Source: Antrihabitans auranticaus (GTDB lineage Bacteria > Actinomycetota > Actinomycetes > Mycobacteriales > Mycobacteriaceae). From it: DNA of 64,000 nucleotides. Made by a program: the position numbers and the translations under genes. Below the pieces are notes generated by a model. That model was not told the DNA's origin. It made no database searches and was given only the letters and a program-made list of their open reading frames with translations. The DNA lies in assembly GCF_016481275.1 (NCBI RefSeq), contig NZ_JAEMNW010000001.1:868001-932000 (forward strand). Direction: 5' to 3'. Shown in pieces: positions 1-64,000 of this stretch (its first letter is position 1; each line of letters opens with the position of its first letter).

Positions 1-44
1 GAGGTGTCGACGACCAGCGGACGCTCATGTGGCGAGGCCGGCAT
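1..44 (-). CDS. possible 5' end of a divergent gene (partial)
   Basis: An ATG read leftwards from position 44 opens a frame (MPASPHERPLVVDT) with no stop before the window edge. A purine-rich stretch (AAGGGTGG) lies a few bases upstream. With only 14 codons no family can be named. Its position, back to back with the ethanolamine operon, would suit a regulator or an acetaldehyde-processing enzyme, but that is only inference. Confidence 0.3.
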   Translation of the reverse strand, partial: MPASPHERPLVVDT

Positions 45-328
45 CGCCACCACCCTTCAGTCTTCGACCCGAGTTCCTGCCAGCGTCGAGCCGGTTTATT
101 TCCGAAGTGTGAACGCTATGTTTCCGTTACGTTACGTCGGCCGAGAAAATCAGGGCGGGTATTTCTCACCAAACTTTGCAGAGACGTATGTCGGCCGTCA
201 CATCGCAGGGCTAGTGTCGAAACAAGGACGATCGATCAGTCCGCCCCGGCAGTCCCATTCCGGCCGTCGAATTCGATTGCGATCGTTGATTTTTACCTGC
301 CGTCTACCGCCACAGCTGGAGTCGCGTC
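45..328. promoter_or_regulatory. intergenic region upstream of the ethanolamine operon
   Basis: No convincing gene is seen here; the open frames are shadows. The stretch contains CGTTACGTTACG near 127-138 and two copies of GTCGGCCG about 53 bp apart (near 137 and 190). It presumably holds the promoter of the permease gene. GGAG seven bases before the ATG at 329 serves as its ribosome binding site. Confidence 0.4.
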
Positions 329-1741
329 ATGTCCGCCACCGAAACATCCGCGCTCGAATCGAGCGACTACCTCGCCAAGCGTCAACTGAAGAAGGGCACC
401 GCCGGCTGGGTGCTGCTCGCCGGACTCGGTGTCAGCTATGTCGTCTCGGGCGACTACTCCGGCTGGAACTTCGGCCTCGAGCAGGGCGGTTTCGGCGGTC
501 TTGCAATCGCGGCGGTCGTCATCGCGGCGATGTACTTCGCAATGGTGCTAGGCATGGCCGAGATGTCGTCGGCCTTGCCCGCGGCAGGTGGCGGATACAC
601 CTTCGCTCGCCGCGCGCTGGGGCCGTGGGGCGGATTCGCCACCGGCACAGCAATTCTCATCGAGTACGCGATTGCGCCCGCCGCCATCGCGACTTTCATC
701 GGCGCCTACGTCGAGTCCCTGGGACTCTTCGGTATCCACGACGGGTGGTGGGTCTACCTCGCCGTGTATGCCCTGTTCATCGGCATCCACCTGAGCGGAG
801 CCGGTGAGGCGCTGAAGGTGATGTTCGTGATCACGGCGATCGCGCTGATCGGTCTTGCGGTGTTCGTGGTCGCCGCAATCGCACACTTCGACCTCTCGAA
901 CCTGACCAACATTCCCGCCACGGACGCAGCGGGTGCATCCGCATTCCTGCCGCACGGCTATCTCGGCGTCTGGGCGGCTATCCCATTCGCCATCTGGTTC
1001 TTCCTCGCTGTCGAGGGTGTGCCGCTCGCGGCTGAAGAGACGAAGGACCCGGAGAAGAACGTGCCGCGCGGAATCGTTGCGGCAATGTCGATTCTGCTGG
1101 TCACATGTGCTCTCGTCCTTGTTCTGACGACGGGTGCAGGCGGTGCCGACGCCATGCAGACCTCCGGAAACCCGCTCGTGGAAGCGCTCGGCGACAGCGG
1201 CGCTGCGAAGGTCGTCAACTACATCGGGCTCGCCGGACTCATCGCCAGCTTCTTCTCGATCATCTACGCCTATTCCCGTCAGCTGTTCGCGCTCTCTCGT
1301 GCGGGTTACCTGCCCAGGGCGTTGTCGGTCACCAATTCGCGCAAGGCACCTGTTCTCGCGCTGATCGTTCCGGGCGTCATCGGATTCGCCCTGACGTTCA
1401 CCGGCAAGGGGGCGATGCTGCTGAACATGGCGGTGTTCGGAGCCGCTGTCAGTTACGTGCTCATGATGATCAGCCACATCGTTCTGCGCCGCCGCGAGCC
1501 CGAGATGCAGAGGCCCTACCGCACGCCGGGCGGCACGATCACCACCGGATTCGCGCTCGTCATCGCCTCTCTCGCCGTCGTCGCAACGTTCCTTGTCGAC
1601 AGCACCGCCGCGATCTGCTGCCTCGCAGTGTTTGCCGCCTTCATGGCCTACTTCGGCTTGTACAGCCGGCACCACCTCGTGGCAAACTCCCCCGACGAAG
1701 AGTTCGCGGCGCTCGCTCGCGCCGAAGCGGATCTCGGATGA
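329..1741 (+). CDS. eat: ethanolamine permease (APC superfamily)
   Basis: Probable inner-membrane importer of ethanolamine, feeding the ammonia-lyase encoded directly downstream. The protein has 470 residues, normal for APC-superfamily permeases. A short soluble N-terminus is followed by about twelve hydrophobic spans; the first carries VVSGDYSGWNFGL, typical of the ethanolamine permease branch of amino acid/polyamine transporters. The ATG at 329 is preceded by GGAG at seven bases. The stop overlaps the start of eutB (ATGA at 1738-1741), so the genes are translationally coupled. The substrate is inferred from similarity of the N-terminal region and from the operon; another amine is possible without that context. 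Confidence 0.9.
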   Translation: MSATETSALESSDYLAKRQLKKGTAGWVLLAGLGVSYVVSGDYSGWNFGLEQGGFGGLAIAAVVIAAMYFAMVLGMAEMSSALPAAGGGYTFARRALGPWGGFATGTAILIEYAIAPAAIATFIGAYVESLGLFGIHDGWWVYLAVYALFIGIHLSGAGEALKVMFVITAIALIGLAVFVVAAIAHFDLSNLTNIPATDAAGASAFLPHGYLGVWAAIPFAIWFFLAVEGVPLAAEETKDPEKNVPRGIVAAMSILLVTCALVLVLTTGAGGADAMQTSGNPLVEALGDSGAAKVVNYIGLAGLIASFFSIIYAYSRQLFALSRAGYLPRALSVTNSRKAPVLALIVPGVIGFALTFTGKGAMLLNMAVFGAAVSYVLMMISHIVLRRREPEMQRPYRTPGGTITTGFALVIASLAVVATFLVDSTAAICCLAVFAAFMAYFGLYSRHHLVANSPDEEFAALARAEADLG

Positions 1742-3147
1742 GCTACCACCAGCACATTTCGGGCACGACCTACACGTTCGATTCGCTCGTGGAGGTAATG
1801 GCGAAGGCGACGCCGCTCCGCTCCGGCGACCAATTGGCCGGGTGCGCGGCCGAATCCGATGCCGAGCGTGCCGCCGCATCATGGGTCCTCGCGGATCTCC
1901 CGCTGACGACATTTCTCGAAGAGCAGGTCGTTCCGTACGAAACCGACGCGGTCACCCGGTTGATTCTGGATAGCCATGACCGGTCCGCGTTCGCACCCGT
2001 CGCCCACCTGACCGTCGGCGGATTCCGGGACTGGTTGCTGGAAACCGCCGCTCGACCGGGCGGAGCGACCACACTGACCGCTGTCTCGGCCGGCCTGACG
2101 CCCGAAATGGTTGCGGCAGTGTCGAAGATCATGCGCAACCAGGATCTGATCGCGGTGGCTCGGGCATTGCGCGTCACCTCGGCGTTCCGCACCACGCTCG
2201 GCTTGCCCGGGCGAATTGCGACCCGGCTCCAGCCGAACCATCCGACCGACGATCCCCGGGGAATCGCGGCCGCGACGCTGGACGGTCTCCTCATGGGCTG
2301 CGGTGACGCGGTGATCGGCATCAATCCTGCGACCGACTCACCCCGCGCCACAGCCGACCTGCTTTTTCTGCTCGACGACATCCGCACCCGATTCGATATC
2401 CCGATGCAGTCGTGCGTGCTTTCCCACGTGACGACCACGATGGAGCTGATCGAGCGAAATGTTCCGGTGGACTTGATGTTTCAGTCCATCGCCGGCACCG
2501 AGGGCGCGAATACGAGCTTCGGCGTCACGATTCCGATGTTGCTCGAGGCGAATGAAGCGACCAGGTCACTGCAGCGGGGTACCGTCGGTGACAACGTCAT
2601 GTACCTGGAAACCGGTCAGGGATCGGCACTTTCGGCAGGTGCCCACCTCGGAACCGGCGGCAAGCCTGTTGACCAGCAGACGCTCGAAACGCGGGCCTAC
2701 GCTGTCGCGCGCAGACTCGATCCACTGCTCGTCAACACGGTCGTCGGGTTCATCGGGCCCGAATACCTTTACGACGGAAAACAAATCATTCGTGCGGGCC
2801 TCGAGGACCACTTCTGCGGCAAATTGCTCGGCCTGCCGATGGGTGTCGACGTGTGCTACACGAATCACGCCGAAGCCGATCAGGACGACATGGACAACCT
2901 GCTCACGCTGCTCGGCGTCGCAGGTGCCGCTTTTGTGATTGCAGTTCCAGGTGCCGACGACGTCATGCTCGGCTATCAGAGCCTGTCGTTCCACGACGCG
3001 CTCTATGTCCGCCAGGTCCTCGGTCTGCGGCCGGCACCCGAGTTCGAAGCGTGGCTGCAGACGCTCGGGATGGCCGACGAGCACGGGCGGATCGTTCCCG
3101 TCGATGCGGCCACATCTCCCCTCCTTGCACTGGCGGCCACCCGATGA
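1738..3147 (+). CDS. eutB: ethanolamine ammonia-lyase large subunit EutB
   Basis: Large catalytic subunit of the adenosylcobalamin-dependent enzyme that splits ethanolamine into acetaldehyde and ammonia. The 469-residue length matches the family. The protein shows GCGDAVIGINPATDS, the stretch around VLSHVTTTMELI and MFQSIAGTEGANTSFGV, and CYTNHAEADQDDMDNL, all recognisable EutB blocks of the TIM-barrel active site. The start is the ATG overlapping the permease stop; longer frames upstream are shadows. The gene overlaps eutC by four bases. No shell-protein genes, eutA reactivase or acetaldehyde dehydrogenase lie nearby, so a cytosolic, microcompartment-free pathway is likely. It depends on cobalamin supplied from elsewhere. 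Confidence 0.97.
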   Translation: MSYHQHISGTTYTFDSLVEVMAKATPLRSGDQLAGCAAESDAERAAASWVLADLPLTTFLEEQVVPYETDAVTRLILDSHDRSAFAPVAHLTVGGFRDWLLETAARPGGATTLTAVSAGLTPEMVAAVSKIMRNQDLIAVARALRVTSAFRTTLGLPGRIATRLQPNHPTDDPRGIAAATLDGLLMGCGDAVIGINPATDSPRATADLLFLLDDIRTRFDIPMQSCVLSHVTTTMELIERNVPVDLMFQSIAGTEGANTSFGVTIPMLLEANEATRSLQRGTVGDNVMYLETGQGSALSAGAHLGTGGKPVDQQTLETRAYAVARRLDPLLVNTVVGFIGPEYLYDGKQIIRAGLEDHFCGKLLGLPMGVDVCYTNHAEADQDDMDNLLTLLGVAGAAFVIAVPGADDVMLGYQSLSFHDALYVRQVLGLRPAPEFEAWLQTLGMADEHGRIVPVDAATSPLLALAATR

Positions 3148-3902
3148 ACCGCGACCCGGACGTGTGGTCTCCGCTACGACTGTCGACCCAAGCCCGAATA
3201 GGTTTGGGGCGCAGTGGAAATTCACTTCCGTCTCAGCGTGTGCTGGAATTCAAGGCCGCTCATGCGGCTGCACGCGACGCCGTACACGTCCCTTTCGACG
3301 CCGACGCGATGCTGGACCGAATCGGACAGGCGGGAATCGGCCGGCCATCCCTGGTCTACAGCAACGCCGGCTCGCGCAGCGAGTATCTGCGGCGACCCGA
3401 TCTCGGCCGCACACCGGCCGACCTGACCACCCTGACCCGCACCGCGGACGACATCGGCTTCGTCCTCGCCGACGGCTTGTCACCGCGCGCGCTCGCCGAG
3501 CACGGCGCTGGACTGCTCGATGCCTTGATCATGGAGTTGAGCCCGCATTTCAGCATCGCACCACCGGTCGTCGCAGTTCAGGCCCGTGTTGCGTTGGGCG
3601 ATCACATCGGGCACGCATTGGGGGTGCGCACGACGATCATGCTGATCGGCGAACGTCCCGGGCTGTCCGTTGCAGACAGCCTTGGCATCTACCTCACACA
3701 CAATCCCGAGCCAGGTCGCACGGATGCGGATCGCAACTGCATTTCCAACATCCATCCGCCCGACGGATTGGACTACGCACGCGCGGCCAAGATCACTGCG
3801 GCCCTTGTCGCGGGTGCGCGCCGCCTCGGGAGGTCCGGCGTCGCTTTGAAAGACACGTCGGCCGAGGAACTCGCTGCGGCGGAAACCCTGACCCTGGAGT
3901 AG
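3144..3902 (+). CDS. eutC: ethanolamine ammonia-lyase small subunit EutC
   Basis: Small subunit that completes the cobalamin-binding active site with EutB. The 252 residues are shorter than the roughly 295 of enterobacterial EutC, mainly at the N-terminus, as in many actinobacterial versions. The diagnostic segment GERPGLSVADSLGIYLTHNP, followed by RNCISNIHPPDGLDYARAA, is present. The start ATG overlaps the eutB stop (ATGA 3144-3147), which fixes subunit coupling. The gene ends three bases before the stop of the opposing gene at 3906, so there is no room for a separate terminator between the convergent transcripts. Confidence 0.95.
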   Translation: MNRDPDVWSPLRLSTQARIGLGRSGNSLPSQRVLEFKAAHAAARDAVHVPFDADAMLDRIGQAGIGRPSLVYSNAGSRSEYLRRPDLGRTPADLTTLTRTADDIGFVLADGLSPRALAEHGAGLLDALIMELSPHFSIAPPVVAVQARVALGDHIGHALGVRTTIMLIGERPGLSVADSLGIYLTHNPEPGRTDADRNCISNIHPPDGLDYARAAKITAALVAGARRLGRSGVALKDTSAEELAAAETLTLE

Positions 3903-3905
3903 TGG

Positions 3906-4985
3906 CTACCAACCTGCGAATCCGGATGGATCGTGTCGGCCCATCGACGCGTGTTCGAACATGCCCCACCCCTCCGCGCCGTTACACGTGGCGCGCGCGA
4001 CGTGGTCCGAAACACCCCATGGCACAAGGCCTTTGACGGCGTCCGACGTCAGGTCGTAGGTGGAGTGCAGGGACCAGTCCGCGCCCTTCCACTGTCCGTG
4101 ACTCCATTCCGGATCACCGCCGTACCCGCAGCCGACGTGCAACGGGACGAACCCGCGCGTCTCGACCTCGACGACGAGCGCCTCTCCTGCAGGCGTGGTC
4201 AGGTGGAGCTTGGCTCCCAACGGATGCCGAGTGCCTGTCGCATAGTCGATCTCGACGCGCGGCCACCCGAGTTGTTCGACTCGGCCGTCCGCGAAGACCC
4301 GGCACGCGTCGTTGAGGGTCCGGTAGCCGTCGGGCTGTTCTTGTACGATGACGATCAGTGCAAAATCGTCGAACCGCAGAGGTACGTATAGCCACCAAAA
4401 GCCTTGCGACGTAGACGGAATCCCTGCGGGATCGGGGTCACCGGAGGGCCGGATGCCCCAGGACCGGTCACGCGTTCCGAGCCACGTGTCCGGTGTGACG
4501 TCGTAGTCCTTGCCAGCGACGTGGAGGGCTCCGGACCAGGAGCCGACCTGCGCGAAGCGCTCGGCGTCGAGGGTTGGCCGCGCCGGGCCGAGCATCAGAT
4601 GCGGCTGTTCGAGCACGGCCGGGAAGGAGCCGTTCCAGGTGAGGTCGAATCCCAGCTCGTCGTGCTCGCAGATGACACGAATCGTGTTGAGCGGGTCCAC
4701 AACCTCGACGCGATAGCCGCCGACCGCTTGGTCGAGCGAGCGCTCGCCCAGAGCGTCCGAGAACCGGATCGAGTGCAGCGTCTCACCGACCCGGACCGTG
4801 GCGTACGCATCGCGCACCCCGAGATTGGGGTAGGTCCCCATTCCCGTGACGACGAAGACATCGCCGGTTCGATCGTGTGCGTTGAGGTAGCACCTGTCGT
4901 AGAAGTGCCGGTCGCTGGTGACCGGACGGGCCATCGTCAACGGCGCCTGATGGATCGGATATTCGTCGAGTGCAATGGGTTTCAC
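3906..4985 (-). CDS. DUF7064/AttH-like beta-barrel protein of unknown function
   Basis: A 359-residue soluble protein with no signal peptide. Its sequence is rich in W, G and beta-prone segments (GTYPNLGVRDAYATVRVG; GFWWLYVPLRFDDFALIVIV; AEGWGMFEHASMG), resembling the two-lobed lipocalin-like proteins related to AttH and carotenoid hydratase CrtC (DUF7064/7065 in my judgement). The start is GTG at 4985, overlapping the stop of the phosphotransferase gene by four bases, so the two are co-translated. Such pairs occur near steroid and aromatic catabolism genes in mycolata. No catalytic residues can be assigned and the substrate is unknown. Confidence 0.55.
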   Translation of the reverse strand: MKPIALDEYPIHQAPLTMARPVTSDRHFYDRCYLNAHDRTGDVFVVTGMGTYPNLGVRDAYATVRVGETLHSIRFSDALGERSLDQAVGGYRVEVVDPLNTIRVICEHDELGFDLTWNGSFPAVLEQPHLMLGPARPTLDAERFAQVGSWSGALHVAGKDYDVTPDTWLGTRDRSWGIRPSGDPDPAGIPSTSQGFWWLYVPLRFDDFALIVIVQEQPDGYRTLNDACRVFADGRVEQLGWPRVEIDYATGTRHPLGAKLHLTTPAGEALVVEVETRGFVPLHVGCGYGGDPEWSHGQWKGADWSLHSTYDLTSDAVKGLVPWGVSDHVARATCNGAEGWGMFEHASMGRHDPSGFAGW

Positions 4986-6085
4986 GCCATCAGCCTCTCG
5001 AGCAGTGCGCGGTGCATGACGTAGTCGTCGGGGTCGTCGGGGACGGTCTGTTCACCGAAGTGAATCATTCGCCGTCTGATTCGCGCCATTACGATGCCGT
5101 GCCGCAACGCCGCGTAGACGAGATACCAATGCAGGTCGGTGATTTCGTGTCCGGATGCGGCCGAATACGTCGCGGCGTACTCCTCCGGCTTCGCGAACTC
5201 CGGCATTCCCGGCTGGTCGAACATGTCCGCGATGTCCTGAAAGAAGGCGTGCACCATCGGGAACCACGCAATGTCGAGACCCCGGGGCGAGATAGTCGCC
5301 ATCTCCCAGTCGAGCACCGCGGCCGGCGTGAAGCCGTCGAACAGGATATTTCCGGGACGCGCATCACCCCACGACAGGACCGGGTCACCCTGGTCGGTAG
5401 GCCAACGTTCTTCGAGCCACGCGAATGCGCGCTCGAGAATGGGAATCCGCACGCCGTCGTCGGCGTAGGTCCAGGCGTAATAGCCGCGCTCACGGTCGAA
5501 ATGGGAACGCAGCGGGTCTGGCCCAGCTTCGTCGATCAACTGCTGCGGAAGCGAGTCGACGGGTACGGAATGGACCGCCGCAACGATTTCGGCGGTGACG
5601 TCCTGCAGGCCGCGGCGCTGCTCGAGTGTTGCCTCCAGTAGCCAACCGGTGAAGATGTAGGGCGGGTTGTCGATCGGGACCCGACCGCTGACGGCGCCCA
5701 TGACGATGAACGGCGAGCCGAGCAGTTCCCCGGTCGGCTCGAACCCGACAAGCGGCGGAATCGGGACGACGTCTGCCGCGGCGACCGCTGCCATCACGTC
5801 GAATTGCCGCTTCAGGTCGTAATTCGGAAAGACCGGAAACGATGAACTGTCCGGGGCGAGGCGGGCGACGAAGTCCCTTCGCTGACCGTCCCACTCCGCT
5901 GTGAAAAACACCGTCACACTCGACATTCCGCCACCGCTCGGCGGGTGCACGTCGACGACGGACACCGGACCCGACGAGTTCAGCACCGGTCCCAACCAGC
6001 TGCCGAGAGCCTCGCCCACCTCCCCCAGGTCGCGCTGATGGACGGTCATCTTCGTTTCTGCCGTGACGTCATGGTCCGCAGTCAT
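4982..6085 (-). CDS. phosphotransferase family protein (APH/choline-kinase fold)
   Basis: Protein-kinase-like phosphotransferase of about 367 residues. It shows the catalytic loop LSWGDARPGNILFDG (the usual HGD is WGD, common in this actinobacterial branch) and the metal-binding VLDWEMATI. Family members phosphorylate small molecules, and some are annotated beside acyl-CoA dehydrogenases; the substrate here is unknown. I chose ATG 6085 because AGGAGG sits five bases upstream; an in-frame GTG at 6103 lacks a ribosome binding site. The gene is translationally coupled to the DUF7064-like gene downstream and lies directly behind the palindrome at 6096-6109. Confidence 0.8.
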   Translation of the reverse strand: MTADHDVTAETKMTVHQRDLGEVGEALGSWLGPVLNSSGPVSVVDVHPPSGGGMSSVTVFFTAEWDGQRRDFVARLAPDSSSFPVFPNYDLKRQFDVMAAVAAADVVPIPPLVGFEPTGELLGSPFIVMGAVSGRVPIDNPPYIFTGWLLEATLEQRRGLQDVTAEIVAAVHSVPVDSLPQQLIDEAGPDPLRSHFDRERGYYAWTYADDGVRIPILERAFAWLEERWPTDQGDPVLSWGDARPGNILFDGFTPAAVLDWEMATISPRGLDIAWFPMVHAFFQDIADMFDQPGMPEFAKPEEYAATYSAASGHEITDLHWYLVYAALRHGIVMARIRRRMIHFGEQTVPDDPDDYVMHRALLERLMA

Positions 6086-6095
6086 GCCATCCTCC

Positions 6096-6109
6096 TGGAA
6101 CACGTTCTA
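6096..6109. promoter_or_regulatory. KstR-like palindrome TGGAACACGTTCTA
   Basis: This 14-bp site fits TNNAACNNGTTNNA, the published recognition pattern of the TetR-family cholesterol-catabolism repressor KstR in mycobacteria and rhodococci. It lies 11 bp upstream of the phosphotransferase start, a position suited to repression. The match is short enough to occur by chance in 64 kb, so it is only suggestive. Confidence 0.5.
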
Positions 6110-6151
6110 TTTTTGTGGAACATAGTCCTGTGTGGAGGCATGGGGCAAGGG

Positions 6152-6808
6152 TCAGGCCTGCGCTGGCTCCGAACCCGTAGTCAGCCGCGCGTCTACAACC
6201 AACCCGGCAACGCCGATTGCTATGCAGATACCCGACAGCACAAGCAGCGCAGGGTTGGTGCGACCGGTCAGTGCGTCACCGAGGACCACCACGCCGACCG
6301 TCCCTGGAATCACACCGACGAGCGTCGCGAACATATACGGCGCCAACCTGATCGACGAGACACCGGCGCAGTAGTTCACGACCGAGAACGGCACGGGCGC
6401 TATCAATCGGAGCGACCCGACGGCGAGCCAACCGCGTTTCGCCAGCCGCGTGTCGACGGCCTGCACGGCGGGGTGCGTCAGGTGCCTGGCGAACACATCG
6501 CGACCCAATGCCCGGACGAGCAGAAAGGCGAGCGCAGCGCTCAGCGTGGTCGCCGAAACCGCGACGAGAATCCCTGTCACGGAGCCGAAGAGCAGGCCGG
6601 ACGCGAGCGTGAATGCCGTGCGTGGGAACGGCAGAACACACACCACCGTGTGCGCGACGAAGAAGAGCAGGGGAAACGCCGGACCGACCGAACGCGCCCA
6701 ATCTCTGATCTGCTGGGCATCGGGTAGTGGGAGCACGATCGCGGCAACGAGCAACGCGGCAAGGACCACGAGGAGAACGGCAACCCTCGGGTCCCGGAAT
6801 CGCTTCAC
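6152..6808 (-). CDS. TVP38/TMEM64 family membrane protein
   Basis: Multi-spanning inner-membrane protein of 218 residues with the VTT (SNARE-associated/DedA-like) domain. Hydrophobic spans begin at about residue 10 (VAVLLVVLAALLVAAIVLPL). The core contains AFTLASGLLFGSVTGILVAV and YCAGVSSIRLAPYMFATLVG, the glycine-rich re-entrant segments typical of the family. The role may be lipid scrambling or membrane homeostasis; the substrate is not known. The start is GTG at 6808. It is divergent from the TetR gene at 6901 and may share that intergenic region. Confidence 0.85.
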   Translation of the reverse strand: MKRFRDPRVAVLLVVLAALLVAAIVLPLPDAQQIRDWARSVGPAFPLLFFVAHTVVCVLPFPRTAFTLASGLLFGSVTGILVAVSATTLSAALAFLLVRALGRDVFARHLTHPAVQAVDTRLAKRGWLAVGSLRLIAPVPFSVVNYCAGVSSIRLAPYMFATLVGVIPGTVGVVVLGDALTGRTNPALLVLSGICIAIGVAGLVVDARLTTGSEPAQA

Positions 6809-6869
6809 GCAGCTCAGGCTACCGCCCGCGAGCGCAGGCCCACTTGCGATCTGCCGCCTGGCGGCGCAT

Positions 6870-6886
6870 TATGAACATTGTTCATA
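6870..6886. promoter_or_regulatory. 17-bp palindromic operator TATGAACATTGTTCATA
   Basis: A perfect inverted repeat around one central base, 14 bp before the TetR start and inside the promoter region shared with the TVP38 gene. The same TATGAAC/GTTCATA half-sites recur at 38017-38049 before the lipase. It is most simply the autoregulatory operator of the TetR protein encoded at 6901. Confidence 0.75.
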
Positions 6887-6900
6887 TTGAGCGGAGGGTG

Positions 6901-7500
6901 ATGGCGACCAAATGGGGCGATCGCGAAGGACGGCGTCGCGACATACTGCGCGCCGGCCGAATGCTGTTGCGTGAGAAGGGTCTCGTTGCACTGCAGATGC
7001 GCGAGGTCGCACGCGAAGCCGGCATCGCCCTCGGCACCGTCTACAGGTACTTCCCGACGAAGGAGGCACTCTTCGCCGTGATGTACGCCGAGCGACTCGA
7101 TCAGATGTACGCCGAGCTCGAGCCCGTCATGAACCAACTCGCGGAGTTCGAGGATCAGTTCGTCGCAGTCGCGACGATGTACCGCGACGTCTACGCAGAG
7201 TTCGGCAAGGAGATCGACATCATGGCGATTCTGGGCCAACGCCCCGACCTCGAACCCGAGGCGCGCGACCAACTCGTCACTGCCGCACTCCGCCTGCTGA
7301 GCTGGTTTCGCAAGCTGATCGACGACGCCGGCGTCGACGAGCCCGATCTCGCGGTGACGGTGCTGTGGTCGACAGTCGTCGGCCTCGCCAACCGCTTTAC
7401 GAGCGCGCGGCACGAGGTTCTCACACATGCCTGGGACGACACAGTCGAATTTGCCGCGCGCACTCTCGTCCGCGGTCTCGCTATCGAAAGGTCGCTATGA
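6901..7500 (+). CDS. TetR family transcriptional regulator
   Basis: A 199-residue DNA-binding repressor. The N-terminal helix-turn-helix is REVAREAGIALGTVYRYFPTKEALF (roughly residues 38-60), followed by an all-helical ligand domain. It heads a three-gene coupled operon with an SDR and an acyl-CoA ligase; its stop overlaps the SDR start (ATGA 7497-7500). The start is uncertain: ATG 6901 follows GGAGGG closely, while an in-frame ATG at 6871 would put the start inside the operator. It probably senses a lipid or acyl-CoA-related ligand handled by its operon and represses via 6870-6886 and perhaps 38017-38049. Confidence 0.88.
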   Translation: MATKWGDREGRRRDILRAGRMLLREKGLVALQMREVAREAGIALGTVYRYFPTKEALFAVMYAERLDQMYAELEPVMNQLAEFEDQFVAVATMYRDVYAEFGKEIDIMAILGQRPDLEPEARDQLVTAALRLLSWFRKLIDDAGVDEPDLAVTVLWSTVVGLANRFTSARHEVLTHAWDDTVEFAARTLVRGLAIERSL

Positions 7501-8375
7501 ACATTCCGAACATCCTGCTGGACCGCTTGGTCAATCCGCCACGATCCACCGATCCGGATCGGCTCCGCCGGGCCGTCCAGGGCAAGAAGGTACTGGTGAC
7601 CGGGGCGTCCTTCGGTCTCGGCGAAGCCACCGCACGCAAGCTCGGCGCGGCGGGCGCAACCGTACTGCTCGTCGCGCGGACCGCTGAGAAGCTCGACGAC
7701 GTTGCGGCATCGATCAACGCCGGCGGAGGCTCGGCGGTCACCTACGCCGTCGACCTCACCGACGAGCCGGCCACTGCAGAGCTGGCGAAGCGGATCACCG
7801 AGGAATACGGTGCGCTGGACATCGTCGTGAACAACGCCGGAAAGTCGATTCGCCGCTCACTCGACTTGCAATACGACCGCCCGCAGGACTTTCAGCGGAC
7901 GATCGACATCAACTACCTCGGCCCGATACGGCTGCTACTGGGACTGCTGCCGGCGATGCGCGAGGCAGGTGCCGGGCACATCGTCAACATTTCTACGATC
8001 GGCGTACGGATCTCTCCCGCGCCGCGCTGGGGCGCGTACCAGGCCTCGAAGGGCGCATTCGACACCTGGCTGCGCAGCGTCGGCCCCGAGCTGCGCGCCG
8101 ACGGCGTGCGAATCAGTTCCCTCTACATGGGTCTGATCTACACCCGGATGAGCGCGCCGACGCCGACGCTGCGCAATCTTCCAGGCCTGCACCCCGACGA
8201 AGCAGCGGACATCGTGTCGAAGGCAATCATCGAGCGCCCGCGCACGATCGAGCCGTGGTGGGTGGGGTCCGCAGAATTGGCGTCGACGATCGCTTCCGGC
8301 CCGCTCGACCTCGCACTCCGGATCATGCATCGCAACTCTGCGGATTCGGAAAGCGCTCGGGGCAGCGAGCGATGA
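7497..8375 (+). CDS. short-chain dehydrogenase/reductase
   Basis: NAD(P)-dependent oxidoreductase with a Rossmann fold, 292 residues, slightly longer than a classical SDR because of a 30-residue N-terminal lead. It has the cofactor motif TGASFGLG (35-42), NNAG (112-115) and the active site YQASK (Tyr181, Lys185) with a serine in NISTIG. It overlaps the TetR stop and the ligase start by four bases each. Paired with an acyl-CoA ligase it may act on a hydroxyacyl or long-chain alcohol substrate; the specificity is inference only. Confidence 0.9.
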   Translation: MNIPNILLDRLVNPPRSTDPDRLRRAVQGKKVLVTGASFGLGEATARKLGAAGATVLLVARTAEKLDDVAASINAGGGSAVTYAVDLTDEPATAELAKRITEEYGALDIVVNNAGKSIRRSLDLQYDRPQDFQRTIDINYLGPIRLLLGLLPAMREAGAGHIVNISTIGVRISPAPRWGAYQASKGAFDTWLRSVGPELRADGVRISSLYMGLIYTRMSAPTPTLRNLPGLHPDEAADIVSKAIIERPRTIEPWWVGSAELASTIASGPLDLALRIMHRNSADSESARGSER

Positions 8376-9934
8376 CATCCACCGACGTCGCACGGACCGG
8401 GCTTGCCGTGCTTGTGCGATCCGGTCTCGCCAAACCCGTTGCCCCGCGGAAGCTGTTGCGAATCACGCGCGCCGTACGACGCGGTGGAACGAACCCGGCG
8501 ACGGCGTTGGCCATCGCCGCCGCACGCTGGCCCGGCCGCACCGCTGTCATCGACGACGACGGTGCAATCACCTACCGGGACTTGCAGCTTCGCTGCGACA
8601 GGCTAGCTGTCGAACTGAGCGAACGGCATGGCGTCCGCGCCGGCGAGGCCGTAGGAATTCTGCTCCGAAACGGCCGCGGATTTGCCGAGAGTGTCTTCGC
8701 CGCCGCGTCGATCGGCGCCGACGTGGTTTTGCTCAACACCGAATTCCGGCAGGCCGCACTCGCGGCGGCGATCTCGGCGCACAACATTCGAGTCGTGTTG
8801 TGCGACAGAGAATTTTGTGAATCAGTCGGCGAGCATGCGAGAGCCGTCCACCCCGCGGAACCCAGCAGCACGACCGTGGTCCGACGTCGTGTCAGCGGGC
8901 CACCGGGGCGCATCATCGTGTTGACGTCGGGAACGACGGGAACGCCCAAGGGCGTACCCCGCACACCCGCGATCGGTCCGACACTCGGCATTGCCGCGTC
9001 GGTTCTGCATCGCACTCGACTTCGGACCGGATCTCGAATCGTCCTCGCAGTACCGATGTTTCACGCCTTCGGTTTCGCAATTCTGATGCTGTCGGTCGCG
9101 CTTGGCGCGACGATGATCACACGGCGCCGCTTCGATGCCGAGGCCGCACTCGCGCAGGCCTCCCTCCATCGCGCCGACGCGTTCGCCGCGGTACCGATCA
9201 TGCTTGCCCGCATTCTGGACCTTCCCGAAGCTGTGTCTGCGCGAAACCCTGCAGACCGCCTACGCGTGGTGATCTCGGGCGGCGCACCGCTGAGTCCCGT
9301 TCTTGCCGAACGCTTTATGGACGCATTCGGCGACATCCTCTACAACGGCTACGGGTCCTCCGAGGTCGGCATCGGGACGTTCGCGACCCCCGCCGACCTG
9401 CGGGACGCGCCGGGAACCGTCGGCCGACCCGTCGCCGGTTCACCCGTCCGGATCCTCGACAACAACGGTAATACTCTCGGTGCCAACGTCATCGGCCGAA
9501 TCTTCGTTGGCGGCGATCTCGCATTCGACGGCTACACCGGCGGCGGCGGAAAGGAGGTCGTGGCGAACCTGACCAGCACCGGCGACATGGGATATACCGA
9601 CGAGAAAGGGCGCCTCTTCATCGTCGGCCGCGACGACGACATGATCGTGTCGGGCGGAGAGAACGTATACCCGCAAGCCGTCGAGAATGCGCTCGCCGAA
9701 CATCCGGATGTTGCCGATAGCGCAGTCGTCGGCGTCTCCGACGAGGACTACGGGCAGCGTCTCACTGCCTTCGTCGTGCCCAGGGAGAACGGCGCCATCG
9801 ACGTGGACGAGCTGCGAAACTTCCTGAAGAGGAAGGTGTCTCGCTTCGAGCAACCGCGGGATATCCGGTTCGTGAGCAGCATTCCGCGCAATCCCGCGGG
9901 CAAGGTGCTGCGCCGCGAACTGCTGGGTTCCTAG
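8372..9934 (+). CDS. acyl-CoA synthetase (AMP-forming, FadD-like)
   Basis: ANL-superfamily ligase of 520 residues that activates a carboxylic acid via an acyl-adenylate. The P-loop VLTSGTTGTPKG is intact, as are YGSSEVGIG, STGDMGY, the hinge GRDDDMIVSGGENVYP and the C-terminal lysine motif NPAGKVLRREL. An N-terminal stretch of about 50 residues precedes the usual core, as in the mycobacterial FadD2/FadD12 type. It is coupled to the SDR. The stop codon shares the bases CTAG (9931-9934) with the convergent SRPBCC gene. Confidence 0.92.
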   Translation: MTSTDVARTGLAVLVRSGLAKPVAPRKLLRITRAVRRGGTNPATALAIAAARWPGRTAVIDDDGAITYRDLQLRCDRLAVELSERHGVRAGEAVGILLRNGRGFAESVFAAASIGADVVLLNTEFRQAALAAAISAHNIRVVLCDREFCESVGEHARAVHPAEPSSTTVVRRRVSGPPGRIIVLTSGTTGTPKGVPRTPAIGPTLGIAASVLHRTRLRTGSRIVLAVPMFHAFGFAILMLSVALGATMITRRRFDAEAALAQASLHRADAFAAVPIMLARILDLPEAVSARNPADRLRVVISGGAPLSPVLAERFMDAFGDILYNGYGSSEVGIGTFATPADLRDAPGTVGRPVAGSPVRILDNNGNTLGANVIGRIFVGGDLAFDGYTGGGGKEVVANLTSTGDMGYTDEKGRLFIVGRDDDMIVSGGENVYPQAVENALAEHPDVADSAVVGVSDEDYGQRLTAFVVPRENGAIDVDELRNFLKRKVSRFEQPRDIRFVSSIPRNPAGKVLRRELLGS

Positions 9935-11082
9935 GAGTCGGCGACGCCAAGTTTCGCCCGCACAAGTTCGCCGCCCTTGTCGAACGCCTCCAGCCTGCGA
10001 CGCGCGACGTCGTAGTACCGGCTCATCAGTTGATCGCGAAATTCCGGCGGCAGGACGCTGCGCGAGAGGCGCAGCCACAACGGATGGTAATGGCGTGGCA
10101 TCTGCTCCATCAGACGGTCGGACGCCTTGCGGAAGATGTCAGCCATGCGTATGTAGTCGGCGCGGAAATACACGTAGTCACATCGACCGCGGAAGTCGCG
10201 AAGGTACGTCTCCGCAAGCGCACGAGGCAGATCCACCTCGATGTGTGCGGCTACACCCTGCAGAAGAGCCTTCACGATCAGCTGCGCGGATTGCTTCGCG
10301 CCGCCCGCCTCGGCAGTACTCCACGCGCGGTGCCATTGTTGCGGCGTCGGCTCGCCCGCCTCGAAGGTGAACAGGCTTTCGGAATACAGCTCGTGGAACC
10401 GGGGAATGAGCCGCAACACCCACTCCGGATTGTTCACGAGCCCCGACTCGAGATGTGCCAGTTGCTCTTCGGTGACGAACTGGTACACACGGGCGAACCA
10501 TTGCTTGGGATCGTCCGCGCCTGCCAGTCGATCGGCGATCGCGCGTTGCTGCGCGAGAATCGCGTTCGCTTCCGCGAGCAAGGGGGTGAGGTCCGCGGGT
10601 TCGATATGCCTCGGCCCTGCAGTGGTGGATTCCCGCGAGCCCGCGGCGATCTCGGCCAGCCGCTTCAGTGATCGCGAGAGTTCGGGAGCTATGAGCTGGC
10701 GCGCAAGTAGTGAGACCCCCGGAATTGCGAAGCGCATCACCACTTCCCAGCTGACTTCGGATGCCGCTCCCCCGTCCACGCCGGCGATGGCGATATTGCC
10801 ACGGTGCTCGCGAAGCCCTGCCGCACCGCGAAAGACCGTGTAGCCGAATCGATGCGGCGGCTCGGACTCGTGTACCACCTCCGACAGCCGCGCCGAACCG
10901 GGACCCGGGAGGTGGATCCGGCGCAACGTGCCGACGCCGTCAGCCCGGCCGCCGTCGCCGGCATCGACCAGTTCGATACGGGCCGTGGACCACTCGTTCA
11001 TGCGGGCGGGGTCGGTGAGCAGATCCCAGACCGCGGCAGGCGGCGCGGCGACACGCTGCCGCAGCACAATCGTGTCACCCAT
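9931..11082 (-). CDS. SRPBCC domain fused to an uncharacterised helical domain
   Basis: A 383-residue protein. Residues 1 to about 150 form a START-like/SRPBCC ligand-binding fold (IVLRQRVAAPPAAVWDLLTDPARMNEW near the N-terminus). Residues from about 160 to the end are charged and helical, with no motif I recognise (WFARVYQFVTEEQLAHLESG; HYHPLWLRLSRSVLPPEFRD), resembling the DUF5995-like part of some actinobacterial proteins. The start ATG overlaps the stop of the MpaB-type oxygenase gene as TAATG, so the two are expressed together. It may bind or present the hydrophobic substrate or product of that oxygenase; this is inference. Confidence 0.65.
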   Translation of the reverse strand: MGDTIVLRQRVAAPPAAVWDLLTDPARMNEWSTARIELVDAGDGGRADGVGTLRRIHLPGPGSARLSEVVHESEPPHRFGYTVFRGAAGLREHRGNIAIAGVDGGAASEVSWEVVMRFAIPGVSLLARQLIAPELSRSLKRLAEIAAGSRESTTAGPRHIEPADLTPLLAEANAILAQQRAIADRLAGADDPKQWFARVYQFVTEEQLAHLESGLVNNPEWVLRLIPRFHELYSESLFTFEAGEPTPQQWHRAWSTAEAGGAKQSAQLIVKALLQGVAAHIEVDLPRALAETYLRDFRGRCDYVYFRADYIRMADIFRKASDRLMEQMPRHYHPLWLRLSRSVLPPEFRDQLMSRYYDVARRRLEAFDKGGELVRAKLGVADS

Positions 11083-12290
11083 TACGCTGCCGCCTCCGGC
11101 CGCAGCGGCGTCTGCTTCGTGCTGAAGCGGCCGAGGTTTCGAACGACGAACCTGAGTTCGCGGTCCACGAGGCGGTCCTCGGATCCCAGGAGGCCGAGTG
11201 TGCGCGTAGCTTCGCGCATCCGGACCGCTTGCCGGGCGAGCACGACGAGGTGATGCGCGGGAGTTCGGCGTAGCCCCATCCCCCTTGCGGCATTCGGCGG
11301 GACCCAGCGCGTCGAAATGCTCGCGAAGAGCGAGGCAAGGACCGGCGTCGCAACAGCTTTCAGTGCACGGGCTGCGGGAGCCGGCAGGGCATCCAGCGAA
11401 TAGCCATCGTGCAGAAGCGCATCCGTCAACGTGCGAGAGTTCCCGTCCGGGTCGATCTCGAACCGTCCGGCAACGTCGAACATCTCCTGAGCCTCGCGGT
11501 AGTTGTGCGGGAGCAACTCGTCGGGCACACCCATGACGAATCCGATCCAACGCCATTGGTGCGCAATTGCTTCGTACTCTGCCGAGGAGTAGGAGATCCC
11601 GAGGTCCGCCGCGACGATGAGCGGCAGGACGAGGAAACCACCGCTGATGGTCAGTGCGCTGTAGCTCTGGTTGATCGGAACGCCCCAGCTCTGCGCGTCC
11701 CAGCCTTGCGCGGTCAGCAGATGCCGCCGAACGAGCGCGTGCACCATTCTGATTCGCACACTTTCCGCCCAGCCCCGCGCGCCCGGAGCCATGCCACCGG
11801 GCGCTGTTGCGGTGACGATCCAGCGACCGGTCTCCGCGAGGCGGTCGCTGGTTCCCGACGTCAGGCGTCCAGTCATCGCAAGCGGACGGCTCAGCCCGGG
11901 CGACTGGTACCCGTACATCAGCGACTGATAGAGCGTGATCGCCTGCACCGACCCGAATCGCCACCACGCACGCGCTCCGGCGTCGACAACCTCGGGCGAA
12001 TACCACGAAGGCGGGTCGATCAGGGGAGCCAGTAGACGCTGCAACGATTCCGGCGCCTCGGTGCCATATCGGTGCACGTCGGTCAGTACGTGGTCGAGCA
12101 GCCGCCAACCACCTGGCATTGCGAGCAGATCGGCGGCCGCGCGGTCGGCGACATCGTCGCTGCGGTACATGTTCACGGCCAAGCGGTCGACCAGTTCGGG
12201 ATTGTGCCGACGAACCTCTGCCCAGTTGGTCGCGCCCACATGCTCCGGCGGATGGGGCCATTCGACACTCGAGTCTGCGGGTGCGCTCAT
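11082..12290 (-). CDS. MpaB/Lcp-type haem oxygenase family protein (DUF2236)
   Basis: A 402-residue protein of the family that includes rubber oxygenase Lcp and fungal MpaB, b-type haem enzymes that cleave isoprenoid chains. Visible family segments are RAWWRFGSVQAITLYQSLMY, ETGRWIVTAT, the helix ESVRIRMVHALVRRHLL, whose His is the likely axial ligand, and WGVPINQSYSALTISGGFLV. There is no signal peptide, so it is cytosolic, unlike secreted Lcp. A palindrome starts one base upstream of the start codon. It is coupled to the SRPBCC gene. The substrate is unknown; a terpenoid or lipid double bond is plausible. Confidence 0.75.
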   Translation of the reverse strand: MSAPADSSVEWPHPPEHVGATNWAEVRRHNPELVDRLAVNMYRSDDVADRAAADLLAMPGGWRLLDHVLTDVHRYGTEAPESLQRLLAPLIDPPSWYSPEVVDAGARAWWRFGSVQAITLYQSLMYGYQSPGLSRPLAMTGRLTSGTSDRLAETGRWIVTATAPGGMAPGARGWAESVRIRMVHALVRRHLLTAQGWDAQSWGVPINQSYSALTISGGFLVLPLIVAADLGISYSSAEYEAIAHQWRWIGFVMGVPDELLPHNYREAQEMFDVAGRFEIDPDGNSRTLTDALLHDGYSLDALPAPAARALKAVATPVLASLFASISTRWVPPNAARGMGLRRTPAHHLVVLARQAVRMREATRTLGLLGSEDRLVDRELRFVVRNLGRFSTKQTPLRPEAAA

Positions 12291-12311
12291 AAATAAACAG
12301 TCTGTCTATTT
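12291..12311. promoter_or_regulatory. 21-bp near-perfect palindrome before the MpaB-type gene
   Basis: The arms AAATAAACAG and CTGTCTATTT flank a single T; only one base pair is mismatched. It lies directly upstream of the ATG at 12290, so bound protein would block initiation. The TetR gene immediately upstream (12417-13052) is the obvious candidate to bind it. Confidence 0.7.
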
Positions 12312-12416
12312 GTTGGCGTTGCGTCAACTACCTCGACACGCCACGCGACATACTCGACCAGGCGCTTAGCTGACGATCGCCCGCCCAGCGACCACAGCAG
12401 CAGCCTGCTCGGCGAC

Positions 12417-13052
12417 CTACCCGCCGTCGACGTCGATCGGCAGCGCCAGGCTCGCGCCGCCGGCGCCGAGGAAGCCGGACCAGATCAACGCGGTCAGGTG
12501 GTCGACCAACTCGTCGCGACTCATCGTCCTTTCGCGAGCCCACCAGAAGACGGCGGTCGAGATCGCGCCGAGAACGGCTCGCGCCCACGGGCCCGCCGCG
12601 CGGGGGTTCCCGCCAAGTTGATCGAAACCCGCAGCCAGGACCGCTTCGAGCCAGGTCGCAAGCTCGTCGACGACGGCACCGGATCGCATGCTCGGAGCGA
12701 GCGCAGCCGACACGCTCGGCTCGTCGTCGACCCACCGGCACAGGCAATCGACTGCAGCCCGTGTCTGCGCGTGCGGATCCCCCGCCGAGCCGACGACGAC
12801 GGCCACCTCGTCGATGATTCGTCGGGTTTGACGTCTGGCAAGAGCGGCTACCAGCGCGTCCTTGTCGGGGAATGCGGCGTAGACCGCCGACCGCGTCAGT
12901 CCCGCTTCGCGTGCGACATCGACGAGCGACAATTCCGGACCACGCGCACGCAAGCTGCGTTCGGCAGCGTCGAGCAATTCGTCTCGGCGCTGCTCGGGCT
13001 GGATCCGCGAACCCGGTGGCCGTCCGCGTCCTCGAATCATCGGGCCTGGCAT
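12417..13052 (-). CDS. TetR family transcriptional regulator
   Basis: A 211-residue regulator. A basic N-terminus (RGRGRPPGSR) precedes the helix-turn-helix VDVAREAGLTRSAVYAAFPDKDALVAAL, followed by a helical effector domain containing WARAVLGAISTAVFWW. The start is taken at ATG 13052 with AGGA just upstream; ATG 13040 is an alternative that begins directly at the basic arm. It is transcribed toward the MpaB-type gene and likely acts on the palindrome at 12291-12311. The ligand is unknown. Confidence 0.87.
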   Translation of the reverse strand: MPGPMIRGRGRPPGSRIQPEQRRDELLDAAERSLRARGPELSLVDVAREAGLTRSAVYAAFPDKDALVAALARRQTRRIIDEVAVVVGSAGDPHAQTRAAVDCLCRWVDDEPSVSAALAPSMRSGAVVDELATWLEAVLAAGFDQLGGNPRAAGPWARAVLGAISTAVFWWARERTMSRDELVDHLTALIWSGFLGAGGASLALPIDVDGG

Positions 13053-13109
13053 ATTCCTATCGTGCCATCTGCCGGGTCGCGGTGACTCGTGCATGCCAGA
13101 CTGGCGAGC

Positions 13110-13499
13110 GTGACCGGCGAACGCGACCTCACCGCTATCCTCGCGACGTTGCAATCCAGCCTGCGTGCGGGGACGTTCGTGTTCGTCTCTGTCACAGACG
13201 CGGACGACATCCCATTCGCGGCGAGAATCGAAGAGGCAGAGGGAATCACGCTGGTCGTCGACCGATCCGTCGCCGACGCAAGGCAACTCGCCTACGACTT
13301 CGTCGCGCACTGGATCACGCTCGACGTCCATTCCTCGCTGCAGGCGGTCGGGCTGACAGCGGCGGTCAGCTCCGCGTTGACGGCTGCGGGAATAAGCTGC
13401 AACGTGCTGGCCGGCTTCTACCACGATCATCTTCTGGTACCCGCAGACCGCATCGATGATGCCCTCGCGGTACTCGACCGATTGCGCACCGAGCGCTGA
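13110..13499 (+). CDS. ACT domain-containing protein
   Basis: A small cytosolic protein of about 129 residues. It resembles stand-alone ACT-domain proteins with a beta-alpha-beta-beta-alpha-beta arrangement: GTFVFVSVTDADDIPFAARI, then WITLDVHSSLQAVGLTAAVS, and a C-terminal HDHLLVPADRIDDAL. ACT domains bind amino acids or other small ligands; no partner enzyme is fused. The GTG at 13110 fits usual family starts (TGERDL); an upstream GTG at 13089 would add seven residues. It is divergent from the TetR gene, with its start only 58 bp away. Confidence 0.7.
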   Translation: MTGERDLTAILATLQSSLRAGTFVFVSVTDADDIPFAARIEEAEGITLVVDRSVADARQLAYDFVAHWITLDVHSSLQAVGLTAAVSSALTAAGISCNVLAGFYHDHLLVPADRIDDALAVLDRLRTER

Positions 13500-13515
13500 A
13501 GGGAAGGTGCCACCG

Positions 13516-14538
13516 ATGGTGGACTGGGACATTCCCCGCGCACCGACCAGTGTGCTCGTACTGCTGGACCTCGCCGCCGACCTCGCTGTTCCGGAGGCGG
13601 TCTGCCTGCGCGGCACTGCATTCGAACAAGCCCGGCTCCGTATGCCCAGCGCGGAAGTCACTGCACGCCAAGAGCTTTCTGTCATCACCAATTTGCTGGA
13701 GGCCCTCGGCCATCCTGCCGACCTCGGGGTGAGAGCAGGCAACCGCTACCACCTGACCACATACGGCATCTGGGGCTTCGCGTTGATCAGCAGTCCGACG
13801 CTGCGCAATGCCATCGATATCGGTCTGCGCTATCTCAACCTCACATTCGCGTTGTCCCGCATTCGAACACGTGATACGAACGACGAGTTTCAATTGGTCC
13901 TCGATACGCCCGATATCCCTTTTCCCCTGCGCCGCTATGCCATCGAACGCGATGCCGCAGCGATTCGAGTGATTCGGCGCGAACTGTTCGCGGCACCGAT
14001 TCCGATCGAGCGGGCCAGCTTCACCTTTCCAGCGCCACCCGATATCTCCTTGTACACAGCCACTTTTGGAGTTGAGCCGGAGTTCGACGCCGCCGAGAAC
14101 GTGGTCGCGATGCCCCCTGAAATTCTCGACCTGCCACTGCCCCAGGCCAATCAGCACACTGCCGCGCTTCTGCAAGCACAATGCCGAGAACTGTTGGAAC
14201 GCATGCATGCCCGAACGGGACTGTCCGGACAGGTCCGCGACCTCCTGCTTGCTCGCGCGTCCGACCCGCCGAGCGCGGAGCAGGTGGCTCGTGAGCTCAA
14301 CATGAGTTCCCGGACCCTGCGGCACCGCCTTTCGGCGGAGGCCACGTCCTTCCGCGATCTCCTCGACGAGGTGCGGCAACGACTTGCCGAAGAGCTGCTC
14401 TTCTCCGGCGGCTTGACGGTCGCGGAGACTGCGCAGCGCCTCGGGTACGTCGAACTCTCCAGCTTCTCGCAAGCGTTCCGCCGCTGGAACGGCGTGGGAC
14501 CGCGCGAGTTCAAAGCCAGAGCGCTCAACCGCACCTAG
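13516..14538 (+). CDS. AraC family regulator (VirS/OruR-like)
   Basis: A 340-residue regulator. Residues 20-200 form the arabinose-binding-like domain of the OruR/VirS subgroup (LRNAIDIGLRYLNLTFALSR). The C-terminal AraC domain has two helix-turn-helices: SAEQVARELNMSSRTLRHRL and LTVAETAQRLGYVELSSFSQAFRRW. ATG 13516 is preceded by GGGAAGG. It converges on the Baeyer-Villiger monooxygenase gene, the stops sharing CTAG at 14535-14538. In Mycobacterium tuberculosis a related AraC protein (VirS) controls a flavin monooxygenase gene (mymA), so activation of the neighbouring BVMO is a reasonable guess. Confidence 0.9.
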   Translation: MVDWDIPRAPTSVLVLLDLAADLAVPEAVCLRGTAFEQARLRMPSAEVTARQELSVITNLLEALGHPADLGVRAGNRYHLTTYGIWGFALISSPTLRNAIDIGLRYLNLTFALSRIRTRDTNDEFQLVLDTPDIPFPLRRYAIERDAAAIRVIRRELFAAPIPIERASFTFPAPPDISLYTATFGVEPEFDAAENVVAMPPEILDLPLPQANQHTAALLQAQCRELLERMHARTGLSGQVRDLLLARASDPPSAEQVARELNMSSRTLRHRLSAEATSFRDLLDEVRQRLAEELLFSGGLTVAETAQRLGYVELSSFSQAFRRWNGVGPREFKARALNRT

Positions 14539-16013
14539 ACGCGCGCGGGGACTCGGGCAGGAGCAAGCTCGTAATCGCTTTCGGTCAGTCGCTGGGTGCG
14601 GCGCTTGTATTCGAAGGTGAACCCGGGCCAGTTGATCGGGTTCTTGCCGGCGGCGTTCTTGTACCAGCTGGTGCAATTCTGGGCCCATACACTTGCCCGA
14701 ATGCGTTGCTGCAGCTTGGCATTGAAGCTGTCCTGTACGTCGGGGCGAACATCGAGGTAGGCAATGTCGCCGCGCGCAAGGCGGCGGACCGCCTGCAGTA
14801 CGTAGCCGATCTGTGCTTCGAGCATGAACACGATCGAGCTGTGGCCGAGGTTTGTGTTCGGGCCGTACAGGACGAACAGGTTCGGAAATTTCGTGATGCT
14901 CATGCCGAGGTAGGCTTCCGCGCCGTCGCGCCACTCGTCGCGCAACACCGCACCGCCTCGTCCGGTGATGTGCATCGGGGCAAGCAGATCGGTTGCCTGG
15001 AACCCGGTTCCGAGGATGATGGCGTCCGCCTCGTGGAACTCACCGTCGGCCGTCACCAATCCGTTCGAGCGGATCTCGGTGATTCCGGTACTGACGACGT
15101 CGACGTTCGGGCGAACGAGCGCGGCGTAGTAGTCGTTGGAGATCAGGATCCGCTTGCACCCAATCGGATCTTGCGGGGTGAGCTTGGCGCGCAAGTCCGC
15201 GTCGGCGACCTCGCTGTTCAGGTACCGCCGGAACCGCGCCTCGAAAGGCGCCATCAGCTGTGGGAACTTGGTGAACGCCAGCGCGCGTGGCTCCAACTCC
15301 CAGTACGTCGCCCACCGCGAGAGACGCTGGAGGCCAGGGACCGCGCCGAACGCTGCGCAAACCGCGCGCGGGTAGGCGTAGTCCGGCTTCGGGATGACGT
15401 GCGCCGCATCGCGCTGGAAGAGCTTCAGCTCGGCCGCCTGCGGGGCAACCTTGGGCACGAATTGAATGGCCGACGCGCCGGTACCGATCACGGCGACCTT
15501 CTTGCCCGCGAGGTCGTAGTCATGGTTCCACCGCGCCGAGTGGAACAGCTCGCCTTCGAAGGTCTCGATGCCCGGGATGCGCGGGTACGCAGGCCGGTTC
15601 AGCTGGCCGGTGCCCGCGATCAACATGTCTGCGGTATGAGTCGTTCCGTCCGAAAGCTCGATGTTCCAGTTGGCGGCCATCTCGTCGAACGTCGCCGCCG
15701 TCACCTCGACATTGAACCGAACATGCTTGCGGACATCGTATTTGGCGGCGGCGTCGCGTAAGTATCGATGAATCTCGGGCTGGGGCGCGAATCGCCGCGA
15801 CCAATCGCTCTTCGGCTCGAAGGAGAACGAGTAGAGGTGCGACGGCACATCGCACGCGGCGCCCGGATACGTGTTGTCACGCCAGCAGCCACCGACGTCA
15901 CCGGCTTTCTCGAAGATCGTGATGTCGTCGTAGCCTGCCTTCTTCAGCTGGATCGCCATGCCAAGTCCGGCAAAGCCGGTGCCGATGATTGCCACGGAGG
16001 GGGTGCGCGCCAT
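14535..16013 (-). CDS. Baeyer-Villiger-type flavin monooxygenase
   Basis: FAD- and NADPH-dependent monooxygenase, 492 residues, expected to insert oxygen into ketones to give esters or lactones. FAD motif GTGFAGLG (11-18), the conserved GGCWRDNTYPGAACDVPSHLYS segment, the fingerprint FEGELFHSARW (152-162, His158 present) and the NADPH motif GTGASA (177-182) are all visible. The residue after the fingerprint Trp is Asn rather than the usual Pro or Asp. The gene stands alone with its own promoter region and faces the AraC regulator. The substrate cannot be deduced. Confidence 0.9.
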   Translation of the reverse strand: MARTPSVAIIGTGFAGLGMAIQLKKAGYDDITIFEKAGDVGGCWRDNTYPGAACDVPSHLYSFSFEPKSDWSRRFAPQPEIHRYLRDAAAKYDVRKHVRFNVEVTAATFDEMAANWNIELSDGTTHTADMLIAGTGQLNRPAYPRIPGIETFEGELFHSARWNHDYDLAGKKVAVIGTGASAIQFVPKVAPQAAELKLFQRDAAHVIPKPDYAYPRAVCAAFGAVPGLQRLSRWATYWELEPRALAFTKFPQLMAPFEARFRRYLNSEVADADLRAKLTPQDPIGCKRILISNDYYAALVRPNVDVVSTGITEIRSNGLVTADGEFHEADAIILGTGFQATDLLAPMHITGRGGAVLRDEWRDGAEAYLGMSITKFPNLFVLYGPNTNLGHSSIVFMLEAQIGYVLQAVRRLARGDIAYLDVRPDVQDSFNAKLQQRIRASVWAQNCTSWYKNAAGKNPINWPGFTFEYKRRTQRLTESDYELAPARVPARV

Positions 16014-16119
16014 TTCGCTGCCTTTCGTTGGTGGTGTGCCTCAATTTTCGGCTCACACACCCGGCGGCAAGAGGTGCGCGTCGGCGGAAGAGTTACTCGT
16101 TTCGGCAAGCCAGGCTGCG

Positions 16120-17400
16120 TCAGCCCGCGCTCTCCTCGGCGAGCCGTGCGGCGATCGCATCCGAGGTGTGTCGGTGCCCCACGAGTTCGAATCCGATCAC
16201 CGACACCAACGGTGCCAACATGACGACGACCAGGCACACCGCCATCGATACGCCGGCAATGGCCAAACCGATTGCGACAGCGAAGACCAACGCCGTCAGC
16301 CCGAGCAGCAGAATGTGGAACGGGTCAGCCATTCGAACGAGAATTGCAACCAGGACGTACACCATCGCGATATAGACAGCGACCGGGATCGCAACCGTCA
16401 GTACCGTTGCAACCGAACCCAACTCGGAATGATGCTCGATGTAATAGGCGGCCACGTGCAGGCCCGCGCCGGTCGCGACGATGGACGCGAACAAGATGAT
16501 GTGCAGGTATCCCCACGGGATTGCACGGCTGCGTCTCGAGTGCAAAAGCTCCCCTGCCGGGATAGCGAAGTAGATCCACCACATCCCGAAAGTCAGGCCG
16601 GTGCCTGCGATGACGACGAGCACCGCATCGACAGACCAGCCCTGATTCCCGACGCCGGCAGACAGTGAGGCAACCGTGCCGACGACCCCCTCACCGAGCG
16701 CGATGATCGTCAGCAAACCGTGCCGCTCCGCGATGTGATGCGCGTGCCACGGCGTGCCGCCCTTACGCGTCTCGGCGAGTATCGGTCCGATCAGTTCGAC
16801 GCCGGTCACCAACAGAACGAGGACGAACGTGACCGCGACCGACGTGTGCGCCACGATGATGCCGACCCACAACACCTGTGCGACAGAGACAGTCGTTGCA
16901 TAACTCATGCATGCCGAACGCCGCGCTGGATCCTGGCGCGCGGCTCGCAGCCATTGCGCGACCATCGCGATCCGCATGACGACATAACCCGCGACCATGA
17001 CCTGGTTGTCGACGTGCTCACCCTCCTCGATGGAGGCATACATCTGCGGAATACCCAGCGCCAGAATGATTACCCCGACCATCTGCACCATTGTCAGTGC
17101 CCGGTACACCCAGTCGTCGGTGTCGTACGCGGAGGCGAACCAACTGAAGTTCACCCACGCCCAGCAGACGGCAAATGTGGCGAACGCGAAACCCGCGAGG
17201 CCCGCACCGACGTGCCCCTCGGCCAGCAGATGCGAAAGTTCGGATGCAGCTACGCCGAAAGCAACGACGAAGGTCAAGTCGTAGAGCAACTCCAGCGGCG
17301 TCGCGACCCGGTGAGATTCGTGCGGATCGCGACCCGACATCGGCCGATATCGGTGCGCTGGAGTCGCTGGCGGCGTCGATTCAGACGAACTATTGGTCAT
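16120..17400 (-). CDS. ltrA: LtrA family membrane protein
   Basis: Low-temperature requirement A family, an integral membrane protein of 426 residues with about eleven to twelve hydrophobic spans. The family signature VATPLELLYDLTFVVAFGVAA lies near the N-terminus, followed by FAVCWAWVNFSWFASAYDTDDW; ERHGLLTIIALGEGVVGT is also conserved. The function of LtrA is unresolved (first linked to cold growth in Listeria). The ATG at 17400 is preferred over an in-frame GTG at 17406. It starts 20 bases after the esterase stop and is probably the last gene of that operon. Confidence 0.88.
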   Translation of the reverse strand: MTNSSSESTPPATPAHRYRPMSGRDPHESHRVATPLELLYDLTFVVAFGVAASELSHLLAEGHVGAGLAGFAFATFAVCWAWVNFSWFASAYDTDDWVYRALTMVQMVGVIILALGIPQMYASIEEGEHVDNQVMVAGYVVMRIAMVAQWLRAARQDPARRSACMSYATTVSVAQVLWVGIIVAHTSVAVTFVLVLLVTGVELIGPILAETRKGGTPWHAHHIAERHGLLTIIALGEGVVGTVASLSAGVGNQGWSVDAVLVVIAGTGLTFGMWWIYFAIPAGELLHSRRSRAIPWGYLHIILFASIVATGAGLHVAAYYIEHHSELGSVATVLTVAIPVAVYIAMVYVLVAILVRMADPFHILLLGLTALVFAVAIGLAIAGVSMAVCLVVVMLAPLVSVIGFELVGHRHTSDAIAARLAEESAG

Positions 17401-17419
17401 ATGCACGATACTGGCAGAA

Positions 17420-18475
17420 TCAGCCGGTCGCCGACGCGGTTAGCGCGCTGACGAACTCGCCGACTTCGGCCAACGATTCCCGACCTTCCGGAACGAGATC
17501 GGCGGCGAGCTGGAACATATGAATCAGGCCGGGCCACAGCTTCACAGTTGATTCGACGTCTTCCGCGCCGAGTTTTGTATGCAGTGCCAGGGCGTCGACA
17601 GACAAGATTTCGGACTCGGCAGCGTGGATGAGCACCGGCGGAAGACCGCCCAGGGTCGCGTTGATCGGCGACAGACGCGCCGCATCGGCGATGCTCGATG
17701 CGAGTACGTGTTCCGCCATCAAGCGGCCGCCGCTCAGCGGCCAGGCACCGGTGATCGGAATGGCGGCGTCGAGGCGAGCGCGCGGGTCGGCAAGCTTCGT
17801 CGTCGGATCGAAATCGACCCAGGGGCTCAGCAGAACCAGACCTGCGGGTTGGCACAGCCCGGCATCGCGGACGGCCAGCGCGGTGGCGAGTGCGACCGCA
17901 CAGCCACCGGAGTCGCCGCCGAACACCATGCGACTCGGGTCGAGTCCAGTGGCGAGCAACGCACGGTATGCGAGGAGACCATCGGCCACCGCGTCCGCGA
18001 ACGTGTGCTCGATCTGCAGGCGGTACTCGACGCTGTATGCAGGCGTAGCGGCCTCCGCGGACAGTCGCGACAGCAGTCGCCGGTGTGAGTTGAACCCGCC
18101 GGCCACCAATCCCCCGCCGTGGAACCACACGATCGCCGCCTCGGCTTCGGGGTCGACACCTGGGCCGGTCACCTTCTCGATTCGCAGCCCGGACGGTGGG
18201 GCGTACATCATCTCGACGACGCTGCCGCGAACGGGAACCAGCGGCCGGGCGATGTAGTCCGCGACGGCAACGGGCCATTGGATGAACCTGGATTTGGCAG
18301 TGCCCGCAGGACCGATCGCGACCAGCATTCCGTACAGGCTGATCAGGCCGTTGAGAGTCGGTTTGATGAGTATCCGGCTCGTGCGGTGCAGAACTCCGGC
18401 TTGTCGGCTGGGTGGTCCGGCGTGCACGAGGACCGCATTCGCGCGAGTGCCGGTGGCGAGTGGATCAGTGCTCAT
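17420..18475 (-). CDS. alpha/beta hydrolase (hormone-sensitive-lipase family)
   Basis: Esterase of 351 residues. The oxyanion motif HGGG is in WFHGGGLVAGG, the nucleophile serine in FGGDSGGCAVALA, the acid probably in AAESEILSVDA and the histidine near WPGLIHMFQL. The N-terminal cap region of about 100 residues is typical. The start overlaps the end of the upstream BVMO gene by 11 bases. A BVMO followed by an esterase is the classical arrangement for ketone breakdown: the ester made by oxygen insertion is then hydrolysed. LipR in the mycobacterial mymA operon is a comparable partner. Confidence 0.9.
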   Translation of the reverse strand: MSTDPLATGTRANAVLVHAGPPSRQAGVLHRTSRILIKPTLNGLISLYGMLVAIGPAGTAKSRFIQWPVAVADYIARPLVPVRGSVVEMMYAPPSGLRIEKVTGPGVDPEAEAAIVWFHGGGLVAGGFNSHRRLLSRLSAEAATPAYSVEYRLQIEHTFADAVADGLLAYRALLATGLDPSRMVFGGDSGGCAVALATALAVRDAGLCQPAGLVLLSPWVDFDPTTKLADPRARLDAAIPITGAWPLSGGRLMAEHVLASSIADAARLSPINATLGGLPPVLIHAAESEILSVDALALHTKLGAEDVESTVKLWPGLIHMFQLAADLVPEGRESLAEVGEFVSALTASATG

Positions 18476-20282
18476 GAGGGAAGTCCTTCGAGAGTTCCAG
18501 CTCCGCCAATTCCGCATCGAGGTCGGCGCCTGCACGGGCCTGCCGGAGGCCCGACAGCAACGGCTCGAGCGCAGCGCCGCGCGCACGATCATCGGTAGCC
18601 GCGAGAATGGATTCGCTCGCACGGCGCACAGCGCCGGCGCCGATGAGGCTCGTCACGAGGTCGTCGTTGACCACCGCCGCAGCAACAGAGCGCCGATCCG
18701 CGTGCCGGAAGAGCAACTGGTACAGGTGAATCCACCGCGGCCGCCGCTTTGCGGAGACTGGGGGCAGCGCATCCGCACCACCGAGGGCGGCGAACCGGTA
18801 GTCGTTTGCCACGTCGAAGGTGTTGTTGTCGAACCACGCCTTCACCGTCGAACTCGGCCTGATGAGGGGCACATCGCCGTGCGGGTCGAAAAAATAGCCC
18901 TCTTTGGCGTTGCAGTTGTTGTTGTAGAAGGCCGTGTATTTCATATGGCTGAGGCAATATTGGAAATACCGTTCGTTCGCCTCTTCGGTGACCTGTATTT
19001 CCGTCGCGCCACGGCGCTGCGCTTCGGCGACGCACCGGATCAGATGGCGTGCACTGAAGTCGACGGAAAGCGCGTACGAGTGACCGGTGAAGCTGTACGG
19101 ACCGATCGGCAGAAAAGCGTTCGGTGCCACCGGCACGCTCGCCCCGTGAAACGCGCGAATTCGTTCGCGCTGGAACAACTCTCGAAGATCTTCCCCAGCC
19201 CGCCCGAGCAGCGGCAACGGCGGCTGGTCTTCGAACCCGCGGAAACCTGTGGCCATGACGATCATGTCGACCGGGCGGTGGACGCCGTCCACCGTCCAGA
19301 TGCCGTCGGCGTCGATCCGCTCGATCCCGTCGGTCACCAACTCGACGTTGTCCCGGTTGAACGTCGGGTAGTACTTGTTCGACACGGTCGGGAATGTGCA
19401 CCCCCAACCCGATCGCGGGCGGAGCCTTGTGCGAAGCTCTTTGTCGCGGACTCCGATTCGCATATTCAGCAGGCACATCCATTCGATCACTCGAACGATG
19501 AACGGTGCCCGCGTGTAGTAGACGAGTCCCGCAGTCTTGACCAGTTCCGCGGCACCGTGGATGAGGAGCGCGAGACCTTTCAGCGAGCCCGGGAAGCGCC
19601 GGAAGAACTTGCGAACCAGTTCCGGCACAGGAGGATCCGGCCGCGGCATGATCCAGGACGGGGTGCGCTGGTACACGTGCAGCCGCGCGACGTCGGGGGC
19701 AACTGCCGGCACGACCTGGACCGCCGAAGCCCCGGTACCGATCACCGCGACCCGCTTACCCTTGTAGTCATAGTCGTGGTTCCACCTGGCAGTGTGCATC
19801 ACCGTGCCCGAGAACGATTCCAGGCCTGGCACATCGGCCATCTTGGGCTTCTGCAGCAGACCCCACCCGCCGATGACGTAGCGGCAGGTGACGCTGTGGC
19901 CGGTGTCGAGATGTGCCCGCCACAAGTGGTTGGCCTCGTCATATTCTGCGCTGAGAATCTCCACGCCGAGAATGGCGTGGTCGCGCAAACCGTACTTTGC
20001 GACGCAGTGGTCGACGTACTCCTTGATTTCGTGCCCGAGCGGGAATGTCTTCCGCCACTCCGGATATTGCTCGTCGTGGAAGGTGTAGAGCACTCCGGGC
20101 AGGTCCACAGCGATACCCGGATAGGTGTTGACGTGCCAGGTGCCACCGAAGTCGACATCCTTGTCGACCATCACGAAGTCCTGAATTCCCGCCTGGGCGA
20201 GCGCAATTGCGGTGCCGATGCCGGCATAGCCCGCGCCGAGGATGGCGAACTGGAAGTCCGGCGTCTCGAACTCGGTCGTCAT
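18465..20282 (-). CDS. Baeyer-Villiger-type flavin monooxygenase with C-terminal extension
   Basis: A 605-residue flavoprotein, about 100 residues longer than the BVMO at 14535. FAD motif GAGYAGIG (16-23), fingerprint FSGTVMHTARW (157-167, His163 present) and NADPH motif GTGASA (182-187) are intact. The last 80 or so residues after FDVANDYRFAALGG (KRRPRWIHLYQ onward) are helical and charged, and belong to no domain I recognise. It starts at ATG 20282, overlapping the stop of the membrane protein gene, and its end overlaps the esterase start. It is the central oxidation enzyme of this operon. Confidence 0.92.
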   Translation of the reverse strand: MTTEFETPDFQFAILGAGYAGIGTAIALAQAGIQDFVMVDKDVDFGGTWHVNTYPGIAVDLPGVLYTFHDEQYPEWRKTFPLGHEIKEYVDHCVAKYGLRDHAILGVEILSAEYDEANHLWRAHLDTGHSVTCRYVIGGWGLLQKPKMADVPGLESFSGTVMHTARWNHDYDYKGKRVAVIGTGASAVQVVPAVAPDVARLHVYQRTPSWIMPRPDPPVPELVRKFFRRFPGSLKGLALLIHGAAELVKTAGLVYYTRAPFIVRVIEWMCLLNMRIGVRDKELRTRLRPRSGWGCTFPTVSNKYYPTFNRDNVELVTDGIERIDADGIWTVDGVHRPVDMIVMATGFRGFEDQPPLPLLGRAGEDLRELFQRERIRAFHGASVPVAPNAFLPIGPYSFTGHSYALSVDFSARHLIRCVAEAQRRGATEIQVTEEANERYFQYCLSHMKYTAFYNNNCNAKEGYFFDPHGDVPLIRPSSTVKAWFDNNTFDVANDYRFAALGGADALPPVSAKRRPRWIHLYQLLFRHADRRSVAAAVVNDDLVTSLIGAGAVRRASESILAATDDRARGAALEPLLSGLRQARAGADLDAELAELELSKDFPHEH

Positions 20283-21106
20283 CGTCGGGCGCTCTCGGTG
20301 AGCTGTGCGTTCAGTCGCGCCAGACCCGCAGGCAGCTCCTGCATGATCAGGTAGACCGAGAGGATAAGGATGAACGGAACAGGTCCGACGGTCGGTCCGC
20401 CGAGCGAGACCAGTCCGTTCATCGCGTTCAGCGGTCCCACGAGGGTGAAGCATCCGAACCACGCCAGCCCGTTCGTCACGCAAGTGAACGCCGCGAACCA
20501 GTTCAACCAGCTTGGAAACACGTTGCCACGGCGCGAGATCACGATGAACGACACGAAGAAGGGAATCCACAGGGCACCAAGCATGTAGGCCGAGGCGAAC
20601 GTGACGACGTGTAGAGCGTGGATGATCTCGTCGCTGACGTGGTCGACGAGCAGAATGTTCGCCGCGAAAATTCCTATCTCGAGGGCGAAGAAGATGATCA
20701 GCGCGGCGTCGCTTGCGAAGCCGATCCAGCTCATCCGATGCCCCGGACTCGTGTCTGCGGGGTACAGCTTGCTCGCTACAGCCCCGCTCACACAGAGCAG
20801 AACGATGATCACGATGCCGGCAAGGAACATCGCAGCCTTCAACAGCACGGTGTATTCGCGCATGAAGTCCGAGATCGTCGAAGCCGACGAACCGTCGGGC
20901 AGGATCGTGACGTAAAGGGTCAGTAGCGCGGCGACCGCCCCAAGCGCCACTGCGCCGACGACGAGGTACGTCAGTCGTTGCAGCAGGCCACGTTGCGCCC
21001 AGCGGTCCAACAGGGAGATCAGCGCGGGGAGTGGGGGAATACGCCAGATTGCGGAAACCTTCTGCGGTGCAGCTTCTTCGATGGGTTCGAGCGTTTGCAC
21101 GGACAA
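20279..21106 (-). CDS. unknown multi-pass membrane protein
   Basis: A 275-residue protein with about seven hydrophobic spans (YLVVGAVALGAVAALLTLYV; AAMFLAGIVIIVLLCVSGAV; IIFFALEIGIFAANILLV; and others), with small soluble ends. I do not recognise the family. The start is TTG at 21106, supported by AGGAGA five bases upstream; no ATG or GTG fits. It sits between the CMD-fusion gene and a BVMO and overlaps the latter by four bases. It may therefore be a transporter or membrane anchor for this pathway; that is inference. Confidence 0.8.
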   Translation of the reverse strand: MSVQTLEPIEEAAPQKVSAIWRIPPLPALISLLDRWAQRGLLQRLTYLVVGAVALGAVAALLTLYVTILPDGSSASTISDFMREYTVLLKAAMFLAGIVIIVLLCVSGAVASKLYPADTSPGHRMSWIGFASDAALIIFFALEIGIFAANILLVDHVSDEIIHALHVVTFASAYMLGALWIPFFVSFIVISRRGNVFPSWLNWFAAFTCVTNGLAWFGCFTLVGPLNAMNGLVSLGGPTVGPVPFILILSVYLIMQELPAGLARLNAQLTESARR

Positions 21107-21118
21107 TGGATTCTCCTG

Positions 21119-22108
21119 TCAGGACCGAGCGAAGTCGGCAACGAGTACGGGCATCAAGCGTGAGATTCTGTGCACACGAGTCGACATCGACTGCGTCTGC
21201 GTTGCATCGAGGATCCGGGGCGATTCGAGCGTGTGTGTGCGGTCGCCGATTCGAACCTCGGCTGTGCCTGCAGCGAGGACGTCTGCGACCCAGCGACGGC
21301 GATTGCCGTACGGCAAAGGGATTGCGACCGAACGCCCCTCGTCGAGGGTCAATACGCTGACCGACCGGCCGTTGATTCCGACCGTGCCATAGGGCGACTG
21401 ACCGATCACATCGAGCATCTGCGCTATTCGACTTTCCGCACCGCGGAACGCCGCTGGCAATAGCGCGTCGCTGTCGTCGCCGCGGCGAGTGAGCATGAGT
21501 GGCGCCCAGTTGTAGCGTTTCTCCTCCGGTTGCAGGCCAACGGAATTGAAGAGCATCGCCAACTGGTCGTAGAGGCCGATGACGAAGAACAGTTCGGCAG
21601 TGCGGCGATTGTCGAGATAGGGCTCGAGCTCTTTCCAGGTGACGTCGCCGATCCGGTGATCCGCCTGGATCTCGTCGACGGCACGCAGCAAAGCTCGTTG
21701 CTCGTCGGTCCAGCCGGGTTCGTCGGGTCCGCGAGTGACGCGCTCGATCGTCTCGGGCGAAATGCCGCCGAGACGGGAAACATGGAAATGGACGTACCAC
21801 TCGTAGCGGCCGTGAGCGTTCCAGATGGTCCGGAGGATCACGAGTTGGATGTTCGGGTCGCGGCGACGGCGCAACGGTGTGATCGACGCACCGTAGACGA
21901 ACCAGGGCCACAGCAACCACGGGTTCAGCGAAAGTGCCTCTGCACCTTTGACGCTCGGGGTTCCCAGCACCACACCGGCAGCGCGGTGTGCCAGCCAGTT
22001 AAGGGGCCCGACGTCGGAGAGCTTGCCTAGTTCTATCCGTGGTTCGGAAATCTCGAACTGGCCGCTGTTCAGAGTGCGTTCGAGGATGGGTGAACCGTCG
22101 GCGGTCAT
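21119..22108 (-). CDS. carboxymuconolactone decarboxylase-like / deazaflavin-reductase-like fusion
   Basis: A 329-residue protein of two parts. Residues 1 to about 190 resemble the AhpD/CMD fold (LVILRTIWNAHGRYEWYVHFHVSR; ISPETIERVTRGPDEPGWTDEQRALLRAVDEI), but the CxxC of peroxidase-type members is absent. Residues from about 240 resemble the C-terminal half of DUF385, the F420-dependent nitroreductase-like family (VAIPLPYGNRRRWVADVLAAGTAEVRIGDRTH). The fusion is unusual. It starts at ATG 22108 within the upstream FMO stop and ends 12 bases before the TTG of the membrane protein. It could decarboxylate or reduce the ring-opened product of the flanking monooxygenases. Confidence 0.7.
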   Translation of the reverse strand: MTADGSPILERTLNSGQFEISEPRIELGKLSDVGPLNWLAHRAAGVVLGTPSVKGAEALSLNPWLLWPWFVYGASITPLRRRRDPNIQLVILRTIWNAHGRYEWYVHFHVSRLGGISPETIERVTRGPDEPGWTDEQRALLRAVDEIQADHRIGDVTWKELEPYLDNRRTAELFFVIGLYDQLAMLFNSVGLQPEEKRYNWAPLMLTRRGDDSDALLPAAFRGAESRIAQMLDVIGQSPYGTVGINGRSVSVLTLDEGRSVAIPLPYGNRRRWVADVLAAGTAEVRIGDRTHTLESPRILDATQTQSMSTRVHRISRLMPVLVADFARS

Positions 22109-23664
22109 ACCGAAACCACCGTCGTCGCGGACCGGTCGGAACCCGCAAGAGCGGAGAACGAGTAGTCGCTCCGATCGAAGTAGCGCACGGCGAACCAGCT
22201 GAAGACGCCCAGGCTCGGCCGCAGGAAGGGCGCGTCGCCGTGCTCGTCGATGTAGTAACTGTTGGAGCCCGTGCAGCCGGCGCTCTTGAACACCTCGCCC
22301 TCGACCTTGCGGAGTGTGTCGTTCAAGAATCGACGATGCGCGTGCACTGTCGGCGCAACCCGCGTCGCACCCCGCTTACGTGCCTCTTGCACCACTTCGG
22401 CAGCGTGGGTGACGCCCAGATCGATTGTGCCGAACCATGATGCACCGGATACGCCGTAGGGTCCGGGGACAAGAAAGAGGTTCGGGAATTGCGGAAGCGT
22501 CGAACCCTGATACGCCTGTTTACGATCGACATTCCAGAGGGTGGCAAGGTCTGCACCGTCGACACCCCGGATCGCGTACGGCAAGTCGAAAACCTTGAAA
22601 CCCGTTGCCAGCACGAGGGCGTCGACCTTGCGGGTGTGCCCCGACACGGTCTGGATTCCGTCGACCGTCACGCGTTCGATCGGGTCCGTGATCAGGTCGA
22701 CGTCGGGACGGTTGAACGTGGGCAGGTACGTATTGGAGAACGAGGGCCGTTTGCAACCGAACTCGTAATCGGGCGTCAACTTCTGGCGAGTTTCTCTGTC
22801 CTGCACTTGCATTCGGAGCTGCGCCCGGCACACTGCGCCCATCGCCTTGGACAGTGCCGGCAGCCGGCTGTGGTAGACCGCGCCGAGAATGACGGTGCCG
22901 TCGCTGCCCGCCGTGGTCAGCAGCCGAACACCGCGCTGGACGAGCGGCACATTTGCGAAGACCCACTGCACAGCCGACGGAACCGCAACGTCAGGCTTCG
23001 GGATCACCCAGATCGGGGTCCGCTGATAGACGTCCAATTGCGCTGTCTCCGGGGCGATCGACGGAATGATCTGCAGCGCACTCGCACCGGTGCCGATGAC
23101 TGCCACCCGCTTACCGCGGAGGTCGTAGTCGTGATCCCAACTCGCCGAACGCAAGATTTTGCCCTCGAAGTCGGCGAGGCCTGGAATGCTCGGCTCGACG
23201 GGCGTCACGAGGACGCCGTGGCAGGAGATCAGAAACCGCGCGCTCAAGGTTGCGCCGTTACCGAGAGTGACACGCCAGATGTGATTGCTGTCGTCGAACT
23301 CCGCGACCTCGACTGCAGTGTTCAGCATGAGATGATCGCGAAGATCGTACCGATCCGCGACGTCGGACGCGTACGACATCAGCTCGGCCCCCGGCGCGAA
23401 AACCCTTGACCAGTAAGGGTTCTGCTCGAAGTGGTACGAGTAGGTGAACGACGGAATGTCCACTCCTACACCGGGGTAGGTGTTGTCCCGCCACGTCCCA
23501 CCGACATCGCCGCGTCGCTCGATGATGACGAAGTCCTCGATTCCCAGCTCTTTGAGCTTGACGCCGGCGCCGAGTCCAGCGAAGCCCGCTCCGACGACGA
23601 CCACCTCGTAGTCCGGCTGTAGCGGTCCGTCGAGTCGATCCGAGGCTGCGGATTCACGTGACAT
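22105..23664 (-). CDS. BVMO-like flavin monooxygenase with altered fingerprint
   Basis: A 519-residue flavoprotein leading the operon. FAD motif GAGFAGLG (25-32), GGTWRDNTYPGVGVDIPSF and NADPH motif GTGASA (191-196) are intact. In the Baeyer-Villiger fingerprint FxGxxxHxxxW the sequence reads FEGKILRSASW, so the His is Arg172. That His is thought to aid NADPH-driven domain movement, so catalysis may differ (slower, oxidase-like or N/S-oxygenation). ATG 23664 has GGAAGG 11 bases upstream; a GTG at 23676 is an alternative. It overlaps the CMD fusion by four bases. Confidence 0.88.
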   Translation of the reverse strand: MSRESAASDRLDGPLQPDYEVVVVGAGFAGLGAGVKLKELGIEDFVIIERRGDVGGTWRDNTYPGVGVDIPSFTYSYHFEQNPYWSRVFAPGAELMSYASDVADRYDLRDHLMLNTAVEVAEFDDSNHIWRVTLGNGATLSARFLISCHGVLVTPVEPSIPGLADFEGKILRSASWDHDYDLRGKRVAVIGTGASALQIIPSIAPETAQLDVYQRTPIWVIPKPDVAVPSAVQWVFANVPLVQRGVRLLTTAGSDGTVILGAVYHSRLPALSKAMGAVCRAQLRMQVQDRETRQKLTPDYEFGCKRPSFSNTYLPTFNRPDVDLITDPIERVTVDGIQTVSGHTRKVDALVLATGFKVFDLPYAIRGVDGADLATLWNVDRKQAYQGSTLPQFPNLFLVPGPYGVSGASWFGTIDLGVTHAAEVVQEARKRGATRVAPTVHAHRRFLNDTLRKVEGEVFKSAGCTGSNSYYIDEHGDAPFLRPSLGVFSWFAVRYFDRSDYSFSALAGSDRSATTVVSV

Positions 23665-23961
23665 GAGCGCGCCCACCTTCCATTCCGGGGACGCCGGTGC
23701 CGCTTCTCGCAGCCTCGTCGCCCGATGTGAGAATGACGGTACTATTTATATAACTGACACGTCAACCACATATTTATTTCTGCTGCTCAGAGCAGATTAC
23801 GAGGGCCCCCCTCATGCGGTCCGGGTTCCCGGCTCAGGCCTGATTCTGTTCTCGTCAGGAGTGACACACAGGGCGCAAAATGCGGCGTTCGGGAAAACCC
23901 CGGAAACGTGCCGCGTCCACGCGTACGGTCAGTGCAATTCAGACAAGCCGAGGAGTGCGCG
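23665..23961. promoter_or_regulatory. divergent promoter region, AT-rich, with TGACACGTCA
   Basis: This 297-bp gap separates the minus-strand BVMO operon from the plus-strand methyltransferase. It contains an AT-rich block at about 23740-23780 (TACTATTTATATAACTGACA) and the near-palindrome TGACACGTCA at 23755-23764, with TTGACG readable on the minus strand. No gene is seen. An AGGAG at 23951-23955 serves the methyltransferase. Confidence 0.5.
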
Positions 23962-25005
23962 ATGGACACGGACGAGGGCAATTCGCCGGCTGAGCAAGGT
24001 GCGCCTGATCCGGGCGCCATCCTGCAACTGGGAACCGCATTCTGGGCATCGAAGACGTTGCTGAGCGCGATCGAGCTCGGGTTGTTCACGGAACTCGCAT
24101 CAGGTCCGCTCGGGGCGGACGACCTGGGAGACCGCCTCGGCCTGCATCAGCGCAGCCGCCTGGACTTCTTCGATGCACTCGTTGCACTGAAGATGCTGGA
24201 CCGCACCGATGGCGGATACGCGAACACCCGGGACGGCGATCTGTTTCTCGACCGGAACAAGCCCTCCTACGTCGGCGGAATCCTCGAGATGATGAATGCG
24301 CGCCTTTTCGAATTCTGGAACGGGCTCACAGACGGCTTACGAACCGGCGAACCGCAGAACGAGATAAAGCTCGGTGGCGCAACGTTGTTCGACGCGATCT
24401 ACAGCGACGACGCTGCGCTTCGCCAGTTCCTCCGCGCGATGAGTTCGATCAGCGCGGGTTCGGCGCAGGCGATCGCTGCCGGATTCCCGTGGGAGCGCTA
24501 TTCGACCGTCATCGACATCGGCTGCGCGGAGGGATGCGTTCCCGTCGCCATAGCTCGTGCCCACCCGCACATCACCGGTGGCGGTTTCGATCTGCAGCAG
24601 GTGCAGCCCGTCTTCGAGGACTACGTCGAAGCCGCGGGCCTGAGCGACCGGCTGAAATTCCATCCGGGGGATTTTTTCGCCGATCCGCTGCCGAGAGCGG
24701 ATGTGCTGGTGATGGGCCATATCCTGCACGACTGGAATCTCGAGGAGAAGCGCGGCTTGCTCGAGAAAGCGTTCAACGTCCTCGACGACGGCGGGGTTCT
24801 CATCGTTTACGAAGCAATCATCGACGACGACCGAAGGGAGAATGCGTTCGGCCTGTTGATGAGCCTGAACATGCTCATCGAGAGCCCGGGCGGATTCGAC
24901 TACACCGGAGCCGACTGTCAACGCTGGATGCGCGAAGCCGGTTTCTCGCACACCTACGTACAGCACCTCGCCGGCCCCGAGTCGATGGTCGTCGGCATCA
25001 AGTGA
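23962..25005 (+). CDS. O-methyltransferase (winged-helix dimerising, class I SAM)
   Basis: SAM-dependent methyltransferase, 347 residues. The N-terminal dimerisation winged helix ([21 protein letters not shown]) is followed by the SAM fold with motif [11 protein letters not shown] and the typical late motif [14 protein letters not shown], whose HDW is found in plant-type and antibiotic O-methyltransferases. The acidic partner in [13 protein letters not shown] is also conserved. ATG 23962 has AGGAG six bases upstream. Divergent transcription from the BVMO operon suggests a role in the same pathway or in product detoxification, but the substrate is unknown. Confidence 0.88.
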
Positions 25006-25055
25006 CGCAGACACCGGATCCCCCTCTGCCGAAGGCCCACCACCGTCGCCGCGCC

Positions 25056-25676
25056 TCACCGCAGCAACGCTTTCGCACCGCCCGAGAACGCAGAGTCGTG
25101 TAGTTCGATCGAGGCCGGGACCGCGTCCTTCGGAATGTCGAAAACAACGGTGACCGAGATCTTGTTGCCGGGATTGATCTCCGCGCTGAGCGATCCCGGC
25201 TCGTTGACGTTGATTTCAGCTTCCCAGTCGTTGGAAAATTCGCGGCCCTGAGTGTCGTAGAGCTTCTGGTTCTGGCCGAAGTAGGTCTGTGGCTCATCGC
25301 TGGTGTTTGTGACGTCGAGCCTGACGAGGACGAACTGGCCCTGTGCGTCCTTCTCGAGGTACTCGTTGTCACCCACCGTGGTCTGGCCGATGTCGACGTT
25401 CGTCACGACGAAACCGAACTTGCCGTCGCGGACCTCGGAGCCGAGTGCGGCACCGTTGTCTTCGGCCGATTGGCTCGATGCCGAATCTCCGGACGAGGAG
25501 GAGTCGTCCTTGTCCTTGTCGCCGCCGCCCGAGACCGCGACGACGATGAGGATCACGACCACGACGCCGGCGATCATGATCCACTTCGGGAACTTCTTCT
25601 TCGGCGGCACGAACTGCGGCGGCTGGCCGTACTGAGGCGGATGCTGGCCGTACTGCGGGGGTGGTTGCTGCGTCAT
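25056..25676 (-). CDS. membrane-anchored DUF4352 protein
   Basis: A 206-residue protein. A Pro/Gln/Tyr-rich cytosolic head (QPPPQYGQHPPQYGQPPQF) is followed by one membrane span (IMIAGVVVVILIVVAVS), a Ser/Asp-rich linker and an exported immunoglobulin-like DUF4352 domain (FVLVRLDVTNTSDEPQTYFG; ISVTVVFDIPKD). The function is unknown; such proteins are common on the mycolata envelope. It is the first of three minus-strand small envelope-type genes, each separately spaced. Confidence 0.8.
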   Translation of the reverse strand: MTQQPPPQYGQHPPQYGQPPQFVPPKKKFPKWIMIAGVVVVILIVVAVSGGGDKDKDDSSSSGDSASSQSAEDNGAALGSEVRDGKFGFVVTNVDIGQTTVGDNEYLEKDAQGQFVLVRLDVTNTSDEPQTYFGQNQKLYDTQGREFSNDWEAEINVNEPGSLSAEINPGNKISVTVVFDIPKDAVPASIELHDSAFSGGAKALLR

Positions 25677-25713
25677 CGAAAGGCTCCGTTCTGCGAATGT
25701 TGCTGTTTACGAA

Positions 25714-26046
25714 CTACGTAAGGGTCTGTGTCATAACCTGGCCGAACTCGTTGACGGTCAGCGCAACGCGATGCTCCTTCTGCGTGAAGGCGACCGCAAT
25801 CCAGATGAGCCCCCAGAATCCACAGGTGAGCACGGTGAGTATCAAGTGCAGGGTGTGGTTCGGCTTCGTTCCGGATGCGACGGTAGCCGTTGTGTCGGTT
25901 TGCGATTCGACGCGACCCTGCAGGCTCGCAACGGTCGCGAAAACCGCGTTGGACAGCGCCTGACGACGTTCCTCGATGGACACCACCCGGTACAGGTTCT
26001 GCGGTGGCGGTTGATTCGATTCGAACTGCTGATAGTGGTCTGACAT
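25714..26046 (-). CDS. small membrane protein with superinfection-immunity-like span
   Basis: A 110-residue protein. A soluble Gln/Pro-containing N-terminus is followed by one long hydrophobic segment (LHLILTVLTCGFWGLIWIAV, preceded by KPNHT) and a short tail. The NHxLHLxLTxxTCGxW pattern is common in actinobacterial DUF2510-associated proteins and resembles phage T4 superinfection-immunity-like proteins. The role is unknown. Start ATG 26046 follows GGAAG nearby. Confidence 0.65.
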   Translation of the reverse strand: MSDHYQQFESNQPPPQNLYRVVSIEERRQALSNAVFATVASLQGRVESQTDTTATVASGTKPNHTLHLILTVLTCGFWGLIWIAVAFTQKEHRVALTVNEFGQVMTQTLT

Positions 26047-26096
26047 AGCCTCTTCCTTTGGATGGGCGCTGGTGCGCCGAGTGGGATCAGGTATCG

Positions 26097-26459
26097 CTAT
26101 GAACCGAAGGATCCGGTCGACGGCGCCGGCGAGGGTTGCATTACCCAGTTCCCGCACCACTCGGTCTTGAAAGCAACGTCGGTGGGCTTGATCGCGACGA
26201 CGATTCGGGCCGAATGTGTGTAGTCACTTGCGATTACGTCCTCGTACTCGCCACTGAACCCGGACAGTCGTTCCCAGCTGCAGCCCATGTAGTCGTCCCA
26301 CGGTCCAGTCGTGACCCAGATTCCGGGAAAGATGTCCACCCCGACGACAAAGATGCCGTCTTGGCGCATTGTCGTCTGCGGTGCGGCCGATGCAGGGCCC
26401 GCGACTGTCACCATCGCGGCCGCCGCGGTGCATGTTGCGACAAAAAGCTTGGTACGCAT
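26097..26459 (-). CDS. secreted protein with signal peptide
   Basis: A 120-residue protein. A clear Sec signal peptide (MRTKLFVATCTAAAAMVTVA, cleavage likely after ASAAP, about residue 27) leads a mature domain of about 93 residues with two cysteines (MGCSW; EWCGNW) that could form a disulphide. The mature part (GIFVVGVDIFPGIWVTTGPW) resembles short exported actinobacterial proteins of unknown function. It is probably envelope-associated or extracellular. Confidence 0.75.
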   Translation of the reverse strand: MRTKLFVATCTAAAAMVTVAGPASAAPQTTMRQDGIFVVGVDIFPGIWVTTGPWDDYMGCSWERLSGFSGEYEDVIASDYTHSARIVVAIKPTDVAFKTEWCGNWVMQPSPAPSTGSFGS

Positions 26460-26804
26460 AGTTGTTTCGCTTCCTTAGTTGTCGGCAGTGCCGTATTGCT
26501 GGACGATGTGGGCGCGCAAGTGAGGCACAGTCGTGTTCCCGCCCGATTGCGTGAGGTAGCTCTTCGAGCCGGCAACCAGCGTTGATAACTCGGCTGACCT
26601 TTCGTTAGGCGAGCGCTCTACTCGAGTCTGACGCGGCGCGGGTGTTGCGAGTATCGGACGTTCGAATGAACTTCGTGGACAGAACTCGGGGGCCGGATAT
26701 CGGCGATTGCGAGACTCACGTCATATTTGACGAATTCGTCAGATTCTCTTGACTGACTCCTCCATCGCATGTGACGATATCGTCAATAGATGGAGGAGAG
26801 GTTC
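26460..26804. promoter_or_regulatory. regulatory region with twin TGACG-n4-CGTCA palindromes
   Basis: No gene is found in this 345-bp gap. Two perfect 14-bp palindromes, TGACGAATTCGTCA at 26728-26741 and TGACGATATCGTCA at 26772-26785, lie 44 bp apart centre to centre, just before the aromatic operon. TTGACT at 26749-26754 between them could be a -35 element. GGAGGAGAGG directly before ATG 26805 is a strong ribosome binding site. The regulator is not encoded next to the site. Confidence 0.75.
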
Positions 26805-27935
26805 ATGTCCGATCACCACGGGGCCCACAACGACCTGCACAGCGAACAGGGCGCGCTCGCAGGCGAACACTCCGGTCGTGCCCGGAACCCGATCGTGAAA
26901 GTCGCCGACATAGCGTGGCTCGAATTTGCAAAGCCCGACCTCGCACGCGCTGAGATCTTCGGTCGCGCTTTTGGTTTCACTCCGACACTGAGCACCCGAG
27001 AGGAGGTTCACCTGCGGGGTACCGACGTCGGCGCGCCGTGTGTGCTGGTACGGAAGGGAGAACGCACGCGCTTCGCGGGCACCGCGTTTCGCGCGGCCGA
27101 ATCCGCGGACGTATTGCGACTGGCCGAGGCCACCGGCCGGTCCGTGCGCCGGTTACCGGAGGCCATCGGCGGCATCTCGGTCGACCTCACCGATCCCAGC
27201 GGCGCCACCGTCCGCGTGGTCGCCGACCAGCACCCGCTGCCGCAGCTGCCGTCGCAGAGCCCGCACACGTTCAACTTCGGTTCCGCTCTCGCTCGGGTGA
27301 ACGCGACCCAGCGACCGCCGCGCGAACCCGCGTCGGTGCAGCGCCTCGGGCACGTCGTATTGCAGTCGACGAAGTACCGGGAAACGCTCGACTGGTACCT
27401 CGAACACCTCGGCCTCATCGTCAGCGACTTCCTGTACTACGCCGGGCAGCGGGAACGCGGACCGGTGATGAGCTTCATCCGCTGTGATCGCGGCACCACA
27501 CCCACCGACCACCACACCCTTGCGCTCACACTGGGCCCGTCGAATCGCTACGTGCACTCCGCGTTTCAAGTAACCGACCTCGATGCGATGGCTGCCGGCG
27601 GCGAATACCTCCGCGAACAGGGCTACCAACGCTCGTGGGGAATTGGCCGCCACATCCAGGGCAGCCAAATCTTCGACTACTGGCGCGACCCCGATGGCTT
27701 CCTCGTCGAACACTTCACCGACGGCGACATGTTCGACAACTCACTCGAACCCGGCTGGGCCACGATGACGGCGTCCGGACTCGCCCAGTGGGGTCCACCG
27801 GTAACAACAGACTTCCTTGGAACAAACCCGAGATCTGCTCGCCACGAGGCTGTTTCGGTGCTATCTGCCCTGCGCGAAGACAACGAATTCGACCTCGGCA
27901 GGTTGCGCGGCCTGCTGAAGGTCGCCAACTCCTGA
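26805..27935 (+). CDS. extradiol (catechol 2,3-) dioxygenase, type I
   Basis: Two-domain VOC-fold ring-cleavage dioxygenase of 376 residues, expected to use Fe(II) and O2 to open a catechol meta to a hydroxyl. The 2-His-1-carboxylate triad is visible: His183 (RLGHVVL), His251 (YVHSAFQV) and Glu302 (GFLVEHF). The acid-base His is in TDHHTLAL (236/237), and Tyr292 lies in YWRDPDGF. ATG 26805 was chosen over 26790 because GGAGGAGAGG fits it. It is the first gene of a five-gene operon. The ring substrate is unknown. Confidence 0.88.
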   Translation: MSDHHGAHNDLHSEQGALAGEHSGRARNPIVKVADIAWLEFAKPDLARAEIFGRAFGFTPTLSTREEVHLRGTDVGAPCVLVRKGERTRFAGTAFRAAESADVLRLAEATGRSVRRLPEAIGGISVDLTDPSGATVRVVADQHPLPQLPSQSPHTFNFGSALARVNATQRPPREPASVQRLGHVVLQSTKYRETLDWYLEHLGLIVSDFLYYAGQRERGPVMSFIRCDRGTTPTDHHTLALTLGPSNRYVHSAFQVTDLDAMAAGGEYLREQGYQRSWGIGRHIQGSQIFDYWRDPDGFLVEHFTDGDMFDNSLEPGWATMTASGLAQWGPPVTTDFLGTNPRSARHEAVSVLSALREDNEFDLGRLRGLLKVANS

Positions 27936-27965
27936 CTCGTTCACCCACCCTCGAAAGGTCCGCAC

Positions 27966-28907
27966 ATGACCGTCTCCGTTCTCCGCACCGCCGATGCCTG
28001 GTGGGTCGCCACACCCACCGGCGCCGCCAAGATCGACACTGCCGCAACGACTACCGCCGAATTACTCGCCGACCGACCGGCCATCGAGCGGGCGAGCAGC
28101 AGCCCCGGGACAGTTCCCGTCGACACGCTTGCCCTGGTATCGCCCGTGACCGCGCCCTGCCGCGTTGTCGCGCAGATGACGAACTTCCGCTCCCACGTCA
28201 CAGACTCCGGCATGAACCCGGACACCATTCCTCTGACGTTCTTCCGCAAGACGTCGGGCTCGATCAGCGGCCCGTTCGACGACATCATCAAGCCGAAGCA
28301 CGTCCAGTTCCTGGATTACGAGGTCGAGATCGGCATCGTGTTCGGTCGCTCTGTGCCGGTCGGCACCCAGATCACCGAAAGCAACATCGCGGACTACGTC
28401 GCGGGCATCGTCGTCACCAACGATGTCTCCGCTCGTGACCTGCAACTGCCGAAAACCCAATTCTACGAGGCCAAGTCGTATCCGACCTTCACACCGGTCG
28501 GCCCGGCTCTGGTGCTGCTCGACGCCGACGAACTGAAGCGGTTCACCGACCTGCGGCTGCAGCTGTTCGTCAACGGCGAACTGCGCCAGGACATGGTCGT
28601 CGGGACCGACATGATCTACCGCCCCGCTGCGGCCCTCGCTGCGCTGACCGGTTTCCAGCGCCTCGACGCCGGCGATCTGCTGCTGACCGGCACCCCCGCC
28701 GGCACCGCGCTCAGCGCACCACCGAAGCCCGTTGAGATCATCGGCTCGTTGCTGCCGCCTGCGACCAAATGGAAGCTGTTCTTCAAGCGACAGGCCGACA
28801 ACCCGAAGTACCTGCACGACGGCGACGTCGTCGAACTCTCTGTCGCCACAGACGACGGCACGCTCGACCTCGGCGCTCAGCGCACCGTTGTTCGGTATGC
28901 GCAATGA
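27966..28907 (+). CDS. fumarylacetoacetate hydrolase family protein
   Basis: FAH-fold enzyme of 313 residues acting after ring cleavage, as hydrolase, decarboxylase or isomerase of the muconic semialdehyde-type product. Metal ligands Glu119 and Glu121 (DYEVEIG) and Asp153 (TNDVSARD) are present, together with NFRSH (Asn73, His77), the helical catalytic loop of hydrolases. GDLLLTGTPAGT is also conserved. It starts 30 bases after the dioxygenase and overlaps the acyltransferase start by four bases (ATGA). Confidence 0.88.
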   Translation: MTVSVLRTADAWWVATPTGAAKIDTAATTTAELLADRPAIERASSSPGTVPVDTLALVSPVTAPCRVVAQMTNFRSHVTDSGMNPDTIPLTFFRKTSGSISGPFDDIIKPKHVQFLDYEVEIGIVFGRSVPVGTQITESNIADYVAGIVVTNDVSARDLQLPKTQFYEAKSYPTFTPVGPALVLLDADELKRFTDLRLQLFVNGELRQDMVVGTDMIYRPAAALAALTGFQRLDAGDLLLTGTPAGTALSAPPKPVEIIGSLLPPATKWKLFFKRQADNPKYLHDGDVVELSVATDDGTLDLGAQRTVVRYAQ

Positions 28908-29659
28908 CGGGGAGGGCGCTCCGCACCCCGTGGGTTCGCGCTGCGGTCGACGGCTACCTTCGCCACTATCACCGCCACAACGTTCACATCGACGAAACCG
29001 TCCCCGACACAACCGTTTTGTTCGTCGCCAACCACGGCTTCGGTGGTCTCGTCGACCTCAATGTCGCGGCTGCATTCTCGGCTCTCGACAGGGCCGCCGT
29101 GACCCGACCCGTCACCGCCCTCGTCCACCAACTCGCATGGACGATGGGCCTCGGCACCTTCGTGGAAGCTTTCGGTGGCGTCCAAGCGTCCGTTGCTGCC
29201 GTCGAGAATGCCTTTGCCGCCGAACGCAATGTCCTCGTCTTTCCCGGGGGTGACATCGATGCCGGCAAGTCCTGGCGCGACCGAAATACTGTCTGCTTCG
29301 ACGGCCGAACCGGGTACGCACGCATGGCGACCGAATGCGGCGTGCCGATCGTTCCGATCGTGACCTCCGGTGCCGGCGAGTCGCTGTTCGTCCTGCACGA
29401 CGGACGCGGTCTTGCAGCTGCTCTGCGGCTGCCGAAACTACTGCGTCTCAACACACTTCCGGTCAGCATCTCGATCCCGTGGGGTCTCAGCGTCGGTGTC
29501 GCGGGCATGCTTCCCTACGTTGCATTCCCCACCAAACTCGAGACCGCGATCCTGCCTGCGATGACCGCCGAACTGGACGAAACCACCGAATCCTTCGCCG
29601 CCCGTGTGGAAGCCGCCATGCAAGCCCGACTCGACCGGTTGGTCAGCGAGAATTCATGA
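28904..29659 (+). CDS. PlsC-like acyltransferase with altered motifs
   Basis: A 251-residue protein resembling lysophospholipid acyltransferases. The catalytic HX4D block is replaced by NHGFGGLVD (spacing HX6D), a variant used by the diacylglycerol/other acyltransferase-like branch. The second motif reads FPGGDID instead of FPEGTRS. VPIVPIVTSGAGESLFVL matches the later PlsC block. Its location inside an aromatic meta-cleavage operon is odd; it may acylate an intermediate or link the pathway to lipid substrates. It overlaps its neighbours by four bases on both sides. Confidence 0.7.
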   Translation: MTGRALRTPWVRAAVDGYLRHYHRHNVHIDETVPDTTVLFVANHGFGGLVDLNVAAAFSALDRAAVTRPVTALVHQLAWTMGLGTFVEAFGGVQASVAAVENAFAAERNVLVFPGGDIDAGKSWRDRNTVCFDGRTGYARMATECGVPIVPIVTSGAGESLFVLHDGRGLAAALRLPKLLRLNTLPVSISIPWGLSVGVAGMLPYVAFPTKLETAILPAMTAELDETTESFAARVEAAMQARLDRLVSENS

Positions 29660-31176
29660 CCACCAATGTATTTCAAGTCGTCATCGTCGGCGCCGGACCA
29701 GCCGGCGTCACCGCCGCGACGTTGCTCGGCCAGTACGGAGTCGACTGCTTGATCCTGGACCGCTGGACCGGCGTCTACCCGCAGCCACGCGCCGTCCATC
29801 TCGACGACGAGATCTACCGCATCCTCGCGCGCCTCGGACTAGCCGACGAGTTCGCCGCCATCTCCCAGCCCTCGTTGGGACTGCAATTGCGCGACAACAC
29901 GATGCGCGTCCTCGCCGAGTTCCAGCGCGAGACAACCCCGGGCCCGCATGGCTATCCGAAAGCCAACATGTTCGACCAACCAGATCTCGAGGCTGTGCTG
30001 CGCGACAACCTCGCCGACTACCCGACCGTGACACTGCGCGGCAACTCCGAGGTCACCGCGATCCACCAAGACGCCAACACGGTCCGAGTCGAGTACACGG
30101 ACCGCACGACCGGCGAACCCCGCACCGTCACAGCGCAATACCTGCTCGGCTGCGACGGCGCCAACAGCCTCGTCCGAGCCGCGATCGGTTCGACGATGAA
30201 GGATCTCGGGCTCGAACAGCGGTGGCTCGTCGTCGACGTCGCAACGGACGTCGACCTCGCCCAGTGGGACGGTGTCCACCAAGTCTGCGATCCCACGCGC
30301 GCCGCCAGCTACATGCGGATCGGACCGACCCGGTACCGCTGGGAGTTTCGGCTGCTCGACGGTGAATCGACTGCAGATTTCGACAGCCTGGCCTCGCTTC
30401 GCCCCCTGCTCGCTCCCTGGACCGCCGCCAGCGAGCTCGAATTGGTGCGCGTTGCCGAGTACACCTTCCGCGCCGAGCTCGCCGACCGCTGGCGCGATCG
30501 TAACGTCTTCCTGCTCGGCGACGCGGCCCACCTCACCCCGCCGTTCATCGGCCAGGGAATGGGCGCTGGTCTGCGCGACGCCATGAACCTCGCGTGGAAG
30601 CTCGCCGGTGTACTGAATTCGGGTCTCCCCGATTCCGTCCTCGACACGTATGAACAGGAGCGTAAACCGCACGCGCGCACCATGATCCTGCTCGCACTCG
30701 CGATGGGCAAGGCGATGACCGAGGGTGGACGGTTCGGCGACCTGTTGCGCCGCATCATCGCCCCGCGCCTGCATCACATTCCAGGCATCCGCGCCACGAT
30801 CTCGCACGGCGCAACGCCCGCACTCACGCGGACAGAATTCGTTCAGAAAACGGTGCGGCCGTACCGATTGGCCGGAACCCTCTGCCCCAACCCCGAACTC
30901 GACGGGCAACGGTTCGACGACGTCACCGGAGGCCGCTTCACTGTCGTCACTACGCAGACCCCGACGGCGGCTCAGGGTCGACTGATCGCAGAGCTCGGCG
31001 CCGTCCTCGTCACCGCCCCAACGGGTTCCGTCCTTGCACACTGGCTGACAAGCAAACGTGCCACCGTCGCGATCGTTCGGCCCGACCGCACGGTAATGCA
31101 CGCCGGACGCGACCTCGCAGCGTGCAGCACCCTCCCCCACTTCACACTGCCTGTCCTGCAACGAAAGACGACATGA
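29656..31176 (+). CDS. FAD-dependent aromatic hydroxylase (MhpA-like)
   Basis: Class A flavoprotein monooxygenase of 506 residues, expected to hydroxylate a phenolic ring with NADH or NADPH to make the diol cleaved by the extradiol enzyme. The FAD motif GAGPAGVTAA lies near residue 12, the DG motif in LLGCDGANSLVR, and the GD motif in VFLLGDAAHLTPPFIGQGM. A thioredoxin-like C-terminal domain (from about residue 400) is typical of MhpA and phenol hydroxylases. It is coupled by ATGA to both neighbours. A paralogue with the same domain order lies at 48385. Confidence 0.88.
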   Translation: MTTNVFQVVIVGAGPAGVTAATLLGQYGVDCLILDRWTGVYPQPRAVHLDDEIYRILARLGLADEFAAISQPSLGLQLRDNTMRVLAEFQRETTPGPHGYPKANMFDQPDLEAVLRDNLADYPTVTLRGNSEVTAIHQDANTVRVEYTDRTTGEPRTVTAQYLLGCDGANSLVRAAIGSTMKDLGLEQRWLVVDVATDVDLAQWDGVHQVCDPTRAASYMRIGPTRYRWEFRLLDGESTADFDSLASLRPLLAPWTAASELELVRVAEYTFRAELADRWRDRNVFLLGDAAHLTPPFIGQGMGAGLRDAMNLAWKLAGVLNSGLPDSVLDTYEQERKPHARTMILLALAMGKAMTEGGRFGDLLRRIIAPRLHHIPGIRATISHGATPALTRTEFVQKTVRPYRLAGTLCPNPELDGQRFDDVTGGRFTVVTTQTPTAAQGRLIAELGAVLVTAPTGSVLAHWLTSKRATVAIVRPDRTVMHAGRDLAACSTLPHFTLPVLQRKTT

Positions 31177-32957
31177 TGACCGCCTACTCTTCCGTCGGTG
31201 CCCGCTTCCTCGCGCAATGCGCGCACGCACCCAGCGCCGAAGCATTCCGGACACCCACCGCAGACGGCGGCTGGAAGTCCATGACGTGGAGCGACACCGC
31301 TCGCCGGGCCCGCGAACTCGCGGCCGGCCTCATCGCCCTCGGCGTCAGCACCGAACAACGTGTCGCCATCGCCAGCTCCACCCGCCTGGAATGGGTGCTC
31401 GCCGACCTCGCCATCTCCCTCGCAGGCGGCGTCACCACCACCGTCTACCCCAGTACCAGCACCGCCGACGTCATTCACATTCTCACCGACAGCGCCGCCA
31501 CCGTCGTTTTCGCCGAAAACACCGAACAACTCGACAAGGTCCGTGCGCCAGAGGGTTTCGTCGGCGCCGTGCGGTATGTCGTGCTGTTCGACGGCAGCCA
31601 CGATGATGACGGCGTGCTCTCGCTGCAGAATCTGACCGACATCGGCCGCACACACCTCGGCACGTACTCGACCGCCGTCGAAGACGCGCTCGCCGAACTC
31701 ACACCCGACCACCTCGCGACCATCGTCTACACCTCCGGCACCACGGGTCGGCCGAAGGGCGTCGAACTGACCCACGGCAACTGGCTCTACCTCGGCGCCG
31801 CTGTCGCCTCCGAGAAGGTGATCCGGCCCGACCACGTGCAATTCCTCTGGCTCCCGCTCTCTCACGTCTTCGGCAAACTTCTCCTCGCCGCGCAATACGA
31901 GATCGGGTTCGTCACAGCCATCGACGGTCGCCTCGACCGCATCGTCGACAACCTCGCGATCATCCAGCCCAGCTTCATGGCTGCCGCACCCCGCGTATTC
32001 GAGAAGATCTACAGCCGTGTCGTCACCGCCGCCACCGCCGAGGGTGGGGTCAAGAAGGCGCTGTTCACGTGGGCCTTCGACATCGGCATCGACGCCGTTC
32101 GCCAGCGGGCGATGGGAAACGTCCTATCACGCTGGCGTGCAGCGCAACTCACTGTCGCCGACCGCCTCGTGTTCGCGCGCATCCGCACCCGACTCGGCGG
32201 CAACATCGAATATCTCGTGTCCGGCAGCGCCGCACTTTCCCCGCACATAGCGGAATGGTTTGCGGCCGCCGGGCTGCCGATCCTGGAAGGCTACGGTCTC
32301 ACCGAAACGACCGGTGCCTCTTTTGTGAACCGTCCAGGTGGCATCCGCATCGGCACCGTCGGACGTGCCTTCCCCGGCACCGAAGTGACCCTCGCCGGCG
32401 ACGGCGAAGTCCTGCTCCGCGGCCCCGGAGTCATGCGCGGCTACCACGGCCTGCCCGACCAGACCGCCGATGTCATCGACTCGGACGGCTGGTTTGCCAC
32501 CGGCGACATCGGCATCCTCGACGCCGACGGATACCTGACCATCACCGACCGCAAGAAGGACCTCGTCAAAACCAGCGGAGGCAAGTACATCGCCCCCACT
32601 GCCATAGAATCCGCGATCAAAGCAGCCTGCCCACTCGTATCGAACGCGATCGTCATCGCAGACGGCCGCAACTTCGCCTCCGTGTTGCTCACCATCGATC
32701 CCGACGCAGCAAACGACCTCGCCGAGACCCTCGTCCGAGACAACGTGCGGCAAGCGATCGATCAGGTCAATACGACTCTGAACCGGTGGGAAACGATCAA
32801 GCAACACCGGATTCTGCCCGGCGAACTCAGCATAGAGACCGGCGAACTCACGCCAAGTCTCAAAATCAAGCGCGCCGCAGTCGCACGAAACTACGCCGAC
32901 CTCATCGCGGACATTTATTCCGAAAATCCCTCGGCTACAGGGGTTTCCGTGCGCTGA
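31173..32957 (+). CDS. long-chain acyl-CoA synthetase (FadD15-like)
   Basis: AMP-forming ligase of 594 residues with the long-chain architecture: YTSGTTGRPKGVELTHGN, WLPLSHVFGK, an insert of about 60 residues (ALFTWAFDIGIDAVRQRAMG) before LVSGSAALSP, then EGYGLTETTG and DRKKDLVKTSGGKYIAPT. It is closest to mycobacterial FadD15-type enzymes. Two consecutive ATGs (31173, 31176) are possible starts; the first overlaps the upstream stop. Its presence implies that the ring substrate carries, or releases, a carboxylic side chain. Its 3' end overlaps the convergent methyltransferase gene by 23 bp. Confidence 0.88.
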   Translation: MMTAYSSVGARFLAQCAHAPSAEAFRTPTADGGWKSMTWSDTARRARELAAGLIALGVSTEQRVAIASSTRLEWVLADLAISLAGGVTTTVYPSTSTADVIHILTDSAATVVFAENTEQLDKVRAPEGFVGAVRYVVLFDGSHDDDGVLSLQNLTDIGRTHLGTYSTAVEDALAELTPDHLATIVYTSGTTGRPKGVELTHGNWLYLGAAVASEKVIRPDHVQFLWLPLSHVFGKLLLAAQYEIGFVTAIDGRLDRIVDNLAIIQPSFMAAAPRVFEKIYSRVVTAATAEGGVKKALFTWAFDIGIDAVRQRAMGNVLSRWRAAQLTVADRLVFARIRTRLGGNIEYLVSGSAALSPHIAEWFAAAGLPILEGYGLTETTGASFVNRPGGIRIGTVGRAFPGTEVTLAGDGEVLLRGPGVMRGYHGLPDQTADVIDSDGWFATGDIGILDADGYLTITDRKKDLVKTSGGKYIAPTAIESAIKAACPLVSNAIVIADGRNFASVLLTIDPDAANDLAETLVRDNVRQAIDQVNTTLNRWETIKQHRILPGELSIETGELTPSLKIKRAAVARNYADLIADIYSENPSATGVSVR

Positions 32958-33729
32958 CGAACTGCCCCTGGCTGATGATCCGCTGATCGAGATCGACCAG
33001 GCCGGCATCCGCGAACGAGCGCGTGACCTCGTCGCGCTCGAACACATGAATGTCCGCAACAGCCTGGACAAGCTTGCGCACGGAGCGTGCGGCAGACACG
33101 CCGGTGGCAAGGGACGTGAATATGGCGACGGCGCCGCCCGGCCGCGCGACCCGCGCCAACTCGCGAATTACCTGATGCGGATCGTTGATGAGGTAGAGCG
33201 CCGCGAAGCACACGACGGTGTCGAAGGTGCCGTCAGCAAACGGCAGCGCATGGGCGTCGCCGCGTATATATGCCGCGCGCTCCGAGCCGGTACTCCGAAC
33301 AGCCTGCGCCAGCATGGGTTTCGAAAGGTCGAAACCAATTGCGACACCGTCGCCGGTGAGGTTGCGGGCGAACTCACGGGTGTGGAGGCCAGGTCCGCAT
33401 GCCACATCGAGCACACGGCGTGCGCCGGGTTCGGCCAGACGATCGATCAGGTCGCGCTGGTAGTCGGCGGTCCCTCGACCTCCGAGACTGAAACCACGGG
33501 TGAACATCGGGCGCCAGTAGCCTTCGTAGACGCGCGCAAGCAACCTGTTCTGCATTACCCGCTGGCTCACCGAGGGAGGCGGCGCCGAGTCGGAAAGAAG
33601 GTCCAAATAGCCTGCGGAGTCGTCGATTCCGCCCTTCAGTCGGCTTCGATCCAGCAGACTGCGAGCGACGTCCACGGGCGGCATCGCTGTTGCATCACCA
33701 GCGCCACGGCGGCGCGACTTGCTCGTCAT
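32935..33729 (-). CDS. class I SAM-dependent methyltransferase
   Basis: A 264-residue methyltransferase of the UbiE/Methyltransf_11 type. An N-terminal region of about 85 residues precedes the SAM motif VLDVACGPGLHTREFA and the later DTVVCFAALYLI and RVARPGGAVAIFTS. The start at ATG 33729 has GGAGG six bases upstream, so the longer TTG start at 33750 is rejected. It is the last gene of a four-gene minus-strand operon, 21 bp after the MFS stop. The substrate is unknown; a polyprenyl, lipid or phenolic acceptor is possible. Confidence 0.85.
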   Translation of the reverse strand: MTSKSRRRGAGDATAMPPVDVARSLLDRSRLKGGIDDSAGYLDLLSDSAPPPSVSQRVMQNRLLARVYEGYWRPMFTRGFSLGGRGTADYQRDLIDRLAEPGARRVLDVACGPGLHTREFARNLTGDGVAIGFDLSKPMLAQAVRSTGSERAAYIRGDAHALPFADGTFDTVVCFAALYLINDPHQVIRELARVARPGGAVAIFTSLATGVSAARSVRKLVQAVADIHVFERDEVTRSFADAGLVDLDQRIISQGQFVSARKPL

Positions 33730-33750
33730 CGAGTTCCTCCAGATTGCCAA

Positions 33751-35181
33751 TCATTTTTTATAGACTGACACATCATTCGGCAATATAGAAGACCGAACGA
33801 TCGCGCAGCAACCGATTCCCACCACCAGCATGACTATCGGGAACACGAGCGCGGCCTGCGTAGCGGTCGTCGTAGATGATCCGATAGCAGCTTGCAGCAG
33901 CAGACCCGTTGCGGCACTGCCCAATGCACCGCCAAGTTGCCGAGTCGTGTTGAAGACTCCCGACGCAGCACCGACGAGGTCCGTCGGCAAGCGGCGGGTC
34001 GCAATTCCAGCCAGCGGCGCGGACACGGCGCCGATACCCACACCGGCGATCATGAGCGGGACGAGGAGCAGCCACAGCGACATTCCCGGATGCAGCAGAG
34101 ACACCAACGCAGTGATGCTGAGGGCCAGCATCGCAAACCCCGTCCCGGCCAAGAGCGCCGGACTGAACCGGTCGGACGCACGCCCTGCGCTGCGAGCACA
34201 CAGCGAGGACAACACGAACATCGGTACCGTGACCGCACCGGCGGCCAAGGCTGAGTAGTCGAGCGTCGTCTGCAGATAGATCATCAACGGCAGGAAGAGG
34301 CCGCCCATTGCCGCGCCCATCGCCAGACCGGCGACACTCGCTGCCGAGAAGTTGCGGTTTGCGAAGAGCCGCAGCGGAAGTAGCGGCTCACGCGGATTGT
34401 GGTGCTGCCACACGACGAAAGCCCCCATGCACAGCACCCCGAATCCCGCGACCGATGCGATAGAGATCGGCCCCACGATCCGGCCCCAGTGATACTGCTC
34501 GCCGCTCTGAATGGCGAACACGATTGCGAACATGCCCGCGCCGCTCAACACCACCCCGAGCACATCGAACCGATGTGGGCGTTGCGGTCGGTAATCGGGA
34601 ACCAGCCGGACCGCGGCGATCCACCCGGCGATCCCGATGGGGATGTTGATCAGGAAGATCGCCTGCCAGCCCAGCGTCGCGATCATCGAGCCGCCGACCA
34701 ACGGACCGGCGGCCATCGCCGCACCACCCACGGCACCCCAGATACCGAGGGCGGTCCCCCGACGCTCGGCCGGGAACAGGTGCACGATCAAACTCATCGT
34801 CTGCGGTGCGACCAACGCGGCGCAAAGCCCTTGGGCCGCACGAGCAGCGATCAGGATCCCCGGATCCGGCGCCACCGCACAGGCCAGCGAGGCGACCGTG
34901 AAACCCGCGAGCCCAGCGAGAAACACCCGCTTGGGCCCGAACCGATCACCAAGGCGCCCAGCCACAATCAGCGGAACCGCGTAACACAGAGCGTAGGCAC
35001 TGTTGACCCACACCATGTCGTTCAAACTTGCCTGCAACGACGACTGAATGTGCGGGATAGCGACATTCACGACCGTCGCGTCGAGCCCGATCATGAAGAA
35101 GCTGACACACAGCGCGTACAGCGCCGCCTTCCTGTCACGCTGACTCGGGAGAACCGACTTCTCCTCGAATTCGCGTGGCAT
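33751..35181 (-). CDS. MFS transporter, DHA2 (EmrB/QacA) family
   Basis: Drug:proton antiporter-like exporter with 476 residues and about fourteen membrane spans. Motif A (GRLGDRFGPKRVFLAGL) lies between spans 2 and 3, motif C-like GPLVGGSMIATLGWQAIFLINI follows, and DATVVNVAIPHI (motif D1) lies in span 1. It sits between the unknown 247-residue protein and the methyltransferase and probably exports a product or toxic intermediate. A short inverted repeat (AACGGC...GCCGTT, 35195-35210) straddles the upstream gene's stop. Confidence 0.9.
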   Translation of the reverse strand: MPREFEEKSVLPSQRDRKAALYALCVSFFMIGLDATVVNVAIPHIQSSLQASLNDMVWVNSAYALCYAVPLIVAGRLGDRFGPKRVFLAGLAGFTVASLACAVAPDPGILIAARAAQGLCAALVAPQTMSLIVHLFPAERRGTALGIWGAVGGAAMAAGPLVGGSMIATLGWQAIFLINIPIGIAGWIAAVRLVPDYRPQRPHRFDVLGVVLSGAGMFAIVFAIQSGEQYHWGRIVGPISIASVAGFGVLCMGAFVVWQHHNPREPLLPLRLFANRNFSAASVAGLAMGAAMGGLFLPLMIYLQTTLDYSALAAGAVTVPMFVLSSLCARSAGRASDRFSPALLAGTGFAMLALSITALVSLLHPGMSLWLLLVPLMIAGVGIGAVSAPLAGIATRRLPTDLVGAASGVFNTTRQLGGALGSAATGLLLQAAIGSSTTTATQAALVFPIVMLVVGIGCCAIVRSSILPNDVSVYKK

Positions 35182-35199
35182 GCGACAACGATAGAACGG

Positions 35200-35943
35200 C
35201 TATCGCCGTTGCAACGCGGTCTCGGCGCGCATGCGTTCGTACTCTTCGCGGTCGGTGATTCGCCACATCGCCTGGCCGATCGCCATGACGCCGCGGGCGG
35301 GCAGTGGTACGCCGCCGATGTCAGGGTTGTCGGCGAGCCGGGTGGGGTTGCCGAGATCCGCACCGTCGAGGGTCGCGCGAGACTCGTTTATGTAGAACAT
35401 GCGCTGCGGCATCAGGAGCCCGTGATGCCCACTCGGCATTTCGCCGGCGAGCTCCAGCCGCCCCATGCCGAGACTGTGCGCGAGCGCTTGCCGAGCTTTG
35501 ATCAGCAGCTTCGGCCGCCACGTCCACAGCGGCATCGCCCCGCCCATCGCGTTCAACGTCCGCAACGTGCGCGACTGCGACGCCGTCACGGTCCAATCCA
35601 ACTTCGGGTCGTCGAGGGTTACCCGGAGCGTCGACGGTTCGGTCCACGTCAGAGTGATCTTGGCATGTGCGACAACATCACAGGCCTTCGCGTAGTAGCG
35701 CGGGCACGCAATATCGAACCGTGGCCCGTCGACGAAGATCGACCACTTGCCTGTCGGATCGCGATGCCAGACGGTCGCGTAAGGCGCGAACGGATTGTCC
35801 GGGAATACCCGGAGCGCCAGGATGTGTCCGGAATCGAACGGCAGCCCGAAGACGCCCCACCCGCGTACGTATTCGTGATCGGGCCACGGTGCTTCGCTTC
35901 GATTCGGCGTGATCGCGGTTGTGCGTGCGGCGATGGTAGTCAT
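35200..35943 (-). CDS. protein of unknown function
   Basis: A 247-residue soluble protein without signal peptide or membrane span. I do not recognise a family. It is beta-rich (WGVFGLPFDSGHILALRVFP; SIFVDGPRFDIACPRYY; ITLTWTEPSTLRVTLDD), with an amphipathic helical stretch around PKLLIKARQALAHSLGMGR, somewhat like acetoacetate decarboxylase-fold or lipocalin-like proteins. ATG 35943 comes five bases after the DsrE stop, so it is co-transcribed with it. Two cysteines are seen or nearly so. No function is proposed. Confidence 0.65.
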   Translation of the reverse strand: MTTIAARTTAITPNRSEAPWPDHEYVRGWGVFGLPFDSGHILALRVFPDNPFAPYATVWHRDPTGKWSIFVDGPRFDIACPRYYAKACDVVAHAKITLTWTEPSTLRVTLDDPKLDWTVTASQSRTLRTLNAMGGAMPLWTWRPKLLIKARQALAHSLGMGRLELAGEMPSGHHGLLMPQRMFYINESRATLDGADLGNPTRLADNPDIGGVPLPARGVMAIGQAMWRITDREEYERMRAETALQRR

Positions 35944-35948
35944 GGCGA

Positions 35949-36314
35949 TCAGTAACTGAAGGTGGTTGCGGATTCGTCGCCGATCCACTTCCACATCGGA
36001 ATCGTGCCCTGGATCTCGGCATTACCGATCAATGCGTCGGCGTCGAGATGCTTGGCGTTGAAACAGATCGGGCAGACGTAGTACCGCCCGCCGGCAGCTT
36101 CGAAGCGCCGCAGGAGGTCCGGCAGGGCCGGGCACCCGTCGCAGGCCACGCCGACTGCAGTGCCTTGAACGGCGAGCCGCACTGCTTCCTTCGTCAGGAA
36201 CATCAGCGTTTCGCGTCCGGTCTCCGCCGCACCAACTGCTACGAGGAACGCGACCGTCACCTTTTCCGGATCTTCCAGTCCTGTCGTCAGACTGACGACT
36301 GCTTTCGTGCCCAT
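35949..36314 (-). CDS. DsrE family sulfur-relay-like protein
   Basis: A 121-residue DsrE/DsrF-fold protein. It has conserved cysteines in ACDGCPAL and YVCPICF, spaced as in small DsrE-like proteins that carry persulfide sulfur or act in redox relay. The ATG at 36314 has GGAGG eight bases upstream, the clearest translation signal of this operon, so it is the first gene. No sulfurtransferase partner is nearby, so a sulfur role is uncertain. Confidence 0.82.
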   Translation of the reverse strand: MGTKAVVSLTTGLEDPEKVTVAFLVAVGAAETGRETLMFLTKEAVRLAVQGTAVGVACDGCPALPDLLRRFEAAGGRYYVCPICFNAKHLDADALIGNAEIQGTIPMWKWIGDESATTFSY

Positions 36315-36387
36315 CGTTCTGTCCTCCTGTTGTCGATGTAGGAGAACCGTACGAGTGGAACGCGGTCGGTCGCGTCGGGTGAACGCC

Positions 36388-37950
36388 CTACAAATCGAGG
36401 GGGTCGAGCAGGCCGTTGCGCAACGCGAACAGCGTTGCGGTCGATCGCGACGACGATCCGGTCTTCGTGTAGATGCGCTCGATGTGGGTGCCCGCAGTCT
36501 TCTTGGCTATGCCGAGATTTCGCGCAACGTCGACGGTCGACGCACCGTGCGCGATCATCTGCAGCACCTCTACCTCGCGTGGGGTGAGTCCCGAGGGTCC
36601 GGTCCGGCGCTTGGCGCCGACACCCGCCGCAGCCAGCACCGCGTCTGCGGCGTCGGCATCGATTCGCCCAGCGCGTACTTCGTCGCGAACCATCGTTGCC
36701 GCCTCTTTGGCGGTCCGCGCGCGACGGTGTGCCCGGTTCTCGGTGAGTGCACGAAACATACACGCAGCAGCCAAGATTCGACCCGAAACAGGAATCGCCG
36801 AACCGCTCATCCCGCGGTGATAGCCGCTGCCGTCCATGCGCTCGTGGGCGAGTGCAGCAACAGCGCCGATCCGCGCAAGCGCCGGCGGCCGAGCGAGCAC
36901 CCGCTCGGTGTAATACGCGCTGAGCCGGACGCGTTCCCACTCTGTCGCCGCCAACGGTCCGGACTTGTCAAGGACGGTCCCCGGCAGGCCGTGCAAGCCG
37001 ATGTCGTGCAGCAATCCGGCGCGTCGAATCTCCCGGACCCGATCGACCGGCATGCGCATCTTCGTCGCGGCCGCGGCAGCCAGATCGGCAACGCCACGGG
37101 AGTGCCCTGCCCTGTGCAGGCTCCGCAGATCAGTGAAATCGGCGACCGACTCGAGCGCAACGTCGAGCTCCTGCTCGGACAGTTGACGCCGTAACGCGGG
37201 ATCATCGGCGATGAGGTCACGCAGTTCGCTATGAGACTCGATGTCGGGCAACACGTCTGGCGCGATCGCACAGAACGCGTCCACTATTTCCGGGTCGAAT
37301 TGCGTGCCCCGGCGATCCCTGGCAACTTTGACGGCATCGTCGACACCACCGATCCGGTGATGTACCTCGACGACATCGGCGAGATGGAACAGCCGGATCG
37401 GGAGGGCAATGTCTGTGCCGCCGACACCTTCGGGCACACCGCGACCGTCCCACCGTGTGAAGAACTGCCGCAACCCTTCCGCGACGGGATCCGCCAGCCC
37501 GAGCTGCTGCGCCATCGTCGACACCGTCATGCAATGCGACTGCATGCCGCGCACGACGTTTCGGCCGCCAGTCGCGACAAGTGCAGCGGCGGCCAGAATT
37601 CGTCGCGACATCGGTGCGCCGGCAGCAGCATGGCCCGCGAAGAATCGAAAGGCGGAAGCGCCCGCGAGGTCGAATGCGTAACCGTCGGAACGGAATGCGA
37701 TGTCGTCACCGAACAACGCGCCGACCTCCGGTGCATCGGCAACGCAACCGACCCAGGACAACATCGCCACGTAGAACAACGACTCCTGCTGTTCTGGCGG
37801 TAGTCCGACGTGCCCGGCGGTACGTGCCGCGATCTGCCAGGAACGCAGAATGTGTTCCATCGGTTGCCCCAGACCTAGATCGGTGGCCATCGAAAATGCC
37901 GCCAGCAGCTCGGCCAGCGAGATGCCGGAATCTTTGTCGGCGGGGTCCAT
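36388..37950 (-). CDS. HD-GYP-like phosphodiesterase with LuxR-type HTH
   Basis: A 520-residue protein with a duplicated HD-GYP-like body. The N-terminal half keeps only fragments (SHCMTVS near 139; WDGRGVPEGVGG near 168; HLADVVEVHH near 190). The C-terminal half has His315-Asp316 (LLHDIG) and HERMDGSGYHRG (369-380), in which GYP has become GYH. A LuxR/GerE DNA-binding domain occupies about 455-510 (LTPREVEVLQMIAHG; IAKKTAGTHIERIY). It is thus a probable transcription factor with a phosphohydrolase-type sensor, conceivably answering a nucleotide signal. It is divergent from the lipase across the 33-bp palindrome. Confidence 0.85.
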   Translation of the reverse strand: MDPADKDSGISLAELLAAFSMATDLGLGQPMEHILRSWQIAARTAGHVGLPPEQQESLFYVAMLSWVGCVADAPEVGALFGDDIAFRSDGYAFDLAGASAFRFFAGHAAAGAPMSRRILAAAALVATGGRNVVRGMQSHCMTVSTMAQQLGLADPVAEGLRQFFTRWDGRGVPEGVGGTDIALPIRLFHLADVVEVHHRIGGVDDAVKVARDRRGTQFDPEIVDAFCAIAPDVLPDIESHSELRDLIADDPALRRQLSEQELDVALESVADFTDLRSLHRAGHSRGVADLAAAAATKMRMPVDRVREIRRAGLLHDIGLHGLPGTVLDKSGPLAATEWERVRLSAYYTERVLARPPALARIGAVAALAHERMDGSGYHRGMSGSAIPVSGRILAAACMFRALTENRAHRRARTAKEAATMVRDEVRAGRIDADAADAVLAAAGVGAKRRTGPSGLTPREVEVLQMIAHGASTVDVARNLGIAKKTAGTHIERIYTKTGSSSRSTATLFALRNGLLDPLDL

Positions 37951-38016
37951 CGACCCAGCCTATTGGCATGGACAGGCGATCGTCAGGGTGTTGACACACC
38001 TATGCGAATCCACGAT

Positions 38017-38049
38017 TATGAACCATGTTCATAATGAACATGGTTCATA
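38017..38049. promoter_or_regulatory. 33-bp perfect palindrome made of two overlapping operators
   Basis: Two 17-bp units share one base: TATGAACCATGTTCATA (38017-38033) and AATGAACATGGTTCATA (38033-38049). The whole 33 bp is a perfect inverted repeat about its central A (38033). The half-sites equal those of the operator at 6870-6886. It lies 37 bp before the lipase start and 66 bp from the HD-GYP/LuxR start, so a cooperative pair of TetR dimers could control either or both. Confidence 0.8.
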
Positions 38050-38086
38050 TTCGCGCACCACACTCCGCACGATCGGAGGCAGGTCA

Positions 38087-39181
38087 ATGACGACCGCCGA
38101 TGCCCGGCAACATTTCTCGGCGCACGGACCGCCCGGGACACTGCTCGGCGCCGAGCCGATGCGCGCGTATCTGGTTCCCGGCGTTCGGTTGCCGGCTCAC
38201 GCGTGGCGGATCCGGTACGCCACGACGACGGCAACGGGCGACCCGACTGTCGTCGGAGGCATCGTTCTGGTGCCGCCCGAACCGCACGCGAACGGGCCGC
38301 GTCCACTCATCGGCTACGCGATCGGCACGCAGGGACTCGCCGACCGCGCCGCACCTTCCTGGCAGCTCGGCCGGGGCATCGAATACGAGGCCTCGGTAAT
38401 TGCCGCCGCGCTGCGCCGCGGCTGGGCGGTCACGCTGACCGACTATCCCGGGCTCGGCACGCCGGGCAACCATCCGTACGTCATCGGACGCGCGCTCGGG
38501 CCGGCGGTCCTCGACAGCATCCGCGCCGCACGCCAACTCGATCCGGCCAGGCTCGATCCGGCAGGACCCCTCGCGATCTTCGGTTACTCGGAAGGCGGGT
38601 GTGCTGCCGGCTGGGCGCTGCAACTTCAGCCCACGTATGCGCCCGAGTTGGTTCTCGCTGCGGGCGCCGTCGGCGCTGCACCAGTCGACCTCGAGACCAT
38701 GGTTCCCGCCACCGACGGCGGATTGTTCGCGTTCCTTCTTTTCTACGGCCTCATCGGGCTCGACAGCGCCTACCCCGAACTCGACATCCTCGCGGACCTC
38801 AACCCACGCGGCCGCCGCGCCGTCGCCCTGTTCAATCGAACCCACATCATCCAGGCGATTGCCCTCGGTGCCGCGATGCCGCGGAAACGCGCATCCGCCT
38901 ACACAATCCGATCACCTCACGCGCGACCGGACGTCATAGCCCGAATGCGCGAGAACCGCCTCGGCCAGCTCCGCCCGTCGGTCCCCGTGCTCATCGGCGC
39001 CGGCACCCGCGATCAGGTCATCCCGTTCGCGCAGGCCGTCCAGCTGCACCGCGACTGGCAGCACCTCGGCGCAGACGTTCGACTGCGGCGGATGCCGATC
39101 CGCGAGCACATCACGGGCGGAATCTCGTTTGCACCGTATGCCTTCCGCTTTCTCGCCGGACACCTCGCGGGGGCGGTCTGA
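38087..39181 (+). CDS. lipase family alpha/beta hydrolase
   Basis: A 364-residue protein of the fungal-type secretory lipase family (LIP). The nucleophile elbow is IFGYSEGGCAA (Ser about residue 168). The acid is probably in GAGTRDQVIPFAQ, and the His in IREHITGG. There is no signal peptide, unlike secreted relatives, so it may be intracellular. ATG 38087 has GGAGG seven bases upstream; longer frames extend through the palindrome and are rejected. Being under the shared operator suggests that its ester substrate feeds the SDR/ligase operon at 7.5-9.9 kb. Confidence 0.85.
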   Translation: MTTADARQHFSAHGPPGTLLGAEPMRAYLVPGVRLPAHAWRIRYATTTATGDPTVVGGIVLVPPEPHANGPRPLIGYAIGTQGLADRAAPSWQLGRGIEYEASVIAAALRRGWAVTLTDYPGLGTPGNHPYVIGRALGPAVLDSIRAARQLDPARLDPAGPLAIFGYSEGGCAAGWALQLQPTYAPELVLAAGAVGAAPVDLETMVPATDGGLFAFLLFYGLIGLDSAYPELDILADLNPRGRRAVALFNRTHIIQAIALGAAMPRKRASAYTIRSPHARPDVIARMRENRLGQLRPSVPVLIGAGTRDQVIPFAQAVQLHRDWQHLGADVRLRRMPIREHITGGISFAPYAFRFLAGHLAGAV

Positions 39182-39214
39182 CGCGGTCCCTTCACGTCGC
39201 CCTCCCTGCGTCGC

Positions 39215-39245
39215 AAAAAAGGAGCCCCCACGAGACCGCGGCTCC
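39215..39245 (-). terminator. possible terminator read on the minus strand
   Basis: GGAGCC (39221-39226) pairs with GGCTCC (39240-39245). Read on the minus strand the stem is followed by six T residues (39220-39215), the pattern of a Rho-independent terminator. No minus-strand gene is seen upstream, so it may block antisense transcription into the lipase or be fortuitous. The remaining gap to 39310 shows nothing else. Confidence 0.45.
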
Positions 39246-39310
39246 GATAGCCTCGGGTCCATCGCAGTCGCCTGCGTCCGCACACGCATCGAGACGAGGG
39301 GAACTTCGGC

Positions 39311-40684
39311 ATGACCGCTGAACCCGAAGGTACGGCGGTTTCGCCAGGGACGAGCGCCCAGCCCTTCCGCCGGCTCCCCTACGTGCGCAGCCTCATCATC
39401 ACCGAGTTGTTCTCGGCGGCGGGGTCCACGATGGCAGTCCTGGCGGTCGCATACCTGTCGTTCAACGATTCGAAGTCCGTCATCCACACCGTGCTGGTGT
39501 CGGCCGCGTTCAGCCTGCCCACCGCATTGCTCGGCACTTTCGCCGGGCGCGTCGCGGCACGCTCGGGCCATCGTCGAATGTTGTTCTTCTGCACCGTGAT
39601 CAAGCTCGCACTGTACGTCGCCATGGCTGCGCTGGCCTTCGTCGACGCACTGTCGATCCCGCTGCTCCTTGCGACGAGCGTCCTTCTCGGCGCCGTCGCC
39701 GCTTTCGACTATCCGGCGTGGATGCAGTTCGAACGAGACATCGTGCCCGCCAACCAACTGGACCAGGCAAACGGTACGTTGAGCGCCTACGCCAGTGCCT
39801 CGACATTCGCGGGCGGGATCCTCGGCGGTGTCCTGCTCGGCATCACCGGACCGTGGGCGTTGCTCTTGCTCAACGCTTTCAGCTACGGCGCATTCCTCGT
39901 GATCCTCGCGAAGACGCGGCCGACCGAGCGGGACACTCGACCCGGCGAACGGGTCGGATTCTGGGACGTGGTGCGCTACGTGCGCGGGCAGCCGGCGATC
40001 GCGATCGCGTTCATCCAGACAGGCCTGCTCGGCCTCTTCGTGGCGCCGATTGCGCAACTCCTGCCCGCCATCGCGCATGGACTTTCCGGAGGGACCAACC
40101 TCGGGATCGTCACGGGCGCAGTGGCAGTCGGTGCGATCGGCTTGGCGGCTGTGGTCGGCCGACTCCGCAAGCGCTTCAGCCGGGCGACAATTCTGTACGG
40201 AACCTTCCTTGTCGCCGGCCTCATCATGTTCTTCCTCGGCCTGTTCGGTGACGTGCTCGAGGGCGCGCCGCTGTGGTTCCTGGTACTGCTCGCCCTCATC
40301 CCGTTCGGCTTGCTCTTCTCACTCGCGCAAGCCGTCCTCACAGCGATCGTGCAGACGCGCGTCGACCCGGAGATGGAAGGTCCGGTGTTCGCGCTCTACG
40401 CAATCATCTACACACTGTGCGCACCGCTGGGTGGAATCTTCCTCGGGCGCTTCGCAGACCAACACGACGTCTGGGGTTCACTGAAAGTCGCTGGGGTAAT
40501 GGTGACGATCGCGAGCGTCGCAATTTTCGTCGTGCGCGTCCGACGGACGCAGGCCGAACCCGCGGCGATCGAAGCCCAGACCACTCGGTCCGGCCAGTTC
40601 GACGGAATCCTTCGCGGCCACCTGCTGCATCTGCACCACGACCGCGATTGCGGACATCTCGACGCGGGTCGAGGCAAAGGTTAG
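39311..40684 (+). CDS. MFS exporter (EntS/MFS_3-like)
   Basis: A 457-residue transporter of twelve spans, similar to enterobactin-exporter-like MFS_3 proteins. It has the loop FAGRVAARSGHRRMLFF (motif A-like) between spans 2 and 3, FDYPAWMQFERDIVPANQLDQAN, characteristic of this group, and a matching C-half. The last 40 residues (TRSGQFDGILRGHLLHLHHDRD) are His-rich, soluble and unusual. The cargo is unknown. It converges on the TetR gene at 40814, with a short hairpin (CGACTC/GAGTCG, 40763-40776) in the 129-bp gap as a possible weak terminator. Confidence 0.85.
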   Translation: MTAEPEGTAVSPGTSAQPFRRLPYVRSLIITELFSAAGSTMAVLAVAYLSFNDSKSVIHTVLVSAAFSLPTALLGTFAGRVAARSGHRRMLFFCTVIKLALYVAMAALAFVDALSIPLLLATSVLLGAVAAFDYPAWMQFERDIVPANQLDQANGTLSAYASASTFAGGILGGVLLGITGPWALLLLNAFSYGAFLVILAKTRPTERDTRPGERVGFWDVVRYVRGQPAIAIAFIQTGLLGLFVAPIAQLLPAIAHGLSGGTNLGIVTGAVAVGAIGLAAVVGRLRKRFSRATILYGTFLVAGLIMFFLGLFGDVLEGAPLWFLVLLALIPFGLLFSLAQAVLTAIVQTRVDPEMEGPVFALYAIIYTLCAPLGGIFLGRFADQHDVWGSLKVAGVMVTIASVAIFVVRVRRTQAEPAAIEAQTTRSGQFDGILRGHLLHLHHDRDCGHLDAGRGKG

Positions 40685-40813
40685 ACGCGCCGCCTCACCG
40701 AAACTAGCTCCGCCGCACCCCTTTTCGGGATCCACACCGACTTTCTGGCCCTAAACTCGGTGCGACTCCCGAGTCGGGGTGCGAACCAACTCGGAACCGG
40801 CAGTACGCGAGCC

Positions 40814-41506
40814 CTAAGACCCTGCACCCAGTCGGGCGATAACGGCGTCAATGGCCAGGTTGACGGTGTATTCGTATTCGCCTCCGCGGTCGAAGCGGGC
40901 CAGGTGCGGCGCGGCGTCCCGGATCGTTGCGAGACCTGAGTCGGTCAGAGCAGTTTCCCGCTCACCGATCGCAGCGGCGTCGGAAATCCCGAAGGTCGGT
41001 GCCGCCGAGACTTCGCGCAGGAGGGTACCGATGATGGTGGCAACCAGGAAGCGGAGCAGGTGCACCGCCTCCTCGGGATTACTACCGGCGTCGATCAGGA
41101 TGCGCAACAGAGAATCCACCGGCGCGAGTCCCTCGAAGGATGCGAGTTGACGGGTCAGTACGAGGGCCGCCGCTTCCGCATGGACCAGCGCGAGGTCGCG
41201 GAACGAATCCGAGATCGCTCGAAGATCCCCGCGTGTGTCGCCGGAGCGTTCCGGTACGCCGAGGCCACCCAAGATCTGTTCGGCGACCGCATCGAGCAGG
41301 CCATCGATGCCGTCGACATGGTTGTAGAGACTCTTCGCGTCCACACCGAGCGCCCGGCCGACCGACCGCATGCTCACTGCCGCAACACCTTCGGTATCGA
41401 TGACTTTCAGCGTCGCTTCGACGATCGCAGCGCGAGTGAGCCCGGGCGCGCCTTTGGGTGGCCGACCGCGCCGGCCGGGTGACGTATCGAGCGGGTCCGG
41501 AGTCAT
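40814..41506 (-). CDS. TetR family regulator (TetR_C-type)
   Basis: A 230-residue repressor. The helix-turn-helix is MRSVGRALGVDAKSLYNHVDGIDGLLDAV (about residues 45-75), with the C-terminal domain of the tetracycline-repressor type. ATG 41506 is taken as start; the frame is open further up to 41572 but that reaches into the operator. It is divergent from the NTF2-like/MBL pair and separated by two palindromes, so autoregulation and control of that pair are very likely. Confidence 0.9.
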   Translation of the reverse strand: MTPDPLDTSPGRRGRPPKGAPGLTRAAIVEATLKVIDTEGVAAVSMRSVGRALGVDAKSLYNHVDGIDGLLDAVAEQILGGLGVPERSGDTRGDLRAISDSFRDLALVHAEAAALVLTRQLASFEGLAPVDSLLRILIDAGSNPEEAVHLLRFLVATIIGTLLREVSAAPTFGISDAAAIGERETALTDSGLATIRDAAPHLARFDRGGEYEYTVNLAIDAVIARLGAGS

Positions 41507-41539
41507 GTCATCTACTTTGCCGCACACCCTTGCCAAAAG

Positions 41540-41584
41540 TCCACACCGTGGATTAACCTCCAATTTACCCACAATGTGGGTAAA
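41540..41584. promoter_or_regulatory. double operator between TetR and the NTF2-like gene
   Basis: A perfect 21-bp inverted repeat covers 41564-41584 (arms TTTACCCACA and TGTGGGTAAA around one A). A shorter one, TCCACACCGTGGA, lies at 41540-41552. Both contain CCACA/TGTGG-like half-sites, so they may bind the same TetR protein with different affinity. The larger site lies 18 bp before ATG 41603. Confidence 0.8.
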
Positions 41585-41602
41585 AGGCTTTCAGGAGACG
41601 GC

Positions 41603-42172
41603 ATGAATCACGAATCGACACGCTTCACCCTGCCCAGCGAGGATGTGCTGCGCCGCCGCGAGAAACTCGTCCTCGACCACTTCCACGACGAAGTGCGGCA
41701 GGACTGGGACGCAACGCTCTCGACCTTCCCTCACCCGCACTACGAACTCATCGCGCCGATGGTCGTTCACGACGGAAATGCTGACGTGCGTACCTATTAC
41801 GCGGACACGCGCGTCGCCTTCCCCGATCAGGACCACGAGATCATCGCCTTCCGGCACGCCCACGATGCCGTGATCGTCGAATTCTGGCTACTCGGAACCC
41901 ATCTCGGACCGCTGGACAAGATTCCCGCGACCGGCTCGAAGCATCGCACCAGGATGAACGCATACTTCATTTTCGACGAGAACGAAGATCTGATCGTCGA
42001 GCGCATCTACTTCGACCAGCTCACGATCCTCAAACAGTTGATCGGCGGCCTCGACAAGAAGAACCCGCGTGACCTGATCAAGCTCGGCAAGACCGTCATG
42101 GGACTGCTCCAGATGGCAGGCCGCGAACCCGACCCGCGTCTGCTCGCCACCGTCGCACCGGACCTCGGCTAG
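41603..42172 (+). CDS. SnoaL/NTF2-like protein (ester cyclase type)
   Basis: A 189-residue protein with an NTF2-like fold as in SnoaL polyketide cyclases. Typical elements are HEIIAFRHAHDAVIVEFWLLGTH, the HRTRMNAYFIFDENEDLIVERIYFD strand pair, and an extended C-terminal helix (KLGKTVMGLLQMAG). AGGAG sits six bases before the ATG. It is the first of a two-gene unit with the MBL-fold enzyme. In catabolic regions such proteins act as isomerases, hydratases or small-molecule binders; the exact reaction is unknown. Confidence 0.8.
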   Translation: MNHESTRFTLPSEDVLRRREKLVLDHFHDEVRQDWDATLSTFPHPHYELIAPMVVHDGNADVRTYYADTRVAFPDQDHEIIAFRHAHDAVIVEFWLLGTHLGPLDKIPATGSKHRTRMNAYFIFDENEDLIVERIYFDQLTILKQLIGGLDKKNPRDLIKLGKTVMGLLQMAGREPDPRLLATVAPDLG

Positions 42173-42179
42173 GAAACAC

Positions 42180-42980
42180 ATGCGAGTACACAGCCTCAAC
42201 TGCGGCACGATGCGACCGGTGCGGACTCCCGACGGCCTCGTGTGCCATGTGTTGCTCATCGAAGGACCGAACAGTCTCACTCTGGTCGACTCCGGGCTGG
42301 GACTTGCCGATGCAGCAGATCCGGCCGGCCGTTTCGGCGAGGCCAGATTCTACGTGCGCCCAACTTTCGACACCGCCGAAGCTGCGATAAATCAAGTCAA
42401 GGCACTGGGTTTCGACCCACGGGACGTGCGTGACATCGTGCTGACGCACTTCGATGCCGACCACACCGGCGGACTCGCCGACTTCCCCTGGGCGAAAGTA
42501 CATTTGACGGCCGCGGAGAACTTCGCCGCCACGCATCCCAAGGGGCTGATCGAAAAGGGGCGCTACCTACGCACCCACCGTATCCACGACCCCATCCTCG
42601 TGGAGCACACCCCCTCCGACACGGAACAGTGGCGCGGCTTCCCGGGCGCCAAGGAACTCACCGACATTGCGACCGGCATCGTCCTCATCAACCTGCCCGG
42701 GCATTCTCGCGGCCACGCGGCGGTCGCGGTCGATGCCGGCGACCACTGGATAATGCATGTCGGCGACAGCTTCTATCACCACGGCCAGGTCGACGGTAGC
42801 GGCAAGGCTCCGTTTGCCCTCACCGCGATGGAGCGCGTCATCGCCCACGACTGGAAAACGGTGCAGGGCAACCACAACCGTCTCGCGCAGCTATGGCAAC
42901 AAGCCGATCCGGACCTCGTGCTCGTCAATGCACACTGCCCCACGCTGCTCGACCTCGCGCGAGGAAAGCCGACGCGATGA
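42180..42980 (+). CDS. MBL-fold metallo-hydrolase (lactonase-like)
   Basis: A 266-residue metallo-beta-lactamase-fold hydrolase. The metal motif is HFDADHTGG (90-98), the variant in which the second His of HxHxDH is Asp, common in one lactonase-like branch. Further ligands are the His of LINLPGHSRGH, the Asp of MHVGDSFYHH, and the His of NAHCP at the end. It lies seven bases after the NTF2-like gene and shares the TetR control region. It may hydrolyse a lactone or thioester. It ends five bases before the convergent PknK stop. Confidence 0.88.
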   Translation: MRVHSLNCGTMRPVRTPDGLVCHVLLIEGPNSLTLVDSGLGLADAADPAGRFGEARFYVRPTFDTAEAAINQVKALGFDPRDVRDIVLTHFDADHTGGLADFPWAKVHLTAAENFAATHPKGLIEKGRYLRTHRIHDPILVEHTPSDTEQWRGFPGAKELTDIATGIVLINLPGHSRGHAAVAVDAGDHWIMHVGDSFYHHGQVDGSGKAPFALTAMERVIAHDWKTVQGNHNRLAQLWQQADPDLVLVNAHCPTLLDLARGKPTR

Positions 42981-42985
42981 CGAGT

Positions 42986-45900
42986 TCAGTCCGTCGACCC
43001 GATGTCGGCTAGGTAGGTTGTCAGCTTTGTTCGAGGCGCGATATCGGGCGACGGTTGATCCCGGAGTCGTTCGACGATGTCGCGAACGTGTGGTCCCGAA
43101 TCGAGGAAGGGCCGCCGTAAGCCGCTGTCCGCGCAATCGTCGAGCAGCCGCAAGACCTCGGTCCGGGCATCCGCTTCCCTGCCCGCCGCAGCCATGGCCT
43201 CCGCTCGGATCAGTCTCGCGAAGAGGGAAGCGCGTGGGCGACGTGCCGCATCGATGGAATCGACGAGAAGGTCGGCACGCGCACAGGCCGCCGCCGCGGC
43301 GCCGTCGGAAAGCAGGAGCCTGATCGCGGAGTCCTCTTCGAGTTCGGCGGTGAGAATCTGTATTCCGTTGTGTACCTCCGCCAATGCCTGACGCCCACTC
43401 GCGACAATCGCCCGCTTCGCGCGTGTCGGACCGAATCCGCAACGGATTCTTTCGTTTTCGACGCGAGCGGCAAGACGGGGTAGATTCAACCGTGCCGCGA
43501 CGTCGGCGCCTTCGTCCAACAGCTCCCGCGCCTCGGACTCGGTTCCCGCAAGAAACTTCACACGAGCGCCTATGCCATATGTCGCCAGCAGGAACTCGAC
43601 AGTGCCACCCTCCGCGCCGAGGGTGTGACTCTGGTCCAACAGTCGTTCGGCATCGGTGAGATGGCCTTGCTCGTACAGCAATTCGCCGAGCAGGGAGCCC
43701 GTGAGCCGACCGACATACGTGGTAGGTCCGCCCAGATCGTGGACGAGCTCGCGACCGTGCTGGAAGAGGGCCTCCGCCGTTGCGAGATTCAGTTGCTCGC
43801 GCACCGCGATTCCGGAAATCAGGAATCCGTATATCTCGCTGAACGGACCCGATGAGCGTTGATGAAACGGGATCGCCCACCGCTGCCATCGCAGTGCTTC
43901 TTCGAAGTCGAACCCGTAAAGGGCGGCGAACGAACCTAGATCGGCTGTGCCGCACAGTTGCCAGGGCGCAAGAGTGGTCGTCCTGACGGATGCTCGCGCC
44001 ACAACCTCCGCGATACCGTCGAGTTTGTCGTCGAACGCGCCGATCGCCGCGCGCACGAGCGCTGACTCGGTGCGGCGATCCTCGGTTTCCTCGTCGTTGC
44101 CCTGGATTGCAAGCAGGAGGTCGACCTGCCGAAGGATCGCCAAGGCGTCCTCGCGGTGATGCAGGATCGCATGCGCGTACGCGACGTTGATCCGTAGTGC
44201 GAGATGACTGCGGAGCGCTGCTTCCGGCAGCTTGTCGGCCAATCCGATCAGCGTCCACATATCCGAGCGTTCGAGGTAGTCGATCGAGACGTCTTCGACA
44301 AGGTCGACCGCGCGCTTTGCGTCACCCGCGAGCAGCCAGTGGTCGACAGCTTGCCTGACCATGTCGTGGCCGGTAAACCATTGCGCCGCAGCACGATGCA
44401 CCTCGGCTACTCGATCGGGAGCATCGCGTTCCAGTCTGCGGCGGAGGAAATCGGCGAACAGGTGGTGATAGCGAAACCACTCCCCATCCTCGTCGAGGCG
44501 GTAAAGGAACAGGTCCCGCTGCTCGATTTCCTCCAGCAACGCCTGCGCCTGCCGCTCGCCGGTCAACGCTCGCGCCAACCCGGCGCACAGCCGTTCGGTC
44601 ACGGACGTCGTCAGCACGAAGTCGAGGAGCCGCGACTCCAGCCCGTCGACCACATTCTCCGTGAGGTACTCCCCGATCGCCCTGTGCCGCCCGGAAATGT
44701 GGCTGATCAGGGAATGGGGGTCGGGATGGTCACGCAATGCCAGTGACGCCAACTGCAGGGCCGCGGCCCAGCCGTCCGTCGACATCTCCAGTTCGTGCAC
44801 ATCGTCTTCGGCGAGCGCCAACCCACAGTGATCGACCAAGAGTTCCGAGGACTCGTCGGCGTCGAATCGCAATGCACTGGAGTCGATCTCGACGAGTTCG
44901 CGACGCACGCGCATCGTGCTGAGCGGCAACCCCAGGCTGTTGCGGCTCGTCACGATCAGCTGCAGGTGATGGCAACCGTGATCCAGCAGAAACGCTGCGG
45001 CCTTGCGCGTCGAATCGCTCGTCACGCGGTGCCAATCGTCCAACACGACCGCAACTGCGACGTTTGCCTCGTGCAGGCGATTGATCAGCGACGTCAGCAC
45101 ATGCCGGGCGACGTCCTCTCCCGGCACGTCGAGCTCGGACCGCATCTCCGCGGCCACCGCGGGCTCGACACGGCCGACTGCCTCTGCCAGATGTGCGAGA
45201 AACCAAGCGACGGTGTTGTCGTCCTCGTCGATGGACAACCAGGCGGTCGCGACACCTTCCCGCTCGAGTTCCTGGATCCGCTGCGCAGCCAGCGTCGTCT
45301 TGCCGAAGCCGGCAGGGCCATGGATGAGCACGAGACGGGCACGACCGGCCTCGCGAATTGTCGACAGGAGGTGCCGTCGCGCGACCATCGCGTGGGTGAT
45401 GACGGGCGGCCTGAACCTGGTCGATGCGGACGGCGGCCGACCACCCGGCGTTCTGCCGCCGCTGTGCATGTACTCGTCGGCAACTATGCCCGTGAGGCGA
45501 AAAGGACCGGCCTTTCGTTCGTGACTCAACGGCACCGGGAGGTCGGCGACGACCATCCCCAGTTCCTCACCGACCGCGCGCAGCAGCGACCCGAATTCTG
45601 CGGCAGAGCGCGGCCGATCCTCCGGGACGCGCGCGAGTGCCTGATCGATGACCGTGCACAACGGATCGGGAACGCCCTTCCCGCGCAGGTCTGGAAGCGG
45701 CTCGGCACCGATCCGCCGCAGCTGAGACATGAGGTGCTCGCCCCGTCTGCGAGCGAACGCTGGACGCCCGTCGAGTGCCGTGAACAACGTCGCCGCAAGC
45801 CCGTAGACGTCCGACAGCACGGACGGCTCGCCCTCGTGCAACAGTTCCGGAGCGGTATAGGCGGGCGACCCGACGAGGACGCCGCGAGTTGTGTCGTCGC

Positions 45901-46426
45901 CACCCGCGATGCGCGCGATCCCGAAGTCGGATAGCTGCGGCTCGCCGTACTCGGACAGCAGCACGTTCGCCGGCTTCACATCCCGATGCAACACCCCGGC
46001 ACGGTGCGCCGTTTCCAGGGCACCCGATAGCTTCACGCCGGCATCGAGTGCATCGGCCACCGAAAGCGGACCGTTTTCGCGTACCCACACTTCGAGAGAG
46101 TCGCGGGGATGGAAAGGCATGACGATGAAAGGTCGGCCGGTTTCGGTAACACCGGACTCGAGGACATGAACGATATTCGGGTGCCCGGACAACCTGCCCA
46201 TGGCCAGCTGTTCGCGAAAGAACCTTGCCCGGTCGACGTCCTCGGGAGCCGAATCGAGCACCTTCACGGCGACAACTCTGTCCAGCGACGGCTGGCGACA
46301 GCGGTAGACGGCGCCGAAGCCACCGCGACCGACCAAGCGCGCGTGTTCGAAACCCACGGCCGCTAGCTCGGTTTCGAGATTCGACACAATCTGCCGCTGT
46401 GTACTGTCCTGGTTCTCTTCGGACAT
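42986..46426 (-). CDS. pknK: PknK-type Ser/Thr kinase with STAND ATPase regulator domain
   Basis: An 1146-residue protein combining a Hanks-type kinase with a MalT-like ATP-dependent regulator. Kinase motifs: GRGGFGAV (33-40), Lys55, HRDVKPAN (147-154), DFG (167-169), APE (192-194). The ATPase Walker A is GPAGFGKTT (370-378), with a likely Walker B in VAVVLDDWHR. The rest is tetratricopeptide-like helical repeats. No C-terminal LuxR HTH is seen. In M. tuberculosis PknK phosphorylates VirS and regulates mymA, so the AraC and BVMO genes in this window are candidate targets. It follows the meta-cleavage operon by 70 bp on the same strand. Confidence 0.93.
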   Translation of the reverse strand: MSEENQDSTQRQIVSNLETELAAVGFEHARLVGRGGFGAVYRCRQPSLDRVVAVKVLDSAPEDVDRARFFREQLAMGRLSGHPNIVHVLESGVTETGRPFIVMPFHPRDSLEVWVRENGPLSVADALDAGVKLSGALETAHRAGVLHRDVKPANVLLSEYGEPQLSDFGIARIAGGDDTTRGVLVGSPAYTAPELLHEGEPSVLSDVYGLAATLFTALDGRPAFARRRGEHLMSQLRRIGAEPLPDLRGKGVPDPLCTVIDQALARVPEDRPRSAAEFGSLLRAVGEELGMVVADLPVPLSHERKAGPFRLTGIVADEYMHSGGRTPGGRPPSASTRFRPPVITHAMVARRHLLSTIREAGRARLVLIHGPAGFGKTTLAAQRIQELEREGVATAWLSIDEDDNTVAWFLAHLAEAVGRVEPAVAAEMRSELDVPGEDVARHVLTSLINRLHEANVAVAVVLDDWHRVTSDSTRKAAAFLLDHGCHHLQLIVTSRNSLGLPLSTMRVRRELVEIDSSALRFDADESSELLVDHCGLALAEDDVHELEMSTDGWAAALQLASLALRDHPDPHSLISHISGRHRAIGEYLTENVVDGLESRLLDFVLTTSVTERLCAGLARALTGERQAQALLEEIEQRDLFLYRLDEDGEWFRYHHLFADFLRRRLERDAPDRVAEVHRAAAQWFTGHDMVRQAVDHWLLAGDAKRAVDLVEDVSIDYLERSDMWTLIGLADKLPEAALRSHLALRINVAYAHAILHHREDALAILRQVDLLLAIQGNDEETEDRRTESALVRAAIGAFDDKLDGIAEVVARASVRTTTLAPWQLCGTADLGSFAALYGFDFEEALRWQRWAIPFHQRSSGPFSEIYGFLISGIAVREQLNLATAEALFQHGRELVHDLGGPTTYVGRLTGSLLGELLYEQGHLTDAERLLDQSHTLGAEGGTVEFLLATYGIGARVKFLAGTESEARELLDEGADVAARLNLPRLAARVENERIRCGFGPTRAKRAIVASGRQALAEVHNGIQILTAELEEDSAIRLLLSDGAAAAACARADLLVDSIDAARRPRASLFARLIRAEAMAAAGREADARTEVLRLLDDCADSGLRRPFLDSGPHVRDIVERLRDQPSPDIAPRTKLTTYLADIGSTD

Positions 46427-46496
46427 CTGCCTGCCTCGCGAATCGCCGCTCTCGATTCTAGTTGGGCGAGCACAGTGACCGCGAGCAGTTGGCTGA

Positions 46497-47534
46497 TCAG
46501 TCGTCGGGAATACCGGGTCCGGCCAGCGCGGGAACCACGTCTTCGGAGCGCCGCAACGACTGTGCGGCCAGCTTGAACTGACCGAGTTTGTCGACGACGG
46601 TCTGCCCGACGGGTTTGTGCCCCCAGGTGCTGATCCCCTTGTGAGTCGTTGGCTCCCAGGTGTTCTCGTCGACCACGACAGGGTTCCAGCCGACTTCCCA
46701 TTCGAAGCCCGACGGGGTCCGCGCGTAATACGACAACTCCCTGTCGTTGGTGTGTTGCCCGACCGCGAGTGCCATGTCGAAACCGAGGTCTCCGACGCGC
46801 AGATAGGAGGTCGTCATGTCGTCGAGTGCGGCGACCTGAATGTTCAGATGCTGAACGCGGGTCCTGATTGGATCGACCGGCAACTGCTGCAATGCCGCGA
46901 TGGCCACCGAGTGGTGGCGCTCGTTGACGCGGAGGAAGCGGATCTTCAGCTTGAGCCCGCTGATGGTCTCGTCGATGTAGTCCGTGAGGCGGGCATCGAA
47001 GACAGTGTTGTAGTAGCCGCGGACCTGCTGCGGTTTGTTCGACGTGATCGCGATGTGGCCCATCCCGCCCTCCCCTGTCACGAACCCGCTCGTGCGGATA
47101 TCCAGCGGCGCGGCAGCGACATTCGCCTTCGTGAAGATCTCCTGTGTCAAGCCCTTCGGGCCGGGGAACCGCGTCAGCCGCGCCACGCCACGCAATGCCG
47201 CCTCTTCCGGCGTTCCTTCACGCAACAGCACGCCGTGGGAACGCACGCGCGACACGATCCGGTCGAAGGTCACGTGATCGTCGAGTTGCCACCCGACGGC
47301 GACAACGTCTTCGGCAGGCCCCCGCCGCAGCAGGAAGCGGCACTCGTGGTCGTCGAGCCGAAAGCGAATCGTGTCGGCATCGAGACTGTCGAGGTGCATC
47401 CCGATTGCATCACGACCGAACCTGATCCAATCGGAGAACTTCTCCGTTTCGATCACTACATAGCCGAGGTGCACACGGCCGAATACCGAGGAGGTGTGAC
47501 CTATTCCATTCTCCCGCAACTCATTCCGGTTCAT
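46497..47534 (-). CDS. extradiol dioxygenase, type I (BphC/HsaC-like)
   Basis: A 345-residue two-domain VOC ring-cleavage enzyme. Fe(II) ligands His160 (MGHIAIT), His229 (VQHLNIQV) and Glu280 (GFEWEVGW) are in place, with the acid-base His in NERHHSVAIA (207/208). The domain layout resembles 2,3-dihydroxybiphenyl and steroid-ring (HsaC) dioxygenases more closely than the enzyme at 26805 does. Start ATG 47534 overlaps the stop of the hydrolase gene (ATGA). It is the last gene of a three-gene operon. Confidence 0.92.
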   Translation of the reverse strand: MNRNELRENGIGHTSSVFGRVHLGYVVIETEKFSDWIRFGRDAIGMHLDSLDADTIRFRLDDHECRFLLRRGPAEDVVAVGWQLDDHVTFDRIVSRVRSHGVLLREGTPEEAALRGVARLTRFPGPKGLTQEIFTKANVAAAPLDIRTSGFVTGEGGMGHIAITSNKPQQVRGYYNTVFDARLTDYIDETISGLKLKIRFLRVNERHHSVAIAALQQLPVDPIRTRVQHLNIQVAALDDMTTSYLRVGDLGFDMALAVGQHTNDRELSYYARTPSGFEWEVGWNPVVVDENTWEPTTHKGISTWGHKPVGQTVVDKLGQFKLAAQSLRRSEDVVPALAGPGIPDD

Positions 47535-48388
47535 GTGACTGTGAGGAACGTGTGCGTGACCTGGTTGAACCAGGCGGGCCGTTCCCATTGCACCCAATGC
47601 CCGGTGTTCGCGACGAGGAGCAAGTCGCAGTTCGGCATCCGTTCCGCGAGCATTCTCCCGCCGGCGGGCCGGTTGACCTTGTCGGCAGCACCCCACACCA
47701 CCAGCGTGGGTGTCTGTAGCGCCGACAACCGGTTGTCGCGCGTGAAATCCATCCGCCACAGCGTGCGTAGCGCGAACAGTCCGGAAGGCCGACGCAGCGG
47801 CGGGTTCGCAACGACATCCGGATCGATACTCGACCGGTATCTGATGTCGATGACTTCGGAAGGCACAGCGGCACCGTCGAAGACGAGATCTTCGCGGATG
47901 AACCTTTCGAGTTTGTCCCGCGACGGCCCGTCGCCGCCGTAGTAGGCGAGCAAGTGCTGCAGACCCGCGGTAGGCAGATCACGCGTCGTGCCGATCCCTC
48001 CCGGGCCCATCAGGACCATGCGATCGACACGATCCGGAGTGTCGAGCGCCAGCCGCAGCGCACACGCGCCGCCATAGGAGTTTCCGACGAGATGAGCCTT
48101 CTGGATGCCGAGTTCATCGAGGAGACCGCGGATCGCGTTCGCCAGATAGCCGAATGGATCGTCCCGGTCGACACCTTTGGTCGACCGGCCGTAGCCGGGC
48201 AGGTCCGGGACGATGACGCGGAAGTTCTTCGCCAACTCTTCGATGTTGCGCGTGTAGTTGGGCACCCCGGAAGCGCCGGGTCCGCCGCCGTGCAACAGCA
48301 GAACCGCAGGGCCCGTACCTGTCTCGGCGTAGAAGATGTCGATTCCGCGGACGCTTACAGTGTGTTCTTGCAGGGCTGGTGTGGTCAT
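47531..48388 (-). CDS. meta-cleavage product C-C hydrolase (BphD/HsaD-like)
   Basis: An alpha/beta hydrolase of 285 residues. The oxyanion segment LLHGGGPGASG (31-41) is diagnostic of C-C bond hydrolases of meta-cleavage pathways. The triad is Ser104 (VGNSYGGA), Asp236 (VVWGAADKVNRP) and His264 (NTGHWVQWE). It should split the 2-hydroxy-6-oxo-dienoate formed by the extradiol enzyme next door. It overlaps both neighbours by four bases, so all three proteins are co-translated. Confidence 0.93.
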   Translation of the reverse strand: MTTPALQEHTVSVRGIDIFYAETGTGPAVLLLHGGGPGASGVPNYTRNIEELAKNFRVIVPDLPGYGRSTKGVDRDDPFGYLANAIRGLLDELGIQKAHLVGNSYGGACALRLALDTPDRVDRMVLMGPGGIGTTRDLPTAGLQHLLAYYGGDGPSRDKLERFIREDLVFDGAAVPSEVIDIRYRSSIDPDVVANPPLRRPSGLFALRTLWRMDFTRDNRLSALQTPTLVVWGAADKVNRPAGGRMLAERMPNCDLLLVANTGHWVQWERPAWFNQVTHTFLTVT

Positions 48389-49953
48389 TTCGTGAAACTC
48401 TCTGTGTCGGAGCGGATAACGAGTTGGGCCGGCGGCGCGGCAAGCGGACGACCACGTCGTGCGGCCGCGTATACGAACCCGTCGGGACGTACGGCGAGAA
48501 CGTTTGCGCCTTTCCGGGTCATCCAGGTCGTGAGAACGTCGTCGAGATCGACGACGGAGTTGGCAGCGACGGGGGCTGCAGCAGAACGTAATTCGACCGA
48601 CTCGACTCCCGCGGCGGTCCAGTTGTCCCACTGCCACGCTGGGCCCACATGCAACAGCACCCAACGCGGACCGATGACGTCGTCCAGTCGTCGGCGCTCG
48701 CCGGTCTCGTCCAGCACCCAGGGCTGCGGTGGTAGGGATCCCGCTGCGCCGTGACCGGCACGCAGACCCGACGGATAGTGCGCGGCAGGGAACCACCCCG
48801 CATCTCTGAGGTAGTTGCCAAGGATTGGTAGGCGCATTCCGATCCGGAAGGCCGGGTCCCGAAGAACGGTGAGGAATCGACGTCGTTCCGTGATCACCCG
48901 CCCGAAGAAGACGGCACGCTTGGTGACCTCTCGAACGTGTGGTTTGCGTTCGGCCGCATAGGAATCCAAGATCTTCGGCGACGCTTCGCGATTGACGACG
49001 GCGGCGATCTTCCAGCAGAGGTTGGCGGCGTCTCGCACCCCTGCCGCCATGCCCTGACCGATCCATGGCGGCATCACATGCGCGGCATCTCCTGCGAGGA
49101 AGATGCGGCCGACTCGCCACCGGTCGGCGAAGCGCACATGATGGCTGTAGACAACGGCGCGCAAGACCTTGACTTCGTTTTCGGTGATCCCTTGGGCGTG
49201 CAGCAGACGCCAGACCGCGGCGTCGGAGACCAATTCCTCCTCGTCTTCGCCCGGCAGCACGGGGAATTCCCAACGGTGGTGCCCCAGCGGCGTGGGACAG
49301 TCGACCGCAGGCCGCTTCGGGTCGCAGTGAAAGCGGAGGCGGTCGTGTGTCGGCCACTCGTTCAGCACCTCGGTGTCGATGACAACCCAGCGGTCCTCGT
49401 AGGTCTCCCCTTCGAAACCGATACCCAACTGCCCGCGCACCGGGCTCGAACCACCCTCCGCTGCAATGACATACGTGGCGCGAAGGCGTTTCACCGTGTC
49501 GGCCCGCAGGTCCGCGATGAGCAGTTCCACGCCGTCGGCGTCTTGGTGGACCCGCATGCATTCGTGCCGCAGCAGAATGTCCACAGTCTTGTACCGGTCG
49601 ACGCCGTCGCGAAGCACCTGCTCCAGCGCCGGCTGATAGATGAACAGCTGTGGCGGGTGCGCGTTGCCGCGCGACTTCGGCGCGAGACTGAGGAACGACC
49701 GCCCGGCCTCGTCGACGAAGTCGATCGGTTTGTCCGAGAGCATGTCCTCCTTGAGCCGCTCGGCCAGGCCGACGCGTTGCCAAATCCGGACCACCTCTTC
49801 ATCGGTCGAGATGGCGCGCGCACGCGAGTAGATCGATTCGTCGCGTTCGATGACTACGACGCGCAATCCGGCTTGGCCGAGGATGTTTGCCGCGGTTGCA
49901 CCGGTCGGCCCGTAACCGACGATGGCAACGTCGTAGGACTGGATTTCGGTCAC
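48385..49953 (-). CDS. FAD-dependent aromatic hydroxylase (MhpA-like)
   Basis: Class A flavin monooxygenase of 522 residues. FAD motif GYGPTGATAA (13-22; the first Gly of the usual GAGP is followed by Tyr), DG motif region VIAAEGGSSPVRGQLGI (the Asp of DG is Glu), GD motif FLAGDAAHVMPPWIGQGM, and a thioredoxin-like C-terminal domain. It should make the catechol for the dioxygenase. The start is GTG at 49953 behind AGAGAGG. It is the first gene of the operon and divergent from the amidohydrolase. Confidence 0.88.
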   Translation of the reverse strand: MTEIQSYDVAIVGYGPTGATAANILGQAGLRVVVIERDESIYSRARAISTDEEVVRIWQRVGLAERLKEDMLSDKPIDFVDEAGRSFLSLAPKSRGNAHPPQLFIYQPALEQVLRDGVDRYKTVDILLRHECMRVHQDADGVELLIADLRADTVKRLRATYVIAAEGGSSPVRGQLGIGFEGETYEDRWVVIDTEVLNEWPTHDRLRFHCDPKRPAVDCPTPLGHHRWEFPVLPGEDEEELVSDAAVWRLLHAQGITENEVKVLRAVVYSHHVRFADRWRVGRIFLAGDAAHVMPPWIGQGMAAGVRDAANLCWKIAAVVNREASPKILDSYAAERKPHVREVTKRAVFFGRVITERRRFLTVLRDPAFRIGMRLPILGNYLRDAGWFPAAHYPSGLRAGHGAAGSLPPQPWVLDETGERRRLDDVIGPRWVLLHVGPAWQWDNWTAAGVESVELRSAAAPVAANSVVDLDDVLTTWMTRKGANVLAVRPDGFVYAAARRGRPLAAPPAQLVIRSDTESFTK

Positions 49954-50046
49954 GTCGAACCTCTCTCGCTTGTTCCCGTAGTGATTGCTACAGTATGATG
50001 ACTTCGTCAGAAGGTCAAGGATTGATCAGAAACCCCGGAAGGCAGC
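49954..50046. promoter_or_regulatory. divergent promoter between hydroxylase and amidohydrolase
   Basis: This 93-bp gap contains TGACTTCGTCA (49999-50009), which looks like a shortened form of the TGACG-n4-CGTCA palindromes before the other aromatic operon, and an AT-rich stretch CTACAGTATGATG next to it. GGAAGG lies just upstream of ATG 50047. A shared regulator for both directions is likely; its identity is open. Confidence 0.45.
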
Positions 50047-51102
50047 ATGCCAACCCACCCATTCACCAATGCCCGCAACAGAATCGACGTCCATCAGCAT
50101 CTGCTGCCGCCCAACTATGTGGCCTGGCTGAGTTCACACGGCGTCGACGCGGCGGGCGGACGGACACTTCCGGACTGGAGCATCGCTGCCGCGCTCCGGA
50201 CGATGGACGACGTCGGCACCGCAAGCGCAATTCTGTCGATCTCCACCCCAGGCACGACGCCGGCACGGACCGCCGCCGAAGCCGTGCGAGTCGCGAGCGA
50301 CGTCAACGACTTCGCTGCGGAGGTCGCAAAAGACCGACCCGATCGGTTCGGCTTCTTCGCGTCCGTTCCGCTTACGCATACCGAACAGGCAACTGCGGAA
50401 GCCGTTCGCGCACTGGATGAATCGAATGCGGATGGCGTGGTGCTACTGGCGAACAACGGCGGCGCCTACCTCGGCCGACCCGAGCACGAGGATTTGTTCG
50501 CAGAACTCGATCGCCGACACGCGGTCGCGTTCATCCACCCCGCGGACCTGCCGGGGCCGGCGGTTCCCGGCATCCCGCCATTCGCAGCGGATTTCCTTCT
50601 CGACACGACTCGTGCCGCATATCTATTGGTGCGCAACGGGGTTCGTCGACGATATCCGAATATCAGGTTCGTCCTGAGCCACGGCGGCGGGTTCGTACCC
50701 TACGCGTCACATCGCATGGCGCTGGGAATGTTCGCCGATACGGGGCGCAGCCTGCTCGACATCCTCGAGGACTTCTCGACCTTCTATTTCGATACCGCTT
50801 TGTCCGCCAGTGCCGTAGCCCTCCCTAGCCTCCTCGCATTCGCGGCACCCGGCCACGTCCTGTTCGGCAGCGATTGGCCGTTCGCACCGGGCGCCGCTGT
50901 GCAGTACATGGCTGCGGGACTCGATACCTACGCCGCAACGTCGGACTCAGCGCTAGGAATCGACCGCGACAACGCAGCAGCTCTGTTTCCGCGGTTCGCA
51001 ACTGCGCCCACGCTCACCTCACCCAACTACGTGGCGCACGCGCGCCGAGCGATCAAACGGCGGGTGGTGCGCGCGGCCGTCAAGTTCGTCGCCCCGTCGT
51101 GA
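50047..51102 (+). CDS. amidohydrolase 2 family (ACMSD-like decarboxylase)
   Basis: A 351-residue TIM-barrel metal enzyme of the amidohydrolase 2 family, which includes aminocarboxymuconate-semialdehyde decarboxylase and gamma-resorcylate decarboxylase. Metal and active-site residues are visible as HQH (16-18), the His of FIHPADLPG, the His of LSHGGGFVPY and the Asp of FGSDWPFAPG. It may decarboxylate an aromatic acid or semialdehyde upstream or downstream of the divergent ring-cleavage operon. It is followed after 75 bp by a TetR gene on the same strand. Confidence 0.88.
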   Translation: MPTHPFTNARNRIDVHQHLLPPNYVAWLSSHGVDAAGGRTLPDWSIAAALRTMDDVGTASAILSISTPGTTPARTAAEAVRVASDVNDFAAEVAKDRPDRFGFFASVPLTHTEQATAEAVRALDESNADGVVLLANNGGAYLGRPEHEDLFAELDRRHAVAFIHPADLPGPAVPGIPPFAADFLLDTTRAAYLLVRNGVRRRYPNIRFVLSHGGGFVPYASHRMALGMFADTGRSLLDILEDFSTFYFDTALSASAVALPSLLAFAAPGHVLFGSDWPFAPGAAVQYMAAGLDTYAATSDSALGIDRDNAAALFPRFATAPTLTSPNYVAHARRAIKRRVVRAAVKFVAPS

Positions 51103-51177
51103 AACGTGTTGTGCAACCATGCGACCTGCCGCCTGCGACAATCGAAGCGATCGCCCGGCTGCAACCTAGGGACTGTC

Positions 51178-51843
51178 ATGACAGTAGAGAATCCGTCGAC
51201 CGAATCGGACGCATCCGGTCAGCCCCTGACTCGGCTGGAGCGGCGTAAAGCGCGAACACGCCAGGCCCTGGTCGACGCGGCGCGCAGGATGCTCGCCGCC
51301 GGAACTGCCACGAACTCCAGCATTCAAGACATCACCGATGCTGCCGACGTGGGATTCGGATCCTTCTACAACTACTTCGAAGGCAAGCAGGATCTCTTCG
51401 ACGCCGCACTCAACGAGGTCCTGGAACACTGGGGCCAACTGCTCGATCAAGTCGTCGCGGGAGTCGACGACCCCGCAGAAGTCTTCGCGATCTCTGTGCG
51501 AATGTCGGGCAGGTTGGGACTGACGAACCCCGAAACCGCCGCCGTCGTCTCGAGGACCGGTTTCGTTCTCCTCGACTCGCCGATCGGGCTGGCTCCCCGC
51601 GCCGCGCGCGACCTGCAACGTGCCGTGGACGCAGAGCGTTTCAAAGTCGCGAATGTTGCTGTCGCACTGTCGACAACAGGTGGGGCGCTGCTCGGTCTGC
51701 TTCACCTCCTCGGCCAGGAGGGCAACACAATCGGCGAGGACGACATCGACGACCTCGCCGAACAGCTGCTGCGCATGTTCGGCCTCAACGCCCGCGAAGC
51801 GCACAAACTGGCGCGACGAGCGCTACCCGTCCTGCCGCCCTGA
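51178..51843 (+). CDS. TetR family transcriptional regulator
   Basis: A 221-residue regulator. A basic lead (RLERRKARTRQALVDAAR) precedes the helix-turn-helix IQDITDAADVGFGSFYNYFEGKQDLFDAAL, then a helical effector domain (VALSTTGGALLGLLHLLGQ). The start codon lies within the 12-bp palindrome CTGTCATGACAG (51173-51184), which could be an operator that blocks its own initiation. It probably controls the meta-cleavage/amidohydrolase locus. It converges on the next TetR gene with six bases between stops. Confidence 0.87.
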   Translation: MTVENPSTESDASGQPLTRLERRKARTRQALVDAARRMLAAGTATNSSIQDITDAADVGFGSFYNYFEGKQDLFDAALNEVLEHWGQLLDQVVAGVDDPAEVFAISVRMSGRLGLTNPETAAVVSRTGFVLLDSPIGLAPRAARDLQRAVDAERFKVANVAVALSTTGGALLGLLHLLGQEGNTIGEDDIDDLAEQLLRMFGLNAREAHKLARRALPVLPP

Positions 51844-51849
51844 CCCGGC

Positions 51850-52500
51850 TCAGGGCGTCAGGTCACCGGCGACGAACCGCGCCGCCAAATCGAAGAGGGC
51901 GTGCGCGTGCAGGTCGAACAGCCTGGCAATGTCGATCGAATCGCCACCGATCTCCTTGGCGACGAAAATGCCGTCTGCGCCTGCCATCGCGTAGGTGACC
52001 AACAGTCGGATCGCGGCGTCGTCCAGTGCGGGCAGCAGTTCGCGCACAGACGTCGTCAGGTTCCGAAAGGCAGTGTCGCGCACCTCCAGAAACATCGCAC
52101 GGGCACTGGGCTCTTCGGGACGTCGCTCGAGGCCCAGCATCAACCCGAGCCGCAGGAAGTCGGGCGATTCCAGCAGGCCCTTGGCGACGCTGGCCGTCAT
52201 TGCCCGGATCCGCGCGAACGGTCCGTCACCGTCAGGGATATCCATTGCGGTCAGCCATGTTCCGAAGCTGCGCTCGATCACGGCCGCGATCAACTCGTCC
52301 TTGTCCTTGAAATGCCAGTAGATCGAACTCGCGGGTAAACCGCTGCGCGCGCTCACGATAGCGATGCTCGTGCCCTCGTAACCCCGCTCGCTCGCGACCT
52401 CGACCGCCGCATCGAGGATCCTGCGGCGTGACTCCTCACCATTTGCGCGGCGACGACGGATCTTTCGCTCCTCGACCATCTGATTCCGTTCTCTCGGCAT
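51850..52500 (-). CDS. TetR family transcriptional regulator
   Basis: A 216-residue regulator. A very basic arm (RKIRRRRANGEESRRRILDA) leads into the helix-turn-helix TSIAIVSARSGLPASSIYWHFKDKDELIAAVI. ATG 52500 is chosen; ATG 52479 is a second possibility. It is divergent from the ClpP-like operon with only about 120 bp between the starts, so its promoter overlaps the control region that holds the 28-bp inverted repeat. Whether it regulates the ClpP pair is unknown. Confidence 0.87.
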   Translation of the reverse strand: MPRERNQMVEERKIRRRRANGEESRRRILDAAVEVASERGYEGTSIAIVSARSGLPASSIYWHFKDKDELIAAVIERSFGTWLTAMDIPDGDGPFARIRAMTASVAKGLLESPDFLRLGLMLGLERRPEEPSARAMFLEVRDTAFRNLTTSVRELLPALDDAAIRLLVTYAMAGADGIFVAKEIGGDSIDIARLFDLHAHALFDLAARFVAGDLTP

Positions 52501-52550
52501 CGCTTTCAGCGTAGTGTAGCGATCGATCCAGGAAAGACGCCTAGTTCGAT

Positions 52551-52578
52551 CTGCCGACAGCAGTTCTGCTGACGGCAG
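52551..52578. promoter_or_regulatory. 28-bp inverted repeat upstream of the ClpP-like pair
   Basis: The arms CTGCCGACAGCAG and CTGCTGACGGCAG face each other around TT. All bases pair except one A/A position per arm and the centre. It lies 42 bp before the first clpP-like start. The outer TCTGCCG...CGGCAG half-sites resemble, as I recall, the PopR box of Streptomyces clpP3P4. It could be an operator or a hairpin in the leader RNA. Confidence 0.65.
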
Positions 52579-52619
52579 CACGAGCAGCGAAGCCACCGTT
52601 CGTGCGTCATCGTCGAAAC

Positions 52620-53234
52620 ATGACCACTCCCGAACGGCCTCCCCAACTCGACGCCAAACTTCGCACCCGACTGTTCGATCAACGCGTCCTCGTACTCGAC
52701 GGCGCGCTGGACGACGACAACGGCACGGTCCTCGCGACGCAAATGCTGTCGCTGGCGGCGGACACACCTGACCGTGACATCGCGCTGTGGATTCATTCCC
52801 CGGGCGGTTCGGTACCGGCGATGCTCGCCATCAGGGACGTCATGCGGCTCGTTCCATGCGATGTCACGACGCTCGCCCTCGGACTCGCTTGCAGCGCAGG
52901 ACAATTCCTACTCTCGGCGGGTACACCGGGCAGACGCTACGCTCTGCCGCACGCGCGCATCCTCATGCATCAGGGGTCGGCCGGTATCGGCGGTTCCGCC
53001 GTCGAAGTCGAAGTGCAGGCAGACGATTTGCGCCACACGCGCGACACCGTGCTGGGGCTCATCGCCGAGGACACCGGACGCGACCGCGAAACGATCTTCA
53101 ACGACTCGCTGCACGACCGCTGGTTCACAGCGCAGCAGGCACTCGACTACGGGTTCATCGACCACATCGTGTCCGATCTCGGCCAGGTGCTGCCGATTCG
53201 CATGCATCGCTTCGGACTTGCCGGGGTCCGGTGA
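52620..53234 (+). CDS. ClpP-like serine protease subunit, triad intact
   Basis: A 204-residue subunit of the ClpP peptidase barrel, used with a Clp ATPase to degrade proteins. Catalytic residues by alignment with E. coli ClpP are Ser92 (LACSAGQF), His117 (ILMHQG) and Asp166 (SLHDRWF). The oxyanion segment is HSPGGS (59-64). The sequence is distant from the housekeeping ClpP1/ClpP2, so this is an accessory pair like Streptomyces ClpP3/ClpP4. ATG 52620 is chosen. The stop overlaps the start of the second subunit (GTGATG). Confidence 0.92.
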   Translation: MTTPERPPQLDAKLRTRLFDQRVLVLDGALDDDNGTVLATQMLSLAADTPDRDIALWIHSPGGSVPAMLAIRDVMRLVPCDVTTLALGLACSAGQFLLSAGTPGRRYALPHARILMHQGSAGIGGSAVEVEVQADDLRHTRDTVLGLIAEDTGRDRETIFNDSLHDRWFTAQQALDYGFIDHIVSDLGQVLPIRMHRFGLAGVR

Positions 53235-53824
53235 TGAGCACCTACACCATTCCCAACGTGATCACGCGCAATGCGGGCGGCGAGCGGATCATGGACGTCT
53301 ACTCGCATCTGCTTGCCGAACGCATCGTCTACCTCGGCACTCCCATCGACACGGGCGTCGCGAATGCGCTCATCGCACAGTTGCTGCACCTCGAAGCGGA
53401 CAACGCCGACGCGCAGATCGATCTGTATGTGAACTGCGAGGGTGGCGATCTGTCCGCGATGCTGGCGGTCTACGACACGATGCAATTCATCAAGGCGCCG
53501 GTCGCGACTACGTGCGTTGGGCAGGCAGTCGCCGCCGGGGCGGTGTTGCTCGCGGCCGGCACAGCGGGCCGGCGCTCGGTGTTGCCGCATGCCAGGGTCG
53601 TGCTGCACCAGCCCGCAGCGCAGGGGCGCGGCACAATCCCAGACCTCATCCTGCAGGCCGACGAGGTAGTGCGCGTGCGCGGCGATCTGGAAGAGATTCT
53701 GGCAAGGCACACCGGTCAGGCCGTCGAGACGCTTCGCCGTGACACCGACCGCGACCGCGTGTTCACTGCCCGGGCCGCCATCGACTATGGGCTGGCAGAC
53801 CAGGTACTCGACGAGCGCGGCTAG
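53234..53824 (+). CDS. ClpP-like subunit lacking the catalytic serine
   Basis: A 196-residue ClpP-fold subunit, closer to typical ClpP in most of its length (DVYSHLLAERIVYLGTPID; DTMQFIKAPVATTCVGQA). The nucleophile position, GQAASMGA in E. coli, reads GQAVAAGA here: Ser is Ala100 (codon GCC). His125 (VLHQP) and Asp174 (DTDRDRV) remain. The oxyanion loop reads NCEGG instead of NSPGG. It is thus likely proteolytically inert and works only in a mixed barrel with the upstream subunit, as ClpR does in cyanobacteria and plastids. It is translationally coupled to the active subunit. Confidence 0.92.
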   Translation: MSTYTIPNVITRNAGGERIMDVYSHLLAERIVYLGTPIDTGVANALIAQLLHLEADNADAQIDLYVNCEGGDLSAMLAVYDTMQFIKAPVATTCVGQAVAAGAVLLAAGTAGRRSVLPHARVVLHQPAAQGRGTIPDLILQADEVVRVRGDLEEILARHTGQAVETLRRDTDRDRVFTARAAIDYGLADQVLDERG

Positions 53825-53827
53825 CGA

Positions 53828-54169
53828 TCAGGCGGCCTGCAGCAGTAGCACCGGCCCTGCTGCTGCAGGCCGGGCCCGATGCAGATCCGACGCGATCCGC
53901 CCGAGTACACCGGCGAGGTCCGTACCGAGCGCGCCCGCAACCGCCTCGATCATCTCGCTCGACGGTTCCTTGCGTCCCCGTTCGATTTCCGAAAGGTACT
54001 GGGGCGAGATTCCGGCACGATCAGCAATGTCGACGAGGCGCTCACCCTGCTCCGCGCGCGTGGTCCGCAAGCTGCGGCCCAACGCTTCACGCCACAGCGG
54101 CTGTACCTCGGCGACGGGCTTGTTCTCCCCGGCCTTCTTCTCCCTGTGCAGCGGAATGATCTCGGCCAT
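53828..54169 (-). CDS. ClgR/PopR-like XRE family regulator
   Basis: A 113-residue helix-turn-helix protein. The core LVDIADRAGISPQYLSEIER followed by GRKEPSSEM (about residues 45-73) closely matches ClgR of mycobacteria and Corynebacterium, the activator of clp genes, and PopR, which controls clpP3P4 in Streptomyces. The protein ends in QAA, an Ala-Ala tail like those that make ClgR and PopR Clp substrates. It converges on the ClpP-like pair, three bases separating the stops. Feedback control by its own proteolysis is the expected logic, by analogy. Confidence 0.87.
   Translation of the reverse strand: MAEIIPLHREKKAGENKPVAEVQPLWREALGRSLRTTRAEQGERLVDIADRAGISPQYLSEIERGRKEPSSEMIEAVAGALGTDLAGVLGRIASDLHRARPAAAGPVLLLQAA
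53834..53871. terminator. 12-bp-stem hairpin between convergent ClpP-like and regulator genes
   Basis: GGCCTGCAGCAG (53834-53845) and CTGCTGCAGGCC (53860-53871) form a perfect stem with a 14-base loop. It lies just after the second clpP-like stop and inside the last codons of the regulator. No T tract follows, so Rho-independent termination is uncertain; it may slow both converging transcripts. The regulator's C-terminal Ala-Ala tail falls in one arm. Confidence 0.5.
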
Positions 54170-54305
54170 GCTCCATTGTCGCCCTTCGATGCCGAGCCTG
54201 TCGCCAGGTTCCGCTGACGGCGAACTCCGGCAGTTCCCTGGGCTTCGTTTCGGGAGCAACGGCCGCGGGGTATGCCTTCTCGACGATCGACAGAAAGCGA
54301 CGACC
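54170..54305. promoter_or_regulatory. short intergenic region upstream of the ClgR-like gene
   Basis: No gene is supported in these 136 bases. They must hold the promoter for the XRE regulator (minus strand) and possibly for the small proline-rich ORF (plus strand). I do not see a clear palindrome or consensus promoter. Confidence 0.3.
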
Positions 54306-54467
54306 ATGACTTCGCCAGTTCCGCCAGACCCAGAACCACCGCGCCCGGACCCGATTCCGCCCCCGGCCCCGGGACCGGATCAGCCCCCGGTGCCGGAACC
54401 GCCGAACCCTACGCCCAACCCACCGGGACCGAGTCCGGATCCGCTACCGCCGGATCCGGTGTTGTAG
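54306..54467 (+). CDS. small proline-rich protein (53 residues)
   Basis: The ATG at 54306 opens a 53-codon frame whose product is about half proline, in repeats such as PPDPEPPRPDPIPPPAPGPD, ending PPDPVL. Similar Pro/Asp repeats recur in mycolata envelope proteins, but there is no signal peptide. A weak AGAAAG lies upstream. Proline codons are GC-rich, so such a frame could be fortuitous in this genome; the sustained PxP/PDP periodicity and the clear start and stop argue for a real gene. Confidence 0.5.
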   Translation: MTSPVPPDPEPPRPDPIPPPAPGPDQPPVPEPPNPTPNPPGPSPDPLPPDPVL

Positions 54468-54480
54468 GGCTTCTCAACGA

Positions 54481-54747
54481 CTATGCACCCGTGCGCTCGC
54501 GGTGCTTGCACCCCGGCCAGCAGCAGGGGCGACGCTGACCTTCCTCCAACTCCTCCTGGGTCCGCCGGATTCGTCGTTGTCGCGTTTCGTCTTTCTCGGC
54601 ATCCTCGACCCAGCAGATGAACTCGTTGCGCGCCAGGGCCGTGATGTCCTGCCACGCCGCCATAGCCGTGTCGTTGGCGATCAGCGCTTCCCGCAGATCC
54701 GCGGGTAGCTTGTGCACGACCCCGCCCGGTACTCGCGTGCTACTCAT
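54481..54747 (-). CDS. YdeI/OmpD-associated family protein
   Basis: An 88-residue protein matching the C-terminal OmdA/YdeI module: LPADLREALIANDTAMAAWQ, then NEFICWVEDAEKDETRQRRI and RRTQEELEEGQR. A Cys-rich tail (CCWPGCKHR) follows. Full-length YdeI proteins often have a preceding domain, which is missing here, but short stand-alone versions are common. The role is unclear; members are linked to stress and peptide-resistance phenotypes. ATG 54747 is the start. Confidence 0.78.
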   Translation of the reverse strand: MSSTRVPGGVVHKLPADLREALIANDTAMAAWQDITALARNEFICWVEDAEKDETRQRRIRRTQEELEEGQRRPCCWPGCKHRERTGA

Positions 54748-54792
54748 GGTTCACGATAACGCCGGTCAGGCGCCACCATCTATCGTCAGTCG

Positions 54793-55419
54793 ATGACCGG
54801 CAGAGTGCGCGACGTGATGATCGGTTCGGCGGATCCCGAAGAGCTGAGCCGGTTCTGGTCCTCCTTGCTCGAACTTCCGAGTGAAGGCCGCCGCGACCAG
54901 GCGGTGAAAGTTGCCCTCCGCGGCGACGTGGGGTTGCTCTTCTCGCCGACTCCATCGCGAAAGCAGGGAAAGAACCGCATCCACGTCGATCTGGCGTCCA
55001 CGACCACGGACCACCAAAAGACGATCGTCGAGCGGGCCCTACGCCTTGGCGCGGTTGCGGTCGACATCGGCCAAGGGTCGGTACCGTGGGTTGTGCTGGC
55101 CGACCCGGAGGGCAACGAGTTCTGCGTACTGGAGCCTCGCGACGAGTACTCCGACACCGGTCCGATCGCGGCCGTTGTCATCGACTCGCTGAATCCACCT
55201 GCGCTGGCGCAGTTCTGGTCGCGCGCACTTGGCCTACCGGTGGAACGCGAGCGCGCCGACTTTGCGTCGCTTCGGCAGAAGCCCGGATTCTGGGTGGAGT
55301 TTGTTCGAGTTGCCGAGATCAACACCGCGGGATCTCGAGTGCGCCTGGGTGTTGTCCAACCAGCGGGCGGTGTCGCACTCACCGACCCGGAAGGAAACGA
55401 GTTCTTTGTCGTGACCTGA
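54793..55419 (+). CDS. VOC family protein (glyoxalase-like, two modules)
   Basis: A 208-residue protein with two glyoxalase-like halves. Each begins with a short beta strand and helix (DVMIGSADPEELSRFWSSLL; AAVVIDSLNPPALAQFWSRA) and ends with DPEGNEFC/DPEGNEFF, the last beta strand carrying a conserved Glu. It belongs to the Glyoxalase_6-like proteins often found as resistance or unknown-function genes in actinomycetes. It stands alone, back to back with the YdeI-like gene. Confidence 0.82.
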   Translation: MTGRVRDVMIGSADPEELSRFWSSLLELPSEGRRDQAVKVALRGDVGLLFSPTPSRKQGKNRIHVDLASTTTDHQKTIVERALRLGAVAVDIGQGSVPWVVLADPEGNEFCVLEPRDEYSDTGPIAAVVIDSLNPPALAQFWSRALGLPVERERADFASLRQKPGFWVEFVRVAEINTAGSRVRLGVVQPAGGVALTDPEGNEFFVVT

Positions 55420-55481
55420 CCAGGCTCAACGTTGGTTCGGTGCCGGTTCGCCGGCGAAGTAGCTCATCAGGGCCCCGACGA

Positions 55482-56390
55482 TCAATCCTGCATCTGTGTG
55501 CGCAGGGTCGCGAGTGTCCGAGCGAGGATGCGCGACACGTGCATCTGTGAGATGCCGAGTCGCTCCGCGATCTGAGTCTGGGTGCAGTTGTCGAAGAATC
55601 GCAACAGCACTATGGTCCGGTCCCGTTCCGATAGACCCATGAGCAGTGGCCGAAGCGATTCATGATCTTCGACCGCCTCGAGCGCACGGTCGTAGTCGCC
55701 CAACACGTCGACAAGCGGCAACTGGTCGTTTCCCGCGCCGGCCGGTACATCCAGCGACATGGCCTTGTAACCCTGCCCAGCCTGCAGGCCCTCCGAGATT
55801 TCGGCAGGATCGCGATCGAGATGCCGGGCGAGCTCACTGATCGTCGGTGCACGTCCGAGTGCCTGAGACAAATCGCGGGTCGCCTGTGCGAGTTCGGAGT
55901 GCAGTTCTTTCATTCGCCGCGGCACCTTCAAGGCCCATGCGGCGTCACGAAAGTACCGTCGCACTTCGCCGGTGATCGTCGGGATGGCGAACGCCAGAAA
56001 CGCGCTGCCGCAGTGGGGATCGAACCGGTCTACGGCGTTCACCAGCCCGATCCGCGCTACCTGCATCAAGTCGTCTGCGGCTTCGCCGCGCCCGCTGAAC
56101 CGCTGCGCAATATGAGCGGCCAACGGCAAGCAACGCGTGATGATCTGGTCACGCACCAGCGCGCGCCGCGGATCGGCCCTGTCCAACTCGGCCAGTTCGG
56201 CGAACCGCTCGACCACATCGTTGTACTCATCGGACCGGCGCCCACCGCGCGCGGGCGCTTTCACTGGGTAATTGCTCCGAGCCGCTTTCCCGGGTGCCTC
56301 CGCCACGGTTACCGATCGAGGCGAATCGTCCTGCACATCCACGACGCTCATAGGAGAGCGCGGGCGTTCTGCCATCACAACGGCCGTCAA
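55482..56390 (-). CDS. SigB/SigF-type alternative sigma factor
   Basis: A 302-residue sigma-70 protein of the stress/sporulation SigB-SigF-WhiG branch. Region 2 is LPLAAHIAQRFSGRGEAADD followed by LMQVARIGLVNAVDRFDP; region 3 has GRAPTISELARHLDRDPAEI; region 4 ends TQTQIAERLGISQMHVSRI. The first 60 residues are a variable lead. The start is TTG at 56390, supported by AGGAGG five bases upstream. A promoter of its own class lies 33 bp upstream (56423-56447), implying autoregulation. It likely directs the CsbD-DUF4235 operon and works with the RsbW-like protein at 57701. Confidence 0.92.
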   Translation of the reverse strand: MTAVVMAERPRSPMSVVDVQDDSPRSVTVAEAPGKAARSNYPVKAPARGGRRSDEYNDVVERFAELAELDRADPRRALVRDQIITRCLPLAAHIAQRFSGRGEAADDLMQVARIGLVNAVDRFDPHCGSAFLAFAIPTITGEVRRYFRDAAWALKVPRRMKELHSELAQATRDLSQALGRAPTISELARHLDRDPAEISEGLQAGQGYKAMSLDVPAGAGNDQLPLVDVLGDYDRALEAVEDHESLRPLLMGLSERDRTIVLLRFFDNCTQTQIAERLGISQMHVSRILARTLATLRTQMQD

Positions 56391-56422
56391 GTCATCCTCC
56401 TGGTGAGCGAACCACTGCTGGA

Positions 56423-56447
56423 TAGCCCGAAAGGCGGTCGGCTAAAC
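56423..56447 (-). promoter_or_regulatory. SigF-type promoter before the sigma factor gene
   Basis: Read on the minus strand: GTTT (56447-56444), a 15-base spacer, then GGGCTA (56428-56423). This fits the actinobacterial SigF pattern GTTT-N15/16-GGGTAA with one or two mismatches in the -10. The -10 lies 33 bp from the TTG start. Confidence 0.6.
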
Positions 56448-56651
56448 CCGATTGGCCCCCGCTCGTTGGCGAGCACGAACAGGAGGTCGCCGACACGCCG
56501 CACACCCGAACCATCCACTCGTGATCGCCGGGCTCACGGGCCGGCCATGTGTAGACAGACTGCGAATCGGGTAGTCACATCGGAACGGCCGGCGTCACCG
56601 GATGCCGCGGAGAAGAGTCGAAAATGATCAGCGGACCCCTGAGCGACGCCG

Positions 56652-56873
56652 ATGAGTGAACCCAGGTCAGTGGCGACAGATGTCGATCTGCCGGTCTGCG
56701 CTCATTGCGGACGTCGTTTCGAGTCGCATTCCCGGGCGCGGGACGCGATCACATCGGCTCGTATCAACGGCTGGCTTTTCGAGGAGCTTTTCACCCTGTG
56801 CCCGGGGTGCGCGATCGCACACGTGAGCACGACACCGCTCGGCGACGGCGTCCAAGCACCACCCGCACAATGA
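56652..56873 (+). CDS. small putative zinc-ribbon protein
   Basis: A 73-residue protein with two CxxC pairs (CAHCGRRF and LCPGCAIAH) spaced about 31 residues apart, as in small treble-clef or zinc-ribbon proteins. The rest is polar. The ATG lies in the gap between the divergent sigma factor and DUF4235 genes. The function is unknown; a nucleic-acid or protein adaptor role in the stress module is conceivable. Confidence 0.6.
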   Translation: MSEPRSVATDVDLPVCAHCGRRFESHSRARDAITSARINGWLFEELFTLCPGCAIAHVSTTPLGDGVQAPPAQ

Positions 56874-56956
56874 CCACTCACACCCGGGATGACCACTCGC
56901 ACCCGGGCCGTACCCGAGTGCGAGTGATCGAAAGATCAAGAGCTACAGTAGTATTC

Positions 56957-57238
56957 CTAACGCAACGGCGGATCATCGCCGACGACGCTGCGATAACCGC
57001 GAGCCGTGATGCGCGCAGTCATTGCTCGCATCACCGCAATGGTGGCACCCTGCGCAGCCGCCGCAAGCAGCACTATCGACACCGAGCGCGATAGGTCCTG
57101 CGGCTGCGGTGGTCCTTCATGATCCGAGCCGAACCGCGACCAGAGGCGCGTGACGAGTGCGCCTGCCGCCATACTTCCGACGACACTCGCGACAACTTCG
57201 ACGATCCGATACGCGGTGTGAGTACTCGTTGCTGCCAT
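56957..57238 (-). CDS. DUF4235 family membrane protein
   Basis: A 93-residue protein with two hydrophobic segments (IVEVVASVVGSMAAGALV; SIVLLAAAAQGATIAVM) and the DUF4235 pattern LWSRFG...PPQP between them, ending in AMTARITARGY. The role is unknown; the family is common in stress-induced operons of actinomycetes. It starts 23 bases after the CsbD-like stop and is probably co-transcribed from the SigF-type promoter at 57547-57572. Confidence 0.8.
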   Translation of the reverse strand: MAATSTHTAYRIVEVVASVVGSMAAGALVTRLWSRFGSDHEGPPQPQDLSRSVSIVLLAAAAQGATIAVMRAMTARITARGYRSVVGDDPPLR

Positions 57239-57261
57239 GACAACTCGCTTCTCTTGGGGCG

Positions 57262-57498
57262 TTATTGCTCGGCGCGCTGCCTTGCTTCGTCGATCTTCGC
57301 TTCTCCGCGTGCTTCTTCTGCCTGCGCCTCACGTTTTGCTGCTTCGCGCTGATTCTCGGCCTTGTCCTGCTGCGCCTCGCCTTCGCGCGCCAATGAATCG
57401 TTGCCGAGTACGTTTCCAGCAGCTTCCTTGACCGCACCCTTGACGCCCTCGACTGCGCCCTTCACGCCTTCGGCGGGTCCACTGTTTTCGTCAGCCAT
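57262..57498 (-). CDS. CsbD-like stress protein
   Basis: A 78-residue, highly charged hydrophilic protein. KGAVEGVKGAVKEAAGNVLG matches the CsbD/microaggregate-binding protein family, whose members are strongly induced by general stress. An Ala/Glu/Arg-rich helical tail follows (EAAKREAQAEEARGEAKI). ATG 57498 has GGAG six bases upstream. A consensus SigF-type promoter lies 49 bp upstream, matching the B. subtilis precedent where csbD depends on SigB. Confidence 0.88.
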   Translation of the reverse strand: MADENSGPAEGVKGAVEGVKGAVKEAAGNVLGNDSLAREGEAQQDKAENQREAAKREAQAEEARGEAKIDEARQRAEQ

Positions 57499-57546
57499 GT
57501 CAACTCCTTCAGTTTGCATCGCGCCTGCGTGGCGCATCATCCATCG

Positions 57547-57572
57547 GTACCCATTTCGAGCTCGCACGAAAC
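57547..57572 (-). promoter_or_regulatory. SigF-type promoter before the CsbD-like gene
   Basis: Read on the minus strand: GTTT (57572-57569), a 16-base spacer, then GGGTAC (57552-57547). This matches the SigF/SigB-class consensus GTTT-N15/16-GGGTAA closely. It precedes the CsbD-like gene by 49 bp. Confidence 0.75.
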
Positions 57573-57700
57573 GTTCGGTATCTCTTGAAGTTCCGAGGTA
57601 TCAGCTGGTCAGCACGGCGACGGATTTAACTTGTCCGATTGAACTGGCGCAAAGGGGGTACTTCTAACGTCGATCGGGACCGAACCGAACAAAGTTGAAG

Positions 57701-58099
57701 ATGTCTAACTTTCGCGCCGCAGAACCGACCTCGAGCCCACTCGGTGTCGCGACCCTGCGCGCTCGTTTGCACGCATGGCTGCGCGAACATGTCGTTGCCG
57801 ATTCCGAGATGCTCGACGATTGCGTTCTCGCCGCGAACGAGGCGCTGGCAAATGTTGTCGAGCATGCGTATTCGGATTGGGCCGAACCCGGCCCCGCCGA
57901 CATCTCCGCCGACTACGACTCCGAATTGCACTGTCTGACAGTGATTGTGTCCGATTCCGGCCATTGGCACGAGCCCCTTCCGGACCCAATGAAATTGCGG
58001 CGCCGCGGAATTCCCCTGATGCGGGCCATCTCCGACAAGATTGCCATCGCCACTACCGATCACGGCACAGTCGTCGAAATGCGTTGGCGGACACAATGA
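57701..58099 (+). CDS. RsbW-like anti-sigma factor/ATPase
   Basis: A 132-residue GHKL ATPase-fold protein of the RsbW/SpoIIAB type (HATPase_c_2). The N-box is LAANEALANVVEHAY. The later ATP-lid motifs are DSGHWHEP and RRRGIPLMRAISDKI. Such proteins bind and inhibit SigB/SigF-type sigma factors and phosphorylate an antagonist; no antagonist gene is nearby. ATG 57701 is chosen over TTG 57695. A GGGTA at 57656-57660 with GATT 15 bases upstream may be a weak SigF-type promoter. Confidence 0.85.
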   Translation: MSNFRAAEPTSSPLGVATLRARLHAWLREHVVADSEMLDDCVLAANEALANVVEHAYSDWAEPGPADISADYDSELHCLTVIVSDSGHWHEPLPDPMKLRRRGIPLMRAISDKIAIATTDHGTVVEMRWRTQ

Positions 58100-58115
58100 G
58101 TTCGAGCCCGGGCAC

Positions 58116-58613
58116 TCAGGCGTTCTGCCGCTCCGCACGCTCACGAACCAATTCCTCGACCGCACTCGGCAACGTCGTCTCGAAATCGATCAATTTCGCC
58201 CACGTCGGAGTCACCACGATCCGGACCATGCCGTCGTAGAGCGAACGCACCTCCGCCTCCCATTCGACTCGCTGCTCAGCCGTCATCTCGTACGTGCCGT
58301 TCATCGTGAGGTACTCCTCCGGGATGCCCTCGACGACGTCCAGCTCCACTCGGCCGCGCACCAGCAGGATCTTCGGTGGGTGAACTTCGGTGTCGATCGT
58401 GAGAGCCACCATCGGGTTCGCTCGCAATGCATGCAATTTCGGGGCGTTTTTCGACGTGCACAGCACGATCTGCGAACCGTTCCACGTGAACGCAATGGGG
58501 ACGCTGCGGGGTGTGCCGTCCTTGGCGACATACGCCAACCTCGCCAGATCGCGCGCCAGCATCTCCCGGCTGAGCGGCCGGTTCAGGACCTCGGAGATCT
58601 CGTTCGGTTCCAT
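58116..58613 (-). CDS. pyridoxamine 5'-phosphate oxidase-fold (FMN/F420-binding) protein
   Basis: A 165-residue split-barrel protein. The typical ARLAYVAKDGTPRSVPIAFTWNG opens the FMN/F420-binding fold, followed by MVALTIDTEVHPPKILLVRGRVEL and the C-terminal RIVVTPTWAKLIDFETTLP. Members bind FMN or F420 and reduce small molecules; actinobacterial versions are frequently F420-dependent and stress-regulated. ATG 58613 has GGAGG six bases upstream, so the longer frame is rejected. It converges on the RsbW-like gene. Confidence 0.85.
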   Translation of the reverse strand: MEPNEISEVLNRPLSREMLARDLARLAYVAKDGTPRSVPIAFTWNGSQIVLCTSKNAPKLHALRANPMVALTIDTEVHPPKILLVRGRVELDVVEGIPEEYLTMNGTYEMTAEQRVEWEAEVRSLYDGMVRIVVTPTWAKLIDFETTLPSAVEELVRERAERQNA

Positions 58614-58825
58614 GACTGTTCCTCCCTGTTGTCGTTCCCTCGTGGTGTTGCTGTCTCTGAGACGGAGCCGCTGCGGCGATCTCGACACCTCGCCGATTCG
58701 ATTCTCGTCCGATTTCGCTGGGCCCCCGTCGCACCTTCGCGACCAGGCAGAAAATGGTTGGACGGGTTTCGGTTTGGCTTGCTACCGTGCGCGGGACCGT
58801 GAAATCACGCAAGGAGGTGAGACCC

Positions 58826-58879
58826 ATGAACGCAGTAACCAGGTGGGCGCTCCCACTCGTGTGCACGGTCGGCGATTGA
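58826..58879 (+). CDS. 17-residue ORF with ideal Shine-Dalgarno
   Basis: ATG 58826 follows AAGGAGGTGA at five bases, the best ribosome binding site in the window, and encodes MNAVTRWALPLVCTVGD before TGA. It lies 53 bp before the hydrolase ATG at 58933. The peptide has a hydrophobic middle with one Cys. It may be a leader peptide for attenuation or translational coupling, a small membrane-active peptide, or a modified-peptide precursor; nothing in the context decides. The signal quality makes random occurrence unlikely. Confidence 0.6.
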   Translation: MNAVTRWALPLVCTVGD

Positions 58880-58932
58880 CGTAGACGTCGCCGGGAGCGC
58901 CTGAACAAACGGCACCCCCGAAAGGCAATACC

Positions 58933-59694
58933 ATGCCATTCACCTCTGAGACATCGTCGAACGGTGTCCTCGAACGTAATTTCACTCTCGACGAGATCAC
59001 CGGCGTGCTCTGGACGCCCACGTCCCGAACTGTCGGCGCTCCGCTGCTTCTGGCAGGGCACACCGGCGGTATGCACAAGAAGGCGCCCGGGCTCGTGGCC
59101 AGTGCGCTCCAGAGCGTCACTACCAACGGGTACACCGTCGCCGCCATCGACGCGCCCGGACATGGTGACCGGCCGCGCAACCGCCAGGACCAACAAAGGG
59201 CCGACGCGATCCATCAGGCCCTTGCGGCGGGCGAGCCGATCGCCCCGATCGTCATCGAGTTCAACAGATCGCTGGCAGAGCGTGCGGTGCCGGAATGGCA
59301 GGCGACCTTGGACGCCCTGCAGGCGCTGCCGGAGATCGGCGTGGACGCGCCGGTCGGCTACGGCGGCGTGTCGCTGGGTGTCGTCACGGGCGTGCTGTTG
59401 GCGCCGGTCGAACCCAGGATTGCCGCCATGTGCTTCGGTGGCGTCTTCGTAGACGACGCTCTCGTCGAAGCTGCACGGCGGATCACCATCCCGGTCGAGT
59501 ACCGGATTCCTTGGGACGATGAACAATTCGACCGATCAACCGCGATCGCGTTGTTCGACGCCTTCGGCTCGAAAGAGAAGACGTTGCACGCCCACTCGGG
59601 TCGGCACTACCCGGTGCCCGACTACGAGCGCGACAGCTCGGACCGGTTCTTCGCCCGCCACCTCGGTCGGGCCCCCGAACCTGCTTCGATCTGA
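58933..59694 (+). CDS. alpha/beta hydrolase
   Basis: A 253-residue hydrolase. The oxyanion loop region is LLAGHTGGMHK, the nucleophile elbow GYGGVSLGVVTG (Ser about residue 143), and the terminal His is in HAHSGRHYPVP. An APGHGDRP segment is typical of this fold. It resembles dienelactone-hydrolase- or carboxylesterase-like proteins; the substrate is unknown. AAAGG precedes ATG 58933. It is followed at once by the strong terminator at 59702, so it is the end of its transcript, probably a dicistronic one with the 17-codon ORF. Confidence 0.82.
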   Translation: MPFTSETSSNGVLERNFTLDEITGVLWTPTSRTVGAPLLLAGHTGGMHKKAPGLVASALQSVTTNGYTVAAIDAPGHGDRPRNRQDQQRADAIHQALAAGEPIAPIVIEFNRSLAERAVPEWQATLDALQALPEIGVDAPVGYGGVSLGVVTGVLLAPVEPRIAAMCFGGVFVDDALVEAARRITIPVEYRIPWDDEQFDRSTAIALFDAFGSKEKTLHAHSGRHYPVPDYERDSSDRFFARHLGRAPEPASI

Positions 59695-59701
59695 CGTGAA
59701 C

Positions 59702-59742
59702 AGGTAGTTGCGTCCGGCCTCGTGCCGGACGCAACTACCTTT
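59702..59742 (+). terminator. Rho-independent terminator
   Basis: Perfect 16-bp stem: AGGTAGTTGCGTCCGG (59702-59717) pairs with CCGGACGCAACTACCT (59725-59740), with a 7-base loop and TTT after it. It lies eight bases after the hydrolase stop. It is the strongest terminator seen in the window and should work in either direction, since AGG/CCT flanks are symmetric. Confidence 0.88.
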
Positions 59743-59996
59743 CCCGACATACCGGAAACGGGTAGCGACCTCAGTATCGACTTCGTAGCCAGCCGGGCCC
59801 TGGACCAGCGCCGCGAACTGGACTTGCGGAACCAACGCAGGTCGCCTTTGTGTACATAAATGAATAATGGATAACAAAGGTTTGGCTGATTTGACGATCT
59901 CATCTGCCTCTTGTGGGCTAAGTGAATATAAATTAAGGTATTGGCAAATGCAGCAACGGGGGCGGCAGTGTCACCGACCCGAGCGAAAGGATTGCC
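59743..59996. promoter_or_regulatory. AT-rich intergenic region before the FadD-like gene
   Basis: This 254-bp stretch is markedly richer in A+T than its neighbours from about 59850 to 59950. CCTTTGT (59845-59851) and ACAAAGG (59874-59880) form an inverted repeat. TTGACG near 59889 followed by TAAGTG and TATAAATTAAGG downstream could be promoter elements. Short frames here (for example ATG 59867) have no protein-like features. AAAGGA serves ATG 59997. Confidence 0.5.
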
Positions 59997-61502
59997 ATGA
60001 CAGAGCAGGTACCGATGATTCGGTGCGGGAACGAGGCCCGACCTTATGCCGAAGTTGCTGGGCGGACTGCGCGGATCGCGAGCGGGTTGCGAGGCCTCGG
60101 CGTCAAGCCTGAGGGTCGCGTCGGGCTGCTGATGTACAACGACATCTCGTTCATCGAGGTCATCGGTGCCGCAAGCTTGATCGGTGCCGCATCCGTGCCG
60201 TTCAACTGGCATCTGCGTCCCAACGAGGTGCGCTATCTCGTCGAAAACAGCGAAGCCTCGGTGATATTCGTGCATACCCCGTTGCTGGCGGTTGCCCGCG
60301 AAGCCGCGCCGGACCGGATCCTCGTCGAGGTGGCGATCCCGGGAATTGCACCGCAAGGTGATGCACTCCTATTCGAGGAGTGGTTGGCTGAGCAGGCACC
60401 TTACGCCGCGCCGCCCGAAAGTGCTCCGTTGAGCGTCATCTACACATCCGGAACGACAGGTTCACCCAAAGGTGTACTGCGCGAACCGATTTCTCCGGAC
60501 CATCAACTCCAGGTCGCCGGGCTCGTCGTGCAGACGCTCGCGATGAAGCCGGGCCACCGGACGCTCGTCGTGGCACCGATGTACCACTCGGCGCCGAATG
60601 CGCAGGCCGCGTTCGCCGCGAAGATGGGCCTCGATATCACGATCATGCCGCGTTTCGACGCGGAGGAAATGCTCGCGCTGATCGAACGGCAACGCATCAA
60701 CCACGTGCAGCTGGTCCCGACGCATTTCGTACGCTTGCTCGCATTGCCCGCCGAGGTACGCGCGCGCTACGACCTGTCGTCGCTGGAGGCGATCGTCCAC
60801 GCGGCAGCACCGTGCCCGCCGCAGGTCAAACAGCAGATCATCGACTGGCTGGGCCCGATCGTGCACGAGTTCTACGGCGGCACCGAGACCGGCGCAGTCG
60901 TGGCGTCCACGAGCGCTGAATGGCTCGCACATCCAGGCACCGTCGGCAAACCGATGTTCGACGCCAGTGTGCGGATCCTCGACCCGGACCGACAGCCGCT
61001 GCCAGCAGGGGAGTCCGGCGAGATCTTCGTCAAGCCGCCGTCGTTCTGGCCCGACTTCACGTTCATCGGCGATCCGGACAAGCGGGCCCGGATGGACTTC
61101 GAAGGTCACGTGAGTATCGGAGACATCGGTTATCTGGATTCCGACGGCTTCCTCTATCTCAACGACCGGGCCATCGACATGGTGATCTCGGGTGGGGTGA
61201 ACATCTATCCGACCGAGATCGAAAACGCCCTACTTTCGCACGACGGCGTCAGGGACGCAGCAGTATTCGGCATCCCGGACGCCGACCTCGGCGAGAAGCT
61301 GGTCGCCCACATCGACGTCGACCCCGACGCCGGTCTGGACGAGGACGCAATTCGCAGATATCTCGGCGAGCAGCTGGCGAAGTTCAAGGTGCCGCGGGTC
61401 ATCGTCTTCGACGACAAGCTGCCGCGCGAGGCGAGCGGCAAACTGATGAAGCGTCGCATCCGGCAGCGCTACCTCGACGCCATGTCCACTTCACCGAGTT
61501 AG
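59997..61502 (+). CDS. acyl-CoA synthetase (AMP-forming)
   Basis: ANL-superfamily ligase of 501 residues. The core motifs IYTSGTTGSPKG, EFYGGTETGA, SIGDIGYLDSDGFLYL, DMVISGGVNIYPTEIE and the lysine loop ASGKLMKRR are intact. It resembles bile-acid-CoA-ligase-like and FadD13-like enzymes of mycolata. The N-terminus is short (starts at MTEQVPMIRCGN), as in those enzymes. A wax ester synthase fragment follows immediately in another frame. The gene may have been part of a larger lipid operon. Confidence 0.92.
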   Translation: MTEQVPMIRCGNEARPYAEVAGRTARIASGLRGLGVKPEGRVGLLMYNDISFIEVIGAASLIGAASVPFNWHLRPNEVRYLVENSEASVIFVHTPLLAVAREAAPDRILVEVAIPGIAPQGDALLFEEWLAEQAPYAAPPESAPLSVIYTSGTTGSPKGVLREPISPDHQLQVAGLVVQTLAMKPGHRTLVVAPMYHSAPNAQAAFAAKMGLDITIMPRFDAEEMLALIERQRINHVQLVPTHFVRLLALPAEVRARYDLSSLEAIVHAAAPCPPQVKQQIIDWLGPIVHEFYGGTETGAVVASTSAEWLAHPGTVGKPMFDASVRILDPDRQPLPAGESGEIFVKPPSFWPDFTFIGDPDKRARMDFEGHVSIGDIGYLDSDGFLYLNDRAIDMVISGGVNIYPTEIENALLSHDGVRDAAVFGIPDADLGEKLVAHIDVDPDAGLDEDAIRRYLGEQLAKFKVPRVIVFDDKLPREASGKLMKRRIRQRYLDAMSTSPS

Positions 61503-61668
61503 ACGATCGAGCACACGCGCGAAGAATCAGCTCGGCGGGCTGTCGCGCGGCGCGCTGGACCTCTATCAATCGTTGTTCATGGGCCCGTTCGTCGTTCAGG
61601 ACCTGGTCGGCATCGGCGGGCAGGTAGCGCCACCGTACAACGTCGCGATCTCCGACGTGCCGACCTGA
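61501..61668 (+). pseudogene. remnant of a wax ester synthase/diacylglycerol acyltransferase
   Basis: Frame +1 reads STRAKNQLGGLSRGALDLYQ, then SLFMGPFVVQDLVGIGGQ and VAPPYNVAISDVPT before TGA at 61666-61668. This matches the C-terminal part of WS/DGAT (tgs) enzymes, including the PFNVxISNVPGP motif, but stops at the motif's end and has no N-terminal HHxxxDG part. The fragment has no start codon and overlaps the ligase stop by two bases. It is best explained as the leftover of a deleted tgs gene. Confidence 0.72.
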
Positions 61669-61727
61669 GCGACATTCCGCGGTCGACACGAAGGTAGCGG
61701 TGAGCTGATCGCGGAACGTTCCTGCGG

Positions 61728-62936
61728 CTAAGCCGGTTCAGGGTCGACTTCCAGCAGCGACGCTCCGATCGACATGAGCACGGAGTCGACAGAACTGAAC
61801 CGGCGCAGGTGCGGGGTGAGCGCGATGTGATTCATCATGATCTGTACGGCAAGTACGCGGATGCGGGCATGCGTGTTGTCCCACTCCGGATGCACCTGCT
61901 CCAGCAGATACACCCATTCGCCGATGTAGGTGTGCTGCGCAGCCCTGGCACGTTCGCGCTCATCGCTGGGCAGGTGCAGCAATTCCGAACTGATCAACTG
62001 CACGAGGTGCGGATTGTCGAAGGTGAACGTGACGTAGTTCCGGAGCAGCCCGATCAGTGCGTCCTGCGGCCCTGACGCGCGGGCTAACGAGCGGGTCATG
62101 TCCATCTGCAGCCACTCTTCGCCGCGGTGCATTGCTGCCAGCAAGATATCGGACTTGCCCGCGAAATGGTTGTAGATACTGGGCCCGCTCGCCCCGATCG
62201 CCACGCCGACGTCATCGAGGCTGACATTCGAGAAGCCTTGCTCGGCGAACAGTCTGGTCGCTTCGATCAGGATCGTTTCGCGCCGCGTCGGTGCGCGGAG
62301 TACGCCGCGTGACGCCTTGACGGCGGGTACCGGATCCAGTGCCGGCAGCGCAGTGTCAACCGCAGCGTCGATCATCGCAGCGAGCGTTGCCCGGAAATCC
62401 GCGATGGGCAGGTGCAAGCTGTGATAGGAGATGCTCTGCGCGATCGCCAGTGCGCACCACGCCAACAGATCGGCGCCGGTCTCGCTGAGTTCGGGACGCT
62501 GCCTGCGAACGACCGCGGCGATCCGCTCCCCCGCCGTTCTTGTCTGTCTTCGCAGCTCGGTACGCGTGTCTGCAGCGAGGTAGCGGCCTTCGCGTTGCCA
62601 CAGCACCCCAGCCGGGCGGTTGCGCAGGCCGAGAGCGGCGAGGGTTTCGCTGATATCGCCGGCAGGATCGGCCAGTGTCGCCGCGAGGGCGTCCTGCATC
62701 TCGACGAGCGCGTCGCCGACGACCGTGGCCAGCAACGTTTCCTTGCTCCGAAAATGCCGATACAACGCAGAGGGTCCGATGGCGACGGCGTCGGCGATGT
62801 CACTCATGCTGACGTTGGCGTAACCGTTGCGGTAGAACAGATCTGCGGCGGCGGCGACTATTAGTTCACGGCGATTGGCCGGCCGGGTGCCGCGGGCAGG
62901 CCGGATCGTCACACGTCCGCCCTGCCCGTTCGTCAC
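61728..62936 (-). CDS. tandem double-TetR regulator
   Basis: A 402-residue protein of two complete TetR-type units. The first helix-turn-helix is MSDIADAVAIGPSALYRHFRSKETLL (about residues 35-60). The second is LDDVGVAIGASGPSIYNHFAGKSDILLAAM (about residues 240-270), each followed by its own helical domain. The start is taken as GTG 62936, behind AAAGGA at five bases; ATG 62957 is the alternative. A duplicated regulator may bind DNA as a pseudo-dimer or contact two sites. It lies next to the acyl-CoA dehydrogenase on the same strand. Confidence 0.85.
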   Translation of the reverse strand: MTNGQGGRVTIRPARGTRPANRRELIVAAAADLFYRNGYANVSMSDIADAVAIGPSALYRHFRSKETLLATVVGDALVEMQDALAATLADPAGDISETLAALGLRNRPAGVLWQREGRYLAADTRTELRRQTRTAGERIAAVVRRQRPELSETGADLLAWCALAIAQSISYHSLHLPIADFRATLAAMIDAAVDTALPALDPVPAVKASRGVLRAPTRRETILIEATRLFAEQGFSNVSLDDVGVAIGASGPSIYNHFAGKSDILLAAMHRGEEWLQMDMTRSLARASGPQDALIGLLRNYVTFTFDNPHLVQLISSELLHLPSDERERARAAQHTYIGEWVYLLEQVHPEWDNTHARIRVLAVQIMMNHIALTPHLRRFSSVDSVLMSIGASLLEVDPEPA

Positions 62937-62998
62937 GCCGTTCCTTTCAACCTTCATCGATCTCGTCGCTCGATCGATCGTAGCGGCGCTACCCAGTA

Positions 62999-64000
62999 CT
63001 ACAGCGAGCGCGCGATCAGCTCCTTCATCACTTCCGTCGTCCCGGCGTAGATCTTCTGCGCGCGGGAATCGGCATACATGCGCGCGATCGGGTACTCGAG
63101 CATGTAGCCGTAACCGCCGAACAGTTGGACGCACCGGTCGATCACCTCGCACTGCACCTCGGTCGCGTAGGCCTTGGCCATCGACGCGCTGGCAGCATCG
63201 AGTTCGCCGCGGAGATGCCGTTCGATGCAATTGTCGACGAACACCCGGGCGACGCGGGCGAGTGTCGCGCATTGGGCGAGCTCGAATCGCGTGTTCTGCA
63301 TCTCGAACAACGGCGCGCCGAATGCATGCCGCACTTTGGTGTACTTGATCGTCTCCTTGACGGCCGCCTGCGCCATCGTGGCGCCCGCGTCGGCAATAAG
63401 GAGGCGCTCGTGCGCGAGCTGCTTGATTGCGTAGCTGTAGCCTCTGCCCTCTTCGCCGAGGAGATTTGCCACGGGCACCCGCATGTCCTCGAAGAACAGC
63501 TCCGCTGTGTCCTGTGCCTTCATGCCGACCTTTTCGAGCACTCGTCCGACGCGGTAACCCGGATTGTCGCGAGTTTCGACGACGAGCAGCGACACCCCCT
63601 TCACGCCCGCGGTGGGGTCGGTCTTGAGGACGAGGATGACGAGGTCGGCGTTCTTGCCATTGGAGATGAACGTTTTAGAACCGTTGACGACATAGGAGTC
63701 GCCGTCTCGGATCGCGGTGGTGCGGATCGCTTTCAGATCCGAACCCCCACCGGGCTCGGTCATCGCAATAGCGCCGATGAATTCACCACTGGCCATCTTC
63801 GGCAACCATCGGTGCTTCTGCTCCTCGGTTCCGTAGCTGTTGATGTAGTTCGCGACGAGCCCACTGTGCACCGAAGCACCCGTGCCGAAGCCCATTTCGG
63901 TCAATTCGAGCGCGGCCTGGAAGATCGCGAGGTCGTGCGCGAACGTCCCGCCGCCGCCGCCGTATTCCTCCGGGATAGACGCGCACAAGAGGCCGATTTT
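62999..64000 (-). CDS. acyl-CoA dehydrogenase, long-chain-like (partial, 5' end missing)
   Basis: The C-terminal 333 residues of an FAD-dependent acyl-CoA dehydrogenase; the start lies beyond the right edge. FAD/substrate motifs AMTEPGGGSDLKAI and YVVNGSKTFISNG are present. QLFGGYGYMLEYPIARMY and the end YAGTTEVMKELIARSL match long-chain dehydrogenases. The MCAD-type catalytic Glu (YEGT) is Ala here, but the alternative base used by LCAD and isovaleryl-CoA dehydrogenase is present in HERLLIAD. It is upstream of the double-TetR gene on the same strand. Confidence 0.93.
   Translation of the reverse strand, partial: KIGLLCASIPEEYGGGGGTFAHDLAIFQAALELTEMGFGTGASVHSGLVANYINSYGTEEQKHRWLPKMASGEFIGAIAMTEPGGGSDLKAIRTTAIRDGDSYVVNGSKTFISNGKNADLVILVLKTDPTAGVKGVSLLVVETRDNPGYRVGRVLEKVGMKAQDTAELFFEDMRVPVANLLGEEGRGYSYAIKQLAHERLLIADAGATMAQAAVKETIKYTKVRHAFGAPLFEMQNTRFELAQCATLARVARVFVDNCIERHLRGELDAASASMAKAYATEVQCEVIDRCVQLFGGYGYMLEYPIARMYADSRAQKIYAGTTEVMKELIARSL

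Follow-up and report, generated by a model that had tools for sequence, protein, structure and literature searches.

Recurrent loss of catalytic residues in ClpP4, a candidate docking ring of the actinobacterial ClpP3P4 backup protease

The closest described counterparts of the locus studied here come from Streptomyces, whose ClpP3 and ClpP4 subunits were reportedly described together with PopR by Viala, Rapoport and Mazodier in 2000 and by Viala and Mazodier in 2002. A second point of reference is ClpR of plastids and cyanobacteria, a ClpP paralogue that lacks a working triad and assembles with active ClpP. According to the portions of the published accounts covered here, PopR of S. lividans is an activator of clpP3clpP4 and a substrate degraded by ClpP1P2, so that failure of the housekeeping protease leads to production of ClpP3P4 (PMC9765437, PMC12607617); the published PopR operator of this species is TCTGCC-3N-GGCGAATCTGCC-3N-GGCAGA (PMC9775585). 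For the core enzyme, these accounts give a division of labour: Streptomyces ATPases bind through ClpP2, pocket mutations matter only in ClpP2 and ClpP1 does the cutting, such that a ClpP2 S131A variant sustains full ClpP1P2 proteolysis whereas replacing the ClpP1 serine by alanine impairs it (PMC9765437). Mycobacterial ATPases bind the ClpP2 face only (PMC4416901), and core ClpP1 does not dock ATPases in the species studied (PMC9765437, PMC4416901).

We analysed a clpP pair of Antrihabitans auranticaus that lies within a stretch of 64,000 nucleotides (the window; contig NZ_JAEMNW010000001.1). Like the Streptomyces ClpP3/ClpP4–PopR system, the locus combines a two-gene operon, a ClgR-paralogous regulator and a tandem operator of the TCTGCC-N3-GGCAGA type (Table 1). 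The two clpP genes stand in tandem on one strand and overlap by a single base (TGATG at 53232–53236), and are therefore probably translationally coupled. The window genome contains four ClpP genes, the other two forming a separate core pair with intact triads.

Table 1. Features of the clpP3–clpP4 locus (positions are those of the window)
Feature	Position	Strand	Basis
Tandem PopR-type operator, TCTGCC-N3-AGCAGT-TCTGCT-N3-GGCAGC (TCTGCCGACAGCAGT-TCTGCTGACGGCAGC)	52550..52579	+	Motif match, about 40 bp before the clpP3 start
clpP3-like gene; intact Ser92/His117/Asp166; docking-pocket positions A/W/L	52620..53234	+	Translation, alignment
clpP4-like gene; 196-aa ClpP subunit, triad altered	53234..53824	+	ORF translation, PF00574 profile, alignments
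Codons 69–73, EGGDL, at the oxyanion-hole glycines	53438..53452	+	Sequence comparison
Codon 100, GCC (Ala), nucleophile position	53531..53533	+	Codon read, alignment to E. coli Ser97
PopR/ClgR-like helix-turn-helix regulator, downstream of and convergent with clpP4; C-terminus LLLQAA; start codon uncertain	53828..54169	-	ClgR model, translation
Glyoxalase-like gene beside the clpP pair	54793-55419	+	
SigF-type sigma factor gene beside the clpP pair	55482-56390	-	

The second subunit has an intact ORF and a full-length fold (PF00574 (ClpP) over residues 15–194, 217.4 bits), but the Ser-His-Asp triad of an active S14 peptidase is incomplete, with Ala100 standing beside His125 and Asp174. Alignment with E. 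coli ClpP (NC_000913) places A, H and D at mature Ser97, His122 and Asp171, and a gap-free alignment with the solved ClpPs 6hwm, 7dft and 7dfu has serine opposite the alanine. A sequence-only reading of the window had reported the replaced nucleophile (within GQAVAAGA, residues 96–103), the retention of His125 and Asp174 (codons CAC and GAC) and an upstream partner with all three catalytic residues, and each of these points is confirmed by the translations, codons and alignments. Around the oxyanion-hole glycines, the subunit carries Glu-Gly-Gly-Asp in place of the Pro-Gly-Gly-Ser usual in active ClpP4s, a motif that is frequent in the clade with Ala or Gly at the nucleophile site. The same reading had held that orthologues with Ser at this site would speak for a sequencing error or private mutation. 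Such orthologues do exist, including those of two of the four analysed genomes from the window's own genus (L007, L008), but they reflect repeated losses and two apparent regains rather than error; chance or sequencing error is excluded because other genera, too, have orthologues with Ala or Gly here. The sigma factor and glyoxalase-like genes were considered as a conserved neighbourhood and rejected: a Streptomyces fungicidicus locus has genes of the same kinds, but relatives of the window copies were present at 0 of 19 named loci, some of which may duplicate species present among the other genomes.

Triad loss proved to be widespread. Among 394 genomes drawn evenly from the class, one of them the window genome, 112 gave a match at an E value of 1e-62 or better; since this cut-off reflects similarity to the window protein, more distant ClpP4s may have been missed. 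Five of the matches (L233, L234, L235, L237 and L238) were removed as core-like, with intact triads; they are basal in the tree and have no PopR-like gene, and L233, L234 and L238 also matched a core ClpP2 query. At least one triad residue is altered in 72 of the remaining 107 ClpP4s (72 of 112 with the five restored); the other 35 retain all three, which indicates that triad loss is not required. Of the 72 altered proteins, 65 have a substitution at Ser or His and seven at Asp alone. Written in the order Ser-His-Asp, the altered states are AHD (22), SGD (15), GHD (7), EHN (6), EHH (5), SHN (4), WHT (3), GHE (2), SHS (2) and one each of WHD, SDD, FHN, AQD, SHH and SGE. Across the rows of the large tree described below, Ser is replaced by A, G, W, F or E, His by G, S, D, Q or N, and Asp by N, H, S, T, E or A.

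The loss is one-sided. A ClpP3 partner was found at 106 of the 107 loci, on the same strand and with an intact triad in every case (106/106). As a control, 79 genomes were searched for the core pair, among them G107, a family genome outside the listed ClpP4 matches; 73 matched at 1e-75 and 70 were read (G408, G526 and G576 were left out). The core ClpP2 triad is kept in 69 of the 70, against 35 of 107 for ClpP4, with a single Ser → Trp exception (L339, genome G667), and that of ClpP1 is also intact in 69, the remaining sequence having one undetermined residue. A family-level set of 88 loci, hand-picked from 181 matching genomes, has no overlap with the class loci and was used in the large tree and in the motif and codon counts; its ClpP4 triad is altered at 60 of the 88 loci. 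Two partners in this set, on short contig pieces, were not found, and two others (L264 and L293) do not read as full triads, being frameshifted in the assembly, with pieces that still hold Ser, His and Asp. The sequence-only reading had regarded an active/inactive pair as unusual for an actinobacterial accessory clpP locus; the pairing itself, from overlapping genes, is well supported and conserved far beyond the window genome, and its supposed rarity is contradicted by the class-wide counts.

Three observations were made alongside these surveys. Four ClpPs were found in genome G667, where both ClpP2-type subunits are altered (core ClpP2, Ser → Trp, L339:1962-2612; ClpP4, Asp → Ser, L236) and the ClpP1 and ClpP3 triads are intact. 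Erwinia phyllosphaerae encodes, near an ordinary ClpP gene, a distant ClpP-like ORF (L078:7015-7599, minus strand; 27% identical) with Asp → Asn in the triad and an INSQGG loop. Contigs titled as Bifidobacterium breve metagenome-assembled genomes (MAGs; L056 and L068) have ClpPs resembling those of Ilumatobacteraceae and other uncultured actinobacterial MAGs (LGQAASAAAV type), and their titles may be misassigned.

The regulatory parts of the locus recur as well. The window regulator is closest to ClgR, at 69.6 bits and thus under that model's cut-off of 170. An opposite-strand PopR-like gene is present at 99 of the 107 class-draw loci and ends in Ala-Ala at 95, as counted with the window protein as query at a permissive E value of 1e-5, which may have let in some other helix-turn-helix proteins. 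The window operator resembles the S. lividans motif, its half-sites matching at 20 of 24 positions. When half-sites were scored after the published motif, a tandem operator reached a score of at least 18 at 79 of 106 class-draw loci, compared with a maximum of 16 in one single-base shuffle of each upstream region. This scoring is fairer than our first pattern, whose zero expectation was not independent because the pattern had been written after seeing the window. Given this recurrence of both a ClgR-like regulator with an Ala-Ala end and the tandem operator, the window locus looks like clpP3–clpP4–popR, the actinobacterial ClpP3P4 backup core.

A direct link to Streptomyces was provided by the 927-kb plasmid p1 of S. 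fungicidicus (NZ_CP023408.1), which carries a clpP3–clpP4–popR-like locus. Its operator has every base that the published S. lividans motif specifies, and its PopR-like protein is convergent and ends in LAA, matching the orientation and Ala-Ala end of the window regulator. The plasmid ClpP4 (L368:3001-3603) has lost a different residue from the window protein—Gly replaces the catalytic His, whereas the window ClpP4 has Ala for Ser—and its partner is intact. A protein of one group in our tree (f21) is 87.8% identical to this plasmid ClpP4 and shares its His → Gly change, and the group is therefore very probably Streptomyces; we infer that the ClpP4 of S. lividans is the same.

To place these changes, we built a tree of 223 rows (214 ClpP4s from the class, family and named sets and nine core-type sequences) with the triad columns removed. 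Parsimony, which disregards branch lengths, gave at least six losses and two regains, or 20 losses when regain was forbidden; the exact number is uncertain because many inner branches are weakly supported. The group that contains the window protein comprises 116 rows, in most of which Ala, Gly, Trp or Phe replaces Ser. Two of its members (L125 and L039) have Ser and a full triad, and five others (L256, L251, L258, L262 and L284) have Ser together with Thr for Asp. Both regained serines, in L125 and L039, are encoded by TCG, a single-base neighbour of the Ala codon GCG, although for L039 the tree infers Gly ahead of Ser. Given the full triads of these two proteins, serine appears to be tolerated, and perhaps sometimes useful, in the Ala/Gly clade. 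A second loss, His → Gly, accounts for the 16 rows of f21; a third, in which loss of Asp was followed by Ser → Glu, covers 17 rows (16 from family f22 and one from f19). Three further losses are confined to single rows: His → Ser (L036), His → Asp (L174) and Asp → Ser (L236).

We consider it likely that, in a conditional ClpP3P4 backup protease, ClpP4 forms a catalytically dead ring that docks the ATPase and sits on a ClpP3 ring that cuts. Made together from their overlapping genes, the two subunits would assemble as a hetero-tetradecamer, with ClpP3 in one ring and ClpP4 in the other. ClpP4 would offer its N-loop and hydrophobic pocket to a Clp-ATPase and pass the unfolded chain onward, and the seven ClpP3 sites would cut all peptide bonds. 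As a docking ring does not need a nucleophile of its own, the ClpP4 triad would have decayed repeatedly and at various residues, with selection maintaining the fold and the docking face; in the window lineage, Ser → Ala is combined with Pro → Glu beside the oxyanion hole. PopR in the window organism would build up only upon failure of the housekeeping ClpP1P2, and would then turn the pair on through the tandem operator. By analogy, a dead ClpP4 on an active ClpP3 would be the natural counterpart of the Streptomyces ClpP2 Ser → Ala mutant. Listeria ClpP1 resembles the window protein in having an atypical triad (Asp → Asn) in one of two ClpP paralogues; as described in the part of the source covered, that triad is active when complexed with ClpP2 (PMC9765437), behaviour not expected of a subunit with Ala for Ser. 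The seven ClpP4s altered at Asp alone may, by this precedent, not be dead.

Relaxed constraint seems the likelier reason for the decay, given the diversity of the replacing residues and the two apparent regains. Recurrence of the losses and the presence of Pro → Glu in most rows of the window's large clade nevertheless leave room for an adaptive reading, in which silencing one ring would itself be useful, for example by giving longer peptides, slower turnover or less exposure to the active-site-directed or pocket-directed inhibitors that hit ClpP1P2. In line with this, ClpP3P4 is described, in the text covered, as expressed upon ClpP1P2 failure and insensitive to ADEP (PMC12607617), and β-lactones are stated in a review, also covered in part, to kill S. 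coelicolor that lacks clpP3/clpP4 (PMC9775585). ClpP3, however, keeps its reactive Ser and would remain inhibitable, and varied replacements with regains are better explained by relaxation; we regard adaptive silencing as rather unlikely. Also somewhat unlikely is the general proposition that ClpP2/ClpP4-type subunits, including Streptomyces ClpP4, have repeatedly become pseudo-protease docking rings convergent with ClpR, with the split between cutting and docking selected rather than merely tolerated.

The candidate docking face is strongly conserved. The N-loop Pro, the pocket Tyr62 (E. coli mature numbering; Tyr76 in the full-length protein) and both oxyanion-loop Gly residues are present in all 107 ClpP4s; at pocket position 82, 93 carry Phe or Tyr and the other 14 His. 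ClpP3 has the N-loop Pro in 20 of 106, the window ClpP3 having Pro in that column; its position 62 is aromatic in 86 of 106 (45 Tyr, 39 Trp and 2 Phe) and its position 82 is Phe in 20 and Leu in 74. The window pair reads D, Y, F in ClpP4 and A, W, L in ClpP3. The core pair shows the N-loop Pro in 70/70 ClpP2s versus 0/70 ClpP1s, a combination of a ClpP1-like subunit without this residue and a ClpP2-like subunit with it to which we liken the ClpP3–ClpP4 pair. Pocket residues alone are no marker of a docking ring, because they are retained by many ClpP3s and by the non-docking core ClpP1 (Tyr62 in 63 of 70, an aromatic at position 82 in 68 of 70); the case for docking through ClpP4 thus comes from the N-loop pattern and from the homology with ClpP2. 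The sequence-only reading had offered pore access, ATPase docking and substrate choice as roles for an inert subunit, and it is ATPase docking that is favoured by the invariant N-loop Pro and by the docking function described for ClpP2 in the portions of the literature covered (PMC9765437, PMC4416901).

The same pattern bears on an arrangement of the ClpR type, in which inactive ClpP4 and ClpP3 would share one heptamer and so tune the number of active sites per ring. Although the overlapping genes suggest matched synthesis, and the chloroplast Clp is described, in the text covered, as mixing inactive isoforms inside its rings (PMC8182300), ClpP1P2 of Streptomyces and mycobacteria, the nearest studied relatives, docks its ATPase at one face of a two-ring particle according to the corresponding passages (PMC9765437, PMC4416901). 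The N-loop Pro and the intact triad, moreover, mostly segregate between the subunits, as fits separate rings, and mixed rings therefore seem improbable.

Still less probable is hydrolysis by ClpP4 through another route, such as Glu69 of the EGGD motif acting with His125 and Asp174. Glu occupies the Pro66 position in 90 rows, 84 of which have no Ser, and the window ClpP4 has the required His and Asp. Six Glu rows have Ser, however, and the rows with Trp, Phe or Glu for Ser have Pro at this position; the association is largely that of one clade and thus close to a single event. No ClpP is known to use such a route.

Measures of selection point in the same direction as the conserved docking face. 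In 12 hand-picked, partly overlapping pairs, dN/dS of the altered ClpP4s was 0.03–0.20, and that of the partner genes was 0.03–0.28 and above the ClpP4 value in nine of the 12, values that place the altered ClpP4s under purifying selection and mark the gene, at the level of its codons, as functional. A decaying gene or a sequencing or assembly artefact is hardly conceivable: one relative, Ancrocorticia populi, has an apparently broken clpP3–clpP4 locus (L059, excluded from the large tree and the codon counts), but dN/dS lies far under 1, the ORF is full-length and altered triads are common to many genomes.

The comparison of the pair with ClpP/ClpR drawn from the window sequence holds in kind, as both ClpR and the window ClpP4 are ClpP homologues without complete catalytic residues, although their origins appear to be separate. 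In contrast to ClpR, the window protein falls within the clade of actinobacterial ClpP4s and probably forms a ring apart from the active one, and the lost residues vary by lineage. Altered ClpP4s of the window type nest among active actinobacterial ClpP4s in our trees, which were built from rows other than ClpR, suggesting that triad loss in ClpP4 arose separately.

Within the freely available main-text passages of the literature covered, we found no statement of a triad-less ClpP4, and these passages nowhere describe the ClpP3P4 core as half dead (PMC12607617, PMC9765437, PMC8182300, PMC9775585, PMC4416901); Streptomyces ClpP4 is treated there as part of a proteolytic core. If our reading is correct, the backup core formed by ClpP3P4 would be a half-dead machine, also in the model genus Streptomyces, and the altered ClpP4s would be natural replicates of the laboratory ClpP2 Ser → Ala experiment. 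Because natural ClpP4s with and without a triad can be compared, the question of why two-subunit Clp proteases have two kinds of ring would become testable. In that case ClpP4 may often be misannotated as a proteolytic subunit, a concern for the profiling of ClpP inhibitors in actinobacteria.
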